A DNA stretch of 64,000 nucleotides from Begonia masoniana (Eukaryota; Streptophyta; Magnoliopsida; Cucurbitales; Begoniaceae). Positions 1-64,000 of the stretch are shown here, one piece after another. Under the pieces are notes generated by a model, which did not search any database, had not been told where the DNA came from, and saw only the letters and a program-made list of their open reading frames with translations. Position 1 is the stretch's first letter. Each line of letters opens with the position of its first letter. A program made the position numbers and the translations under genes. The stretch is taken from the NCBI GenBank assembly GCA_022432975.1, contig CM039509.1, positions 17,421,261 through 17,485,260 of the forward strand. Direction: 5' to 3'.

Positions 1-590
1 TATACCAAAATTTAAACTTGTAGATACTAGAGTCTTACCTAGGGCTTGGATTTGTCGAAGAAGAAAAACGAAAGAAAATCAGCGTGAGGAGCGATCGTCA
101 ATGGCTGTTTAAAGGATCGACGAAGGGAAGAAGGGAGAAAACTTCTTCTCTGGAAGTTGTTTTCGTGAAAAATGTCAAGAAAGAAGAAAGTTTGGTGTTT
201 TTATAAAGTTGGCTTCCATAATTACAAGTTTACCCCCAAGTCCATTTCTTTGATCGTTTCTTTATTTTGCCTATCGATCCGGTTTCTCCGTAATTTCTTT
301 ATTTCACCATTAATTCCAACTTATTGTTAGAGCTTTATTAAAACTGTCCGTTCGCAAATCGAACCACATTTACTATTTTTACCACAACGTCTTTTTAAAT
401 TACGAGAAACGTAATTTTCATAAAATTAGCGTTACAACTGCTAAAATCCTCGAAATTTTCTTAAAGTCCATATTAATTATTAGAATTCTAATAACGCTTT
501 CTGTTTGCAAAACAGATTTGATTTGACATATTTACAAAAATGCCATTATATATTATATATATTTAAAATTCCGTATAGCCGGGTATTACA
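1..590 (-). repeat. Element A 3' LTR, partial
   Basis: This is the promoter-side end of a minus-strand LTR, terminating (plus strand) in GGGTATTACA at 581-590. It matches 15502-16029 with scattered differences. It keeps about 60 bp near 50-110 that the 5' LTR lacks; that gap is bordered by the short shared word GGCT, as expected of a microhomology deletion. A TATA-like run (TTTATAAA, reverse strand) is near 198-207. Confidence 0.92.
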
Positions 591-630
591 TTCCATCCAC
601 CTTACTTAAAATTTTGTCCTCAAAATTTGG
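591..630 (-). other. Element A polypurine tract and pre-PPT hairpin
   Basis: Read on the minus strand, a purine-rich GGTGGATGGAA lies directly against the LTR. Just upstream is the stem-loop AAATTTTG-AGGA-CAAAATTT (609-628), shared with elements B, C, D and E1. The pol reading frame ends at the edge of this block. Confidence 0.75.
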
Positions 631-3600
631 CTATACAAACAACTCAGGATACTCAGCCATCATATCCAGCTGTCGTTCCCACGTAGATTCTTCAAACTCG
701 TGGTTCCGCCATAGGACTTTGACTTGCAGAATCTCCTTGTTGCGCAGAACTTTGATGGAAGACTCCAAAATACGTACCGGCTTCTCCACATAAGTCAAGG
801 TAGGCTGTACCTCGATTTCCCTTGCCTCCACGATATGCGATGGATCGCACAAACACTTTCGAAGTATAGAGACGTGAAATACATTATGGATACCTTCCAT
901 TGAAGTCGGAAGCTGTAGTCAATATGCCAACTTCCCAATCTTCTTCAAAATAGGAAAGGGCCCCAAATAGAGAGGGTTTAGCTTGCCCTTCTTTCCGAAT
1001 TGCATTACGCCATTAAATGGAGAAACCTTCAAGTAAACCTCATCACCCTCTTCAAATTCCAATTCTCTCCGTCTCGTGTCAGCATAGCTCTTCTGTCGAC
1101 TCTGAGCTATCTCGATACGCTGTTTAATAATGGCAATCTTCTCTGCCGTTTGCTGTAGGATCTCGGGACCAACAATACTGGCTTCACCAATCTCATCCCA
1201 ATATAATGGAGATCTACACTTTCGACCATACAAAGCCTCGTACGGAGCCATACCAATGGTAGCCTGGAAGCTGTTGTTATAAGAGAACTCGATCAGTGAC
1301 AAATACCTGCTCCACGATCCCTGAAATTCCAACACACAAGCTCTGAGCATATCCTCCAGAATCTGATTCGTCCTCTCTGTCTGACCATCAGTCTGAGGAT
1401 GAAATGCCGTGCTGAAATTTAGCTGAGTTCCCATTGCTTTGTGCAAACTCTTCCAGAACTTAGAAGTGAATCTCGGATCTCTGTTTGAGACAATAGAAAC
1501 TGGTACTCCATGCAACCTAACAATCTCCTGCACATAAAGCTCGGTGAGTTGATCCATAGAAGACGTCATCTTGACAAATAAGAAGTGAGCCGACTTTGTC
1601 AATCGGTCCACGATCACCTAGATGTCGCCATGTCCTTTCGTCGTCCTCGGGAGCCCCACAATGAAATCCATGGAGATTTGCTCTCATTTCCACTCCGAAA
1701 TCGGCAGTGGTTGTAATGTTCTAGCCGGCCTCTGGTGTTCCGCCTTAACCTGTTGACACACTAAACAGGTTTCAACATACTTTAATACTTCCCTCTTCAT
1801 GTTCGGCCACCAAAAGTGTTTTTTTAAGTCTCTGTACATTTTAGTGCTTCCTAGATGCACAGAGTATGCTGAAGAATGCGCCTCGGCCGATATCTCCTTC
1901 TTCAGTTCCTCCTTGTTAGGCACGTACAACCTATGCCTGAACTTCAGAATACCGTCATCTGACAAGTTGAATTCAGACACGTCTCCAGATCTCATGCTCA
2001 ATCGAAGCTCCTCACACTCCATATCTTTCTGCTGAGCTTCACGTATCTTATCCAGAATAGTCAGCCTGAGAGAAATGTTGGTGAGCATACTGGACAACTC
2101 TGCCACTATCTCCACATCGAACCTCTCAATCTCAGACCGCAACGTAACCGACATCGCTGCAAGTAAAGGCTGACTCGTAGTAGGCATTCGGCTCAAAGCA
2201 TCAGCGACCTTGTTCGCCTTTCCTGGGTGGTACTTGATATCGAAATCATAGTATTTGACAAATTCCAGCCACCTGCGCTACCGCATATTAAGCTCCTTTT
2301 GCGTAAACAAGTACTTCAAGCTCTTGTGGTCTGAAAATATCTCGCACTGCTGCCCATATAAATAATGCCTCCATATTTTCAGTGCAAAGACCATGACTGC
2401 TAATTCCAGGTCGTGCGTAGGATAATTCTCCTCGTACGGCTTCAACTGTCTAGAAGCATAAGCAATCACCCTACCTTCCTGCATAAGCACGCATCCGAGC
2501 CCAACTCAGGATGCATCGCAATATATGTTGAACTTATCACCTTCAACAGGCAATGTTAACACTGGAGCTGTAGTCAATCTTTGCTTTAACTTCATAAAAC
2601 TGTCGTCACAAGTAGCCAACCATATAAATTTCTCATTCTTCCGAGTCAAACGAGAGAGAGGAACTGCAATCTTTGAAAATCCCTCTGTGAACTTCCGATA
2701 ATAACCAGCCAACCCGAGGAATCCACATACCTCTCGCACGTTCTTAGGCTGTGGCCAATCTCTGACCACCTGAATTTTGCTCAGATCCACAGAAACCCCT
2801 TCTTGTGTTATAATATGGCCAAGAAAACTGACCCGATCCAGCCAAAACTCACATTTGGAGAACTTCAGATAAAACTGGTGTCGTTGTAAAATTCCAAGAA
2901 CAATCCTCAATTGCTCTTCATGCTCCTCTTTCGTCTTAGAATATATTAGAATATCGTCGACGAAAACAACAACGAATTTGTCCTGGTACTCCTTGAAGAC
3001 TCGGTTCATCAAATCCATAAACGCTGCAGGAGCATTAGTAAGTCCAAAAGACATAACAAGGAACTCATAGTGCCCGTACCTCGTTCGGAACGCTGTTTTC
3101 TGAATATCTTCCTTCCGGACTTTCAACTGATAATAACCCGAGCGTAGGTCAATTCTGGAAAATACTCGGGCACCTTGCAGTTGGTCAAATAAGTCATCGA
3201 TCCGGGGCAGTGGATACTTATTCTTCACCGTAAGCTTATTCAGCTCTCTGTAATCCACACACATCCTGAGAGTTCCATCTTTCTTCTTGACGAATAGAAC
3301 GGGCGCACCCTAGGGTGAAAAACTGGGTCAGATAAAGCCCTTATCAAGTAACTCATCAAGTTGAGTTTTCAACTCTCTCAACTCAGCAGGCGCCAATCTG
3401 TATGGATTCTTAGATACTGGCGAGGAGCTTGGGTATACGTCAATCACGAACTCGAACTCCTTATCCGGTGGTAATCCGGGAAGATCGTCAAGGAATAACT
3501 CAGATAATTCTCTGACTATAAGAATGTCACTCGGCTTTACTCCCCTGAGCAACTGAATATCAACTACTGTGGCCAAATAAATTGAGCACTGACCTTTAAA

Positions 3601-3833
3601 TTGTTCGTTGACCTTCATGGAATAGGAAGTAGGTGATCCACCCAATTTGTTCATCGCCTGATAAGAAAACTCGGCTTTACCCGGGGGTCAAAATGTCACA
3701 ATCCCGGATCGACAATCGATGGTGGCGAAGTGCTGTGATAGCCAATCCATCCCTAAGATAAGATCGTAGATCCTATGCCCATAACAATCAGGCGAGCATA
3801 GAGGGTACTGTTCCCAACCGAGACAATATTGCC
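631..3833 (-). pseudogene. Element A pol: RT, RNase H, integrase, chromodomain (broken)
   Basis: Translated on the minus strand this reads, in order, the protease tail, reverse transcriptase (YRELNK at about 3250, FVDD catalytic motif near 2950), RNase H ([15 protein letters not shown]), integrase zinc finger ([17 protein letters not shown]) and DDE core ([27 protein letters not shown]), and a Tekay-type chromodomain ending PELFV near 631. All segments from 3654 down share one frame and are separated only by point stops at about 3328, 3310, 2503, 2277, 1683, 1618 and 916. Most of these replace Trp, Gln or Arg codons (TGG, CAG, CGA), as expected of C-to-T decay of methylated DNA. A frameshift near 3760 separates it from the protease and gag part. 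It is dead as a gene, but its architecture is complete. Confidence 0.93.
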
Positions 3834-4328
3834 CTAGACAACATGACCTGCCTGCATACGCTCTCCTGAAGGTAGCATCACATTGTATTCGTATTCTGCT
3901 AACTCAGGCACAAGCTTCAGTCTAGACACGCAGGCAGTGGAAACAAAAGAGTGCGTAGCCCCCATGTCTATCAAAGAAAATACAGCTATGCCCATAATTA
4001 ATACAGTACCTGCTATCACAGAAGGCTGAGCCTCGTCGTCAATATCACCAGGCTCGATAAAGGCAAAGATTCTGGGCATAAACCTCCTCTGGTCTCCGCC
4101 CAACTGATCTCGACCCGGCTTTGGGCAATCTCTGACAAAATGTCCGACTTCACCACATCTGTAACATTTGTTAGTGCCGACTCGGCACTCTCCACTGTGC
4201 TCTCGCTGACATTTGGGGTACCAAGGTATCTGAGAAGCCCCCTGCACTTGCTTGCCTTTCCCTCGATCATTGCCTCCCTCTAAAGGCCTCTTAACGCCTC
4301 TCTGTTGCGGCTGGGGTTGTTGCACTCT
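3834..4328 (-). pseudogene. Element A gag C-terminus and protease
   Basis: It carries one CCHC zinc knuckle, CYRCGEVGHFVRDC (about 4150-4110), after a Gln/Arg-rich linker, then an aspartic-protease core. The core reads LIDMGATHSF where the family has D-S/T-G, so the Ser/Thr beside the catalytic Asp is Met; this would probably reduce or abolish activity. At 4328 the frame is cut by E1. It resumes at 12301 on the far side, where a TAG lies immediately next to the junction. Confidence 0.9.
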
Positions 4329-4333
4329 AGGCT

Positions 4334-5800
4334 TGTAATACTCGGTCCTATCAAACCGTTTCTCCGTTCCTTTTAAACAAATGACACAATTTATATGACA
4401 ATATTATATGTAGGGTTAGTAGATGACTAGGCAGGGGCATAAGAGTAATTAGAAATTCAAGGGTGGATAACGTATTTAAGGGAACTATTAATGAAGTAGC
4501 CGCCACTGTTGATTTTATTTCCTCCCCATTCTCAGCTCCTCAGCTTAGCAGAGCGCGATAAGGGAATTAATCCGCCCCTTAAATCGTACATATGGATTTA
4601 TACCCCGGGAAAACTGATCCACCTCCCATTGTATCAGGGATCATCAGACCAGTGAACGAATGCAACATAACTGAGGAATGAAAGTAGAAACTGCATATTT
4701 AGGATCATATTTCAGTACTTCATTTCATTATCGCTTTACTTACTTAGCATTAGGCTAATAGATGAGTTTTGTGATGTAGGTGTTGAGGATTTTGCAGGTG
4801 AATTTCCTGAGTGCACAGATGATTAGCTGTGGTTGGAGGAGTTCATCCATGTCTCGACTCGAAAGCTGATGAGGCGGGTTAACTGGTGTCAGCAGATGTT
4901 GAGGTCTATTTGATAGTGGTTAAGTCTGAACATGTTAAGTTTTCACGATAGAATGGTTTTTAATGTTTTGAATCTGTTTTGAGATTTTCTGATAATAGTA
5001 TTTCTGTGAGATTTTAAATGTTGGTTCATACTAAATTTTAGTAATGCATTGGTCTGGAATGTTTAAGTGAAGTGAGAAAATTTCCTTTCCGTAGTTAGAG
5101 TTGTTGTTCTGCTCTCTGTCGGTAGATGGAGTCTATCGACAGATGTTGAGTTGTTAATATGTCCTCTATCGGTACGTGCAGTTTGCCTCACCGGTGGATG
5201 TATGGTTGAGTCGATCGGATGAATGAATCATCCGGCTGACGTCATCGGACGATGTGTGTTTAATTTTATCGGAAGATGTCTTCAGAAAAGCCATCGGATG
5301 ATGTAAAAACTCTTTGTCGTTTAGTGGCCGGTGGATGTCGTGAGTTAATCCACCGGAAGATGTAGGTTTAAATCTATCAGATGAAGGAAGGCATCTGGCT
5401 GACGTCATCGGAAGTTGTAGAGAGCATTTTTGTCGTTTAGTCACCGGTGGATACCGTGAGTAAAACCACCGGAAGATGGAGAGAATATTTTGTCGTTTTA
5501 TGACCGGAGGACGGCTTTCGTTTTTGTTTTCTGTTTTTAGCCCTTCCGTTGACTTGGTTCAGCGGCAGGTGCGTTTGACTTTCTTTACCTTTAAAGCAAC
5601 CCGCGGTTTAAATTTTTCTTTTCCCTTGGTCAACTATTTCTAATATTCCGCCCGATTATCCAAACACTTTTTATGATTTTGTTCAGCTCTATTTTTGTTT
5701 AAATGATTTCCGCTGCAAGCAAAAAAAAAATATAGTAGAAAGTTTAGTCATGTACGAGGTTTGCATGACAAACCGGGTTCAGATAACTCGGGGCGTTACA
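4334..5800 (+). repeat. E1 5' LTR (carries an internal deletion)
   Basis: 1467 bp, TG...CA. Relative to the 3' LTR it lacks the stretch corresponding to about 10690-10958 and one copy of a 97-bp duplication. The missing part contains the 5' splice-site-like AG/GTAAG and the first arm of the leader-intron module. The second arm and the acceptor remain near 4765-4780. A degenerate repeat zone with CGG-NN-GATG words and two TGACGTCA palindromes (5237-5244, 5400-5407) occupies 5110-5520. Confidence 0.95.
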
Positions 5801-5803
5801 GTG

Positions 5804-5816
5804 TGGTATCAGAGAC
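5804..5816 (+). other. E1 primer-binding site
   Basis: TGGTATCAGAGAC starts 3 nt after the LTR end. The first 11 bases match the complement of the plant initiator tRNA-Met 3' end. This would prime minus-strand cDNA synthesis. Confidence 0.85.
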
Positions 5817-5955
5817 ATTCAGTTAAACCGTTCAAAAGATTACTCATCAGTGCCAGTCGTTGCATGGGAGCACTCCAACAACTGTAAGTGTTTATGTTAG
5901 CCTTAGTACTTAGATGTTTATAAAGATAGTTAACCCTGCGCAGGAATATAGCAAA

Positions 5956-8900
5956 ATGTCCGGACGACCAGGAAGGCCAAGAGTGCAGAGAGAGACACCA
6001 ACTCCGGGAAGCGCAGAAGATTCTAGTGTAATTGGACAGTTGACAGATCTAGTGCGACAGCAGGCAGAATTAATGCGCCAGCAATCCGATCAACTAGGAG
6101 TACTGCTGAACCGAGAGGTGCAAGGAAGTGCCAACTCGGCTCCTAGCAATGAGCATTCCGGGGATAGATTCCGGAGACTAAGACCACCCACGTTTGATGG
6201 TCAGTCATCTGATCCTGTTGTGGCTGAAGGGTGGCTTAGGAAGATAGAGAGTATGTTTAGGTGCGCCAGCATAGGAGAAGGAGATAAGGTCACATTAGCA
6301 ACATTTCACTTGGCGGGCAAAGCTCAACTCTAGTGGGAAACAGTTGAAACCACCACTGACATTCTGACTATGACTTGGTCACAGTTTAAGGACGTCTTCT
6401 ATGAGAAATATTTTAACAGCACAGTCCAGACCGCAAAGAAGTTGGAGTTTCTGAATTTGAAGCAGACAGGGTCGGTGGCAGAGTACAGTAGGCAATTTGA
6501 GTCCTTGTCCAGGTTTGCTGGACATTTTGCTCATAAGGACAAGGATAAGGTGTTCAAATTCGTGCATGGACTGAAGCCGGAGATTTATCGAGGAGTCAAA
6601 TTCTGTGGCATTAAAGGTTTAACGTTCAGTGAAGTTGTGTCCACTGCTCTGGAAGTGGAAGAGGCTGAAAGGAAGTGTGCTAGACCAAAGGAGGCCCCGC
6701 AAAGGTTTAACCAGCCACACCAGCAAAGGGGAACGAAGAGGCCAAGTGAAGGCCAAAGTAGCCAGGGAGCAGGAAGGAAAGTGCAGGATGTCAAGAATTT
6801 TCCCCAATGTCCAACATGTTTGAAGAGTCACCTGGGGGAATGTAGGTGGACCTCTAGAAGGTGTTTCAACTGTGAGGAGGTTGGACATTCATTCAAGGAC
6901 TGCACTAAGCCCAGAGTCCTTCGATGCTTCAACTGTAACAAGCCGGGACACACTGTTAGAGACTGCCCAACGTCGAAGAGTGGCCCTGCTAGGGTAAAGC
7001 CTAGAATATTCTCCATGATAGAGTCAGGAGAAGAGGACCAGCCTGCTGTGGTGTCAGGTACTATATTGATCAACTTTGTACCTGCTTTTACTTTGATAGA
7101 TTCGGGTGCAACGTATTCTTTTATAGCCTCTGTGTTTGCTGATAAATTAGATGTAAGGTTTACTCCTTCTGAGCACGTGTACAACGTAGTATTACCTTCT
7201 GGTGAGCACATGCACTCCAGCCAAATGATGCTTGATAGTGTGGTGTTAGTAGGGAACATGAATTTTCCTGCTGATCTTATTCTTATGGACATAATGGAAT
7301 TTGATGTGATCCTAGGAATGGATTGGTTGTTTAAGCATTATGCCAGTATAGATTGTAGAACTGGAATAGTTAGCTTTCAACCCCCTGGTAAGTTGACACA
7401 TACCTTTCAAGCTTCAAAGAAGAGTAAGGAAATGTTTGTGATGACTACTATTAATACTAGACCTTCCCTGTGTGGAGAATATTTGTGCTTTTTGGCCTGT
7501 GTTTTAGACACACAACTAGTAGAAAAATAGAACCCCAAGGATGTTTTAGTTGTCCAAGATTTTCCAGAAGTGTTTCTAGATGACCTTCCTGGCTTGCCAC
7601 CAGATAGGGAAATCGAATTTGTTGTAGATATTTACCCTGGAGCCGAGCATGTGTCTAAAAATCCATATAGGTTAGCTCCAACTGAACTTAAGGAATTAAA
7701 GGAACAATTGGAGGATCTATTGGAAAAAGGGTTCATACGGCCAAGCTTTTCACCGTGGGGTGCACCTGTCCTTTTTGTCAAGAAGAAAGATGGATCAATG
7801 CGTATGTGCATTGATTATAGAGAATTGAATAAGGTAACTGTCAAAAACAAATACCCTTTGCCGAGAATTGATGACTTATTTGACCAGCTTAGGGGCGCAA
7901 GAGTTTTATCTAAGATTGACCTTAGGTCCGGTTATTATCAGCTGAAGGTAAAATCTGAAGATATCCCAAAGACTGCCTTTCGCACAAGGTATGGACATTA
8001 TGAGTTTTTGGTTATGTCTTTTGGTTTGACAAATGCACCAGCAGGCTTCATGGATCTCATGAATAGGGTGTTTCATGAGTTTTTGGACAAGTTTGTCATA
8101 GTATTCATAGACGATATTCTGATCTATTCTAGAACTAAGGATGAGCATGCAAGGCATTTGAGTTTGGTGTTAGGGGTACTTAGACAGCATCAGCTTTATG
8201 CTAAGTTTTCCAAGTGTGAGTTTTGGTTGGACAGAGTTCACTTTCTTGGTCATGTGATCTCTGGAGATGGAATATCTGTCGATCCAGCCAAGGTTCAAGC
8301 AGTTAAGGAGTGGCCCAAACAAAAGAATGCTACAGATATTCGAAGTTTCCTCGGGTTAGCAGGATATTACAGAAAATTTATTGAAGGGTTTTCAAGGATT
8401 GCAACACCCTTCACTCGGTTAACTAGGAAAAATATCAAGTACGCTTGGACTGAGGAGTGTGAATCCAGTTTCCAGACCTTGAAATGTAGACTAACCAATG
8501 CCCCTATATTCACCCTACCCGATGAGAGTGGAAAGTTTAGCATTTACTGTGATGCTTCCAGGATTGGTCTTGGGTGTGTGTTAATGCAAGATGGAAAGGT
8601 TATAGCTTATGCTTCAAGGCAGTTAAAAATGCATGAAAAGAACTACCCTACCCATGACTTAGAATTAGCTGCAGTTGTATTTGCACTTAAAATTTGGAGG
8701 CACTACTTGTATGGACAATCTTGTGAGATATTTTCAGATCATAAGAGCCTGAAGTATATTTTCACACAGAAGGAACTAAACATGAGGCAACGACGATGGT
8801 TGGAATTTGTTAAGGACTATGATTTCGAGATTAAATATCATCCCGGCAAGGCAAATGTTGTGGCAGATGCCTTGAGTAGAGTAACAACATCAACCCCACC

Positions 8901-10428
8901 TATGATTTTCAGTATGCCATTAGCCTTAGAGTCAGAATTCCAAAAATTTAACCTAGAAGCAGTAACTAATATATCAGCTATGCTATCAGCCATAACCTTA
9001 AGGCCTACCATTTTAGAGAAAATAAAGGAAGCTCAGACGAATGATGATGAGTGTAACAAGTATAAGTCAAGTATGAATTCTACGGACCAATCAGATTTTA
9101 ACCATTCTACTAACGGGATCCTCAAGTTTAGAAATAGGTGGTTTGTTCCATCCATTAAGGAGCTCCGTGATGAGATTCTTTCTGAAGCACACTCTTCCAA
9201 GTTCTCAGTTCACCCTGGAAGTACAAAGATGTACAGAGACCTTAAGCAACACTATTGGTGGCCTAGTATGAAACGAAGCGTGGCAGAATATGTAGGATCA
9301 TGTTTGTGTTGTCAACAGATTAAAGCCGAGCATCAGAGACCCTCAGGAACATTGCAACCTTTACCAGTTCCTGAATGGAAATGGGAACAAATAACAATGG
9401 ATTTTGTCGTTGGATTACCTAGGACAGCAAAGGGACATGATACAATTTGGGTTATAGTTGACCGTCTAACCAAATCTGCTCATTTTCTGCCAATTAAGAT
9501 AACTTACTCAATGGATCAGCTTGCTGAATTGTACATGCAAGAGATTGTCAGATTGCATGGAGTTCCAAGTTCAATAGTTTCAGACCGAGACTCCAGATTT
9601 ACATCTAAGTTTTGGAAAGGTTTGCACAAGGCTATGGGAACACGGCTTAATTTTAGCACAGCTTTCCACCCTCAAACAGATGGACAATCCGAAAGAACCA
9701 TTCAGACATTGGAAGATATGCTCCGAGCATGCATATTGGATTTTCAAGGATCGTGGAGTAAATCATTATCATTGGTTGAGTTCTCTTACAATAACAGTTT
9801 TCAAGCAACAATAGGCATGGCGCCATACAAAGCATTATATGGACGAAAATGCAGATCTCCTTTGTACTGGGATGAAATTGGAGAAGCGCAGTTGCTTGGT
9901 CCTGACATTGTGCAACAGACTGTGGAGAAGGTTGCCCTCATCCGACAGAGAATTCTGACAGCTCAAAGCCGCCAGAAGAGTGATGCTGATAAAAGACAGA
10001 GAGAATTAGAGTTTGAAGTAGGTGATGAAGTTTTTCTTAAGGTGTCACCATTCAAAGGAGTTGTGAGATTTGGGAAGAAGCCCAGATACATTGGACCATT
10101 CTCGATCTTGAGAAGGATTGGGGAGACAGCCTACCAGTTACAGCTACCAACCTCTATGGATGGAATCCATGATGTGTTTCATATCTCCATGCTTAAGAAG
10201 TGTGTTCGAGATCCATATCAGATTGTGGAACAGCAGGACATCGAGGTTCTTCCTAATCTTGCATATGAGGAGAAACCTGTAAGGATCTTGGACTATGCAA
10301 CGAAGGTATTGCGCAACAAGGAAGTTCCACTTGTGAAAGTCTTATGGCGCAATCAGAACATAGAGGAGACAACTTAGGAGCGCCAGCAAGACATGATGGA
10401 CCAATATCCAGAATTATTCAGGTACTGA
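5956..10428 (+). pseudogene. E1 gag-pol polyprotein (three in-frame stops)
   Basis: One frame of about 1490 codons. The start is taken at ATG 5956, which opens MSGRPGRPR after the leader. Domains: retrotransposon gag; CCHC knuckles near residues 303-316 and 323-336, after a degenerate CPTC motif; aspartic protease DSGA at about residue 382; RT with FIDD at about 717-719; RNase H Asp at about 866; integrase with [12 protein letters not shown] zinc finger and D1149, D1210, E1246 (D-X35-E); chromodomain at about 1435-1485. Stops lie at 6331 (TAG for an expected Trp), 7528 (TAG) and 10375 (TAG for an expected Trp); the family-like tail then runs to TGA at 10426. A short in-frame deletion removes part of the usual linker near 10080. 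As it stands it cannot make full-length polyprotein. Confidence 0.95.
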
Positions 10429-10463
10429 ATTTTGAGGACAAAATTCTTTTAAGGAGGGTAGAT
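10427..10463 (+). other. E1 pre-PPT hairpin and polypurine tract
   Basis: GAATTTTG-AGGA-CAAAATTC (10427-10446) forms an 8-bp stem with a GA-rich tetraloop and overlaps the polyprotein stop. The base pair at its foot is G-C where the other elements have A-T, a compensatory change. AAGGAGGGTAGAT (10451-10463) then abuts the LTR as the plus-strand primer tract. Confidence 0.8.
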
Positions 10464-10785
10464 TGTAATACTCGGTTCTATCAAACCGTTTCTCTGTTCC
10501 TTTTAAACAAATGACACAATTTATATGACAATATTATATGTAGGGTTAGTGGATGACTAGGCAGGGGCATAAGAGTAATTAGAAATTCAAGGGTGGATAA
10601 CGTATGTAAGGGAACTATTAATGAAGTAGCCGCCACTGTTGATTTTATTTCCTCCCCATTCTCAGCTCCTCAGCTTAGCAGAGCACGATAGGAGACTCCC
10701 TTCGACTTCCTCCAGCGATTTCCTCCGAACTTGGTTTAGTTAATACCCAAAGTAGTTTGCAACCAAGCTTTCTCCAGGAGACCAG

Positions 10786-11275
10786 GTAAGTAGAGTTTGC
10801 ATGTGCCTTCGGGCCTACATCACAAAACAGTAGGATTTGTGTGTGCATGAATGAATGTTTCTTTTCAGTTGCCATGCATCATATTTTGAAAGAAAATGAA
10901 AATGAATTTACATGAAGTAGCATGGTGAGATGTGAACAGATTGTGACAGTATACTTTTAAGGGAATTAATCCGCCCCTTAAATCGTACATATGGATTTAT
11001 ACCCTGGGAAAACTGATCCACCTCCCATTGTATCAGGGATCATCAGTATACTTTTAAGGGAATTAATCCGCCCCTTAAATCGTACATATGGATTTATACC
11101 CTAGGAAAACTGATCCACCTCCCATTGTATCAGGGATCATCAGACCAGTGAACGAATGCAACATAACTGAGGAATGAAAGTAGAAACTGCATATTTAGGA
11201 TCATATTTCAGTACTTCATTTCATTATCGCTTTACTTACTTAGCATTAGGCTAATAGATGAGTTTTGTGATGTAG
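10786..11275 (+). other. Putative LTR leader intron, E1 3' LTR
   Basis: 5' site ACCAG/GTAAG at 10785/10786. A GCC-TTCG-GGC hairpin at 10805-10814 runs into arm 1, CCTACATCACAAAAC (10814-10828). Arm 2, GTTTTGTGATGTAGG (11262-11276), is a perfect 15-nt complement and contains the proposed acceptor TAG/G. A second CAG/GTGA lies 18 nt further. Hairpin TAGC-ATTAG-GCTA at 11241-11253 precedes arm 2. Splicing is inferred, not shown. Confidence 0.6.
10948..11141 (+). repeat. 97-bp tandem duplication in E1 3' LTR
   Basis: Two nearly identical copies, 10948-11044 and 11045-11141. The 5' LTR has only a single, truncated copy from 4560. The duplication lies within the putative intron. Confidence 0.92.
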
Positions 11276-12300
11276 GTGTTGAGGATATTGCAGGTGAATT
11301 TCCTGAGTGCACAGATGATTAGCTGTGGTTGGAGGAGTTCATCCATGTCTCGACTCGGAAGTTGATGAGGCGGGTTAACTGGTGTCAGCAGATGTTGAGG
11401 TCTATTTGATAGTGGTTAAGTCTGATCATGTTAAATTTTCACGATAGAATGGTTTTTAATGTTTTGAATCTGTTTTGAGATTTTCTGATAATAGTATTTC
11501 TGTGAGATTTTAAATGTTGGTTCATACTAAATTTTAGTAATGCATTGGTTTGGAATGTTTAAGTGAAGTGAGAAAATTTCCTTTCCGTAGTTAGAGTTGT
11601 TGTTCTGCTCTCTGTCGGTAGATGGAGTCTATCGGCATATGTTGAGTTGTTAATCTGTCCTCTATCGGTATGTGCAGTTCGCCTCACCGGTGGATGTATG
11701 GTTGAGTCGATCGGATGAATGAATCATCCGGCTGACGTCATCGGACGATGTGTGTTTAATTTTATTGGTAGATGTCTTCAGAAAAGCCATCGGATGATGT
11801 AAAAACTCTTTGTCGTTTAGTGGCCGGTGGATGTCGTGTGTTAATCCACCGGAAGATGTAGGTTTAAATCTATCGGATGAAGGAAGGCATCTTGCTGACG
11901 TCATCAGAAGTTGTAGAGAGCATTTTGGTCGTTTAGTCACCGGTGGATACCGTGAGTAAAACCACCGGAAGATGGAGAGAATATTTTGTTGTTTTATGAC
12001 CGGAGGATGGCTTCCGTTTCTGTTTTCTGTTTTTAGCCCTTCCGTTGACTTGGTTCAGCGGCAGGTGCGTTTGACTTTCTTCACCTTTAAAGCAACCCGC
12101 GGTTTAAACTTTTCTTTTCCCTTGGTCAACTATTTCTAATATTCCGCCCGATTATCCAAACACTTTTTATGATTTTGTTCAGCTCTATTTTTGTTTAAAT
12201 GATTTCCGCTGCAAGCAAAAAAAAATATGGTAGAAAGTTTAGTCATGTACGAGGTTTGCATGACAAACCAGGTTCAGATAACTCGGGGCGTTACAAGGCT

Positions 12301-13055
12301 GCTAACCTTGGTTCTGTGACTGAGGACGGATCTCACGGAAGAAGCCCCTAGCTGGCTCCCTCGACTTAACACAAGTCGCCCTGGATGCTTCGAAGTCCAG
12401 ATCTCTAGCTGCAATGTCCGAATAAAGCACATCAATAATCCCCGATACAACCATGTTCATCTGGATCTCCGGATTCAACCCATCCATAAATTGGTGCACT
12501 TTGTCTTCATTGTCGCTGACAAGACACGGTGCAAACCGAGATAAAGCCTTGAACTTCCGTATATAATCCGCAACTGAACCAGTCTGCTTCAGCTGCGTAA
12601 ACTCATTTCTCTTTGCCACTCTCACAGTGCGGCTGAAGTACTTATCGAAGAACACGGTCTTAAACCTCTCCCATGTCATAGCTAATACATCTGTTGTTGA
12701 CTTGATTGAATCCCACCAGAAACGCGCATCTAACGCCAAATGGAAGGTGACATAGGCCACCTTGCTCCCGTTCCCTACCTCTGCATACCCTAGCATATCC
12801 TCCATCACCCTGATCCATTCCTCAGCAACCGTTGGATCCGATGATCGGCTGTCGAATACTAGAGGCCGTAGGCTTTGGAATTTCTGCAGGCCCTGATTAT
12901 TAGGAACTACCAAATCTTGGGCCCTCTGATTCTCTCGGTTCACTAAGCTCGCTCTCGATTTGTTGGGCCTGCCGGTCCATGGGCTGAGACTGACGGTCCA
13001 GCAATTTCGTAAGTCGATCTAGAGCGTCCTCCCTAGGATCCTTTTGTCGAACCAT
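12301..13055 (-). pseudogene. Element A gag N-terminal part
   Basis: The minus-strand frame 12943-12302 encodes a typical retrotransposon gag core (FHLALDARFWWDSIKSTT, TWERFKTVFFDKYFS, FTQLKQTGSVADYIRKF). The likely original start is ATG at 13055 (MVRQKDPRED), which is one frame away, so a frameshift lies between about 12940 and 13000. At 12302 a TAG sits beside the E1 insertion, and the frame continues at 4328. The product would be the capsid-like structural protein that packages element RNA. Confidence 0.88.
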
Positions 13056-13202
13056 TTTTATATAACTCCTATAAAAATCAAAACAAATAATCCTAAGAAA
13101 TCGAAATCAAACAAAGTAATAAACATACTTACAGTTGAGGAAAGATGTCCGCGTAGTGGCTGTGCAGTCGAGCAGTCTACAAAACCGATTTTAAAACCCG
13201 GG

Positions 13203-13215
13203 GGCTCTGATACCA
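13203..13215 (-). other. Element A primer-binding site
   Basis: The reverse complement reads TGGTATCAGAGCC, an excellent match to the initiator tRNA-Met complement, 5 nt from the 5' LTR end at 13221. Bases 13056-13202 are untranslated leader. Confidence 0.9.
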
Positions 13216-13373
13216 TAAATTGTGACGACCCTCGTACTATTCCTAAATTTCCCATAATTATTTATCTTATTTTTTTTTCTTCTAAAAATCTAAAACATTT
13301 AAAATTGAGAACATAAACTAGAAATTTTACAGCGGAAGACTTAGTGAAATGAGAAATATAAAATAGAAGCTAT

Positions 13374-13935
13374 GGACAACAGAAGTGTAGTGTCTGTGGA
13401 CAACAGAAGTGCAGTGGTAGTAGACAACAGAAGTGCAGTGGCTGTGGACATCAGAAGTGCAGTGGTAGTGGACAACAGAATTGCAGTGGCAGTGGACAAT
13501 AGAATTGCAGTGGCAGTGGACAACAGAAGTGCAGTGGCAGTGGACAACAGAATTGAAGTGGCAGCAGACAACAGAATTGCAGTGGCTGTGGACAACAGAA
13601 GTGCAGTGGCTGTGGAAAACAGAAGTACAGTGGCAGTGGACAACAAAAGTGCAGTGGTTGTGGACAACAGAAGTGCAGTGGCTGTGGACAACAGAAGTAC
13701 AGTGGCAGTGGACAACAGAATTGCAGTGGAAGTGGACAACAGAAGTGCAGTGGCTGTGGACAACAGAAGTGCAGTGGCAGTGGACAACAGAAGTGCAGTG
13801 GCTGTGGATAACAGAAGTACAGTGGCTGTGGACAATAGAAGTACAGTGACTGTGGACAACAGAAGTGCAGTGGCAGTGGACAACAGAATTGCAGTGGCAG
13901 TGGACAATAGAATTGCAGTGGTAGTGGACAACATT
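13374..13935. repeat. 24-bp minisatellite, about 23 copies, inside element A LTR
   Basis: The unit is of the form GACAACAGAAGTGCAGTGGC plus about 4 variable bases; copies differ mainly at A/T and G/A positions. Because 24 is divisible by 3 and stops are rare, several frames on both strands stay open across the array. Those frames are a by-product of the repeat and not genes. Confidence 0.96.
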
Positions 13936-14517
13936 TCACAGAACACTTAACCAAAATTCATAAAAATTCCTGAAAACAGAATGGACTACTACCGTGGACG
14001 ACATCCATAAACTTATAAAATTCCGACTACTTAACAGATTTCCAGAGAGCTTAACTTCCTCTCTGGAATTCACTTCTTCCCTAAAATTTACAGAAACACC
14101 AGAATAACCCAGAAATTCTCAAAATATTTACTCACTTCCTCAACCACCAAATAAATCAACCTAAAACATATCCTAGAACGTGTTTAAAAACATAGTAGGA
14201 TTTCGTAAAAAAAACGAACTACGTGAATCCATTTAAAAAAATCTAAACATTTCCTCATGTTTAAAAGAAAACTCCAAGCAGTTCCAGTAAATTGCGAAAT
14301 CAAAATAGTTCTATTATCAATATCAACTCAACTAATTCTTATAACAACCTAAACATATTATTTACATATTTCTTCGAGGAGTAGCCCAAAAGACTTACAC
14401 ACCTCCCCACGGGTCAAAAACGCCTCGACTGCGCCTGCACACTCCCACGACCATTCTTCTTCAACCTGCTTCATACTTCAGGAGGAGGAACGTCGTCCTC
14501 ACCTGTCTCGAAATCAC

Positions 14518-15117
14518 CTACACCATAAAGACACCTATGAGCTAAAGGCTCAGTAAATTCTACGTAAATGCAGATGCGTGCAGTGTGTATGAAGTTCGGA
14601 AATCATGCATAACATAAAGATCGTGGCAGAAAGAATTTCACCGAGATCTTAGCCCGCTAGGTGGAGAGGGCACATCCGGCGGTTGGACAAATCCCTTTCC
14701 ACATAGTAGAGGGGGAGGCATGCTTACATCCATACAGCCATGCCTGTACCCTACCTCGCGTGACCAGATAACGGATTACATATTTTAATTTCATCACATT
14801 AGATGTGTTATTGTGACAGACCCTTAGTCGGCCTACACAATAAATCGATAGCCCCCTTTCGGGCCACATCGCTTTTCTGAAAACATAGTACGGAAATTCA
14901 TTTTCATGCTATGTTAAAATACGTGATGCATGAACAGTTATAAACATAAAGTAAACAACCAACATGCGTACCATCAAGACGATAAAAACATAACCTATAA
15001 AATGACTAACCTAATTACCCAACCAAAGAAATTTAACAAACAATTCACTAATAATCCTCGACGCGACATCGACGTACGATGTAGGCCAATCGGCCAGAGT
15101 AAGTCACGAGAACTTAC
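14518..15117 (-). other. Putative LTR leader intron, element A
   Basis: Minus strand: GAG/GTAAGTT at 15118/15117; hairpin GGCC-GATT-GGCC (15084-15095); arm 1 CCTACATCGT (15076-15085). Arm 2 ATGGTGTAGG (14517-14526) pairs over 10 positions with two G-U wobbles and holds the acceptor. Hairpin TGAGC-N5-GCTCA lies at 14538-14552. A second CAG/GTGAGG is 15 nt past the first acceptor. Confidence 0.55.
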
Positions 15118-16029
15118 CTCGCGTCCAATGCAATTCAAGCTCTGTCCACGAGTGTTGATCACCTAAGGCAATTTACAACAATTGTCGTTAAATCAAGAGT
15201 TGAAACCGCTAAACCTCCAAACTAACAAAACCTTAACTAAAGAAATTTCCTAAAACTCTAAATTAATTCATTGAGGCATTTTGTCGAGTAATTCATTCTC
15301 GTGAATTTTCAAACCTCCATTAATGGGACTTTTAAAATCTCCAACCACCAAACTTTTCAACAACCTCCGTTATTCCCAACTAACTCTCACAATTCACCAT
15401 AAATACGCTTATTAGAGTCATAAACACGATAACCTATTGATTTCCAACCTTAGTTCGCGTTTCAAACAAAATCCTAAACAAACCATAACCGAAATCCAAA
15501 ATATACCAAAATTTAAACTTGTAGATACTAGAGTCTTACCTAGGGCTGTTTGAAGGATGGACGAAGGGAAGAAGGAAGAAAACTTCTTCTTTGGAAGTTG
15601 TTTTCGTGAAAAATGTCAAGGAAGAAGAAGGTTTGGTGTTTTTATAAAGTTGGCTTCCATAATTACAAGTTTACCCCCAAGTCCATTTCTTTGATCGTTT
15701 CTTTATTTCGCCTATCAACCCAGTTTCTCCGTAATTTTTTTATTTCACCATTAATTCCAACTTATTGTTAGAGCTTTATTAAAACTGGCCGTTCGCAAAT
15801 TGGACCACGTTTACTATTTTTACCACAACGTCATTTAAATTATGAGAACGTAATTTTCATAAAATTAGCGTTACAACTCGTAAAATCCCCAAAATTTTCT
15901 GAAAATCCATATTAATTATTAGAATTGTAATAATGTTTTCTGTTTGCAAAACGGACTTGATTTGACATATTTACAAAAATGCCATTATATATTTTATATA
16001 TTTAAAATTCCGTAAAGCCGGGTATTATA

Positions 16030-17285
16030 GTGCATCCAGGGAGCACAAAAATGTATAGAGACCTAAGACAACACTTCTGGTGACCGAACTTGAAGAGAGA
16101 GATTGCCAGGTGTGTGGAAACCTGCCTAGTTTGTCAACAGGTTAAGGTGGAACACCAAAGGCCAGCCGGAACCTTACAGCCACTGCCGATTCCAGAGTGG
16201 AAATGGGAGCCGATTTCCATGGATTTCATAGTTGGACTCCCAAGAACGACGAAAGGGCACGATGGCATCTGGGTGATAGTGGACCGTTTGACAAAGTCGG
16301 CCCACTTTCTATCAGTGAACATGACCTATTCTATGGATTAGATTGCCGAGCTGTATGTGCTGGAGATCGTCAGATTACACGGAGTACCCATTTCGATTGT
16401 CTCTGATAGAGATGCCAGGTTTACTTCAAAATTCTGGAAGAGTCTGCATTAGACGATGGGAACTCAGCTAAATTTCAGCACAACGTTTCATCCTCAGACC
16501 GACAGACAGACAAAAAGAACAAATCAGATTCTTGATGATATGCTTAGAGCTTGCGTGCTGGAATTTCAGGGCTCGTGGAGCCAATATTTTCCCTTGATTG
16601 AGTTCTCATACAACAATAACTTCCAGGCTACGATTGACATGGCTCTGTACGAGGCGTTGTATGTCGGAAATGCAGGTCTCCGCTATATTGGGATGAGGTA
16701 GGCGAGGCTAGCATAGTTGGCCCAGATATTTTACAGCAAACAGCGGAGAAGATCGCTGTTATCAAACAATGTATCGAGGTAGCACAGAGCCGCCAAAAGA
16801 GCTATGCTGACACTAGACGGAGGGACTTGGAGTTCAGTAAGGGTGATGAGGTTTATCTTAAAATTTCTCCGTTTAAGGGCGTTATGCGGTTCGGAAGAAG
16901 AGGCAAGTTAAGCCCTCGTTATGTGGGGCCCTTTCCTATTTTGAAGAGGATCGGGACTATGGCGTACAGGTTATGGCTTCCGGCATCCATGGAAGGCATT
17001 CATGATGTATTTCACGTATCCATTCTAAGAAAATGCGTGCGTGATCCATCACACGTCATTGAGACAAGAGAGATCGAGGTGCAACCAATGCTAACCTACG
17101 TGGAAAAATGGGTACAAATTTTAGAGTCATCTATCAAGGTGTTGCGTAATAAGGAGATCCCGCTAGTAAAGGTCCTATGGCAGAATCACAATGTAGAGGA
17201 AGCTACTTGGGAGAGGCAGCAGGATAGGATGTCGAAGTATCCTGAACAGTTTGTAAAAAATCAAATTTTGAGGACAAAATTTTAA
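16030..17285 (+). pseudogene. Element B integrase and chromodomain (3' end of pol)
   Basis: Opens in the integrase zinc finger ([16 protein letters not shown]) exactly where element A ends, so the upstream part of B lies beyond the window start. It continues through the DDE core ([28 protein letters not shown]) to a Tekay chromodomain and a stop at 17283-17285. Breaks: TGA for Trp near 16081, TAG for Gln near 16339, TAG near 16449, and a 1-bp deletion near 16663 in the [10 protein letters not shown] region. HPQTDRQ has lost the usual Gly. Non-functional. Confidence 0.93.
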
Positions 17286-17300
17286 TTAAGGTGAGTGGAA
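17263..17300 (+). other. Element B pre-PPT hairpin and polypurine tract
   Basis: AAATTTTG-AGGA-CAAAATTT, a perfect 8-bp stem (17263-17282), overlaps the pol stop. AAGGTGAGTGGAA follows and abuts the LTR at 17301. Confidence 0.8.
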
Positions 17301-18567
17301 TGTAACACCTGGTTTTACAAGATTATAATATTCTAATATATAGGGGCATTTTCACAAATATGTCAGATTAAGTCCGTTTTGCGAACGGAAAGTTTTAATA
17401 GAGCTCGAACAATAAGTTGGAATTAATGGTGAGATAAGAAAATTTGGAGAAACCGAACCGTTAGCTAAATAACGAAACAAAGGATGAAACTAATATAAAA
17501 TCAAAGGAAGGGCAAAATTGTAATTTGATAAGCCAAAATTAATAAAAACAACACAAATCCCCTCCCCCCTCCCACGATTTCTCATTCTGCAATTTCATTC
17601 CAGAGAGCCTTGGCGATTCCTCTCCTCTCTCACGCGATTCTCTCTTATGACAACCGGCGTTCCATTTTCGGCATTTGGTTCTTCACGCTTCTTCTCCGTC
17701 TTCACTCCTTAGGTAAGACCTTGTGCTTTTGGAACATTAAATTTCGATTTCTAGGGTTTAAACGGTTAGGGTTCGTTTAGGGTTTTTGTTAAAAAAAACA
17801 AGAATTAAGGTTTGAAATCGATAGGTTTATCGTGATTACGGCTCTAATGGGCGTATTTATTGTAACACCCGAGTTACGACTAGGTAATTTTCCTAACTGT
17901 ATTAACGGTCATGAATATTTAATCTTCGCCGTTTAGAATTTTAAGACAAGTGTAATTAATTGCATGTGGGTTTAAACTAGGTCGAGTGGCAAAGTTGTAA
18001 TAATAGAGGGCTTAGACCGATATTTAAAGGAAGTGGAAATGATTTAAACCTCATTAACTCACTGTAGCCGACATCCTCCATCCTCCATCCTCGGCGATTC
18101 CTTCCCTCGCAAGCTCTCGCCCTCTGCCTGCCTGTAATCCTTCCTTCGACGACCAGTTCCCTTGCTATTTCTCGGTTACCTTACGCTCGAGGTATGAGTT
18201 AGACAATGTAGTTATCAGTTAATCGTTTAGCTCTGTTTTTAGCTTGAACCCGTAACTCAAATCCTTAAACAACAGGGTAATAATATAGTTCATTGTTAAT
18301 CTGAGAGTGATAATGTCATTCCGAATCAGTTTTGGACATTTAAAAACAATCAACCCTGAGTAACCGATAGTCGAATCTGTCTATTTCAGTTCTTGGATTT
18401 CAGGTTTTGCACAGAGCGTTAGACTAAGGATTCAGGATGGCTTTGTCTATTAGACCCTAGGATGACTTGAGGTTAGAACTTATAGGACTTTGTTTTAACT
18501 ACTGCAATGTGAATGTTTTAGGTGAAGAAGTTTGAAGAGAAAGAGCTCAAAGTGCTAAGGAGACCAG

Positions 18568-19220
18568 GTAAGTGAATGTATAGGTTTCTCGGTCAATAGG
18601 ACCCTACATCAAAGGATGCTAAGTAGAAACTCGTACGATGATTAGTAGTTCTTTCATGTTACTGTCTAGCATTTATGTCGACGATTGGTTCGATAGTAAG
18701 CTTTTCATACTGGCTGAATGTTCTGTCCTACAGCTTGGACGAGTTAAAGAACCCCATGCTCATGCATTATCAATGTTTTATGCACATGAAAATGTTTTAA
18801 AAGCATGTTCTCTCATGAACAAGATAAGATGATAAAATCCCTACAACGCGGATGAGTGGGGGTTGAGGGCGGTTCGGCGTATGTCACAGTCCACAGTAGG
18901 ACATATGAATACAACCCACAGTAGGGACCATGATCAAACTCACTGTCGAACCCCCTTTACCGGCACAAATCCTCTCTCATCCCACGCAACATGAACAATG
19001 ATATGAATAACGAATATGGTTCAGCGATATGGACTATAATACGAACGAAGAATGTGTTTCAGCGATGTGAATTATGTTATGAATGATGAATATGGAATAA
19101 TGATTATGAACAAGAAAAGACTCATGACCACGTTTTTCTCTGAATTATGCATTCATGCATTCATGTTATTGTTGCATTCCTTACTAAGCATTAGGCTTAT
19201 AGTTTAAACCTTTGATGTAG
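18568..19220 (+). other. Putative LTR leader intron, S1
   Basis: ACCAG/GTAAGT at 18567/18568. Hairpin GGTC-AATAG-GACC (18591-18603) is a compensated variant of GGCC..GGCC. Arm 1 CCTACATCAAAGG (18603-18615) and arm 2 CCTTTGATGTAGG (19209-19221) are perfect 13-nt complements. Hairpin TAAGC-ATTAG-GCTTA (19185-19199) carries TACTAA. A second CAG/GTGAGG lies 15 nt after the acceptor. Confidence 0.62.
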
Positions 19221-19579
19221 GTGACGAGTTTTCAGGTGAGGGATTCAAGTTAAATGAGGAAGTCTAAGTTTGGCTGTTGGAGAATGCTCAGTGTGGCAGT
19301 GAAGGCTGGATTGGCGAATAAGTTCTTTGGTTTATGCTCTATGAACATTATTAATGATTTTAATATGGAAGTATAAGTAGAATGAAGTTATTTCATAGTA
19401 CTGGGATTGGAAATTATCTGGATGCTCACTGGATAGAGGATGGTACAGTTTATTGAATATCTTTTGTTTAAGACTTCCGATATATGTACTCTGAGGGAAT
19501 CATTGATTTCTGTTTACAGAAATGTTAAGTCTAGAAAGTTTGAGACTTGTTCATGATTATGTCTATTGGGAAATGTTGT

Positions 19580-20165
19580 TTAGTCCTACCGGTAGGAGTG
19601 GTGTGTTTTCTATCGGTAGATGCAGGGTGTTTTCTATCGGTAGCTGTAGTATCTTATCAGTCGGTAAATATAAAGGATTTTCTTTTGCTATCGGTAGAAG
19701 TAACGAGATTTCTGTCGGTAGATACAGTGTGTTTATATCGGGTGATGTAGGAGTCTTTTCCCTGTCGCCTAGTCATCGGTAGATGTAGTTTATACATTTT
19801 CCTGCTGACGTCATCGGCAGATACAGTTTGTTTATCTTCCTGCTGACGTCATCGACAGATGTAGTTTATATACCTTCCTGCTGACGACAACGGCAGACGC
19901 GGTTTGATTAGCTGCCGGCTGACGTCATCGGCAGATGCGGTTTGTATATCTGCCGACGAACATTTAATGAATTGTGTGGGATGCACATGACTGTCGGTTG
20001 ATGTGAGAACTTACATCTACCGATGGGTGATTAATGAATCATGTGAAATGCACGGGATCACCGGAAGATGTAGCTTTGGTTTATCGGTTGATGTGAGCCC
20101 TCTCCTGCCTTGTCGTTTAGCGATCGGCAGATGAGAGTGAAGTTTTGTCGTTGAGTTCGGCAGAT
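19580..20165 (+). repeat. Degenerate CGGnnGATG repeat zone of S1
   Basis: Irregular repeats built on ATCGGTAGATG and ATCGGCAGATG, spaced by about 30-40 bp. Three perfect TGACGTCA palindromes are at 19806-19813, 19844-19851 and 19920-19927. TTGTCGTTTAGCGATCGG also recurs. The repeat has the same design as in the E1 and S2 LTRs. Confidence 0.85.
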
Positions 20166-20618
20166 GCCTTTTTTTTTAAATCCCCCAGCCAAATGTCTTA
20201 TTTCATTGTCCATGTCCTACATGTGACTACAGAATTAGTATTTCCGCTGCTTAGTAAAAAAAATATATATAAAAGAGTGAAAGGAGTGAGTAAAGTCATG
20301 AATTACGTGGCGATCCTTCCCGGGTCGTTACATTTATTATTATTGGTGAGAGTTAGTTGGATTAATGAGGGTTGTTGAGAGTTTGGTGGTTGGAGGTTTT
20401 AAAAAAACTCCATTAATGGAGGTTAAGGATTCACGAGCACGAATTGCTCGATAAAATGCCTCAAGGAGTTAAATTATAGTTTTAAGAAATTTTCTTTAGC
20501 TAGGAGTTTTGTAGTTTTCGAAACTCAACGGTTTAGACTCGATTTTAACGACGATTGTTGTGAATTGTCATAGGTGAACAACACTCGTGGACGGAGCTTA
20601 AATTGCAACGGACACGAG

Positions 20619-21156
20619 GTAAGTCTTCGTGACTTATTTGGCCGATACGGCCTATACCTTGGATGAGCTTTGTTGATCGAGGATAATTGAAGAAATTCTT
20701 GTTTAGTGTAGGTTGGAAGGGTAGTTAGGATAGTTGTATGTTAGAACATTTTTTCATTAGATTCTATGTATTGTTTGTGCTTTTCTTTACGTTTATGCTC
20801 AAATTCATGTTCATGCATCATGTTTTATGAATCGGCTTGAAAAATGAATTTCCGCATATGTTTTCACGAAAAGAAATGCCTAATAAAAAGATATGAAATG
20901 CATGTAATCCTGGTCACGTCGGGGTGTGGCTGTCCTGAGAGGAGGAGTATGTTTTCCCCCTGCAGATGAAAAGGGCTATCTAACCGCCAGATGTGCCATC
21001 TTTATTTGGTGAGTCAACCCCCGGTGACACCTCCCGCTATGTAACTAAACAATGAAAAGGAATGCTTGATTTTACGAACCCCGCACGCATGGCATGCATT
21101 TGCACTTACGTAGATTTACTGAGCCCTTTAGCTCATAGGTTATCTCTGTGGTGTAG
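20619..21156 (+). other. Putative LTR leader intron, element B
   Basis: CGAG/GTAAGT at 20618/20619. Hairpin GGCCG-ATA-CGGCC (20640-20652). Arm 1 CCTATACC (20651-20658) pairs with GGTGTAGG (21150-21157) over 8 positions with one wobble. Hairpin TGAGC-N6-GCTCA at 21120-21135. A second CAG/GTGAGG is 15 nt downstream. Confidence 0.55.
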
Positions 21157-22412
21157 GTGATTTCGACACAGGTGAGGACGACGTCCCTCCACTCGATGTA
21201 TTAGCAGGTTGATGGAGAATGGCCCGTGGTAGTGCACTGGGCAGTTGACGCATATTTTGACCTGTGGAGACATCACGTAGGTATTTTGGGATTTTGATAG
21301 TTAGAAACGTCGATAAATGTATAAGGATGTTTAGTTGGGCTGATAGGTGATTAGCTAGAAAACTTACATGTTTTTATGTTTTGGAAACCCGTTTATGAAT
21401 TCTTTTGGTTAAGTCTTTTACAGAGGTTATACTGGGCAGTTGAGAGCGATCGATCGGCTATGAAGAGAAGAAAAGGGGCGATCGATCACCTGCAAGAAAT
21501 CGCCACAGCCGATCGATTGACTAAAATGGCCGATCATTCGGCCATGCAATTCGGGCACAATTGCCTTTTTTGCCCTCAGTTCAATTGGCCGACTGTTTTT
21601 CTTTTATTTTAATGTGTTTTCTTCATTGGTTTTCAAGACGAATTTCAATAAGTTAGACGTTGATTAAAACTTTTGAAGTTGAAATTACTTAGTATGAAGG
21701 GTACAGTATTAAGGGTCGCTACACATGGATTGTAACACCCGACAATCTCTGCCAGGTGATTTTCTTAACGGAATTAACTGTCACCTTTATTATTAATACT
21801 TGAATTTAATTTTAATGCCAAAGTTTATTTGATTTCTAATTTCGGGGTGGCAAAATGGTAATTAGGAAGGATCTTATTAATATAAATAGAAAATGGAAAC
21901 CTTGAACCTCACTTAAACCCCACTGTAGCCGACATTCCCTCTCGGCGATTCCCGTGCTTCCAGAACTTTTCTCTGCCGGCGATTCCCTCTTTGGCGATCG
22001 ATTTCTCCAGCCTCCACTCCGATAACCTACATTCGAGGTAAGACTTAGTCAATGTAGTTGCCGTGTAGTTGTTTGGAACTCTGTTTTCAACTAGAACCCA
22101 ATGTCTCAAGATTCTTCAATGGCCGGATAATAGGAACATTTTATCGGTGTTTGGTGATGGCATTTTCGAATCGATTCTGGACATTTAATATAACCGACCC
22201 TGATTAATCGTTAGTTGAACCTAGCTGTTTTGGTTTTGGATTTCAGACTGCACACAGAGAACTAGACTAAGGGATTCGGGAATGACTTTAGGTATTAGAC
22301 TCTAGGATGATTTGTGATTAGGACTATTAGGTATTTTGTTTTAACTACTACAATGTAATGTTTTAGGTGAAGAAGCCTGAAGAAAAGGAGCTCAAATTGC
22401 TAAGGAAACCAG

Positions 22413-23047
22413 GTAAGTGAATGTGTAGGATTCCCGGCCATTAGGACCCTACATCATAAGGATGCTAGGTAGAAACTAATACGATGATTAAAAGTTATTT
22501 AAGCTATTGTCTGTTACTTATATTGGTGTTTGTTTTAAGTTAGTAAGATGGTTTGTATTTGGATGATTTACGGATGTTTGAGGACTATGTCATGTGATGT
22601 TCTGTTAGAGTCTATGAAGTTAACTGTCTAGTATGATAATTTCCATAGTCTGATGATTTAAAAGCATTCATGTCATGCATCATGATTTACTCCTCAAGCA
22701 TATAAAAATGATTTATAAGCATGTTTTACCCATGAACAAGATATGAGAATAAATTTGAAAACGATCTCAAACAACATGATTAAGTGAGGGTTGGGGGCGG
22801 GTTGACGCATGCCACAGTCCAAAGAGAGACCATGAAAACGACCCGAAAGGGAATATGATCAAAATCACTGTCAACCCCCCTTTTACGGCACAAATCCTCT
22901 CTTAATCCATATGATGAAAACGATGAACAGAAACAAGAATGATAAATGATCATGAACATGTTTCCTCTCAACTGTACATTCATGAATACATGTTAGTTTG
23001 CATTCCTTACTAAGCATTAGGCTTATAGTTTAAACCTCATGATGTAG
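22413..23047 (+). other. Putative LTR leader intron, S2
   Basis: ACCAG/GTAAGT at 22412/22413. Arm 1 CCTACATCAT (22448-22457) and arm 2 ATGATGTAGG (23039-23048) pair perfectly over 10 nt, with three more pairs beyond one mismatch. Hairpin TAAGC-ATTAG-GCTTA (23011-23025). A second CAG/GTGAGG lies 15 nt past the acceptor. Confidence 0.6.
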
Positions 23048-23394
23048 GTGACGAGTTTCCAGGTGAGGATCTCAAAGTTAATAAAGATGTCTAAGTTTGG
23101 TTGTTGGAAGGTGTTCAGGGAGCAATTCTGTGGCTGGATAGCGAACAAGACCCCCTGGTTAATGCTCTTATGATTTTAGTGATGTTTATGAATATGGAAG
23201 TATAAGTAGGATGAGATTATATTTTAACACTGAGCTTTTGAAACTGTCTGGTTTAACTACTGAGTCTGGGGATGATTATAAGGATATGGAAAGAGTTATT
23301 TTAACTAAGTCTTCCGCTATAAGAACTTTGGGTGAGTCTCTGATTTTCATTCATATGAGTGTTGAGTTAATAAGGTTTGAAGCCTGTGTGTGTT

Positions 23395-24135
23395 TGCATC
23401 CACCGATAGATGTTCCCTATCAGAAGATGTTAAGAGTTTGCTTCCACCGATAGATGATTTCTATCGGAAGATGTATAAAATAAACCCGTGGATGGCACAT
23501 GTCTATCGACAGATGTAGTATGTTTCAAATACCGGTTGATATAAGAGTTATTTTGCCGACTAGCGATCGGTAGATGTAGTATGTTTCAAATACCGGATGA
23601 TATAAGAGTTGTTTTGTCGTCTAGCAATCGGTAGATGTAGTATGTTTCAAATACCGGATGATATAAGAGTTGTTTTATCGTCTAGCGATCGGTAGATGTC
23701 GAGTGTTTACTCACCGGATGATATAAATGTTGTTTTGTCGTCTAGCGATCGGTAGATGTAAGGTATTTCAAATATCGGATGATATAGATGTTGTTTTGTC
23801 ATCTAGCAATCAGTAAATGTAGTGTGTTTCAAATACCGGATGATATAATTGATGTGTTTGTCATTTAGTGATCGGGTGGTGTCTAATGAGTCACGTGAGA
23901 TGCACGTGATGACCGGATGATGTAGATTTTCACTACCGACAGAAGCGAACTCCGTGCTTGTCGTTTAGCGGCCGGCAGAAGCAAGTGAATAAGTAATGAG
24001 TTCTGTCGTATTACGATCGGCAGATATGGGTTTATTTCTTTGCTGGTAGATGCAGTTTAAGAGTTGAAGTTCCTGCTCATCGGCTGAAGCATTTTGCACT
24101 GCTCGCCGGCAGATGTGTAATGTATTTCATTGCTG
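23395..24135 (+). repeat. Degenerate repeat zone of S2
   Basis: About 55-60-bp imperfect repeats alternating GATCGGTAGATGTAG and ATACCGGATGATATA with TTGTCGTCTAGC, most regular at 23510-23850. Confidence 0.85.
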
Positions 24136-24274
24136 AGTGATGTCTTGAGCCAAGTTATAATTTAAAAAAAAAAAATATAAAGGAGTATAACTTAAATAAA
24201 ATTAGTAAGGATATAAGGATAAGTCTAAAAGAGTCATGGTTTAGTCTCGGACCTACTGGGGTCGTTACATGGAT

Positions 24275-25351
24275 ACATAAGGCAAATTGAACGTTGAATT
24301 CCGCAGCGAAGTGAATGAAATCTTAGCCCGCCATGAGTCTAACTTTGATCAAGTGAACGCAGCTTTACAAGCGGTGTTGTCTGAGCTCCAAGCTCTGCGC
24401 ACCTCCCGAAATTCGTCCGATATCAATCCTTTTGCTGCAGGACCGTCTTCTCCTTCACCAAACAATGGCCGCTCAACCACCATCACCACCATCTCAAGTT
24501 GTCCTTTCTGGGTTTCAACGGCGAAGATCCTACAGGCTGGATCTACAGGGCCGAACAATACTTTGATTTCCTAGACATTTCCCCTACTCAACAAGTCCAA
24601 CTCGCTTCCTTCCATCTAAAGGGCATTGCCTTGCAATGGTATCGCTGGTTAACAAAATTTTGTGGTCCTCTAACTTGGACTGCATTCACCAAGGCTATCA
24701 TTCTACGCTTTGGCCCAACCGATTACGAAGATCCAGCGGAAGCTCTACCACGCCTGCATCAAACCACCACCATCGCCTTGTACCAGGAAGCTTTTGAAAA
24801 GCTTTCCAATCAGGTAGGTTTACCCGAAACTTTCCTTGTTGGTTGTTTTATCGCCGAACTTTGTGATGACATTCGTTTGGATGTCAAAATTAAACAACCA
24901 CGGACCTTAGCAGAGACGATCAACGTCGTTAGATTAATTGAGAAACAGAACCAGTTGCAAAAGAAATCTGGTCCATTCGTCTCGTTATCGCCAAAGGCGA
25001 CCTCCAACTCCTCTGCTGGCTTACTTGGCCCTTCTCCAAACCACCAAGTAACGATTGAAGTTACTGCTCCAGCGACAGCATTTCATCGAATCACTAACCA
25101 AGAAGCATGCGAACATCGAGAAAAAGGGCTCTGCTATTATTGTAACGAGAAGTTTATCCTAGGTCATCGCTACGAAAGACCACAATTATTCATGCTCGAA
25201 GATTCATCGCATTCAAGCTCTAGTTACAATATGAAGGCTGACAGAGAAACAGGGGACCCCAAAGCCATACCCGGAATTTCTTTACATGCTTGAAATTTCG
25301 ACGTTCCTTGAAACTTATTCTGATTTTATCCTTGTGGACAAGGATTCTTAA
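24275..25351 (+). pseudogene. Element R gag and pol-end remnant (Reina/Galadriel-like chromovirus)
   Basis: Two overlapping frames encode one gag: an N-terminal coiled-coil-like stretch from about 24287 (EFRSEVNEILARHES), then after a frameshift near 24480 the core FLGFNGEDPTGWIYRAEQYF...FHLKGIALQWYRWL to about 25200. It ends in a CYYCNEKFILGHRY zinc-knuckle remnant whose last Cys is Tyr. Protease, RT, RNase H and most of integrase are missing. The sequence jumps to a short C-terminal tail ending SDFILVDKDS and a stop at 25349-25351. This looks like one large internal deletion. A TAA lies four codons after the ATG next to S2. Gag style and the very short LTR suggest a different chromovirus clade from elements A-E1; the exact clade is uncertain. 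Confidence 0.8.
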
Positions 25352-25362
25352 GCGGCGGAGAA

Positions 25363-25681
25363 TGAAACGTGCATGGTGGCAGACGTGCATGGCATGGGTG
25401 CATGGCATGGATTAATTTAGCAGATGTGGGTTAGATTAGTTTAGCAGAAGTTGGTTAGTTTAGCCGAAGTCCTAGCCTATATGATCGGTTATGGAATAGT
25501 TGGAAGTTATGTTTCTCTGTCTCTAATTTAGTTTCTTTCTTCTCTTTAAAATGATGTATTTCCAGAATAGAGAGGGGGAATAGAAAAGAATATATTGAAT
25601 CTCTCTCTCTGTTACTCTCTCTCTCTCTCTAACTCTATCTTTCTCTCTCTTTCCACTTTTTTCTTCTCGAACCCAAATTCA
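25363..25681 (+). repeat. Element R 3' LTR
   Basis: Purine tract AAGCGGCGGAGAA abuts TGAAACGTGC at 25363. The LTR runs 319 bp to CCCAAATTCA at 25681, where CKS1 intron sequence begins. It includes a (CT)n run. The 3' boundary is inferred from the terminal CA and the change of sequence; the matching 5' LTR and target duplication are off the window. Confidence 0.65.
25600..25661. repeat. (CT)n microsatellite
   Basis: Interrupted CT tract with TTCT and AACT breaks, inside the R LTR. Confidence 0.9.
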
Positions 25682-25752
25682 CTCTTATTAGAAAAATCTA
25701 GAACAACTAAAAAAAAAAAAAAATCAAATCTACAGAAACAAAACATCCTCAC
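25682..25752 (-). other. CKS1 intron 2, start
   Basis: Begins with donor GTGAGG and is T-rich on the coding strand, including a run of T. It is cut by the 3' LTR of element R at 25681, so the nest of R, B, A and E1 sits in this intron. Confidence 0.7.
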
Positions 25753-25962
25753 TTCAGTCAGAAGATGATTCTTGGGGAGCAACTTCGCTACCTCAGGCGG
25801 AAGCACAACATGCCTACACAAAATAAATACAGAAACAAATAATACATAAACCCTAACGAACCAAATCAATCAAGAAAAAGAATAAGCGAATGACAAAAAA
25901 ACTAGAAACTTGTATTCATGAGTGTCATCAAAGTACTTATCCGAATACCGAATTTGACCCAT
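25753..25962 (-). pseudogene. CKS1: CKS1-type cyclin-dependent kinase regulatory subunit, exons 1 and 2 only
   Basis: Exon 1 is 25910-25962 on the minus strand: ATG opens MGQIRYSDKYFDDTHEY and stops at a phase-2 donor (AA/GTTTCT). Exon 2 is 25753-25813: acceptor GTGTAG/G, then KHVVLPPEVAKLLPKNHLLTE, then donor GAA/GTGAGG in phase 0. Together they give 38 residues, the N-terminal half of the roughly 90-residue CKS family, which binds CDKs and steers their phosphorylated substrates in the cell cycle. The conserved reading frame and three consensus splice sites argue for a real, little-decayed gene. The remaining exon (Cys-less core and phosphate-binding part) is absent: 72 bp into intron 2 the sequence becomes element R. 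It is either a truncated gene or a live gene with a huge intron continuing beyond the window start. Confidence 0.88.
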
Positions 25963-26474
25963 CGTTCACTGTGAAATACAGAAGCAGCCGAAAGATCCTG
26001 GGAGAGAAAGCGCAGAGTAAGTGATAATTAGAGTAATATTTAACGTCAGTTTGTTCTCAATCATTCATGAAAAATTCAAACGATTTTTACGCAATTATTA
26101 TTTAAGGTAATTATGATTTTTGAACTAAAAAACCACATACAATTAAAATCAATAAGTATTTATAAATAATAATTTTTTTTCATAACTATTTGAATTCTAT
26201 ACTGGGTAACCTTAAATACTCTTTATTATTATTTATCAAGTATACCTTAAAAGAATACTGATTTTTGAATTTGTTTTAAATCTTTAATTAATTCAAAATA
26301 TTCTTTCGTGCAAAATAATTTTTATTCAATTCTATTTGAGAATTGCAGTTTTCATATTTTAAATAATATTTCTCAAAAATGAAAAGAAAATAGCATATCA
26401 ACTACATCAATGATGGGCAGTTTTCCCTAAATCTTGTATAATTTATTGTCACGTATACTTTTATTAGTAAAAAT
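25963..26474 (-). promoter_or_regulatory. CKS1 upstream region (5' UTR and promoter side)
   Basis: AT-rich host DNA directly upstream of the CKS1 ATG. TTTCTCTCCCAG/G on the coding strand near 26010 could be an acceptor of a 5' UTR intron. The copia element is inserted 512 bp upstream of the ATG, so the original promoter continues at 48310. No coding sequence seen. Confidence 0.5.
26241..26310 (+). repeat. Host direct repeat, copy 1
   Basis: TTAAAAGAATACTGATTTT and TCTTTAATTAATTCAAAATA recur in the same order and orientation at 48436-48495, the other side of the copia insertion. Before that insertion the copies were about 300 bp apart. Confidence 0.75.
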
Positions 26475-26956
26475 TGAAAGCATTATAAAACTGTAAATGT
26501 TATTCAATACTTTTATCCCATTATAACGTTGTTAATTCAACCATGCTTGTTAAATAGAAATAACTATTTAAACTATACTAATTTTGATCCATCACTGATT
26601 GCGGAATACAGTTTTCTCTCCTTAAACCTTTCTATTTAAGTTTCACTTTGATGATACAGAGATTGAGATTAATTGAATTAGAGATAGACTCTCTAGTTAG
26701 AATGAATAGAATAAAAAAGTAGACAACCATTCAAAGGTAACCCTCCATAGTTACCATTTCCCTTATGTCTCTTCATTCATACTTCTTCAATCATAATGTA
26801 TATTATCTTAACAAGGCTAAGGAAAGAGAATTCAAACCCAATTGACCTTATTTTCTTTTATACTCAACAACCATCACATTGAGTACTTCAATATAAAGTT
26901 AATGTAACTATAATTTAAATGAGTCACAAATAGATTATTAATAAAATAATCTAACA
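26475..26956 (-). repeat. Copia 3' LTR
   Basis: 482 bp, plus strand TGAAAGCA...CTAACA, matching 38789-39055 plus 48089-48304. The abutting minus-strand tract GCCAAGTGGGAGAT is the polypurine tract typical of plant copia elements. Confidence 0.95.
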
Positions 26957-27347
26957 ATCTCCCACTTGGCTCATGTTACGAGATCTCAGCTCCTTTCATT
27001 TAATCTGGCTTGAATTAAAAGATATCACAACTTGTAATCCACAACTTAATAGTGTACCATAATGTGAATTAACCAAGTCACCTTTCATAACGAATTGAGA
27101 AATTGAATCATGGCAGGCACAAGTTATTGACGACATGATTCTTTCCATGTATCACTAATTTATCAATCCGCTATAACTTTAATTGAAGAAACACTATAAC
27201 CTTCCACTTTAAATTTCATAAAGTATCACATGTTATTTGAAAACAACAATAACTGTATACACCATAATACAAATAACATCAAACATACAAAAACATATCC
27301 ATAATGAATTCAAAAGTGTTCACATAATACAAGTTACACTATCATAA
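26957..27347 (-). other. Copia 3' untranslated region
   Basis: Non-coding stretch between the RNase H stop and the 3' LTR, containing the polypurine tract at 26957-26972. Nothing else recognised. Confidence 0.7.
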
Positions 27348-27831
27348 TCACATTAGTAAGGATTTGTCACCCAAACCCATCCTTTCAACATATTCTTTAA
27401 AAGTTTTGGGTGGCAATCCTTTAGTTAATGGATACGCTATCATTAAACTTGTACTTATGTGTTCAATGCACACCTTTTGTTTTTGTATTTCTTCTTTGAC
27501 TGCCAAATACTTCAATTCCATATGTTTTGCTCCTTTCGAGTATTTGTCATTCTTTGAGAAGAATACAGCTGTGAAATTGTCACAATAAATCCTTAGCGGT
27601 CTATCTATACTTTCGACTATACTTAGACCCAAGGTTAAGTTCTGCAACCACAATGCATGAATGGTGGCCTCAAAGCATGCCACGAATTCTGACTCCATAG
27701 TAGAAGTAGTGATCGAAGATTGCTTTCCACTTCTCCAAGATACGGCTCCTCTAGCTAATAGGAACACGTAACCGAATGTAGATTTCCTCAAGTCTACACA
27801 TCCGGCATAGTCTGAATCCGAGTATCCAATA
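27348..27831 (-). pseudogene. Copia RNase H, C-terminal part
   Basis: Reads RKSTFGYVFLLARGAVSWRS, then WLQNLTLG, RIYCDNFTAVFFSKN and KHMELKYLAVKEEI, the classic copia RNase H ending. The frame continues across the M1 insertion: the preceding residues are encoded at 32403 and upwards. Confidence 0.93.
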
Positions 27832-28756
27832 TGTAGCGTCCCTAATTCGTACCCTTAATTTCCCGTAAAATTTTTCTTTTTAAACATTCTCAAGTGAACC
27901 CTTTCGTTAAATCGTTAAATCGAAGTATAAATAGTTGAAACATATTTAAAAACCATTTAAAATAGGAAAACAGTTGATAAAAGTTAAAACTTAAAAGCAA
28001 CATAACACAGGAGCAGAAAGGGCATTCTGCTCGTAAAAAGCATGGCCGATCAATCGGCCATTTCAGCCGATCGATCGGCTGTGTTAAAAATTATGGGGGC
28101 TATCGATCGTCCTACATATCGACGATCGATCGCCCCTGCGATCGATCACCAACCGATCGATTGCCCCTGTGGGCGATCGATCGGCACACGCTCTGGAAAT
28201 TCTTCCAGAGCGTGACCAAAGAGGGCCGATCGATCGCCCTCCTGGTGATCGATCGGCAAGCTCTCTGGAAATCCAAATTTTCTAGAGAGCTGCCTCTTCT
28301 TCCTTCTCTTCCTTTCTCCCTTCAATTTCCCTGCACATCACGCTTAAACACTTCAAAATTTTTCTCTCATCAAATCACCTCTAAATATTTCATAACAACC
28401 TACCACCCACATACAATTCACGCTCTACCAATCACCCGTTTATCGACTCAAAACACATTTAATACATAACCAAATTTCATAAAAACGAACCGCGTGATTC
28501 TGTTTAAAAATTGAACAATTCTCCCTGTTTGAAATTATCAAAAATACTGCATATTATCTATCTAGTCACCAAACGTCCTAAAATAGGTTATTTATACAAT
28601 TTTCCTACATTTCTATCTATCAAAATCCCAAAACTTACTTACGTCCCTACAAGTCAGAATTCGCACCGACTGCCAGCGCACTCCCACGGGCCATTCTCCT
28701 TCAACGTGCTCACACTTCGGATGGAGGAACGTCGTCCTCACCTGTCTCAAAATCAC

Positions 28757-31562
28757 CTACACCATAGAATTAAAATGTGAGCTAGAGGCTTAATAAGTCT
28801 ACGTGAATGCTATGCGTATGCGGTTCGTAAAACATGCATCCTACCTTTTCGCTATTCATTTCGTTTCATTTATGTCACCGGGGCTTCACTCTCGCTAGAT
28901 AAAAGCAGCACATCCGACGATTGGATAGCCCCTCGTATCTAACTGGGGGGAAAACATGCTTCATCTGACAGCCATGTCTGAACCACCGCCACCGACGTGA
29001 CCATCATTAAATACTTTTTTTTACCTTTTCTTTAACCCTTTTCCTTTTCATGAAAATATGCATAGAAATCTCTTTTTCATGCCGTTCGAAAACAATGATG
29101 CGTGAACATGTATTATGTCATAAACGAAATCAAAACATACAAATAATAAACTTAAACAATCAACAATTTAACCAAAACTAATACTAATTACCCAACCTAT
29201 TTATCCAACACATTTTTCATCTCCAATTTTGTCACGACCCTTACCCGTACTATCGTTTTAACCTTCTTTTTTTTACACCTTTAACTTTAACTGTACTCAA
29301 GGCGGAAACTAAATCGAAATGGAAATCGACGTTCATTTGAAACAATTACTAAACCATTAAAACTTAAAAACAATTAAATCATTTAAACTATTAATTAATA
29401 AAATAAAATTCTCTGTTTTTTTTTTAAATAAACATGGCGATCAGTCGCCCATAAAAGGGGCGACTGATCTCCTCATAGGCGATTGCAACAGGCGACTAGT
29501 CGCCTGTTGCAAGTCGCCACGCTCTCTGGATTTCTCCAGAGAGCGTCGCCTGAAATTCGCCCAAGAGGCGATTGCTCGCCACCAAGGAGCGAGCAATCGG
29601 CATGCTCTCTGGAATTCCTCCAGAGAGCACAGCTCCCTTATTCCTTCTTCTTTCTTCTTTTCTCCTTTCTTCCTCCTACGCCCTGCACTCCACATTCTAA
29701 CACAAAAACACTCAACAACAAAACATAACACTCATCAACCTCTTCTCCTTTCTCACTACTTCTTCACCCAAATCTTTACATACCTCCACAAAATACCCAC
29801 CAAACATAACATTTTACTCGAATACTCAAAACCGACAATTCACGTTAAACATAATCAAATTTTATAAAAACGAACCGCGTGGTTCCGTTTAAAAGTGTAA
29901 CATTTTCCTTCCTGTTTGAAAAACATCAAAAACACTACAAAATACAATATATTATCTGATCAGTCATCAAACATCCTAAAACGTATCAAAATCTACGATA
30001 AATCTATCTAAATTCACCATTAACCCAATCTCACTCAAAAACTCTCAAAAACACCTAACCGTGAGTCAACCAGCCCTGCCAAAACACGCTCTGCCGCCAC
30101 GAGCTCTGTCCACCGACCGACTACACTTGATCATCGTAGTGAGATTCCTCACCTTCGTTCTCGTCACCTGCATCATACGATAAATACATTAAGCCTAATG
30201 CTTAGTAAAGAGTGTGCTAAACATAACATTACATATATGCATGACATTTGCAAAACAATTTCATTTAGTTTTGTTAAACCCTTTTTCTTGCCCCGTGAGA
30301 ATCATAACTTGCCCTGTGAGAAACACATGACTTGCCCCGTGAGAAATCATACATCTTATCCCGTGAGAAACATACATCGTTCGGAATTCATGATCGTTCT
30401 TTAATTTGACGTTACATAAAACATGCTCATAAATAGTTCGTATGCACTTTAATAAAACATGATGCATGAGGAGAGACATACGTATAAGCACCTATCGAAC
30501 AACCACTAACCTATCGCTAAGGCACTACTTAAGCTACCCGTCTTACCACCAACCCCTGTAGCTACCTAATTTCATCCCAACTAACATTATCAACATCGTT
30601 ACGACGTAGAGCCTTAGTGGCCGAAAACCTAACACTCACTTACATGGCGTCCTAGATATGCCGAGTACCGTCCGTTGAGCTTGGGTTACCTAGGGCATTG
30701 AACAACACATCATTTATATCAACCCTCAAACATTACATCTAACAAATTGACGTCTCGAGCTAGGACAAATTCTTCTAAAACTCCAACTCACTTCATTCGG
30801 GCATTTCGTCGAGCACATTGTGCTCACTAACTTCAAAGACTCCATTAATGGTGTTTTACCACCTCCAACAACCAACACTAAACCTTATACTTCAACCCAC
30901 ACCATTAATCTACTACAACAACTTCAATAATCACTAATACATCATCAATGAGTAACAAATTAACAACCCTATCGATTTCTAACGAAATCCCTAAATTTCT
31001 TCACAAACCCTAACCCAAAAACCACTCCAAAAATGACTACCAACTTGACTAAAGCATAGAGCTTACTTGGAGGGTCGGTTTGTTGAAGAAACTTGAAGGA
31101 AGAACGCCAAGAACGGAGGAGTAGATCGACGTTGGAGGTTTGGCGATGGAAGAGGAGAAAAGTCACGAGGGAGAGGGGAAACCGTGGAGGAGAGGAAAAG
31201 TGAGGGGGGAAAGAGAAAGAAAATCCTTTTAATTAAGGATTTGACTCACTAATTTACCTTTTTGCCCTTTTATTATTTCCTTGCTTACACCCTTCAATTA
31301 ACCTATCCTTTTAGTTTCTCCAAACCATTTTATTTCACCAAATATTCCTATTTATTCTTAGGGCTCTAACGAAACTTCCCGTTGTCCATTCGGACTTAAT
31401 TTATTATTTCTACGAATTATCACACACTAAATGCTTAAAATATTAATATTCTAAACTTGTGGCTCGAAATCCTTAAAACGAAATTTCCGGGTGTTACAAA
31501 TTTCCTCAATCAACATATCTTATGGTGTAGGCCAATCGGCCAAACAAATCACAAAGACTTAC
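28757..31562 (-). other. Putative LTR leader intron of M1, split by M1n
   Basis: Minus strand: CGAG/GTAAGT at 31563/31562; GGCC-GATT-GGCC at 31530-31541; arm 1 CCTACACCATA (31521-31531); arm 2 TATGGTGTAGG (28756-28766), an 11-nt perfect complement. The C in arm 1 and G in arm 2 replace the T and A of the S1/S2/E1 versions, a compensated change. Confidence 0.55.
29230..31498 (-). mobile_element. Solo LTR M1n inside M1
   Basis: 2269 bp, plus strand TGTCACGACC...GGGTGTTACA, duplication AATTT at 29225-29229 and 31499-31503. It is related to M1 and A but a distinct family. Twin hairpins CTCTCTGGA...TCCAGAGAG lie at about 29520-29545 and 29603-29628. Module arms are weaker: CTACGTCGTA (minus strand, 30600-30609) against TATGATGCAG (30168-30177), 9 of 10 pairing. 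Confidence 0.95.
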
Positions 31563-32402
31563 CTCGTGTCCGTTGAACACGAGCCCCTTGTCTTGAGCTT
31601 TGTCACCTAAGTCAATCCATAGCATTCGTTGTCAAAACCGAGCCTCAACATTCAGACTTCAAAAATTACGAAACTCCTAACTAAAGAAAATTTCCTAAAA
31701 CTCTAATTAACCTCTCTCGGGCATTTCATCGGGCAATATACGCTCACAATTTCTAAAACTCCATTAATGGAGATTTCCTTAAGTTCCAAACCTCTAAAAC
31801 CCTAACATTCACCAATAAATCAATTAACTTCGTCCAATAACCACCAATATGTCGACTAGGGTCGTAAATAGAGTAACCCTAAGGATTTTCAACTTAATCT
31901 GACAATTTTACAAAACCCTAAATGAAACCTTAATCGTTTTACAACCCGAAAACTACGAATAAGCTTTCCAAAACTGTAGAACCTTACCTAGAGTCTCGAT
32001 TGAAGGAGAAAACGTGAAGAACGGAAGTCGATCGGAGGAAAACTTGAGTCGCTGAAGATGAGGAATCGCAGCGGGAGGAGAAACATCGTGCGAAGAAGGG
32101 GGAGAGAAAAAGAGAGTCGTGTAAGTGTTGAGAGAAAAGGGAGGGATTTGTGATTTTATTAAAAATTGGCTTGTCAAATTACCAATTTGCCCTTCCTCTT
32201 GATTTTCTATTATTTTCGCCACTTATTTCGTTATTTATCCAACGATTCGGTTTCTTCAAACTTTCACATTTCACCATAAATTCTAATTTATTATTAAGGC
32301 CTCATTAAAACTTTCTGTTCGCTAAACGGACTTAATTTGACATATTTACAAAAATACCATTATTTATTAAAATATTATAATCCCGTAAAACCAGGTGTTA
32401 CA

Positions 32403-33666
32403 CAATAACCTCAAGTTTATTTGACTTTCTATACATGAGCATATAGTCTTTTGTTCCTTGCAAGTACCTAAGTACTGTCTTTGCAGCTTTCCAGTGATCC
32501 ATTCCTAGATTACTTTGATATCGACCTAACATCCCCACTGCAAAACTTATGTCGGGTCGAGTACATGTTTGAGCATACATTAAGCTCCCAACAGCTAATG
32601 CATATGGAATAGATTCCATTTCCTTTATTTCCAAATCATTTTTCGAACATTGCATTTGACTGAATTTATCCCCTTTATGAATTGGAACTACACCAGGAGA
32701 GCATTTTTCCATTCTGAATCTCTCTAAAATTTTATCGATATATCCTTTTTGAGACAATCCTAATAATCTTTTTTGTCTATCACGGAATATTTCTATTCCA
32801 ATTACATAGGATGCCTCACCCATACCTTTCATTTCAAAATTTCTAGAGAGAAACTTTTTTATATCACGTAACATTCCTTTGTTGTTAGAAACTAGAAGAA
32901 TGTCATCAACATATAAGACTAATATGCTAAACTTGCTGCCACTGACCTTCATATAGATACACCGATCAACAGTGTTTTTTATAAAACCGTACGATATAAT
33001 GGTATTGTTAAACTTGATATATCATTGTCTAGAAGCTTGCTTTAGTCCATATATTGACTTCTTCAATTTACGCACTAACTTTTCATTCCCCGTAAGAGAA
33101 AATCCTTCAGGTTGATCCATATACATTTCTTCCTCTAAGCCTCCATTTAGAAAAGCGATTTTTACATCCATTTGGTAAAGCTCTAAGTCATAATGATCTA
33201 CCAGAGCCATAACAATTCTTAAAGAATCCTTCTTAGAAACTGAAGAGAAGGTTTCCTTATAGTCAATACCATCTTTTGAGTGTAACCTTTGGCGAGCAGT
33301 CTAGCCTTTATACCTTTCGATGTTACCTTTTGAATCATGTTTGGTTTTGTAAACCCATTTACAACAGATTCGTTTAAACCCTTCAGGTAACTCAACAAGT
33401 TCCCAGTCTCTATTGTCATCCATCGATTTCAACTCTTCTTTCATGGCATTCAGCCATTTTTCAGAATTTGAACATTCCATGGTTTTTATGAATGTGTCTA
33501 GATCTTTATCATTGCTCAAGTCACATTCATCTTCAAGTGAATAAATCACATAAGCATTAGGAATTGCAGATCTTTTTGACCTTACTGACCTTCGCAATTC
33601 TTGTGATTGTTCACTAGTGACTTGAATATCAACATTATGTTCATCTTTACTTCTGCTGAACAACAA
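32403..33666 (-). pseudogene. Copia reverse transcriptase and RNase H start
   Basis: Minus strand: KWVYKTKHDSKGNIERYK at about 33340, QMDVKIAFLNGGLEEEMYM (33170), LVRKLKKSIYGLKQASRQ (33030), then LYVDDILLVSNNKG with the YVDD catalytic motif (about 32900), and VGSLMYAQTCTRPDISFAVG. A 1-bp insertion near 33302, a second frame change near 33255 and a stop near 33020 break the frame. Copies RNA into cDNA in an active element; here dead. Confidence 0.92.
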
Positions 33667-33808
33667 ACATGGAGATGTCTTAAACTAGGTTTTCTTCCCA
33701 TCCACAGTTCATAAGGGGTCTTAGGAACTGCCTTACTAGGAACCCTATTCAACAGATATGCAGCAGTCTTTAAACTGTGCATCCATAACGATAAAGGTAC
33801 AATACTTT
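33582..33808 (-). pseudogene. Copia integrase C-terminal part with internal deletion
   Basis: MHSLKTAAYLLNRVPSKAVP and PYELWMGRKPSLRHLHV, the region after the integrase core, then an abrupt jump to the acidic linker before RT. The usual region of about 80 residues between these is missing, so a deletion joins at about 33665. Confidence 0.85.
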
Positions 33809-36150
33809 TGTAACGACCCTTACATGTATCCTAATTTTACCGTATAAATTTTTCATTTTAATTACAGTTTAAGCGGAACTTAAACCAAAATCGAAATAGT
33901 TAACATTGTTTGAAAAATCGATTAAATCTAAGTTGTTAAACCATTTAAACAATACTTAAAACAAATACTAAACAATTAAAATATAACTATTAAAATCATT
34001 TTAAACAATTAAAATCAAAGCGGAGGGCAAAAAGGGACATTGTCCCGAAATGTAAAGGGGCGATCGATCGCCCAAAACAGGCGATCGATCGCCTGTTGAA
34101 AATGCTGAGGGGCGATCGATCGCCCCATTCCAAGTGATCGATTGCCCTTCGGCAATCGCATTTTGCCCAGCGATCGCCTCCACCATGCGATCGCTCGGCA
34201 CACGCTCTGGAATTTCTTCCAGAGCGTGACCGAGAGGGGCGATCGATTGCCCTCCCAGGCGATCGATCGCCAAGCTCTCTGGAATTTTCCAGAGAGCTCA
34301 GCCCCCCCTCCCCCCTTTACTCTTCCTTTCTTTTTGTCTTTTTCCCTGCATACACGTACTCTTAACCCAACTTCACAATCATACAATTCAACATTTAATC
34401 TCTCGACACTCGTACATCCTCATATCTCACTCAAAACCGACTCAAGACGTGTATCAAACATGGTAAAACCTTATGAAAACAAACTGCATAGATACGTTTA
34501 AAAGCCGAACACATCCCTATAAAGTAAAATTACCAAGAATTTACAAAACAAATTTCCAAAACATTTAAAAATTTCAAAACGTGAGCTTATCAACTAGTCC
34601 AGATCCAAACACCCTATAATATTCTATCTTTTCTATCCAAAATGATCCAAAATACTTACATACGTTCCCACGGGTCAAAATTACGCACCGACTGCCAGCG
34701 CACTCCCACGGGCCATACTCATTCAACGTGCTCATACTTCAGGCGGAGGGACGTCTTCCTCACCTGTCTCAAAATCACTTACACCATAAAATTAAACATG
34801 TGAGGTAGAGGCTCATTAAATCTAAGTGAATGCACGTGAATGCTAATGCTATGCATGTACAGTTCATAAATCATGCGTCCTATCTTTGCGCTATTCATTT
34901 CATTTACGTCACCGGGGCTTCTCTCTCGCTAGATAGGAGCGGCACATCCGACGATTGGATAGCCCTCGTATCTAACCGGGGGGAAAACATGCTTCATCCG
35001 ACAACCATGTCTGAACCACCGCCACCGACGTGACCATCATTACATTCATTTACCTTTTCGTTATCGTTTTCTTTTTTTGAAAATATGCATAGAAATCTCA
35101 TTTTTATGCCGTTAAAAAACAATGATGCGTGAACAAATATTATGCCATGAACGAAATAGAAACATACAAACAATAAAATAAACAATTAACAGCCTAACCA
35201 AACCTAAAACTAACTACCCGTTCTAATTACCCAACACAACAAATATCTTCAATTCCTCGATCGACATAATCTTATGGTGTCGGCCAATCGGCCAAACAAA
35301 TCACAGAGACTTACCTCACGTCCATTGAAATTCACGCTCCGTCCACGAGCGTTGTTCACCTAAGGCAATACACAACATTTGTCATTTAAACCAATTCTAA
35401 ACTATCGAGTTTAGAAAATTACAAACTCCTAGCTAAAGAAAATCTCCTAAACTCTAAAACACTTCTCACGGGCATTTCATCGAGCAATTTGTGCTCATGA
35501 ACATCCTAACCGCAATTAATGGGGTTTTTTAAAACCTTCCAACCACCAAACTTCTCAACCACCTCTATTAATTCTACTAACTTTTATCAACAACTGTAAA
35601 TACGCTCATTAGAGCCATAAATACGATAAACCTATCGATTTCAAACTTAATTTCATGTTTTCAACGAAAACCCTAACGAACCCTAACCGTTTTCAACCCT
35701 AGAAATTGATATCTAACGTACCAAAACCATAGATTCATACCAAGAGTTGGGTATGAAGAAGAAAACGAGAAGAAACGATCGCCGGAGAACAAGCTTTCGA
35801 CGACGGAGAAGAGAATCGCACGAAGGAAAGAAAAAATCGCCTAGAATGGGAGAGAAGAAGAACTCGCGTGAGGGAGGGGGAGAAATGATGGATTTTTGTA
35901 TTTTTATAAAAAATTGGTTTGTGCAATTACCAATTTGCCCCTCCATTAACTCTCTATTTGTTTCTCCAACAATTTCGTTATTTATCCAACGATTCGTTTT
36001 CTCCAAATTTTCATATTTCTCCCAAAATTCTAACTTATTATTACGGCTTCATTAAAACTTTTCGTTCACAAAATGGACTTAATTTGACGTATTTACAAAA
36101 ATGCCGTTTCTATGGGAATAAAATCAAATCCCGTAAAGCCGGGTGTTACA
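33809..36150 (-). mobile_element. Solo LTR M2
   Basis: 2342 bp, plus strand TGTAACGACC...GGGTGTTACA, duplication ACTTT at 33804-33808 and 36151-36155, in the copia integrase. It is related to M1, B and A. It has GCGATCGATCGCC palindromes and twin CTCTGGAA hairpins at 34060-34300. Module: donor CGTGAG/GTAAG at 35315/35314, GGCC..GGCC hairpin near 35282, arms ACACCATAA and TTATGGTGT (35272-35280 and 34781-34789). No genes inside. Confidence 0.95.
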
Positions 36151-37036
36151 ACTTTTATTCACCATACTTCTAACCATTTCCATTAGAGTACGATTCTGCC
36201 TTTCAGCTACACCATTTTGTTGTGGCGTACCAGGCATTGTATACTGTGCACAAATACCTCGACTTTCGAGAAATCTTGCAAATTGACCTTTACATTGTCC
36301 GCTTTTATCGAATTTTTTGTAATATTCACCACCTTTATCAGACCTCACAACCTTTACTTTTCTATCTAACTGTCTTTCCACCTCATTTGTGAACACTTCT
36401 AAAACGTTCACAGATTGAGACTTTTCATGCAGTAGATACAAATAACCATAACGTGAGTAATCATCAATAAATGTGATGAAATACCTTTCACCATTCCAAG
36501 ACAGAGTATCGAATGGACCACATATATCAGTGTGTATCAACTCTAACAGTTCATTGCTTCTTGTGCCCTTAATTTTAGATATGTGTGTAGTTTGTTTACC
36601 TTTGATACAATCTATACACATATTCCAGTCATTAAAATCTAATTGAAGTAAAATATCACATTTCATTAGATATATGACCTAATCTTTGATGCCACAAGAA
36701 AGCTGAACTCTCATTAAGTGCACTACGTTTAACACCAACATCATTATCAACATGAAACAGAGATTCTATAAATTTAACATTAAGATTGAATCGATACAAA
36801 CCATCTAATAAAATACCAGAACAATAATAGTATTTCAGTTTGTACAATACAAATAAACCGTTCTCAATCTCAAAATTAAACCCTTTACAATCCAACTTAG
36901 AAACAGAAACTAAATTCCTAGCACATTCAGGAACATAGAGACACTCTTCAAGATCCAAATGACAACCAGTGTCCAGGATCAATCTATATGTCCCAATCCC
37001 TTCTATGCGAGCCTTCATTCTGTTTCCCATATACAA
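36151..37036 (-). pseudogene. Copia integrase and pre-integrase domain
   Basis: Pre-integrase: CLYVPECARNLVSVSKLDCK to LWHQRLGHISNEM, with the His and Cys ligands continuing as CIDCIKGKQT. Integrase core: LLELIHTDICGPF, FITFIDDYSRYGYLYLL, VVRSDKGGEYY and PQQNGVAERQNRTL, giving the D, D and E catalytic residues. A 1-bp frame change near 36660 separates the two. The core is cut by M2 after VRSMVNKS and resumes at 33808. Confidence 0.93.
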
Positions 37037-37066
37037 GAACTTTTCAGTTCCGTTTATGGGTTGGAT

Positions 37067-37990
37067 CTAAAGAAATCCCTGCGTAACATGAGACACATGA
37101 GTAGTAGCACCAGAATCTAACCACCAAGTATTATTAGGTATTTCCATAATATTTGATTCAAAACATACTGAAACAAATAGTGTACCTTTCTTTTCGAACC
37201 AGATTTTCCTTTTCGGGCAATCTCTCTTGAAGTGCCCAGTCTTGTTACAGAAGTAGCATTTAAGCTCCTTTCGGATATGTCTCTCATTCACATTTAATGG
37301 GGCTTTTCCCTTCTTCCGGTTCTTCTTACCTGGTCCTTTCTTGCTACCAGTTCCTTCATGCTGAAATGTCAAGTTAATGGGGTGATCTTTTATTTTCTTC
37401 AACCTCCCTTCTTCTTGAATTAACATGGCCTTTATTTCCTGAAAGTTCCGTTTCTTTTTTATGGTGTTGTAATTCACCTGGAACTGACCAAATTCAAGAG
37501 AAAGAGAGTTGATGATGAATTGAACAAAGAATGATTCATTCACATCCATCTCCAATGACTTCAGCTTGGCAGCTAGATTCGCCATACATGTCACATGATC
37601 ATGAATGGATTGCGACCAATCAAACTTCTTGGTCGTCAACTCACTCATGAGATTTCCAACAACAGACTTATCTGTAATGTCCGATTGGGAGTATTTCTTA
37701 ATTCTCAACATGAACTCCTTAGCGTTGTCAGTCTTTGGCATTGATGGCTTAACATTTTCATCTATCATCAACTTCATCAAGCTCATACATAGCCGGTTAG
37801 ACCGCTCCCAAGTCTTGACAATAGACTTGTCAGCTTCCGTACTAGTCTCATTAATGGCTGCCGGCTTTTGACAAATTAATGCTGCGTCTAAACCCATTAC
37901 ACCCAATTGAAATTGGATTTGTTCAGACTAATCAGCATAATTTAATTCGTTGAACTTAACCAAGTTGTTGCCAGAAGATAACACATTCAT
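37067..37990 (-). pseudogene. Copia gag and protease
   Basis: The probable start is ATG 37990 (MNVLSSGNNLVKFNELNYAD), followed at about 37930 by TAG in place of a Trp. The gag core follows (KTWERSNRLCMSLMKLM, LNSLSLEFGQFQVNYNTIKK), then basic linker, zinc knuckle CYFCNKTGHFKRDC and protease WWLDSGATTHVSHV with intact Asp-Ser-Gly. A further in-frame stop near 37067 separates it from the pre-integrase. Otherwise the frame is clean. Confidence 0.93.
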
Positions 37991-38773
37991 AAATGCTACA
38001 AAACATACATGCTCATACTTTAATACTTTGAGTAAACATTAATAGATTCAAACAAACAGTAATTCATTTCTTAAATCACCTTTGGGAAAAATTTAAGAAA
38101 CAATCTCAGCTATCAATTATGCTATCAAGATATACTTTAATAAACACATAAACATATTCAAATCAACATGCTCAACGTCTTTGGATATGTAACCATATCA
38201 ATCTAACATGCATACATGTCTCTTTCATATTATCAATTACAAACATTGGTCCATCTTTGGATGACTTTATAATGTTGTAATCAATAATGTCAAACGTTTT
38301 GCTCAATCAATCATTAGCATTCTTTCCTACAAAACAAATTATATTTACACAATCGAATATTGATCCTTTCAAACTAGGCCACTTTAGTGACTGACAAGTT
38401 TCTTTTATATCAAGTATTCAATTAAATGTAACATCTTTTAATCACCATATATGAGAAAACATTAACATATCAAAACAATATGAATATATATTAACATACA
38501 ACTGCCGATCGATCGACAAGATTAGCCGATCGATCGGCACCTTCTCTGTTTTTCGATAAGAAAAAATAGTGCCGTTGCCGATCGATTGGCTGTCCAAAAA
38601 AAAATTGTTTTTTAAACAACCAGAAACTTTAATGACCGAAAACCATAATCGATCGACGATCGAAAAACATAATCGACCGACGATCGGAAACTATAATCGG
38701 TCAAAACTTTCAAGCAAAACATACTTCAAGTAATCCAATCAACACAAACGGTGAACAACACGTTATAGAACCA
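37991..38773 (-). other. Copia 5' untranslated leader
   Basis: About 0.8 kb of AT-rich non-coding leader. At 38500-38700 it contains a cluster of GCCGATCGATCGGC palindromes, followed by spaced ATCGACCGACGATCGG words, close in sequence to the palindrome clusters of the gypsy LTRs M1, M2 and B. Confidence 0.75.
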
Positions 38774-38786
38774 TGCTCTGATACCA
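38774..38786 (-). other. Copia primer-binding site
   Basis: The reverse complement TGGTATCAGAGCA matches the initiator tRNA-Met complement, 2 nt from the LTR at 38789. Confidence 0.88.
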
Positions 38787-38788
38787 AT

Positions 38789-39055
38789 TGAAAGCATTAT
38801 AAAACTATAAATGCTATTCAATACTTTTATCCCATTATAACGTTGTTAATTCAACCATGCTTGTTAAATAGAAATAACTATTTAAACTGTACTAACCTTG
38901 ATCTATCACTGATTGCGGAATACAATTTTCTCTCCTTAAACCTTTCTCTTTAAGTTTTTCTTTGAGGATACAGAGATTGAGATTAATTGAATTAGAGATA
39001 GACTCTCTAGTTGGAATGAATAGAATGAAAAAAAAGACAACCATTCAAAGGTAAC
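38789..39055 (-). repeat. Copia 5' LTR, first part
   Basis: Matches the 3' LTR to the word AAAGGTAAC, where element C is inserted (duplication GTAAC at 39051-39055 and 48084-48088). The second part is 48089-48304. Confidence 0.95.
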
Positions 39056-41240
39056 TGTGACACCCCGAGTTACCTGAACCCGGTTCGTCACATTTGCTGT
39101 TCATGTGTCTAACGGTACTTGAAAATCCATAAAAATTTAAAATTTTTCCCACCGTTTAAAACGACATCGTTAAAACATTAAATATTTGCAGCGGAAAGAA
39201 AAGATTACTTTATATAAAATTTTTGAACTAAATAAAATAAGAGAATGAAATATTGCTTTACATTCACTATCGTTAAAAAAAACGACAATATAACGTTTAA
39301 AACTATAAAACCAAAACCTGCAATGTGAAACTAGACTTCTAATATAATTTCCAAAATATATTCATACATCAAAATAGACACTACCGTTTAAAGACAACTA
39401 AATTTGTCATTTACATACAAATCTGTAACTTCAAAATCTTTTGTACATACATTATCCCAAAATTACCTATGCATTCGCCCACAGGTCAAAATCGCCTTAG
39501 CGGCTACAAGCACACCGCATGGACGTCCTCCACCAACTGCTCCATCAACCTTCTTAAGGATCAAGGCCCTCACCTGTATCAAATTCACCTACACCACAAA
39601 ATAAACTAATGAGCCTAATGCTCAGTAAGTGATGTAGTAAAATAAAATGCATGCTCATGATTATGCTATGCTGTTCGTAAAAGCATGTACTGAGTCTTCT
39701 CTTATTTTTCTTACATGACATGAGTTATTGGGGTACTGCTTCTAGAGAAGAGATGGCCTAGCTGATTGTCCACCTGGCGGGACGACCAACTCGCTCTAGG
39801 GGAAGTGGGATGGCATATATGACAGTCCCTCTGACGAAACCGGTTCCTCTGGCGGAACTACCAAACTCAGTTCCCTACCCACAATAACTATTATGTATTT
39901 TACTATTCTATATTCTGTTACTCTTGTTTACATGAAAACTATGTATAAAAACCATTTTCTATGCTTTAGGAAAACCATGATGCATGATTACATGTTGCAC
40001 ACACATCCTTCAATTCTATAACATAATATAACTAATAAGCAAATCATTCATTAAACAAACAACTAGCATAATTAACTCATTCACAACCTAAGAGTTCTAC
40101 CCAACCAACTCTCAAAACTACATTCACCAAATCCTCAATCTCATAATCTTTTGTGGTGTAGGCCAATCGGCCAAACTGCATGCATACATACACTTACCTC
40201 GTCTCTTGAGTTTCGTTAATGTGCTCAAGTTCCTTCTTGACTTGTATACCTAAAGCATGCCAATCAACATGATTCATAAAAATTCACTTAACAACATAAT
40301 TTTCGGAATTCCCTTCAAATAAACAACAAATTTCAAAATCTCATAACTTTTGCTATACATAACCAAATTCGATAATTCTTGAGGCTATGGAATCCTTAAG
40401 GAGTCTACTTTAACATGGTAAAGTCAATTTATCAAGATAAACTAGCTCAATGTATCGAAATTACAGATTTCCAATCTGCCTTGTATTTTACTATTTTCAA
40501 CTATTCATGCATTACTTGATGTCTTTCCTTCATTTTCAACCATAAGCAACCATTACAATTCATTCAAACCCTAAAACATCAAGAAATTAAGGAGGGAAAA
40601 GAAAATTTTCGTGCAGCCATCTAGGGTTTATCAACCTCTCCATAATCTCAAGAAAACTCCAATTTTATCAACCAATAACTAGCATTTTACATGAACATAA
40701 CCTAAAATTTAACTTACCTTGATTCTTCTTGCAAAAGACCAAGCTTTGAGAGAAGGGAGAGCTCTGAAAATGGAGGAGAAATTTCGTGGCTCTTGGTCAT
40801 ACTAAGAGTTACCTTAAAGATGAGTAGGAGGTGAGGTGTCGTTTTTAGGTTTAAAGGAGGAATTTTGACTTTTCTTCATGTTTATCCTCCTTTTCTCTCT
40901 TTACTTCTACCTTTGATTTCCAGAATGGTTTCTTTCTCCCATTGTCTTTTGTAAGTTTGACTCCTTCAAACCTCCCCTCCATTGGTTCTTCATTGTTGAC
41001 TATTCAAACTTAACACTATTCTTCATTCCTATTGGTCCTTATTTTCTTTTGACTTTTGAAACTCTCTTCAATTGGTTCATCATTCTTCTTTAGATGTTAA
41101 AGTTAATTGCTATTGATCTAATACTTGTTGACTTCTCAATATTCCATTGCTTCTCTTTATTTCTAAAATTGAGAAATTTTAAATCATAAAACACTATGCA
41201 CGAGTAATAGGGTGTACGATGAAATTTTTTGGTTATTACA
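39056..41240 (-). repeat. Element C 3' LTR
   Basis: 2185 bp, plus strand TGTGACACCC...GGTTATTACA. Contains the leader-intron module at 39589-40197. No large tandem array is present, unlike the other LTR families here. Confidence 0.95.
39589..40197 (-). other. Putative LTR leader intron, element C 3' LTR
   Basis: Minus strand: CGAG/GTAAGT at 40198/40197; GGCC-GATT-GGCC (40161-40172); arm 1 CCTACACCACAAAA (40149-40162) and arm 2 TTTTGTGGTGTAGG (39588-39601), perfect over 14 nt. Hairpin TGAGC-N5-GCTCA (39610-39624). A second CAG/GTGAGG is 15 nt downstream. Confidence 0.62.
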
Positions 41241-41276
41241 TCCTATCCTCCTTAATTAAAAGTTTGTCCTCAAAAT
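41241..41276 (-). other. Element C polypurine tract and pre-PPT hairpin
   Basis: Minus strand AAGGAGGATAGGA abuts the LTR. Upstream, AAATTTTG-AGGA-CAAACTTT (41259-41278) is the conserved hairpin with one mismatched pair, overlapping the pol stop. Confidence 0.78.
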
Positions 41277-44200
41277 TTACGTACCGAATAATTCTGGATA
41301 ACGGCTTTGCATATCCTGTCGACGCTCCCAAGTTGCCTCCTCGACATTGTGGTTGCGCCACAACACTTTTACCAGTGGAATTTCTTTATTGCGTAGCACC
41401 TTTACTGTTGACTCCAAAATTTGCACTGGTTTCTCTTCATACGTCAAAGTCAGCTGAATTTCAACTTCTCTTTGTTCAACAATCTGAGAAGGATCTCGTA
41501 TACACTTCCTTAGCATAGATACATGGAAGACATTATAGATTCCATCCATGGAGTCTGGTAGCTGCAATCTATATGCTGTTATTCCAATTCGTTCTATAAT
41601 TTTGAATGGTCCCACATATCTTGGATTCAACTTGTCTTTCCTTCCAAATCTCATTACGCCTTTGAATGGTGAAATTTTCAAAAACACTTCATCATTCACA
41701 TTAAACTCTAACTCTCGCCTCCTTTGATCTGCATAGCTTTTCTGCCGGCTTTGAGCTGTTAAAATTCGTTGTCTAATGATTGGAACCTTTTCTGCGGTTT
41801 GTTGTAAGATATCAGGACCAACTAATTTGGCTTCGCCGATCTCGTCCCAGTATAAAGGAGACCTGCACTTTCGGCCGTAAAGTGCTTCGTAAGGGGCCAT
41901 GCCAATAGTGGAATAAAAACTATTATTATATGCAAATTCCACTAAAGGTAGATACTTGCTCCATGAACCCTGAAACTCCAATACACATGCCCTCAACATA
42001 TCCTCCAGAATCTGAATTGTTCTCTCCGTCTGTCCATCTGTTTGAGGATGAAATGCTGTACTAAATGTCAATTGAGTTCCCATGGCTTTATGGAGACTGT
42101 TCCAAAAATGCGATGTAAACCTGGGGTCTCGATCTAACACAATCGAGATAGCTACTCCATGCAATCTGACGATCTCCTGAATAAACAATTCAGCAAACTG
42201 ACTCATAGAAAACATCATTTTTACTGGTAGAAAATGGGCTGACTTGGTTAATCGATCCACAATCAACCATATACCATCATACCCTTTCGTTGTTCTAGGC
42301 AGTCCAACAATGAAATCCATAGAAATCTGCTCCCATTTCCACTCTGGAATTGGTAGTGGTTGTAAGGTTCCTGCTGGTCTCTGGTGTTCTGCTTTAATCT
42401 GTTGACAAGTAATGCACGCTTCGACATGCTTTGCCACATCTTGCTTCATGTTCGGCCACCAGATATGCTGCTTCAAATCTCTATACATTTTTGTACTTCC
42501 AGGATGTATAGAGAAAGTAGACGAATGTGCTTCAGATAGAATTTCTTTGCGTAGCTCAAGGTCATTAGGCACATACCACCGGTTTTGAAATTTTAATATT
42601 CCTTCATTAGATAGGTTAAAATCTGAAGAATCATCTGATGTCATGCTTAATTTGTATCGTTCACATTCCGAATCATGTTGTTGAGCTTCTTTAATCTTCT
42701 CCAACAGTGTAGGCTTTAATGATATAGCTGAAAGTGTAGCCGTCAAATCTGCAACCATCTCCATATGAAATCTTTGAAATTCTGATTTGAGCTCAACTGA
42801 CATAGATGACATTTCAGGCTGCATTACGGTGGATTTCCGACTTAAGGCATCTGCTACCCTGTTAGCCTTTCCTGGGTGGTATTTAATTTCAATATCGTAA
42901 TCCTTTACAAATTCTAACCACCGTCTCTGTCTCAGGTTCAAGTCTTTCTGCGTAAATATGTACTTCAAACTTTTGTGGTCAGAAAAGACTTCACATTGCT
43001 GGCCATAAAGGTAATGTCTCCATATTTTCAAGGCAAAAACCACTGCTGCTAGCTCTAGATTGTGCGTCGGATAGTTTCGTTCGTAGGTTTTGAGCTGTCT
43101 CGATGCATAAGCCACAACTTTTCCATCTTGCATTAAAACAGCACCTAACCCGATCTTAGAAGCATCACAATAAATGCTGAAATTACCGTTTTCTGCTGGT
43201 AGTGTCAATACAGGAGCCGTTGTCAATTTCTGCTTAAGTGTCTGAAAACTCTTTTCACAATCCTCAGACCACCAGAATTTTACACTTTTCCTGGTCAGAC
43301 GAGATAAAGGAAAGGCTATTCCTGAAAAACCTTCAATAAATCTTCTGTAATATCCTGCTAGACCAAAAAAACTCCGTATATCACCAACATTTTTAGGCTG
43401 AGGCCATTCAATAATAGCCTGAATCTTCGAAGGATCAACTGAAATTCCTTTATTCGAAATGACATGACCGAGGAAATTGACACGATCGAGCCAGAACTCA
43501 CATTTAGAAAATTTTGCGTACAGTCGGTGAAGCTTCAAAGTTGACAAAACCATCGTTAAATGCTCTTCGTGTTCCTCTTTCGTCTTGGAATAGATCAAAA
43601 TGTCATCAATGAACACAATCACAAATTTGTCTAAGTATTCGTGAAATACCCGATTCATAAGATCCATAAAAGCTGCAGGAGAATTCGTTAAACCAAAAGA
43701 CATCACTAGGAATTCGTAATGTCCATACCTAGTCCGAAAGGCAGTCTTGGGTATATCCTCTGGTTTAACCTTCAAATGATAGTATCCAGATCGCAAATCA
43801 ATCTTTGAAAACACTTTGGCACCTTGCAGTTGATCAAACAAATCATCAATACGTGGCAAAGGATACTTGTTCTTTATCGTCAACTTATTAAGTTCCCGAT
43901 AGTCAATGCACATTCTAAGGGATCCATCTTTCTTCTTCACAAAAAGAACTGGTGCACCCCATGGTGAAAAACTAGGGCGTATGAATCCCTTGTCTACTAG
44001 TTCTGTCAACTGTGTCTTTAACTCTTTTAATTCCGTAGGAGCCATACGGTATGGATTCTTTGATACTGGTGCAACCCCTGGAATTACATCAATTTCAAAT
44101 TCTATTTCCCGATCCGGAGGCAAACCAGGTAATTCATCCAAGAAAACTTCTGAAAATTTTTGAACAACTTGTACTTCCTGAATCTTCACTTCGTTTTGCT

Positions 44201-44906
44201 TATTCATGTCAACCATACTCACCAAATACCCGGTGCATCCACTCTTCAACAATCGCTGAGCTCTAATAGAGGACACAATTGATATAGCACTAACATTTTT
44301 CACAGCTCGAAACAAATACTTAACACCAGTTGGGGGTTGGAAATAGACTGTTCTTGATCTACAATCAATGGTGGCAAAATGCCTGAACAACCAATCCATT
44401 CCCAATATAACATCGTATCCCTTCATGTTGATAATTATTAAATCGGCCGGCATCTTATAATCCCCCACAGACATAACACAGTTTTGTACTACTTGATTTG
44501 AATGCATAATTTCTCCCGATGGTAACATCATATCATAAAAGTGCTCAGCAGGCATAGGTAATAAATTTAATTTATGCACAAAAGCTACAGAAACAAATGA
44601 GTGTGTAGCCCCTGAGTCAATCAACGTATAAGCAGCAACATCATTCAGTAAAATAGTACCTGAAATAACAGAAGGTTGCTCCGCATCTTCAGCTTCAATG
44701 AGGGAAAACACCCTTGGCGTTACATTTGACTTTGTCTTACTCTGGTTTCCCTTCGGGCAATTCTTAGAAAAATGACCAAACTCGTTGCAAATAAAACATC
44801 GGTTTGAACCGAGCTTGCATTCACCAGGATGACGTTTCTGACATTTTTGACATTGCGGGTACTGGGGCACGAAAGATCCTTGTACTTGCTTCTCTTTCCC
44901 TTGCAT
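41277..44906 (-). CDS. Element C pol polyprotein (zinc knuckle to chromodomain), open frame
   Basis: 1209 codons with no stop. Counted from 44906: CCHC knuckle C37-C50 ([14 protein letters not shown]), aspartic protease D97-S98-G99, RT 310-490 with FIDD D434-D435, RNase H D581/E618/D643, integrase zinc ligands H794, H801, C831, C834, catalytic D864, D925 and E961 (D-X35-E), and a Tekay-type chromodomain at about 1157-1207 that would bind modified histone tails and steer integration. All catalytic residues I looked for are present. The start shown is the first Met after a stop in the upstream Gln-rich linker; in the intact family this is one gag-pol frame, so the true start is in gag. It ends PELFGT with TAA at 41277. 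Confidence 0.92.
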
Positions 44907-45008
44907 AGTCTTTCCATCATTGGGTCTCTTTACCCCTCTCTGTAGTTGCTGTTGCTGTTGCTACGGTTGTTGGGGTCGTTGCCCTCCTTTATTTTGTTGT
45001 TGCTGGGG

Positions 45009-45733
45009 CTAGACTTCTCGAAAGAATTTCCTGGTGGACTCCCTTTGTTGATAACATTTCTGCTCAGCCCTTTCAACTGTTAGAGCTTTAGCTACTACCT
45101 TGGTATAGGGAATATCCTCGGTTCCTGCTATCTCTACACCTCTGAAAATTTCCACCTTCAAGCCCTGTACAAATTGGTGAATTTTATTCTCATCGCTATT
45201 CACCAGGTGTGGAGCAAATCGGGATAAAGACTCAAACTGACGAACGTAATCAGCTACAGAGCCAGTCTGACGTAGTTGGGCAAACTCCACCATTTTGCTT
45301 GTTCTCACCGCACGACTAAAGTACTGACCATAAAATGTCGTCTTGAATTGTTCCCAAGTCATCCCCCTCACATTCGTCGTAGCCGTTATGGTATCCCACC
45401 AAAACCCGACATCTTTGGAAAGGTAGAATGCGGCATAAGTAACTTTATTGGTCTCCTCTACCTTTGCAAAATCAAACATTCTTTCCACAGTGCGGATCCA
45501 TTCTTCAGCATAAGTAGGATCCGCAGACTGTCCATCAAAGATTGGAGGTTTGAGTTGCCTGAAACGATCCCCACTCTGATTACTTGTACTTCATTGTGCG
45601 TTCCTTGCTCTTCCTTATTAATGAATTTTTTGATTATCTGAGATTGGCGATCCACCAAATCTGTTAATCGGTTGACGGCATTGTTCAGATCAGCTAGTTC
45701 TCTTTGTTGATCTCTCCTTTGTCCTCTATTCAT
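45009..45733 (-). pseudogene. Element C gag
   Basis: Starts at ATG 45733 (MNRGQRRDQQRELADLNNAV). Near 45590 a frameshift moves it into the frame of pol, which then encodes a normal gag core (EWIR, FYLSKDVGFWWDTITATT, TWEQFKTTFYGQYFS, FAQLRQTGSVADYVRQFESL). A TAG follows at about 45010 and another at about 44962 in the Gln-rich linker before the zinc knuckle. Apart from these three lesions, gag and pol form one frame. With these breaks it is unlikely to make virus-like particles without help. Confidence 0.92.
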
Positions 45734-45880
45734 TTTGCTATTCCTAGCACATTTAGAACTATAATTAAATATTAACCAACAAAGAATGCATAAACATACT
45801 TACAGTTGATGAAGAATATTCTTGTGGCAGCTTGTGCTGTTAGGCAGTCTGCAGAAACGATTTTGACCTGGACTCTGATA

Positions 45881-45893
45881 CCAACTCTGTGAC
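45881..45893 (-). other. Element C primer-binding site
   Basis: The reverse complement reads TGGTATCAGAGTC, matching initiator tRNA-Met over 11 bases, 4 nt from the LTR. Bases 45734-45880 are leader. Confidence 0.85.
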
Positions 45894-45897
45894 ACCC

Positions 45898-48083
45898 CGA
45901 GTTACCTGAACCCGATTCGTCACATTTGCTGTTCATGTGTCTAACAGTACTTGAAAATCCATAAAAATTTAAAACTTTTCCCACCGTTTAAAATGACATC
46001 GTTAAAACATTAAATATTTGCAGCGGAAAGAAAAGATTACTTTATAGAAGACTCATTATAAAATTTTTGAACTAAATAAAATAAGAGAATGAAATATTGC
46101 TTTACATTCACTATCGTTAAAAAAAACGACAATATAACGTTTAAAACTATAAAACCAAAACCTGCAATGTGAAACTAGACTTCTAATATAATTTTCAAAA
46201 TATATTCATACATCAAAATAGACACTACTGTTTAAAGACAACTAAACTTGTCATTTACATACAAATCTGTAACTTCAAAATCTTTTGTACATACATTATC
46301 CCAAAATTACCTATGCATTCGCCCACAGGTCAAAATCGCCCTAGCGGCTACAAGCACACCCCATGGACGTCCTCCACTAACTGCTCCATCAACCTTCTTA
46401 AGGATCAAGGCGCTCACCTGTATCAAATTCACCTACACCACAAAATAAACTAATGAGCCTAATGCTCAGTAAGTGATGTAGTAAAATAAAATGCATGCTC
46501 ATGATTATGCTATGCTGTTCGTAAAAGCATGTACTGAGTCTTCTCTTATTTTTCTTGCATGACATGAGTTATTGGGGTACTGCTTCTAGAGAAGAGATGG
46601 CCTAACTGATTGTCCACCTGGCGGGACGACCAACTCGCTCTAGGAGAAGTGGGATGGCATATATGACAGTCCCTCTGACGGAACCGATTCCTCTGGCGGA
46701 ACTACCAAACTCAGTTCCCTACCCACAATAACTATTACGTATTTTACTGTTCTATATTATGTTACTCTTGTTTACATGAAAACTATGTATAAAAACCATT
46801 TTCTATGCTTTAGGAAAACCATGATGCATGATTACATGTTGCACACACATCCTTCAATTCTATAACATAATATAACTAATAAGCAAATCATTCATTAAAC
46901 AAACAACTAGCATAATTAACTCACTCACAACCTAAGAGTTCTACCCAACTAACTCTCAAAACTACATTCACCAAATCCTCAATCTCATAATCTTTTGTGG
47001 TGTAGGCCAATCGGCCAAAACGCATGCATACATACACTTACCTCGTCTCTTGAGTTTCGTTAATGTGCTCAAGTTCCTTCTTGAATTGTATACCTAAAGC
47101 ATGCCAATCAACAAGATTCATAAAAATTTACTTAACAACATAATTTTCGGAATTCCCTTCAAATAAACAACAAATTTCAAAATCTCATAACTTTTGCTAT
47201 ACATAACCAAATTCGATAATTCTTGAGGCTATGGAATCCTTAAGGAGTCTACTTTAACATGGTAAGTCAATTTATCAAGATAAACTAGCTCAATGTATCG
47301 AAATTACAGATTTCCAATCTGCCCTGTATTTTACTATTTTCAACTATTCATGCATTACTTGATGTTTTTCCTTCATTTTCAACCATAAGCAACCATTACA
47401 ATTCATTCAAACCCTAAAACATCAAGAAATTAAGGAGGGAAAAGAAAATTTTCGTGCAGCCATCTAGGGTTTATCAACCTCTCCATAATCTCAAGAAAAC
47501 TCCAATTTTATCAACCTATAACTAGTATTTTACATGAACATAACCTAAAATTTAACTTACCTTGATTCTTCTTGCAAAAGACCAAGCTTTGAGAGAAGGG
47601 AGAGCTCTGAAAATGGAGGAGAAATTTCGTGGCTCTTGGTCATACTAAGAGTTACCTTAAAGATGAGTAGGAGGTGAGGTGTCGTTTTTAGGTTTAAAGG
47701 AGGAATTTTGACTTTTCTTCATGTTTATCCTCCTTTTCTCTCTTTACTTCTACCTTTGATTTCCAGCATGGTTTCTTTCTCCCTTTGTCTTTTGAAAGTT
47801 TGACTCCATCATACCTCCCCTCCATTGGTTCTTCATTGTTGACTATTCAAACTTAACACTATTCTTCATTCCTATTGGTCCTTATTTTCTTTTGACTTTT
47901 GAAACTCTCTTCAATTGGTTCATCATTCTTCTTTAGATGTTAAAGTTAATTGCTATTGATCTAATACTTGTTGACTTCTCAATATTCCATTGCTTCTCTT
48001 TATTTCTAAAATTGAGAAATTTTAAATCATAAAACACTATGCACGAGTAATAGGGTGTACGATGAAATTTTTTGGTTATTACA
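45898..48083 (-). repeat. Element C 5' LTR
   Basis: 2186 bp, near-identical to 39056-41240. It carries the same module: donor at 47042/47041, arms 46993-47006 and 46432-46445 (14 nt perfect). Confidence 0.95.
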
Positions 48084-48088
48084 GTAAC

Positions 48089-48304
48089 CCTTCATACTTA
48101 CCCTTTCCCTTATGTCTCTTCATTCATACCTCTTCAATCATAATGTATATTATTTTTAACAAGGCTAAGGAGAGGGAATTCAAACTCAATTGACCTTATT
48201 TTCTTTTATACTCAACCACCATCACATTGAGTACTTTAATATAAAGTCAATGTAACTATAATTTACATGAGCCACAAATAGATTATTAATAAAATAAACT
48301 AACA
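48089..48304 (-). repeat. Copia 5' LTR, second part
   Basis: Continues the copia LTR after element C and ends CTAACA, followed by the AAAAT duplication. Confidence 0.94.
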
Positions 48305-48309
48305 AAAAT

Positions 48310-49231
48310 TCTTTGTTTTCTTATCACATTTCCAAGTCATATATTCAAACTTATATATGACAAACTATGTGATAAATTACGTCCTCAATGTTGCGCACGT
48401 GTGCGGCACGTGGTGTTGCCTAATATATATATATATACTTTAAAAGAATACTGATTTTAAATTTTTTGTAATCTTTAATTAATTCAAAATAATTTGTATT
48501 GGTCAACCTTAATTCTTCTGCATTAAATGAATTGAAAAAAGAATTATGTTAATTTATAGTAGAAAATGAATTGGCGTCAATTAGTAGAATAATCAGAAAC
48601 TGTAACCTTAAATCCAAGAATCTGTCTTAAATGCAACTATTCTATTAATTCGATTTTCCATTTTCAAGCCAGAAATAAAATTCTACATTAAATCTGTATT
48701 AATTGTCAATTCGACCCTTCCATTATTTTACCAAAAAATTTACATTAATTGTAATTAATATGAAATATTATATTATAGTGGATAAAAATTCTCATTATTT
48801 TACGTCTTCCGCACTTCATTAAGACAATAAATTTACATTAAGTGTAATTAATATGGAATATTATGTGGATAATAATTGTCATTATTCTCACTATTTTACA
48901 TCTGCATTATCACTTCACCTTCCATTTCCATTATTAACTGTAATCTTGAATAATCAATTTATTATAGTGATTATATTTTGGAAAATATACAAAATATATT
49001 ATTAACTAATGTTATATATTAATACCAAATACTTATGACACTAATTATAAATATATTATTAATAAATTATTAAACAAATTTTATAAAATATTATAAAATA
49101 ATAATAATTACTTGGATATTATCCACTCTCTTCACTCTCTATTTTATAAAAATAGAGATATTATCCACGTCTCTTCAATTTGGACCAAACCCACATAATT
49201 TTCATCGCAAACGTTCATTTTCCATTTGGGT
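48310..49231. other. Host AT-rich intergenic DNA
   Basis: Continues the CKS1 upstream region across the copia insertion. No coding sequence seen. Contains the second copy of the host repeat (48436-48495), a short (TA)n at about 48425-48437, and a 93-bp-period direct repeat (48736 and 48829, AAATTTACATTAA.TGTAATTAATATG). Confidence 0.8.
48736..48900 (+). repeat. 93-bp-period direct repeat in host DNA
   Basis: Two imperfect copies beginning AAATTTACATTAA at 48736 and 48829. They share TGTAATTAATATG.AATATTAT and a CATTATT..AC tail. Confidence 0.7.
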
Positions 49232-50456
49232 TGTAACACCCGACGAGCTTGACCAGGTGACTTTCTTAACTGTTTTAATGGCCATGTTTATTTTGATCTT
49301 TTCGGTTTGGAATTTTATGCCAAGGCTTAATTGATGTGCATGTGTCATAAATTAGGTTGGGTGGCAGGATTTGTAATTAAGAATGGTTGGATTAAGTATA
49401 AATAGGAAATAGAAACTTTTAAACCTCATTGTAGCCAACATTCTCTTCTGCGTTCTCTCATTCCCTCGAGCTGTCTCCCTCTCTGCCAGCGACTCTCTCA
49501 TCGTGTAACACCCCGAATCCACCCCGGCTCGGTGCGCTACTTTTGTAAACCGATCCCGTGTTTAAAATATCATTTAAATAATTTTAGTCAATTTTTACAA
49601 CTCGTTTTTGGGTTTTTCGAACCCTCGAAATTCATTGGAAAACGGGCCCAAAATACGTCGAAAAATGTCGGGTCAAAACATTGTAGAAATAGGGAAAATA
49701 AGAAAAAAAAAACCGAAAATGGGATCAAAGAGGCGCTGGGCGCCGCGCGCGCCCAGGCAGCGTGCCAGCGCACATGCTGTGCGCGCGCCGCGCGCGGTTG
49801 CCCACTGGGGCGCGCCTGTGCGCCCCACCGTGACTGGTCGCGGTCCGAGGCCCGATCGATCGGGCCTCCTCGGGTTTTCTCGACCCAAAACACTTAAAAA
49901 CCTTCTATTTTGACCCCTTTTGACCTATCCCCACTTTTCCTCATATTTCTCGACCCCGAACACCTCCAAAATTCACGAAACTTTAACCATACCTCCCCAA
50001 CACTCGAACCTTCAAATCCCGGAAAATTTTTTAAAAAAACCGACTTCAACCGAATATTAATAAAAATAGTGAACTTAAACCCGACGTCGTTTGTTTTAAA
50101 TTCAATATGGACGGCATAACGCCTAAATCCTTTAAAACCAAAACCTGCAATATAAAACCCGAGAATATATATTTTAAATTCCCAAAATACCACCACCATT
50201 ACTCAATAACCCAACGACTAGAAATCTTTAAAAATTCATTACGAAAACCTTTATAAAAACAACGTGCCAACACGTATCAAATCTCCCAATCACCAACCAG
50301 ATATATCAAAAATACCAAAATAACCATCACTCATAACTCCCCGAAGACCATGATCGAGACGCCCCGACAACTGCCTGCACCGGCATGCCCTGTACATCAC
50401 CAACTACGCTCCAATCCTAGATTTCCTTAGGCCCTCACCTGTACTCCCGTCTACAC

Positions 50457-51372
50457 CTACACCATGGAACATAAAACATAAGCCTAATGCTTAGTAGGTA
50501 GGAAATAATGCATACGACAAACATAATGCAACACAACCCCTAACACATGAAGTTTCTACTCGCTCAGTTGCTCTTGTTTCGTTTGCTTTTCGTTGTTCAT
50601 TCACAGGACCGAAGCTCATCACACATACTAACATCGCACCTTAACGCAACTGGGCAACTCACATGGAGTCCCTCGCAGGTGTCCAACTCACACAGAGTCC
50701 TTCGCAAGTGCCACCCTAACGCGACTGGGCAACTCCACTGGAGTCCCTCACAGGTGTCACTCTAACGCGACTGGGCAACTCTACCAAAGTCCCTCGCAGG
50801 TACCACCCTAACGCGACGTGACAACTCCCATGGAGTTACCCGCAGGTGCTACCCTAGCGCGACTAGGCGACTCACCTATAGTCCCTCGCAGGTAGCACCT
50901 TAACGCGACGTGACAACTCCCATGGAGTTACCCGCAGGTGCTACCCTAACGCGACTAGGCGACTCAACTATAGTCCCTCGCAGGTACAACCTTAACGCGA
51001 CGTGACAACTCCCATGGAGTTACCCGCAAGTGCTACCTAACGCGACTAGGCGACTCAACTATAGTCCCTCGCAGGTACCACCTTAACGCGACGTGACAAC
51101 TCCCATGGAGTTACCCGCAGGTGCTACCCTAACGCGACTAGGCGACTCTGACACAAACAAGCTTATGATTCAACTCACACCATCCCTTACGGTTCAAGCT
51201 CACCATGCAAAACCATGCTTAAAACTCGTTTCTCGTAGTTTAAAAACCGTGATGCGTGCCACACAATTACTCAACACAAAACTAAAAAAAACAACCAAAC
51301 AAAGCAAACCACTAATTCCCTACCGTTCCATGGTGTAGGCCCGAAGGCAAACCACACACATCCACTACTTAC
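50457..51372 (-). other. Putative LTR leader intron, element D 3' LTR
   Basis: Minus strand: CCAG/GTAAGT at 51373/51372; GCC-TTCG-GGC hairpin (51339-51348); arm 1 CCTACACCATGGAAC (51325-51339); arm 2 GTTCCATGGTGTAGG (50456-50470), a perfect 15-nt complement. Hairpin TAAGC-N5-GCTTA at 50479-50493. A second CAG/GTGAGG is 18 nt past the acceptor. Here the tandem array is inside the putative intron. Confidence 0.63.
50630..51150. repeat. About 92-bp tandem array in D 3' LTR
   Basis: Each unit has two related halves of about 45 bp: AACGCGACTAGGCGACTCAAC...CGCAGGT and AACGCGACGTGACAACTCCC...CGCAGGT. The left edge is more degenerate (GACTGGGCAACTC). About four clear units. Confidence 0.93.
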
Positions 51373-52535
51373 CTGGATTCCTTGTGTGTGCTCTTAATTA
51401 TATGCCCGGTTAGCCCAATCTTCCACTCATCAACCTAACATAATAAAAGAGAAATCACTTAGTAATACTCTAACCATACGTTTTAACCAACTTTTCAACC
51501 TAACACACAAAACCCAAAATTCTTAGATTTTCTATCGTCCAACCGAACTACTCGCTCGATTGCCTAAAATAATGAAAACTCAACTTAGTAATTTACTAAC
51601 AAACTCGAAAGAAACTCTTAACTAAAACTACCACACAATTCATGCTCCAAAACACAAAACCCGAATTGTTTGAATTTTCACCGTGAAACTTCAAACGGTC
51701 GTAACTCCCTCGTTTTTCAATGGATTTTGACGTGCCACCCTAATCTGTAAACCTCTACACGTCTACTATCCAATGACATAAATCAAATTCAACAACCAAA
51801 TACGTTGTCTAGCCGAAACACCCAAAACAGCATCGGCCAACTTTCTCCCCAAAATCGGTTTTCACAAACTTTCATCTAATTTCTAATCAAACTCCCTAAC
51901 CAACCTAAACTAATCTATCTAAAGCTTAAACAACCAAATTTAGGAAGAAAACTCATCCAAGAATTCAAAATTTGGAGCTCCCCCCTTTAGGGTTTTCAAA
52001 CCCTAACAAATTTCTCTCAAAACTCATTAAAACCATCAAAAACTACCACTAATAAACATCCAACTTAAAACTCACTTAATTCTTACCTTAATACCCTTGA
52101 AAATCAAAGAAGAGAAGGAGAGGAAGGAGCTCCCATGGTGGCTGCGACTGTGGAGAGAAAAAGGATGAAGATGAAGTTTTTCTTATCTTTTTCCTTTTTA
52201 TAAAACCTTTTTTTTTCTTTATTTTATTCATTTAATAAGCCATTGAAATTACACTTAAACCCTCACTTTTCCTTCTCTTGGCAGCCACGTCAACCACACA
52301 AACAACTCCACATTTCATCCTTTTCTTCCTTTTTCATTCACACATTGTTTGAAATTTGATTGGTTAAACACTTGGACTTTTCAAACCAAAAATTCTCAAC
52401 CAATCACAAGTAAGTTTGAATTGTCAAACTACACTTTTGACTTGTCCACCCTCTTCTTCTCATTATCACTTAAACTTAATCTCATACTTAGTATAACTTA
52501 GGCTATGCACGTTAAAGAAATTCTCGGGTGTTACA

Positions 52536-54117
52536 ATCCACCCTCTTTACAAAAATTTTGTCCTCAAAATTTGTGGTACCTTAGCAATCCTTCAACTTAC
52601 TCTCTCTAAACTATCATCCTATCTTTTGAGTTTCCCCTCAAACTCTTGATTAAATGGTCTTATTTACCAATTGAGGAACAACAATTCATATATCTCTAGG
52701 TTTCGATTGCACGTCCGAACTTTACATCATATAGCTTGACTACTTATACATACTACCAATGACTTAATTTAAGCACTCATCATTTCTACTCACTACTCCT
52801 CTGTCGTCAATTAATTCCTCACTTCATACTTCCCTATCTCTGAAATACTTCATACTTCCCTATCTCTGAAATACTCACATAATTTACTCGACCCTCCAAG
52901 GCTAAAGCTACCTCCATAGCGCAAAACTAAGAACAAAATAAACAATCATTTTACTCTAACTCCTAAATTTCAATTTTCTTCTACTCTAACATTTCATTCC
53001 TAATTTATCGCTCCCTAACATCTCGCACCTATTTACCTCAAACAATCACGATATTTCATTGGTCATTCAAATACCATTCTCACACTCCCGGTCATCATCA
53101 AACGCTATCAAAGTTTTACATCTACATTATCTCGATCCTCTCTCTCTTCGTCCCACAACATAACCTTAACCTGTCTGAAATTTTCAAATTTCATCCCATG
53201 TCTAAGTTTCCATATCTAAGCCTTCATAACTCTCTCTCAATTTCAACTTACTTCTAAGTTTACTTGTATGTACTCTCCTTCGTTCTTCATCAAAATCTTT
53301 TAAATTCCTCAATCCGCTTCACACTAATTGCATTTTCCTTCTATTCTACTCTCTTTTGATTTCAAGTTTCCTTTCTACTCTTTACCTCATTACTTACTTA
53401 TCCCTTTCCTATCACTCTCATCTCATATACTCATTCCCCCCAAAATCATAACATTTATTAGTTGTTTCCAACACAACTCTCTTGTCATTTAAATTTATCA
53501 AATATACTAGAAATTCTCAAATTATAATCACTAAACTCAATCCATCCCATCAATATTTCGATCATCACCAAACCCTAAATGATGTTTAGGCACTTCATTT
53601 CAACTCCAAAATTTTACATTAAAACTTTCATAATTCTCCGGAATTCCTAAGTTCTCCCGTATGACCTCCGTGTGAACTTTCTTTCCTTCCTTTCCATATC
53701 CTCAAGACTTCTCAGCTCCACCCAGAATACCAAATCCTTTAATGGCTAAGCCTCTTATCTCACTCTTCGTTAAGATGAACTAATCTCTTTACTTGCTTTT
53801 TCCTAAATCCATCCAACATTCATTAGCTAACCTAGCAACTCTTACCTTACATTCTAACTTACATTCATTAATACTCGAGTTCTAACTTACATTCTATTCT
53901 TAAGCTTCTCCACTCTTAGACGTATTAATTCCTTCCTAAGCTATCCATAAAATCAATGGTTTCGACCTCGTTACATACGAGTCAAATCTCCGAACCTTTC
54001 TAACTTAACCTTATCATTAACACAATCAAATGGTTTCACTACCTTTTCCCTAAGACGGTACCCAATTCTCTAAGGATCAACTATTTTCGTTCAACTTATT
54101 TTTACCTTTTGGCTGGT
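52536..54117 (-). other. Element D non-coding, C-poor internal region
   Basis: No gene. Directly at the LTR is the tract GTAAAGAGGGTGGAT (minus strand), then the perfect hairpin AAATTTTG-AGGA-CAAAATTT (52553-52572). The remaining 1.5 kb is very poor in G on the plus strand (some 60-base lines have none), that is, poor in C in the element's own sense. A 26-bp tandem pair is at 52821-52872. Confidence 0.85.
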
Positions 54118-55146
54118 TCATGTAGCTGGTCCTTTCTTTGCTACGGGGCAGTCTGTGGCTATATGACCGGGTTGGTTACACTTAAAGCATCTAGTAGCTT
54201 GGGGCTTCGGACAATCTCTAGAGATATGGCCAGCTTCGAAACAGTTATAGCACTTCCCTGAATACTGTCCACACTTCCCCGGATTGACTTTCAGGCATTT
54301 GGGACATTGGGGGTATCCTCTCTTCTTCAATTGTTTCGGCTTCTTTCCTTTTCTCTGTTCATTCAAAAGTTCTCCCGGCCTTTTCGTCCCCTGAAGCTGT
54401 GAAGAAGATCCATTACCGTCCATCTGAGTTGTAATTCCCATAAATATTTGACCCAGAACTGCTGCCGGTTTAATCAATTTACCAGCAGCTTCCTCCACCT
54501 CTAAGGCTTTGGCCACCACTCGATTAAATGGTATTCCTTCAACTCCGAATGTCTTTATCAACACCTCAATTTCCGGCTTCAAGCCCTACACAAATTGAAA
54601 TATTTTGTCTTCTTCTCGACTAACTAGGTGGTTGCCAAATCGGGACAACGATTCAAACTGCTGAATATACTCCCCTACCGATCCTGTTTGCTTTAATGCC
54701 ATAAATTCTATACGCTTAGCAGTTTGGGCAGTCTTGTTGTAGTACTTGTCAAAAAACAACTCCTTGAACTCTTTCCATGTCATAGTATGAATATCTGTGG
54801 TAGCCTTCACCGTCTCCCACCAGCTTTGGGCATCGGTAGCTAGGTGGAATGTTGCACACTTCACCTTATTTGTTTCCTCTACCTCAGCGACATTAAACAT
54901 ATTCTCAATGGTGTATATCCAACTCTCGGCAGTTGTCGGATCTGTCAAACGGCCTTCAAATGCCGGAGGCTTCAATCCCTGAAATCTCTCACCACAAGAA
55001 TTTATTCCCCGATTTATCATAACCCCAAACATTTCAGCATGCCTCCCGACCATCTCTGCAAGCTGCCTTACTGACTCCTCCAATGTGTTTCTAGGTGGTT
55101 CCGGTTCATTTCTAGGTCGTCCGGGTTGTCTTGGGTTTCTCGGCAT
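54118..55146 (-). pseudogene. Element D gag (one in-frame stop)
   Basis: Starts ATG 55146 (MPRNPRQPGRPRNEP) and ends TGA at 54118, about 342 residues. Gag core: FHLATDAQSWWETVKATT, TWKEFKELFFDKYYN, FMALKQTGSVGEYIQQFESL. Then a basic linker and two zinc knuckles, CYNCFEAGHISRDC and CFKCNQPGHIATDC. It stops shortly after the second knuckle, where autonomous relatives continue into protease. One lesion: TAG at 54586 (FQFV*GLKPE) in place of an expected Gln; the frame is otherwise unbroken, unusual for a non-coding parasite and consistent with selection on gag until recently. Confidence 0.92.
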
Positions 55147-55304
55147 TTAGTTCTAAACCTGTATAAGATTAAAACAACCTAATCTTAGTTATAAACTAAC
55201 TAAAGTTAAAGAAATACTTACAGTCAGTGAAGCACATTGCATGGCGGCCGGCATTGTCGGGTAATCCTTTGAACGAAACGACCATTTTGCTTTGATACCA
55301 TCTT
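55147..55304 (-). other. Element D leader and primer-binding site
   Basis: Minus strand TGGTATCAAAGC (55289-55300) lies 4 nt from the LTR. It is the initiator tRNA-Met type site with one mismatch. Confidence 0.8.
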
Positions 55305-56200
55305 TGTAACGCCCCGAACCCACCCCGGCTCGGTGCGCTACGTTTTCAAACCGATCCCGTGTTTAAAATATCATTTAAATAATTTTAGTAAATTTTTACA
55401 ACTCGTTTTTGGGTTTTTCTAACCCTTGAAATTCATTGGAAAACGGGCCCAAAATACGTCAAAAAATGTCGGGTCAAAACATTGTAGAAATAGGGAAAAT
55501 TTGAAAAAGAACCGAAAATGGGCTCAAAGAGGCGCTGGGCGCCGCGCGCGCCCAGGCAGCGCGCCAGCGCACATGTAACGCCCTCGAACCCACCCTGGCT
55601 CGGAGCACTACTTTGCTAACCAATCCTACGTTAAAACATAATCTAAATTAAATCTAAGTCTCTCAAAACTCTCTTATGTTATACCTAACTGCCTAGACAC
55701 ACTAATTTTCCTTAATCCTAACCTTTAAGCACCACGGCGTCCTTCCCGAAAATTTCGACAAAGTAACGCCTGAAAATGGCGCCTCCAAAATGCTAGGTAC
55801 CTGCATAAAATCAAATCCCAACCAAACCAGAACATTCCAACCATCTAACCAACCTACGAAATCTCCAAATAACAATAAAGAGGGAAACGAAAATACGAAC
55901 ATACCTAAGTGAAGAAAGTCCATAGTATAGGACGACACATCACTCTTAACTATGACTATATACAACAATTACTAAAAACTATCCCATAGCTCTCAAAACA
56001 TCAACTAAAAGAAAGCTACACATTCCCATCATTTCTATAGACAAACAATTACAATAAACTACTAAATCATAAAGCCCACATTCCCGACGACCATGGTCGA
56101 GGCGCCCCGACAATAGCCCGCACCGGCATACCGCATGCATTATCGACTACGTCCCAATCCTAGCTTTCCTCGCAGCTCTAACCTGTACTCCTGTCGTCAC

Positions 56201-57126
56201 CTACACCACAGAACACGCACACACACGTAAGCTTACGCTTAGCAAGTAGGGAATAGCAAATATAAACAAGCACAATGCACAACCCACACAACCCTAACAC
56301 ATGCTATTTCTAGTCGCTCGGTTTCGCTCAGTCCATTCTCATTTACCGAATTGTAGACGTACGTCTCTTGTAGAATTCCATTCTACTCGAGACACCCAGC
56401 GTACAGCTCACACCATACACCCAAAGCGCACATCCATCAACAATTCTCAAACAAAACAAAGTAATCAACCAACAATGCTTAACTCAACCCTAACATGCAG
56501 TTTCTACACACTCCGTTGTTTTCTTTTTTTGTTCTGATTGCATTTGTCTCTAGTAAAATCCCTCTCGGGGTGCTCAACGAGCCACGTGCCCGACAAGGCT
56601 ATTCTACTTTAGACCATTTCTAGTAAAATTCCTCGCGGGGTGCTCAACGAGCCACGTGCCTGACGAGGCTATTCTACTTTAGACCATTTCTAGTAAAATC
56701 CCTCGCGGGGTGCTCAACGAGCCACGTGCCCGATGAGGCGATTCTACAGTAAAATCCCTTGCGGGGTGCTCAGCAAGCCACGTGCCCGACAAGGTGATTC
56801 TACACTAGGCCATCTCTAGTAAAATCCCTCGCAGGGTGCTCAGCGAGCCACGTGCCCGACGAGACGACTCTACAGTAAAATCCCTTGCGGGGTGCTCAGC
56901 GAGCCACGTGCCCGACAAGGCGATTCTACACAACACTCAAACACCAAACCTACTTACACAACGCTCAAACACCGAACAACAACCAAGAATTTCATCACAT
57001 AACACTCAAACATCAAATAATAACAACCCAGCAATTTATCAAACAATACTTAAACACTAACAAACAATAAATCCTACCGTTCTGTGGTGTAGGCCCGAAG
57101 GCGACAAACACTCATCCACTACTTAC
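56201..57126 (-). other. Putative LTR leader intron, N1
   Basis: Minus strand: CTAG/GTAAGT at 57127/57126; GCC-TTCG-GGC next to arm 1 CCTACACCACAGAAC (57079-57093); arm 2 GTTCTGTGGTGTAGG (56200-56214), perfect over 15 nt. Compared with D, the bases ATGG/CCAT are replaced by ACAG/CTGT in both arms. A second CAG/GTTAGA is 18 nt downstream. Confidence 0.63.
56540..56935. repeat. N1 tandem array with six CACGTG G-boxes
   Basis: Units of about 50-75 bp: AGTAAAATCCCTCGCGGGG, then GTGCTCAACGAGCCACGTGC, then CCGACGAGGC.ATTCTAC. CACGTG is at 56583, 56653, 56723, 56779, 56849 and 56905, all perfect. Confidence 0.94.
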
Positions 57127-57962
57127 CTAGCGTCCTAGCCCGTTCAGAATGCTCGATTTCCTGTCCACCTACGGCTCGACCTACGATAAATATTCATCAA
57201 ACCATTAAAATCAAGCCTACATTCACCAATTACTCGCAAACTACTATTTCTAGCCTAATCAAACTAAAACCCAACTAAACGGGCCACTAATTTGGGTTCG
57301 GTAAAAACCGACCCGAAACTTCAAACACGCATAACTTTTGCGTCGGATATCGGAATCGAACGATTCCAGTGGCCACGTACTCCACTAATAACCTAGTTTA
57401 ATCTGCCAAAAGGAATTTTAAAACAAACGACCGCAGCTAGGTCAAAAATAAGAAAACCCGAACTGCCCCTTAACCGGAAATTTCACCATTTCCGATTTTC
57501 CATCAAATTCCACCTAATTCCTTACTAATAAATCCCTCACATACCCAATTAGCATAAACTAACCAAAAATCGAAGTTCCAATTCAGAAAACCCGAGGCTC
57601 ATAAAACCTAGCCCTCGGTTTTTAGCTCCTCCTGAGCTGCACACTGCTCGGAAGTCCTTGCCAGCACCGAGCTCGGCAATTCGACGCCAAGAGTAGCCAA
57701 AAATGGCCGGTGATCGAAGCTAAATCGAGCTCGTCACTCCCGGCCTCCAACAGCACCGAAACAGGGCACAAAAGGAGGCTTACCGATCGATTTGCGCGCG
57801 AAGACAGCCAAAAGCTCGCTCGTCGCCGTCTGGCCGGAGAACGTCGAAAATCGGCGGTGATTGTTCCGTCGATCGTCGCCCCTTGCTCCCTCCTCCGATC
57901 GTCCTTCGGCGCTCGGCGCTCGACTCACGAACGACAGAATGGCAAAGCCATTCTGTCGTTTT

Positions 57963-57980
57963 GTTTTATTATTATTATTC

Positions 57981-58022
<42 letters not shown>
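57963..58022. repeat. (TAA)n microsatellite in N1
   Basis: TTATTATTATTC followed by about 15 TAA units. Its position is in the promoter-side half of the N1 LTR. Confidence 0.95.
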
Positions 58023-58024
<2 letters not shown>

Positions 58025-59179
58025 CAATTACATTACCATGTTGCCCTTCCGAAAATTCCGTTAAATCTCGTCCTTAAATTATAAATTTTTGTAAATTGAC
58101 CCTCACCCCGTACCTAGCTTAATTTCTCCATTTAGAATATCCGAACACCAAATAATTAATCAATTATTTTAACCAAATTTATTCACTTTTCTTTTAAATT
58201 AATTAAAACAACTATTTATTAAATAATTACCTTATCATTTTATTTTCTCTCAAATTATTCTTCCAAATTTCCACTCTAATTTTACTACTTGACATAACCT
58301 ATCTAAGGCTACGCGCGTTGTAAGAATTTCCCGGGTGTTACAGCACATGCTGTGCGCGCGCGCCTGCGCACCCCACCGCAACTGGTCGCGGTCCTAGGCC
58401 CGATAGATCGGGCCTCCTCGGGTTTTCTCGACCCAAAACACTTAAAAACCTTCTATTTTGACCCCTTTTGACCTATCCCCACTTTTCCTCATATTTCTCG
58501 ACCCCGAACACCTCCAAAATTCACGAAACTTTAACCATACCTCCCCGACACTCGAACCTTCAAATCTCGTAAAAATTTTAAAAAAAACCGACTTCAACCG
58601 AATATTAATAAAAATAGTGAACTTAAACCCGACGTCGTTTGTTTTAAATTCAATATGGACGGCATAACGCCTAAATCCTTTAAAACCAAAACCTGCAATA
58701 TAAAACCCGAGAATATATAGTTTAAATTCCCAAAATACCACCACCATTACTCAATAACCCAACGACTCGAAATCTTTAAAAATTCATTACGAAAACCGTT
58801 ATAAAAACAACGTGCCAACACGTATCAAATCTCCCAATCACCAACCAGTTACATCAAAAATACCAAAATAACCATCACTCACAACTCCCTGAAGACCATG
58901 ATCGAGACGCCCCGACAACTGCCTGCACCGGCATGCCCTGTACATCACCAACTGCGCTCTAATCCTAGCTTTCCTTAGGCCCTCACCTGTACTCCCGTCT
59001 ACACCTACACCATGGAACATAAAACATAAGCCTAATGCTTAGTAAGTAGGGAATAATGCATCCAACAAACATAATGCAACACAACCCCTAACACATGAAG
59101 TTTCTACTCGCTCAGTTGCTCTTGTTTCGTTTGCTTTTTGTTATTCATTGACAAGACCGAAGCTCATCACACATGCTAA

Positions 59180-59785
59180 CATCGCACCTTAACGCGACTG
59201 GCCAACTCACATGGAGTCCCTCGCAGGTGTCCAACTCACACAGAGTCCCTCACAAGTGCCACCCTAACGCGACTGGGCAACTCCACTGGAGTCCCTCACA
59301 GGTGTCACTCTAACGCGACTGGGGGACTCTACTAAAGTCCCTCGCAGGTACCACCCTAACGCGACGTGACAACTCCCATGGAGTTACCCGCAGGTGCTAC
59401 CCTAATGCGACTAGGCGACTCAACTATAGTCCCTCGCAGGTACCACCTTAACGCGACGTGACAACTCCCATGGAGTTACCCGCAGGTGCTACCCTAACGC
59501 CACTAGGCGACTCAACTATAGTCCCTCGCAGGTACCACCTTAACACGACGTGACAACTCCCATGGAGTTACCCGCAGGTGCTACCCTAACGCGACTAGGC
59601 GACTTAACTATAGTCCCTCGCAGGTACAACCTTAACACGACGTGACAACTCCCATGGAGTTACCAGAGGTGCTACCCTAACGCGACTAGGCGACTCAACT
59701 ATAGTCCCTCGCAGGTACCACCTTAACGCGACGTGACAACTCCCATGGAGTTACCCGCATGTGCTACCCTAACGCGACTAGGCGA
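59180..59785. repeat. About 92-bp tandem array in D 5' LTR
   Basis: Same two-part unit as at 50630-51150 but about five clear units against four. One unit has a CGC-to-GCC change near 59498 and one a 3-bp loss near 59664. Confidence 0.92.
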
Positions 59786-61505
59786 CTCTGACACAAACCA
59801 CCTTACGATTCAACTCACACCATCCCTTACGGTTCAAGCTCACCATGCAAAACCATGCTTAAAACTCGTTTCTCGTAGTTTAAAAATTGTGATGCGTGTC
59901 ACACAATTACTCAACACAAAACTAAACAAAAAAAACAAACAAAGCAAACAACCAATTCCCTACCGTTCCATGGTGTAGGCCCGAAGGCAAACCACACACA
60001 TCCACTACTTACCTGGATTCCTTGTGCGTGCTCTTAATTATATGCCCGGTTAGCCCTATCGTCCAATCGTCAACCTAACATAATAAAAGAGAACTCACTT
60101 AGTAATACTCTAACCATACGTTTTAACCAACTTTTCAACCTAACACACAAAACCCAAAATTCCTAGATTTTCTATCGTCAAACCGAACTACTCGCTCGAT
60201 TACATAAAATAATGAAAACTCAACTTAGTAATTTACTAACAAACTCGAAAGAAATTCTTAACTAAAACTACCACACAATTCATTCTCCAAAACACAGAAC
60301 CCGAATTGTGCACAATTTTGACCGTCAAACTTCAAACGGTCGTAACTCCCTCGTTTTTCAACGGATTTCGACGTGCCACCCCAATCTGTAAACCTCTACA
60401 CGTCTACTATCCAATGACATAAATCAAATTCAACATACAAATACATTGGCCAGCCGAAACACCCAAAACAGCATCGGCCAACTTTCTCTCCAAAATCGGT
60501 TTTCACAAACTTTAATCTAATTTCTAATCAAACTCCCTAACCAACCTAAACTAATCTATCTAAAGCTTAAACAACCAAATTTAGGAAGAAAACTCATCCA
60601 AGAATTCAAAATTTGGAGCTCCCCCCTTTAGGGTTTTCAAACCCTAACAAATTTCTCTCAAAACTCATTAAAACCATCAAAAACTACCACTAATAAACAT
60701 CCAACTTAAAACTCACTTAATTCTTACCTTAATACCCTTGAAAATCAAAGAAGAGAAGGAGAGGAAGGAGCTCCCATGGTGGCTGTGACCGTGGAGAGAA
60801 AAAGGATGAAGATGAAGTTTTTCTTACCTTTTTCCTTTTTATAAAACCATTTTTTTTCTTTATTTTATTCATTTAATAAGCCATTGAAATTACACTTAAA
60901 CCCTCACTTATCCTTCTCTTCGCAGCCACGTCAACCACACAAACCACTCCACATTTCATCCTTTTCTTCCTTTTTCATTCACACATTGTTTGAAATTTGA
61001 TTGGTTAAACACTTGGACTTTTCAAACCAAAAATTCTCAACCAATCACAAGTAAGTTTGAATTGTCAAACTACACTTTTGACTTGTCCACCCTCTTCTTT
61101 TCATTATCACTTAAACTTAATCTCATACTTAGTATAACTTAGGCTACACACGTTAAAGAAATTCTCGGGTGTTACACATCGACTACGGATTTTTCTTTCT
61201 CCACTTCGACAATCGACGCCCAGGTAAGACTCAGACAATGTGGATTGCTGGTTATCTATTTGAGTACTATTTTTCAGTTGAACTTGAGTTTTCGGATTCT
61301 GCAATGGCCGAGTCTGGTTACTGTGATTCTAGGAATTTTAGACTACGCACACAAAGTGCTCGACTAATGGACTTATATATATAGACGTTAGATTCTAGGG
61401 TGATTTTTAATTATGACTTTTAGGATGTTGTTTTAACTCTACAATGTGAAATGTTTTAGGTGAAGAAGTCTGAAGAGAAGTACTCAAAGTTGCTAAGGAA
61501 ACCAG

Positions 61506-62139
61506 GTAAGTGAATGTGTAAGAATACCCGGCCATTAGGGCCCTACATCACAAGGGTACTGGTTAGAAGCTGTTTACGACGTTTAAGGGTTATCTGAGTT
61601 ATTGTCTGTTGGTTATGATACTCAAACTGTTAGTATGATTCTAGTTAGATGTATGATCTATTCAATAGAATGATGAACTAAGAGTATCCATGCTCATGCA
61701 TCATGAATGTTTCTCAAGCACGTGAAAATGTTTTCAATGCATGTTTTCTGTCATGAATAAGACAAGAATATGAAACCTATGCAACATGGATTAAGAGAGG
61801 GTTGGGGGCGGTTTGGCGTATGTCACTGTCCAAAAGAGGGACCAAGAATACGACCCGCAAGTGACTATGTACACTCTCACTGTTGAACCCCCTTTACCGG
61901 CACAAATCCTCCCTTAATCCATACAACGTAAATGATGATTATGAATGATGACTATGAATAATGACTATGAATGATGATTATGAATGATGAATATGAATGA
62001 TGACTACGAACATGAGTACGAACAAGAACAAGAAAAGATCCATGAGCATGTGTTTCTTTAAACTGTGCATTCATGCATATGTGTTAGCATTGCATTCCTT
62101 ACTAAGCATTAGGCTTATAGTTTAAACCTTATGATGTAG
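61506..62139 (+). other. Putative LTR leader intron, S3
   Basis: ACCAG/GTAAGT at 61505/61506; hairpin GGCC-ATTAG-GGCC (61530-61542); arms 61542-61555 and 62127-62140 pair at 13 of 14 positions; hairpin TAAGC-ATTAG-GCTTA (62103-62117); second CAG/GTGGGG 15 nt downstream. Confidence 0.6.
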
Positions 62140-62493
62140 GTGCCGAGATATCAGGTGGGGAATTCAAAGTTGATGAAGATATTTAAGTTGGTTGCTGGGA
62201 GGTGCTCAGGGTGGAAGTTTGTGGCTGGCAGGCAAAAATCGACTTGTGGTTATGCTCATTTCATGTCAGTAAGATTTATGAGGAAACTGATATCTATATA
62301 GGATAAGATCATGTTTTAATTTGGACTTGAAATTGTCTGGTTCAACTTCAGAGTTTGAGGATGATTGTAAGAACCTAGGACATCCTGTTCTATATGAGTC
62401 TTCCGCTTACGTATCCTGAAAGCAACAGCTGCCATCAAATATCAGTGACAATGACTCCCATGTAATGAATATCATCAGATAGGCTAGACGTTT

Positions 62494-64000
62494 TGTAACA
62501 CCCGGCATTTTGCCATGTAATAGTTTTCCCGGATCATTTAAACAAGATTAATATTATATTAATACAAAGGAATGTTTTGGTTGAATTGTCGGAATAATTA
62601 GTGGAGAACTAATATAATGTGTAACTAAAACCAAAGCACTAAGTTTGAAATGCATGGAAGGGCAAATTGGGGAGAGATTAAGGTTGGTGGGAGTAAGCCA
62701 ATGGATGATTGCCAAGTGGATACTTGTTGAGGAAGCTAAGTTCATCCTCCTACGTGAATTTTCATTCACTTCTCTGCTTCCTCCCATCACTTTCGGCTTT
62801 CTCTCTTCCAGGTGATTGAAACAAAACTTCCACGCTTTATTTCTCCTGTATTTTCCTTTCTTCTTCTGAAAAGGTGAGCATCTTTTAATGCTAACAAATT
62901 TGGATGAGTTTAATGTGAGTTTTTACAGAAGTTTAGGGTTTCGGTATTTGGTGAAAACTCACTGTTTTTGGATGAAAACACGTTGGTGTGTTTTCTAAAG
63001 AGTTGAAATGTGTTTGCTGCATATTCTACATGATTTTAGTTAGCATTTGTAGCGTGTTTAAATTCTGTACATGCATGCTACCGGTCCGAGTTTTCTTTCC
63101 AGAGATATCCAAGTTTTCAACCCTCTAGAAAACAGGTAAGTTCATAATAGTAGGTTGGCCCTCATGGCCCTACATCACAGAGGTACTAGGGTCCCAGTTC
63201 TGTCGGGTAGTTTTGGGTAGAAATGTTATAGCTTCTGTTCAGTTTGTGTTTTGTATTGTCTGTTCAGCTTATGTCCCGAGTTGTATGTTTTTTGCCTCAC
63301 AATATGCCCTGTTATTTCTGATGTCTGTTGTTATAGGTTCAGGCACTGAGAATTTCATGCATACACGTTTTACTGAAAATCCATTCAAAACTGACTTCTG
63401 TACACTGTTTGAAATTTATAAGATAAAATCTGACTGAAATGTATCAGGTTAAGTGTGGGACGGGGACTGGCCCCTCTGGTTTTATCCCTCCTTGGGAATC
63501 TGAAAATAATGTCCCTGGCAAGGACCCTCTGGTTTTATCCCTCCCTGGGAATCTGAAAACTGCCGTGCCTGATAGTGCACCCACTGAACCAGTTCCCCTA
63601 TAAGCCCCACTTAATTCTTCTGCCACTGAAATGTAAAGTTCTGTTCTGTCACTGTATTCTGAAAACTGCATGCATAGCATTTTGCATCACTGCATACTGA
63701 TTTATGTTCTTACTGAGTTTTAGACTCATAGGTGAACTCTCTGATGTAGGTACTGAACCCGAATCTGAGGACTGTGTGCCTCAATCTGATGATCTGACGT
63801 AGTTGATGGCTCGAGCTCTCGGGGTAGTTGCTGCAGTTAGACAAATTCTGACCCGAGGTTTAAGTTTTCTGGAAGATTCTGGTTTTTGTTGTAAGAACTT
63901 CTGTTTTGGAAAATTCTGTAATCACATGTTAAATTCTGTACTGTCTCTGAAACTCTGAAACAATGCATAGCTTTTGTGTCAATGTTTAAAACCACTGTAT
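62494..64000 (+). mobile_element. LTR S4, 5' part, runs off the window
   Basis: Begins TGTAACACCCGGC inside S3. The family is distinct from S1-S3. Module: ACAG/GTAAGT at 63135/63136, hairpin GGCC-CTCAT-GGCC (63157-63169), arm 1 CCTACATCA (63169-63177), arm 2 TGATGTAGG (63742-63750), hairpin TGAGT-TTTAG-ACTCA (63714-63728). A tandem pair of about 54 bp (CCTCTGGTTTTATCCCTCC...) is at 63472-63565. No gene seen. Confidence 0.85.

Follow-up and report, generated by a model that had tools for sequence, protein, structure and literature searches.

Introduction

How the transcript of a retrotransposon is split between messenger and genome is a long-standing question. Ogre, EVADE, BARE1 and sunflower Tyran and Varan are plant elements described as undergoing partial RNA splicing, which yields unspliced genomic RNA together with shorter messengers (PMC12786077, PMC3735527, PMC7730604). 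The accessible text of these sources places the introns of Ogre, EVADE and BARE1 inside coding regions or between them, unlike the probable LTR leader intron considered here, and describes none of the five as having an LTR leader intron with a conserved helix. The accessible part of a 2025 review presents plant LTR elements as generally without introns, with named exceptions (PMC12786077).

Two systems outside plants are also close. Retroviruses keep part of their RNA unspliced through weak, structured acceptors, according to the available portion of one source; the acceptors of HIV-1 and SIV, for example the SA1 stem-loop, are similar to the present case in pairing a structured acceptor with an RNA that must stay partly unspliced, but they form a local hairpin, whereas here the helix spans a probable intron lying inside the LTR (PMC3616985). 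Zipper and downstream stems are present in many introns of Saccharomyces cerevisiae, and stems at yeast splice sites are uncorrelated with the fraction spliced, as far as the available text reports (PMC12350175). Zipper stems share with the structure described below an intramolecular helix that changes the distance between spliceosomal splice signals (PMC12350175, same text).

The locus analysed here lies in a stretch of 64,000 nt from Begonia masoniana, referred to as the window. Its long terminal repeats carry a long-range helix, P2, one strand of which follows a putative donor while the other contains a putative acceptor, with the branch-like motif in a separate hairpin. It differs in these respects from the yeast zipper stems, and also because it resides in a retrotransposon LTR of very high copy number. 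No recognised report of a plant LTR leader intron with such a helix was found in a literature search that lay largely outside subscription journals. A covarying helix that ties together the ends of an LTR intron, in tens of thousands of copies in a single genome, would make the division of transcripts testable. Should the introns be spliced, the view of plant LTR elements as generally without introns, as worded in the accessible part of the review, would need revision for a very abundant group (PMC12786077).

The host element

The element examined most closely, E1, has a 3′ LTR at 10464..12295 (+ strand), delimited from the sequence by direct repeats, and a 5′ LTR at 4334–5800 with an internal deletion. 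AGGCT flanks E1 on both outer sides as a 5-bp target-site duplication. In the open frame of the polyprotein reverse transcriptase is followed by integrase, the order that defines Ty3/gypsy elements; the order was read by eye from what we take to be the motifs of the two domains. A 338-residue piece of the integrase part matched the Pfam family SH3_Tf2-1 (8.8e-22) and, below its cut-off, rve (1e-4); no chromodomain hit was obtained in that piece. The element group is Ty3/gypsy, and a Tekay label is plausible. A known RNA family was rejected as the identity of the arms, as the window gave no Rfam match at gathering score, for example to the retrozyme hammerhead.

Paired arms in the window and across the genome

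In E1 the 5′ strand of P2 is CCTACATCACAAAAC (10814..10828, +) and the 3′ strand, which contains the acceptor TGTAG|G, is GTTTTGTGATGTAGG (11262..11276, +); the two are Watson-Crick complementary at 15/15 positions. Complementary arms within the LTRs had been proposed at 10814..11276 by a sequence-only reading, and these coordinates proved exact. Among the 13 window pairs compared, uninterrupted pairing extends over 15 bases in E1, N1 and both D copies, over 14 in both C copies, over 13 in S1 and over 10 in S2. One D copy has its arms at 59979–59965 and 59018–59004 (59004..59979, minus strand), N1 at 56200..57093 (minus), one C copy at 46432..47006 (minus) and S1 at 18603..19221 (+). The M and B copies have a shorter P2 and make use of wobbles. 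The span from arm to arm is 463–976 nt in 12 of the 13 pairs and 2,776 nt in the thirteenth, where it is probably explained by a nested insertion.

On both strands of the window the motif CCTACAYCR occurs 27 times. Twelve occurrences have AGGTAAG 28–36 nt upstream. Another 14 correspond to 3′ arms in reverse orientation, and the remaining one (19751, minus) has no relation to the arms. Genome-wide (795 Mb), the pattern AGGTAAGT-N15..45-CCTACA has 61,515 matches, against 141 for the reversed pattern. The observation of paired arms is confirmed as real and far above chance. The donor-plus-arm pattern was also met in at least 120 stretches of viral contigs, which were presumed to be chance matches to a short pattern and set aside.

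Covariation between the arms

All copies compared come from one genome. From the 61,515 matches, 100 places were listed and 90 used (30 loci and 60 stretches); the ten omitted mostly had matched text identical to that of another place on the list. Together with those of the window, 103 sites were obtained and, after removal of three duplicates, 100, one further site having been omitted for lying too near a locus end. The 3′ side was located by an anchor, a hairpin followed by GTAGG, which is blind to further complementarity of the arms and was found in 66 of the 100 sites. The best 16-base partner of the 5′ arm lies exactly at the anchor in 57 of these 66. Eleven further sites were placed by pairing, giving 68 copies in 10 blastn clusters (families). 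Of the 32 sites dropped, 8 had their best partner somewhere other than at the anchor, and 24 had neither an anchor nor a clear 3′ side within 1.5 kb. The 68 copies had been drawn by their donor sequence; a second set of 30 places, among 100 listed by a pattern that does not require the donor, contributed 21 copies to the covariation tests.

The first six bases of either arm hardly vary. At positions 7–14, the 66 unselected anchors (41 distinct arm pairs) are paired in 84.5 % of cells, compared with 67.9 % when partners are shuffled (sd 1.8, maximum 74.4 of 5,000 shuffles). Among the 34 distinct pairs in which the anchor is the best partner the value is 89.7 %, compared with 70.4 % for shuffled partners and 70.8 % for partners taken from other families. 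The 34-pair set, like the corresponding set of 57 copies, keeps only anchors that are the best partner, and the effects without such selection are smaller and still clear.

Double changes on the same branch were counted on a tree built without the arms and the hairpin. The 68 copies show 15 such changes in P2 where 6.4 are expected (sd 2.2; P=0.0002 of 5,000), and pairing survives in 13 of them. For the 57 copies 15 were found against 5.2 expected, a number reached by none of 5,000 simulations. In the 66 copies placed by the anchor alone the count is again 15, of which 11 preserve pairing, with 7.3 expected (P=0.0018). When the register of P2 is slid, 1–7 double changes with 1–2 kept remain in the 68-copy test, and 0–7 with 0–3 kept overall. 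The further 21 copies alone show 6 double changes (4 kept) against 4.0 expected, which is not significant (P=0.17). Compensatory change had been offered as evidence of a selected pairing; it is supported by the 68 copies and by those placed by anchor alone, but not by the further 21 taken by themselves. As tree-based tests also bear it out, P2 is best understood as an RNA pairing under selection.

Folds were predicted for 24 copies, which represent families 0–7 and 9. The predicted probability of P2 is near 1 in families 0, 1, 4 and 7, near 0 in families 3, 5 and 9, and mixed in families 2 and 6. Inspection by eye shows a second potential partner for CCTAC of the 5′ arm, a GTAGG lying only a few bases downstream, at 10814–10834 in E1 and in copies of families 1 and 4; such pairing is a possible alternative to P2.

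Intron-like arrangement around the arms

The arms mark both ends of a putative intron, intron 2, which in E1 occupies 10786..11275 (+, 490 nt) and runs from GTAAGT to TGTAG; the 68 sampled copies have the same arrangement. In these copies, the 5′ arm starts 28–43 nt (median 33) past the start of an intron-like AG|GTAAGT. The 68 were drawn by their donor. In the second set, drawn without it, 27 of 30 places have AG|GTAAGT with at most one mismatch, a consensus 5′ splice site, and in 21 the partner strand of P2 coincides with the acceptor. In 63 of the 68 copies TGTAGG, and with it the acceptor TGTAG|G, forms the end of the 3′ arm. The length of intron 2 ranges from 378 to 1,395 nt, and the helix and its tight spacing are kept throughout.

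A small hairpin, P3 (TTAGC-attag-GCTAA; 11240..11254, +), precedes the acceptor in E1, and its 3′ limb runs into a branch-point-like CTAAT with the A at 11254. In 64 of the 68 copies YTNA lies within a hairpin limb 20–29 nt ahead of the acceptor, where at least 4 of 5 limb pairs were required for a copy to be counted. This is the usual distance of branch points from the acceptor in plants. The limbs of P3 vary by family yet remain complementary (TAAGC/GCTTA, TGAGC/GCTCA, TTAGC/GCTAA). The 13 double changes in P3, against about 2 expected, are excluded as proof because the hairpin had been picked for best pairing; fairer evidence is the fold test, in which 61 of 64 distinct copies have a P3 region that outperforms its mononucleotide shuffles.

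Ahead of the 5′ arm many copies carry a further hairpin, P1 (GGCC-gatt-GGCC or GCC-uucg-GGC), that overlaps the arm by 1–2 bases; in E1 it is GCC-UUCG-GGC at 10805..10814 (+), with its last base common with P2. P1 was without signal in a 17-nt segment that stopped short of CCTACA (15/64); when two more bases were included, 35 of 44 distinct copies gave a better fold than their shuffles, a weaker signal than those of P2 and P3.

Exon, hairpin, arm, hairpin, arm and exon follow one another in the same order in all families. The covarying families had been called unrelated LTR families; because one architecture is common to all, they are better regarded as homologous.

A short protein-like stretch after the acceptor

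In E1 the sequence after the acceptor, exon C, starts with an open frame of 15 codons (11276..11322, +) that ends in TAG at 11320–11322, its first codon being split across the junction. When exon C is read in the frame G|GT, a stop follows after 15 codons in 28 of the 68 copies and after 15–19 in 50, and the stop itself varies (TGA, TAG or TAA). The predicted peptide is acidic, for example GDIDFEVPGEDDVPPPEA or GEEVTAGEFPECTDE. By codon position, family 0 has 35/22/77 changes, family 1 has 6/17/24 and family 3 has 14/5/13, a total of 55/44/114 (p=2e-9, a value that treats changes as independent). The third-position excess is thus seen in two of the three families tested and is absent in family 3. 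Codon periodicity is lacking in the last 48 bases of the intron (106/83/103, family 0) and after the stop (121/136/133).

Protein-like constraint of this kind makes a coding stretch between acceptor and stop likely. In family 0 the signal stands out clearly over the 24 bases that precede the stop (22/25/52). It is weak over the 15 bases that follow the acceptor (34/23/37), a region in which a gapless count is blurred by in-frame differences in length. Owing to this weakness, and to the absence of periodicity in family 3, periodicity is no proof that the acceptor is the edge of an exon, although the coding edge may fall exactly there.

The origin of the frame was sought in several places, and no start codon was found upstream of it. 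A frame running through exon A was rejected for want of periodicity there (121/124/104, 18 family-0 copies), as was one through exon B (family 0, 98/72/89; family 1, 21/20/22; family 3, 7/11/13). Read back through intron 2, the frame has a median open length of 19 codons versus 5 and 8 in the other frames, and it is stopped within 6 codons in 4/4 copies of family 6 and 5/6 of family 3; it too was discarded, as were reverse-strand frames, which have no conserved end.

Within about 30 nt after the acceptor, exon C contains a second AG|G in 56 of the 68 copies. It is often CAG|GTGAG and in the same codon phase, so that tandem acceptors are possible.

Probable loss of intron 1 and retention of intron 2

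Upstream of intron 2 lies a non-coding leader exon, exon B (10734..10785, +), which was delimited by blastn against two related loci, L050 and L076. Both loci keep a GT-AG intron, intron 1, at the position 10733|10734 of E1. In E1 intron 1 is absent and exon A (ending at 10733) is joined directly to exon B; the alignment with L050 shows 93 % and 91 % identity on either side of intron 1, and E1 lacks precisely the GT-AG intron. Across copies, intron 1 ends mostly in YTTAG or similar, and exon B measures 42–62 nt in most; some family-0 copies carry an unrelated exon B. Exon A, a predicted exon, is C-rich, and 28 of 40 copies (18 of 20 family-0 copies) lack an ATG in its last 130 nt.

The same LTR of E1 retains intron 2. 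Because intron 1 is missing exactly in comparison with L050, E1 looks like a reverse-transcribed copy of an RNA from which intron 1 had been removed while intron 2 was still in place. With a single LTR in this state, chance deletion at a GGT microhomology is possible.

Copies lacking intron 2 were sought in two ways. Among 95 exon C starts from the window and loci L001–L098, there is none with exon B less than about 100 nt away. A single spliced-junction probe, of family 0, had no genome match within 3 mismatches, a result that does not prove rarity; the exon ends of 6 of the 68 sampled copies lie within 3 mismatches of the probe. The lack of intron-2-less copies fits retention of intron 2 in the RNA that is copied but is no proof that intron 2 is spliced, hence the term ‘inferred intron’. 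Nor does absence of loss by itself show throttling, since loss is not expected either for an intron that never undergoes splicing.

Possible roles of the helix

The arms had earlier been said to have no described function; located at both ends of a probable intron, they suggest one. The shared order of donor, P1, P2, loop, P3, P2/acceptor and exon C makes a role in splicing the best reading of P2. By analogy, P2 may work like an intron structure that sets splicing efficiency, without matching the definition of a zipper stem, its 3′ strand being downstream of the branch-like A.

We lean towards a model in which P2 throttles the splicing of intron 2 and the genomic RNA keeps this intron. Two parts of this model are inferred: the splicing of intron 2 itself, and a negative rather than a positive effect of P2 on that splicing. 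The LTR leader of this Ty3/gypsy group would then contain at least two GT-AG introns, the second of them structured. P2 would join a strand about 33 nt past the 5′ splice site to the strand holding the intron's own 3′ splice site, while the small P3 hairpin would present the branch point. By keeping the ends of the intron together and covering the acceptor, P2 would allow splicing and at the same time throttle it; RNA retaining intron 2 would serve as the genome for reverse transcription and the spliced fraction as messenger.

The opposite effect, in which P2 promotes splicing by shortening the effective length of a 0.4–1.4 kb intron as yeast zipper stems do, is doubtful though possible. Arms placed near both ends of the intron suit bridging, the conservation of helix and spacing over so wide a range of intron lengths is in keeping with it, and among the yeast zipper and downstream stems that of RPS17B is needed for efficient splicing, in the text available (PMC12350175). 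Against this, the 3′ strand of P2 lies past the branch-like A and over the acceptor, whereas zipper stems sit between donor and branch point, and stable stems are depleted near yeast splice sites according to the same text (PMC12350175). Efficient splicing might also leave some copies without intron 2, and none was found among the 95 exon C starts or with the one junction probe; on that ground throttled splicing is judged likelier than enhanced splicing, short of proof.

The throttling model can be extended by letting the P2-closed acceptor be shared, an extension unlikely enough to be put forward only tentatively. The leader intron would use the acceptor of the 5′ LTR. The acceptor of the 3′ LTR could be joined by an internal donor in gag/protease, which would add a conserved, acidic, LTR-encoded tail of about 15 residues and a stop, so that P2 would act as a switch between genome and Gag-type messenger. 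Such a junction would explain the exon C frame. An internal donor at one fixed place was not established: E1 and the related L223 share two weak candidates and their strongest ones do not coincide, and among six stretches only L221 and L223 have a candidate donor inside a long open frame. The weakness of the coding signal right at the acceptor is a reason for holding both the throttling and the shared-acceptor readings less firmly.

It is improbable that P1, P2 and P3 form an RNA domain for packaging, dimerisation, export or strand transfer to which the splice-like motifs are secondary. All three lie inside the LTR leader, and the LTR leaders of retroelements are where such signals are expected; P2 is, moreover, predicted to be stable in four families. 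In most copies, however, their positions are tied to donor-, branch- and acceptor-like motifs, and protein-like constraint extends from acceptor to stop with none on the intron side, which speaks against a domain of this kind.

A DNA-level inverted repeat, or inheritance without selection on pairing, is very improbable: the copies are related, the first six arm bases are near-invariant and the independent 21-copy set is not significant, but chance or inheritance alone is disfavoured by the shuffle and tree tests, in which partner-swapped arms pair less and double changes exceed the null and fall when the register is slid.

Repeats in the window

Repeats were also observed beside these structures. 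In the loop of intron 2 of E1, sequence at about 10947–11140 is seen by eye to be directly duplicated, the period being about 97 nt. Both D LTRs have arrays with a 46-base period inside intron 2, at 50604–51087 and 59152–59727. A 24-base tandem repeat forms a long array at 13253–14053.
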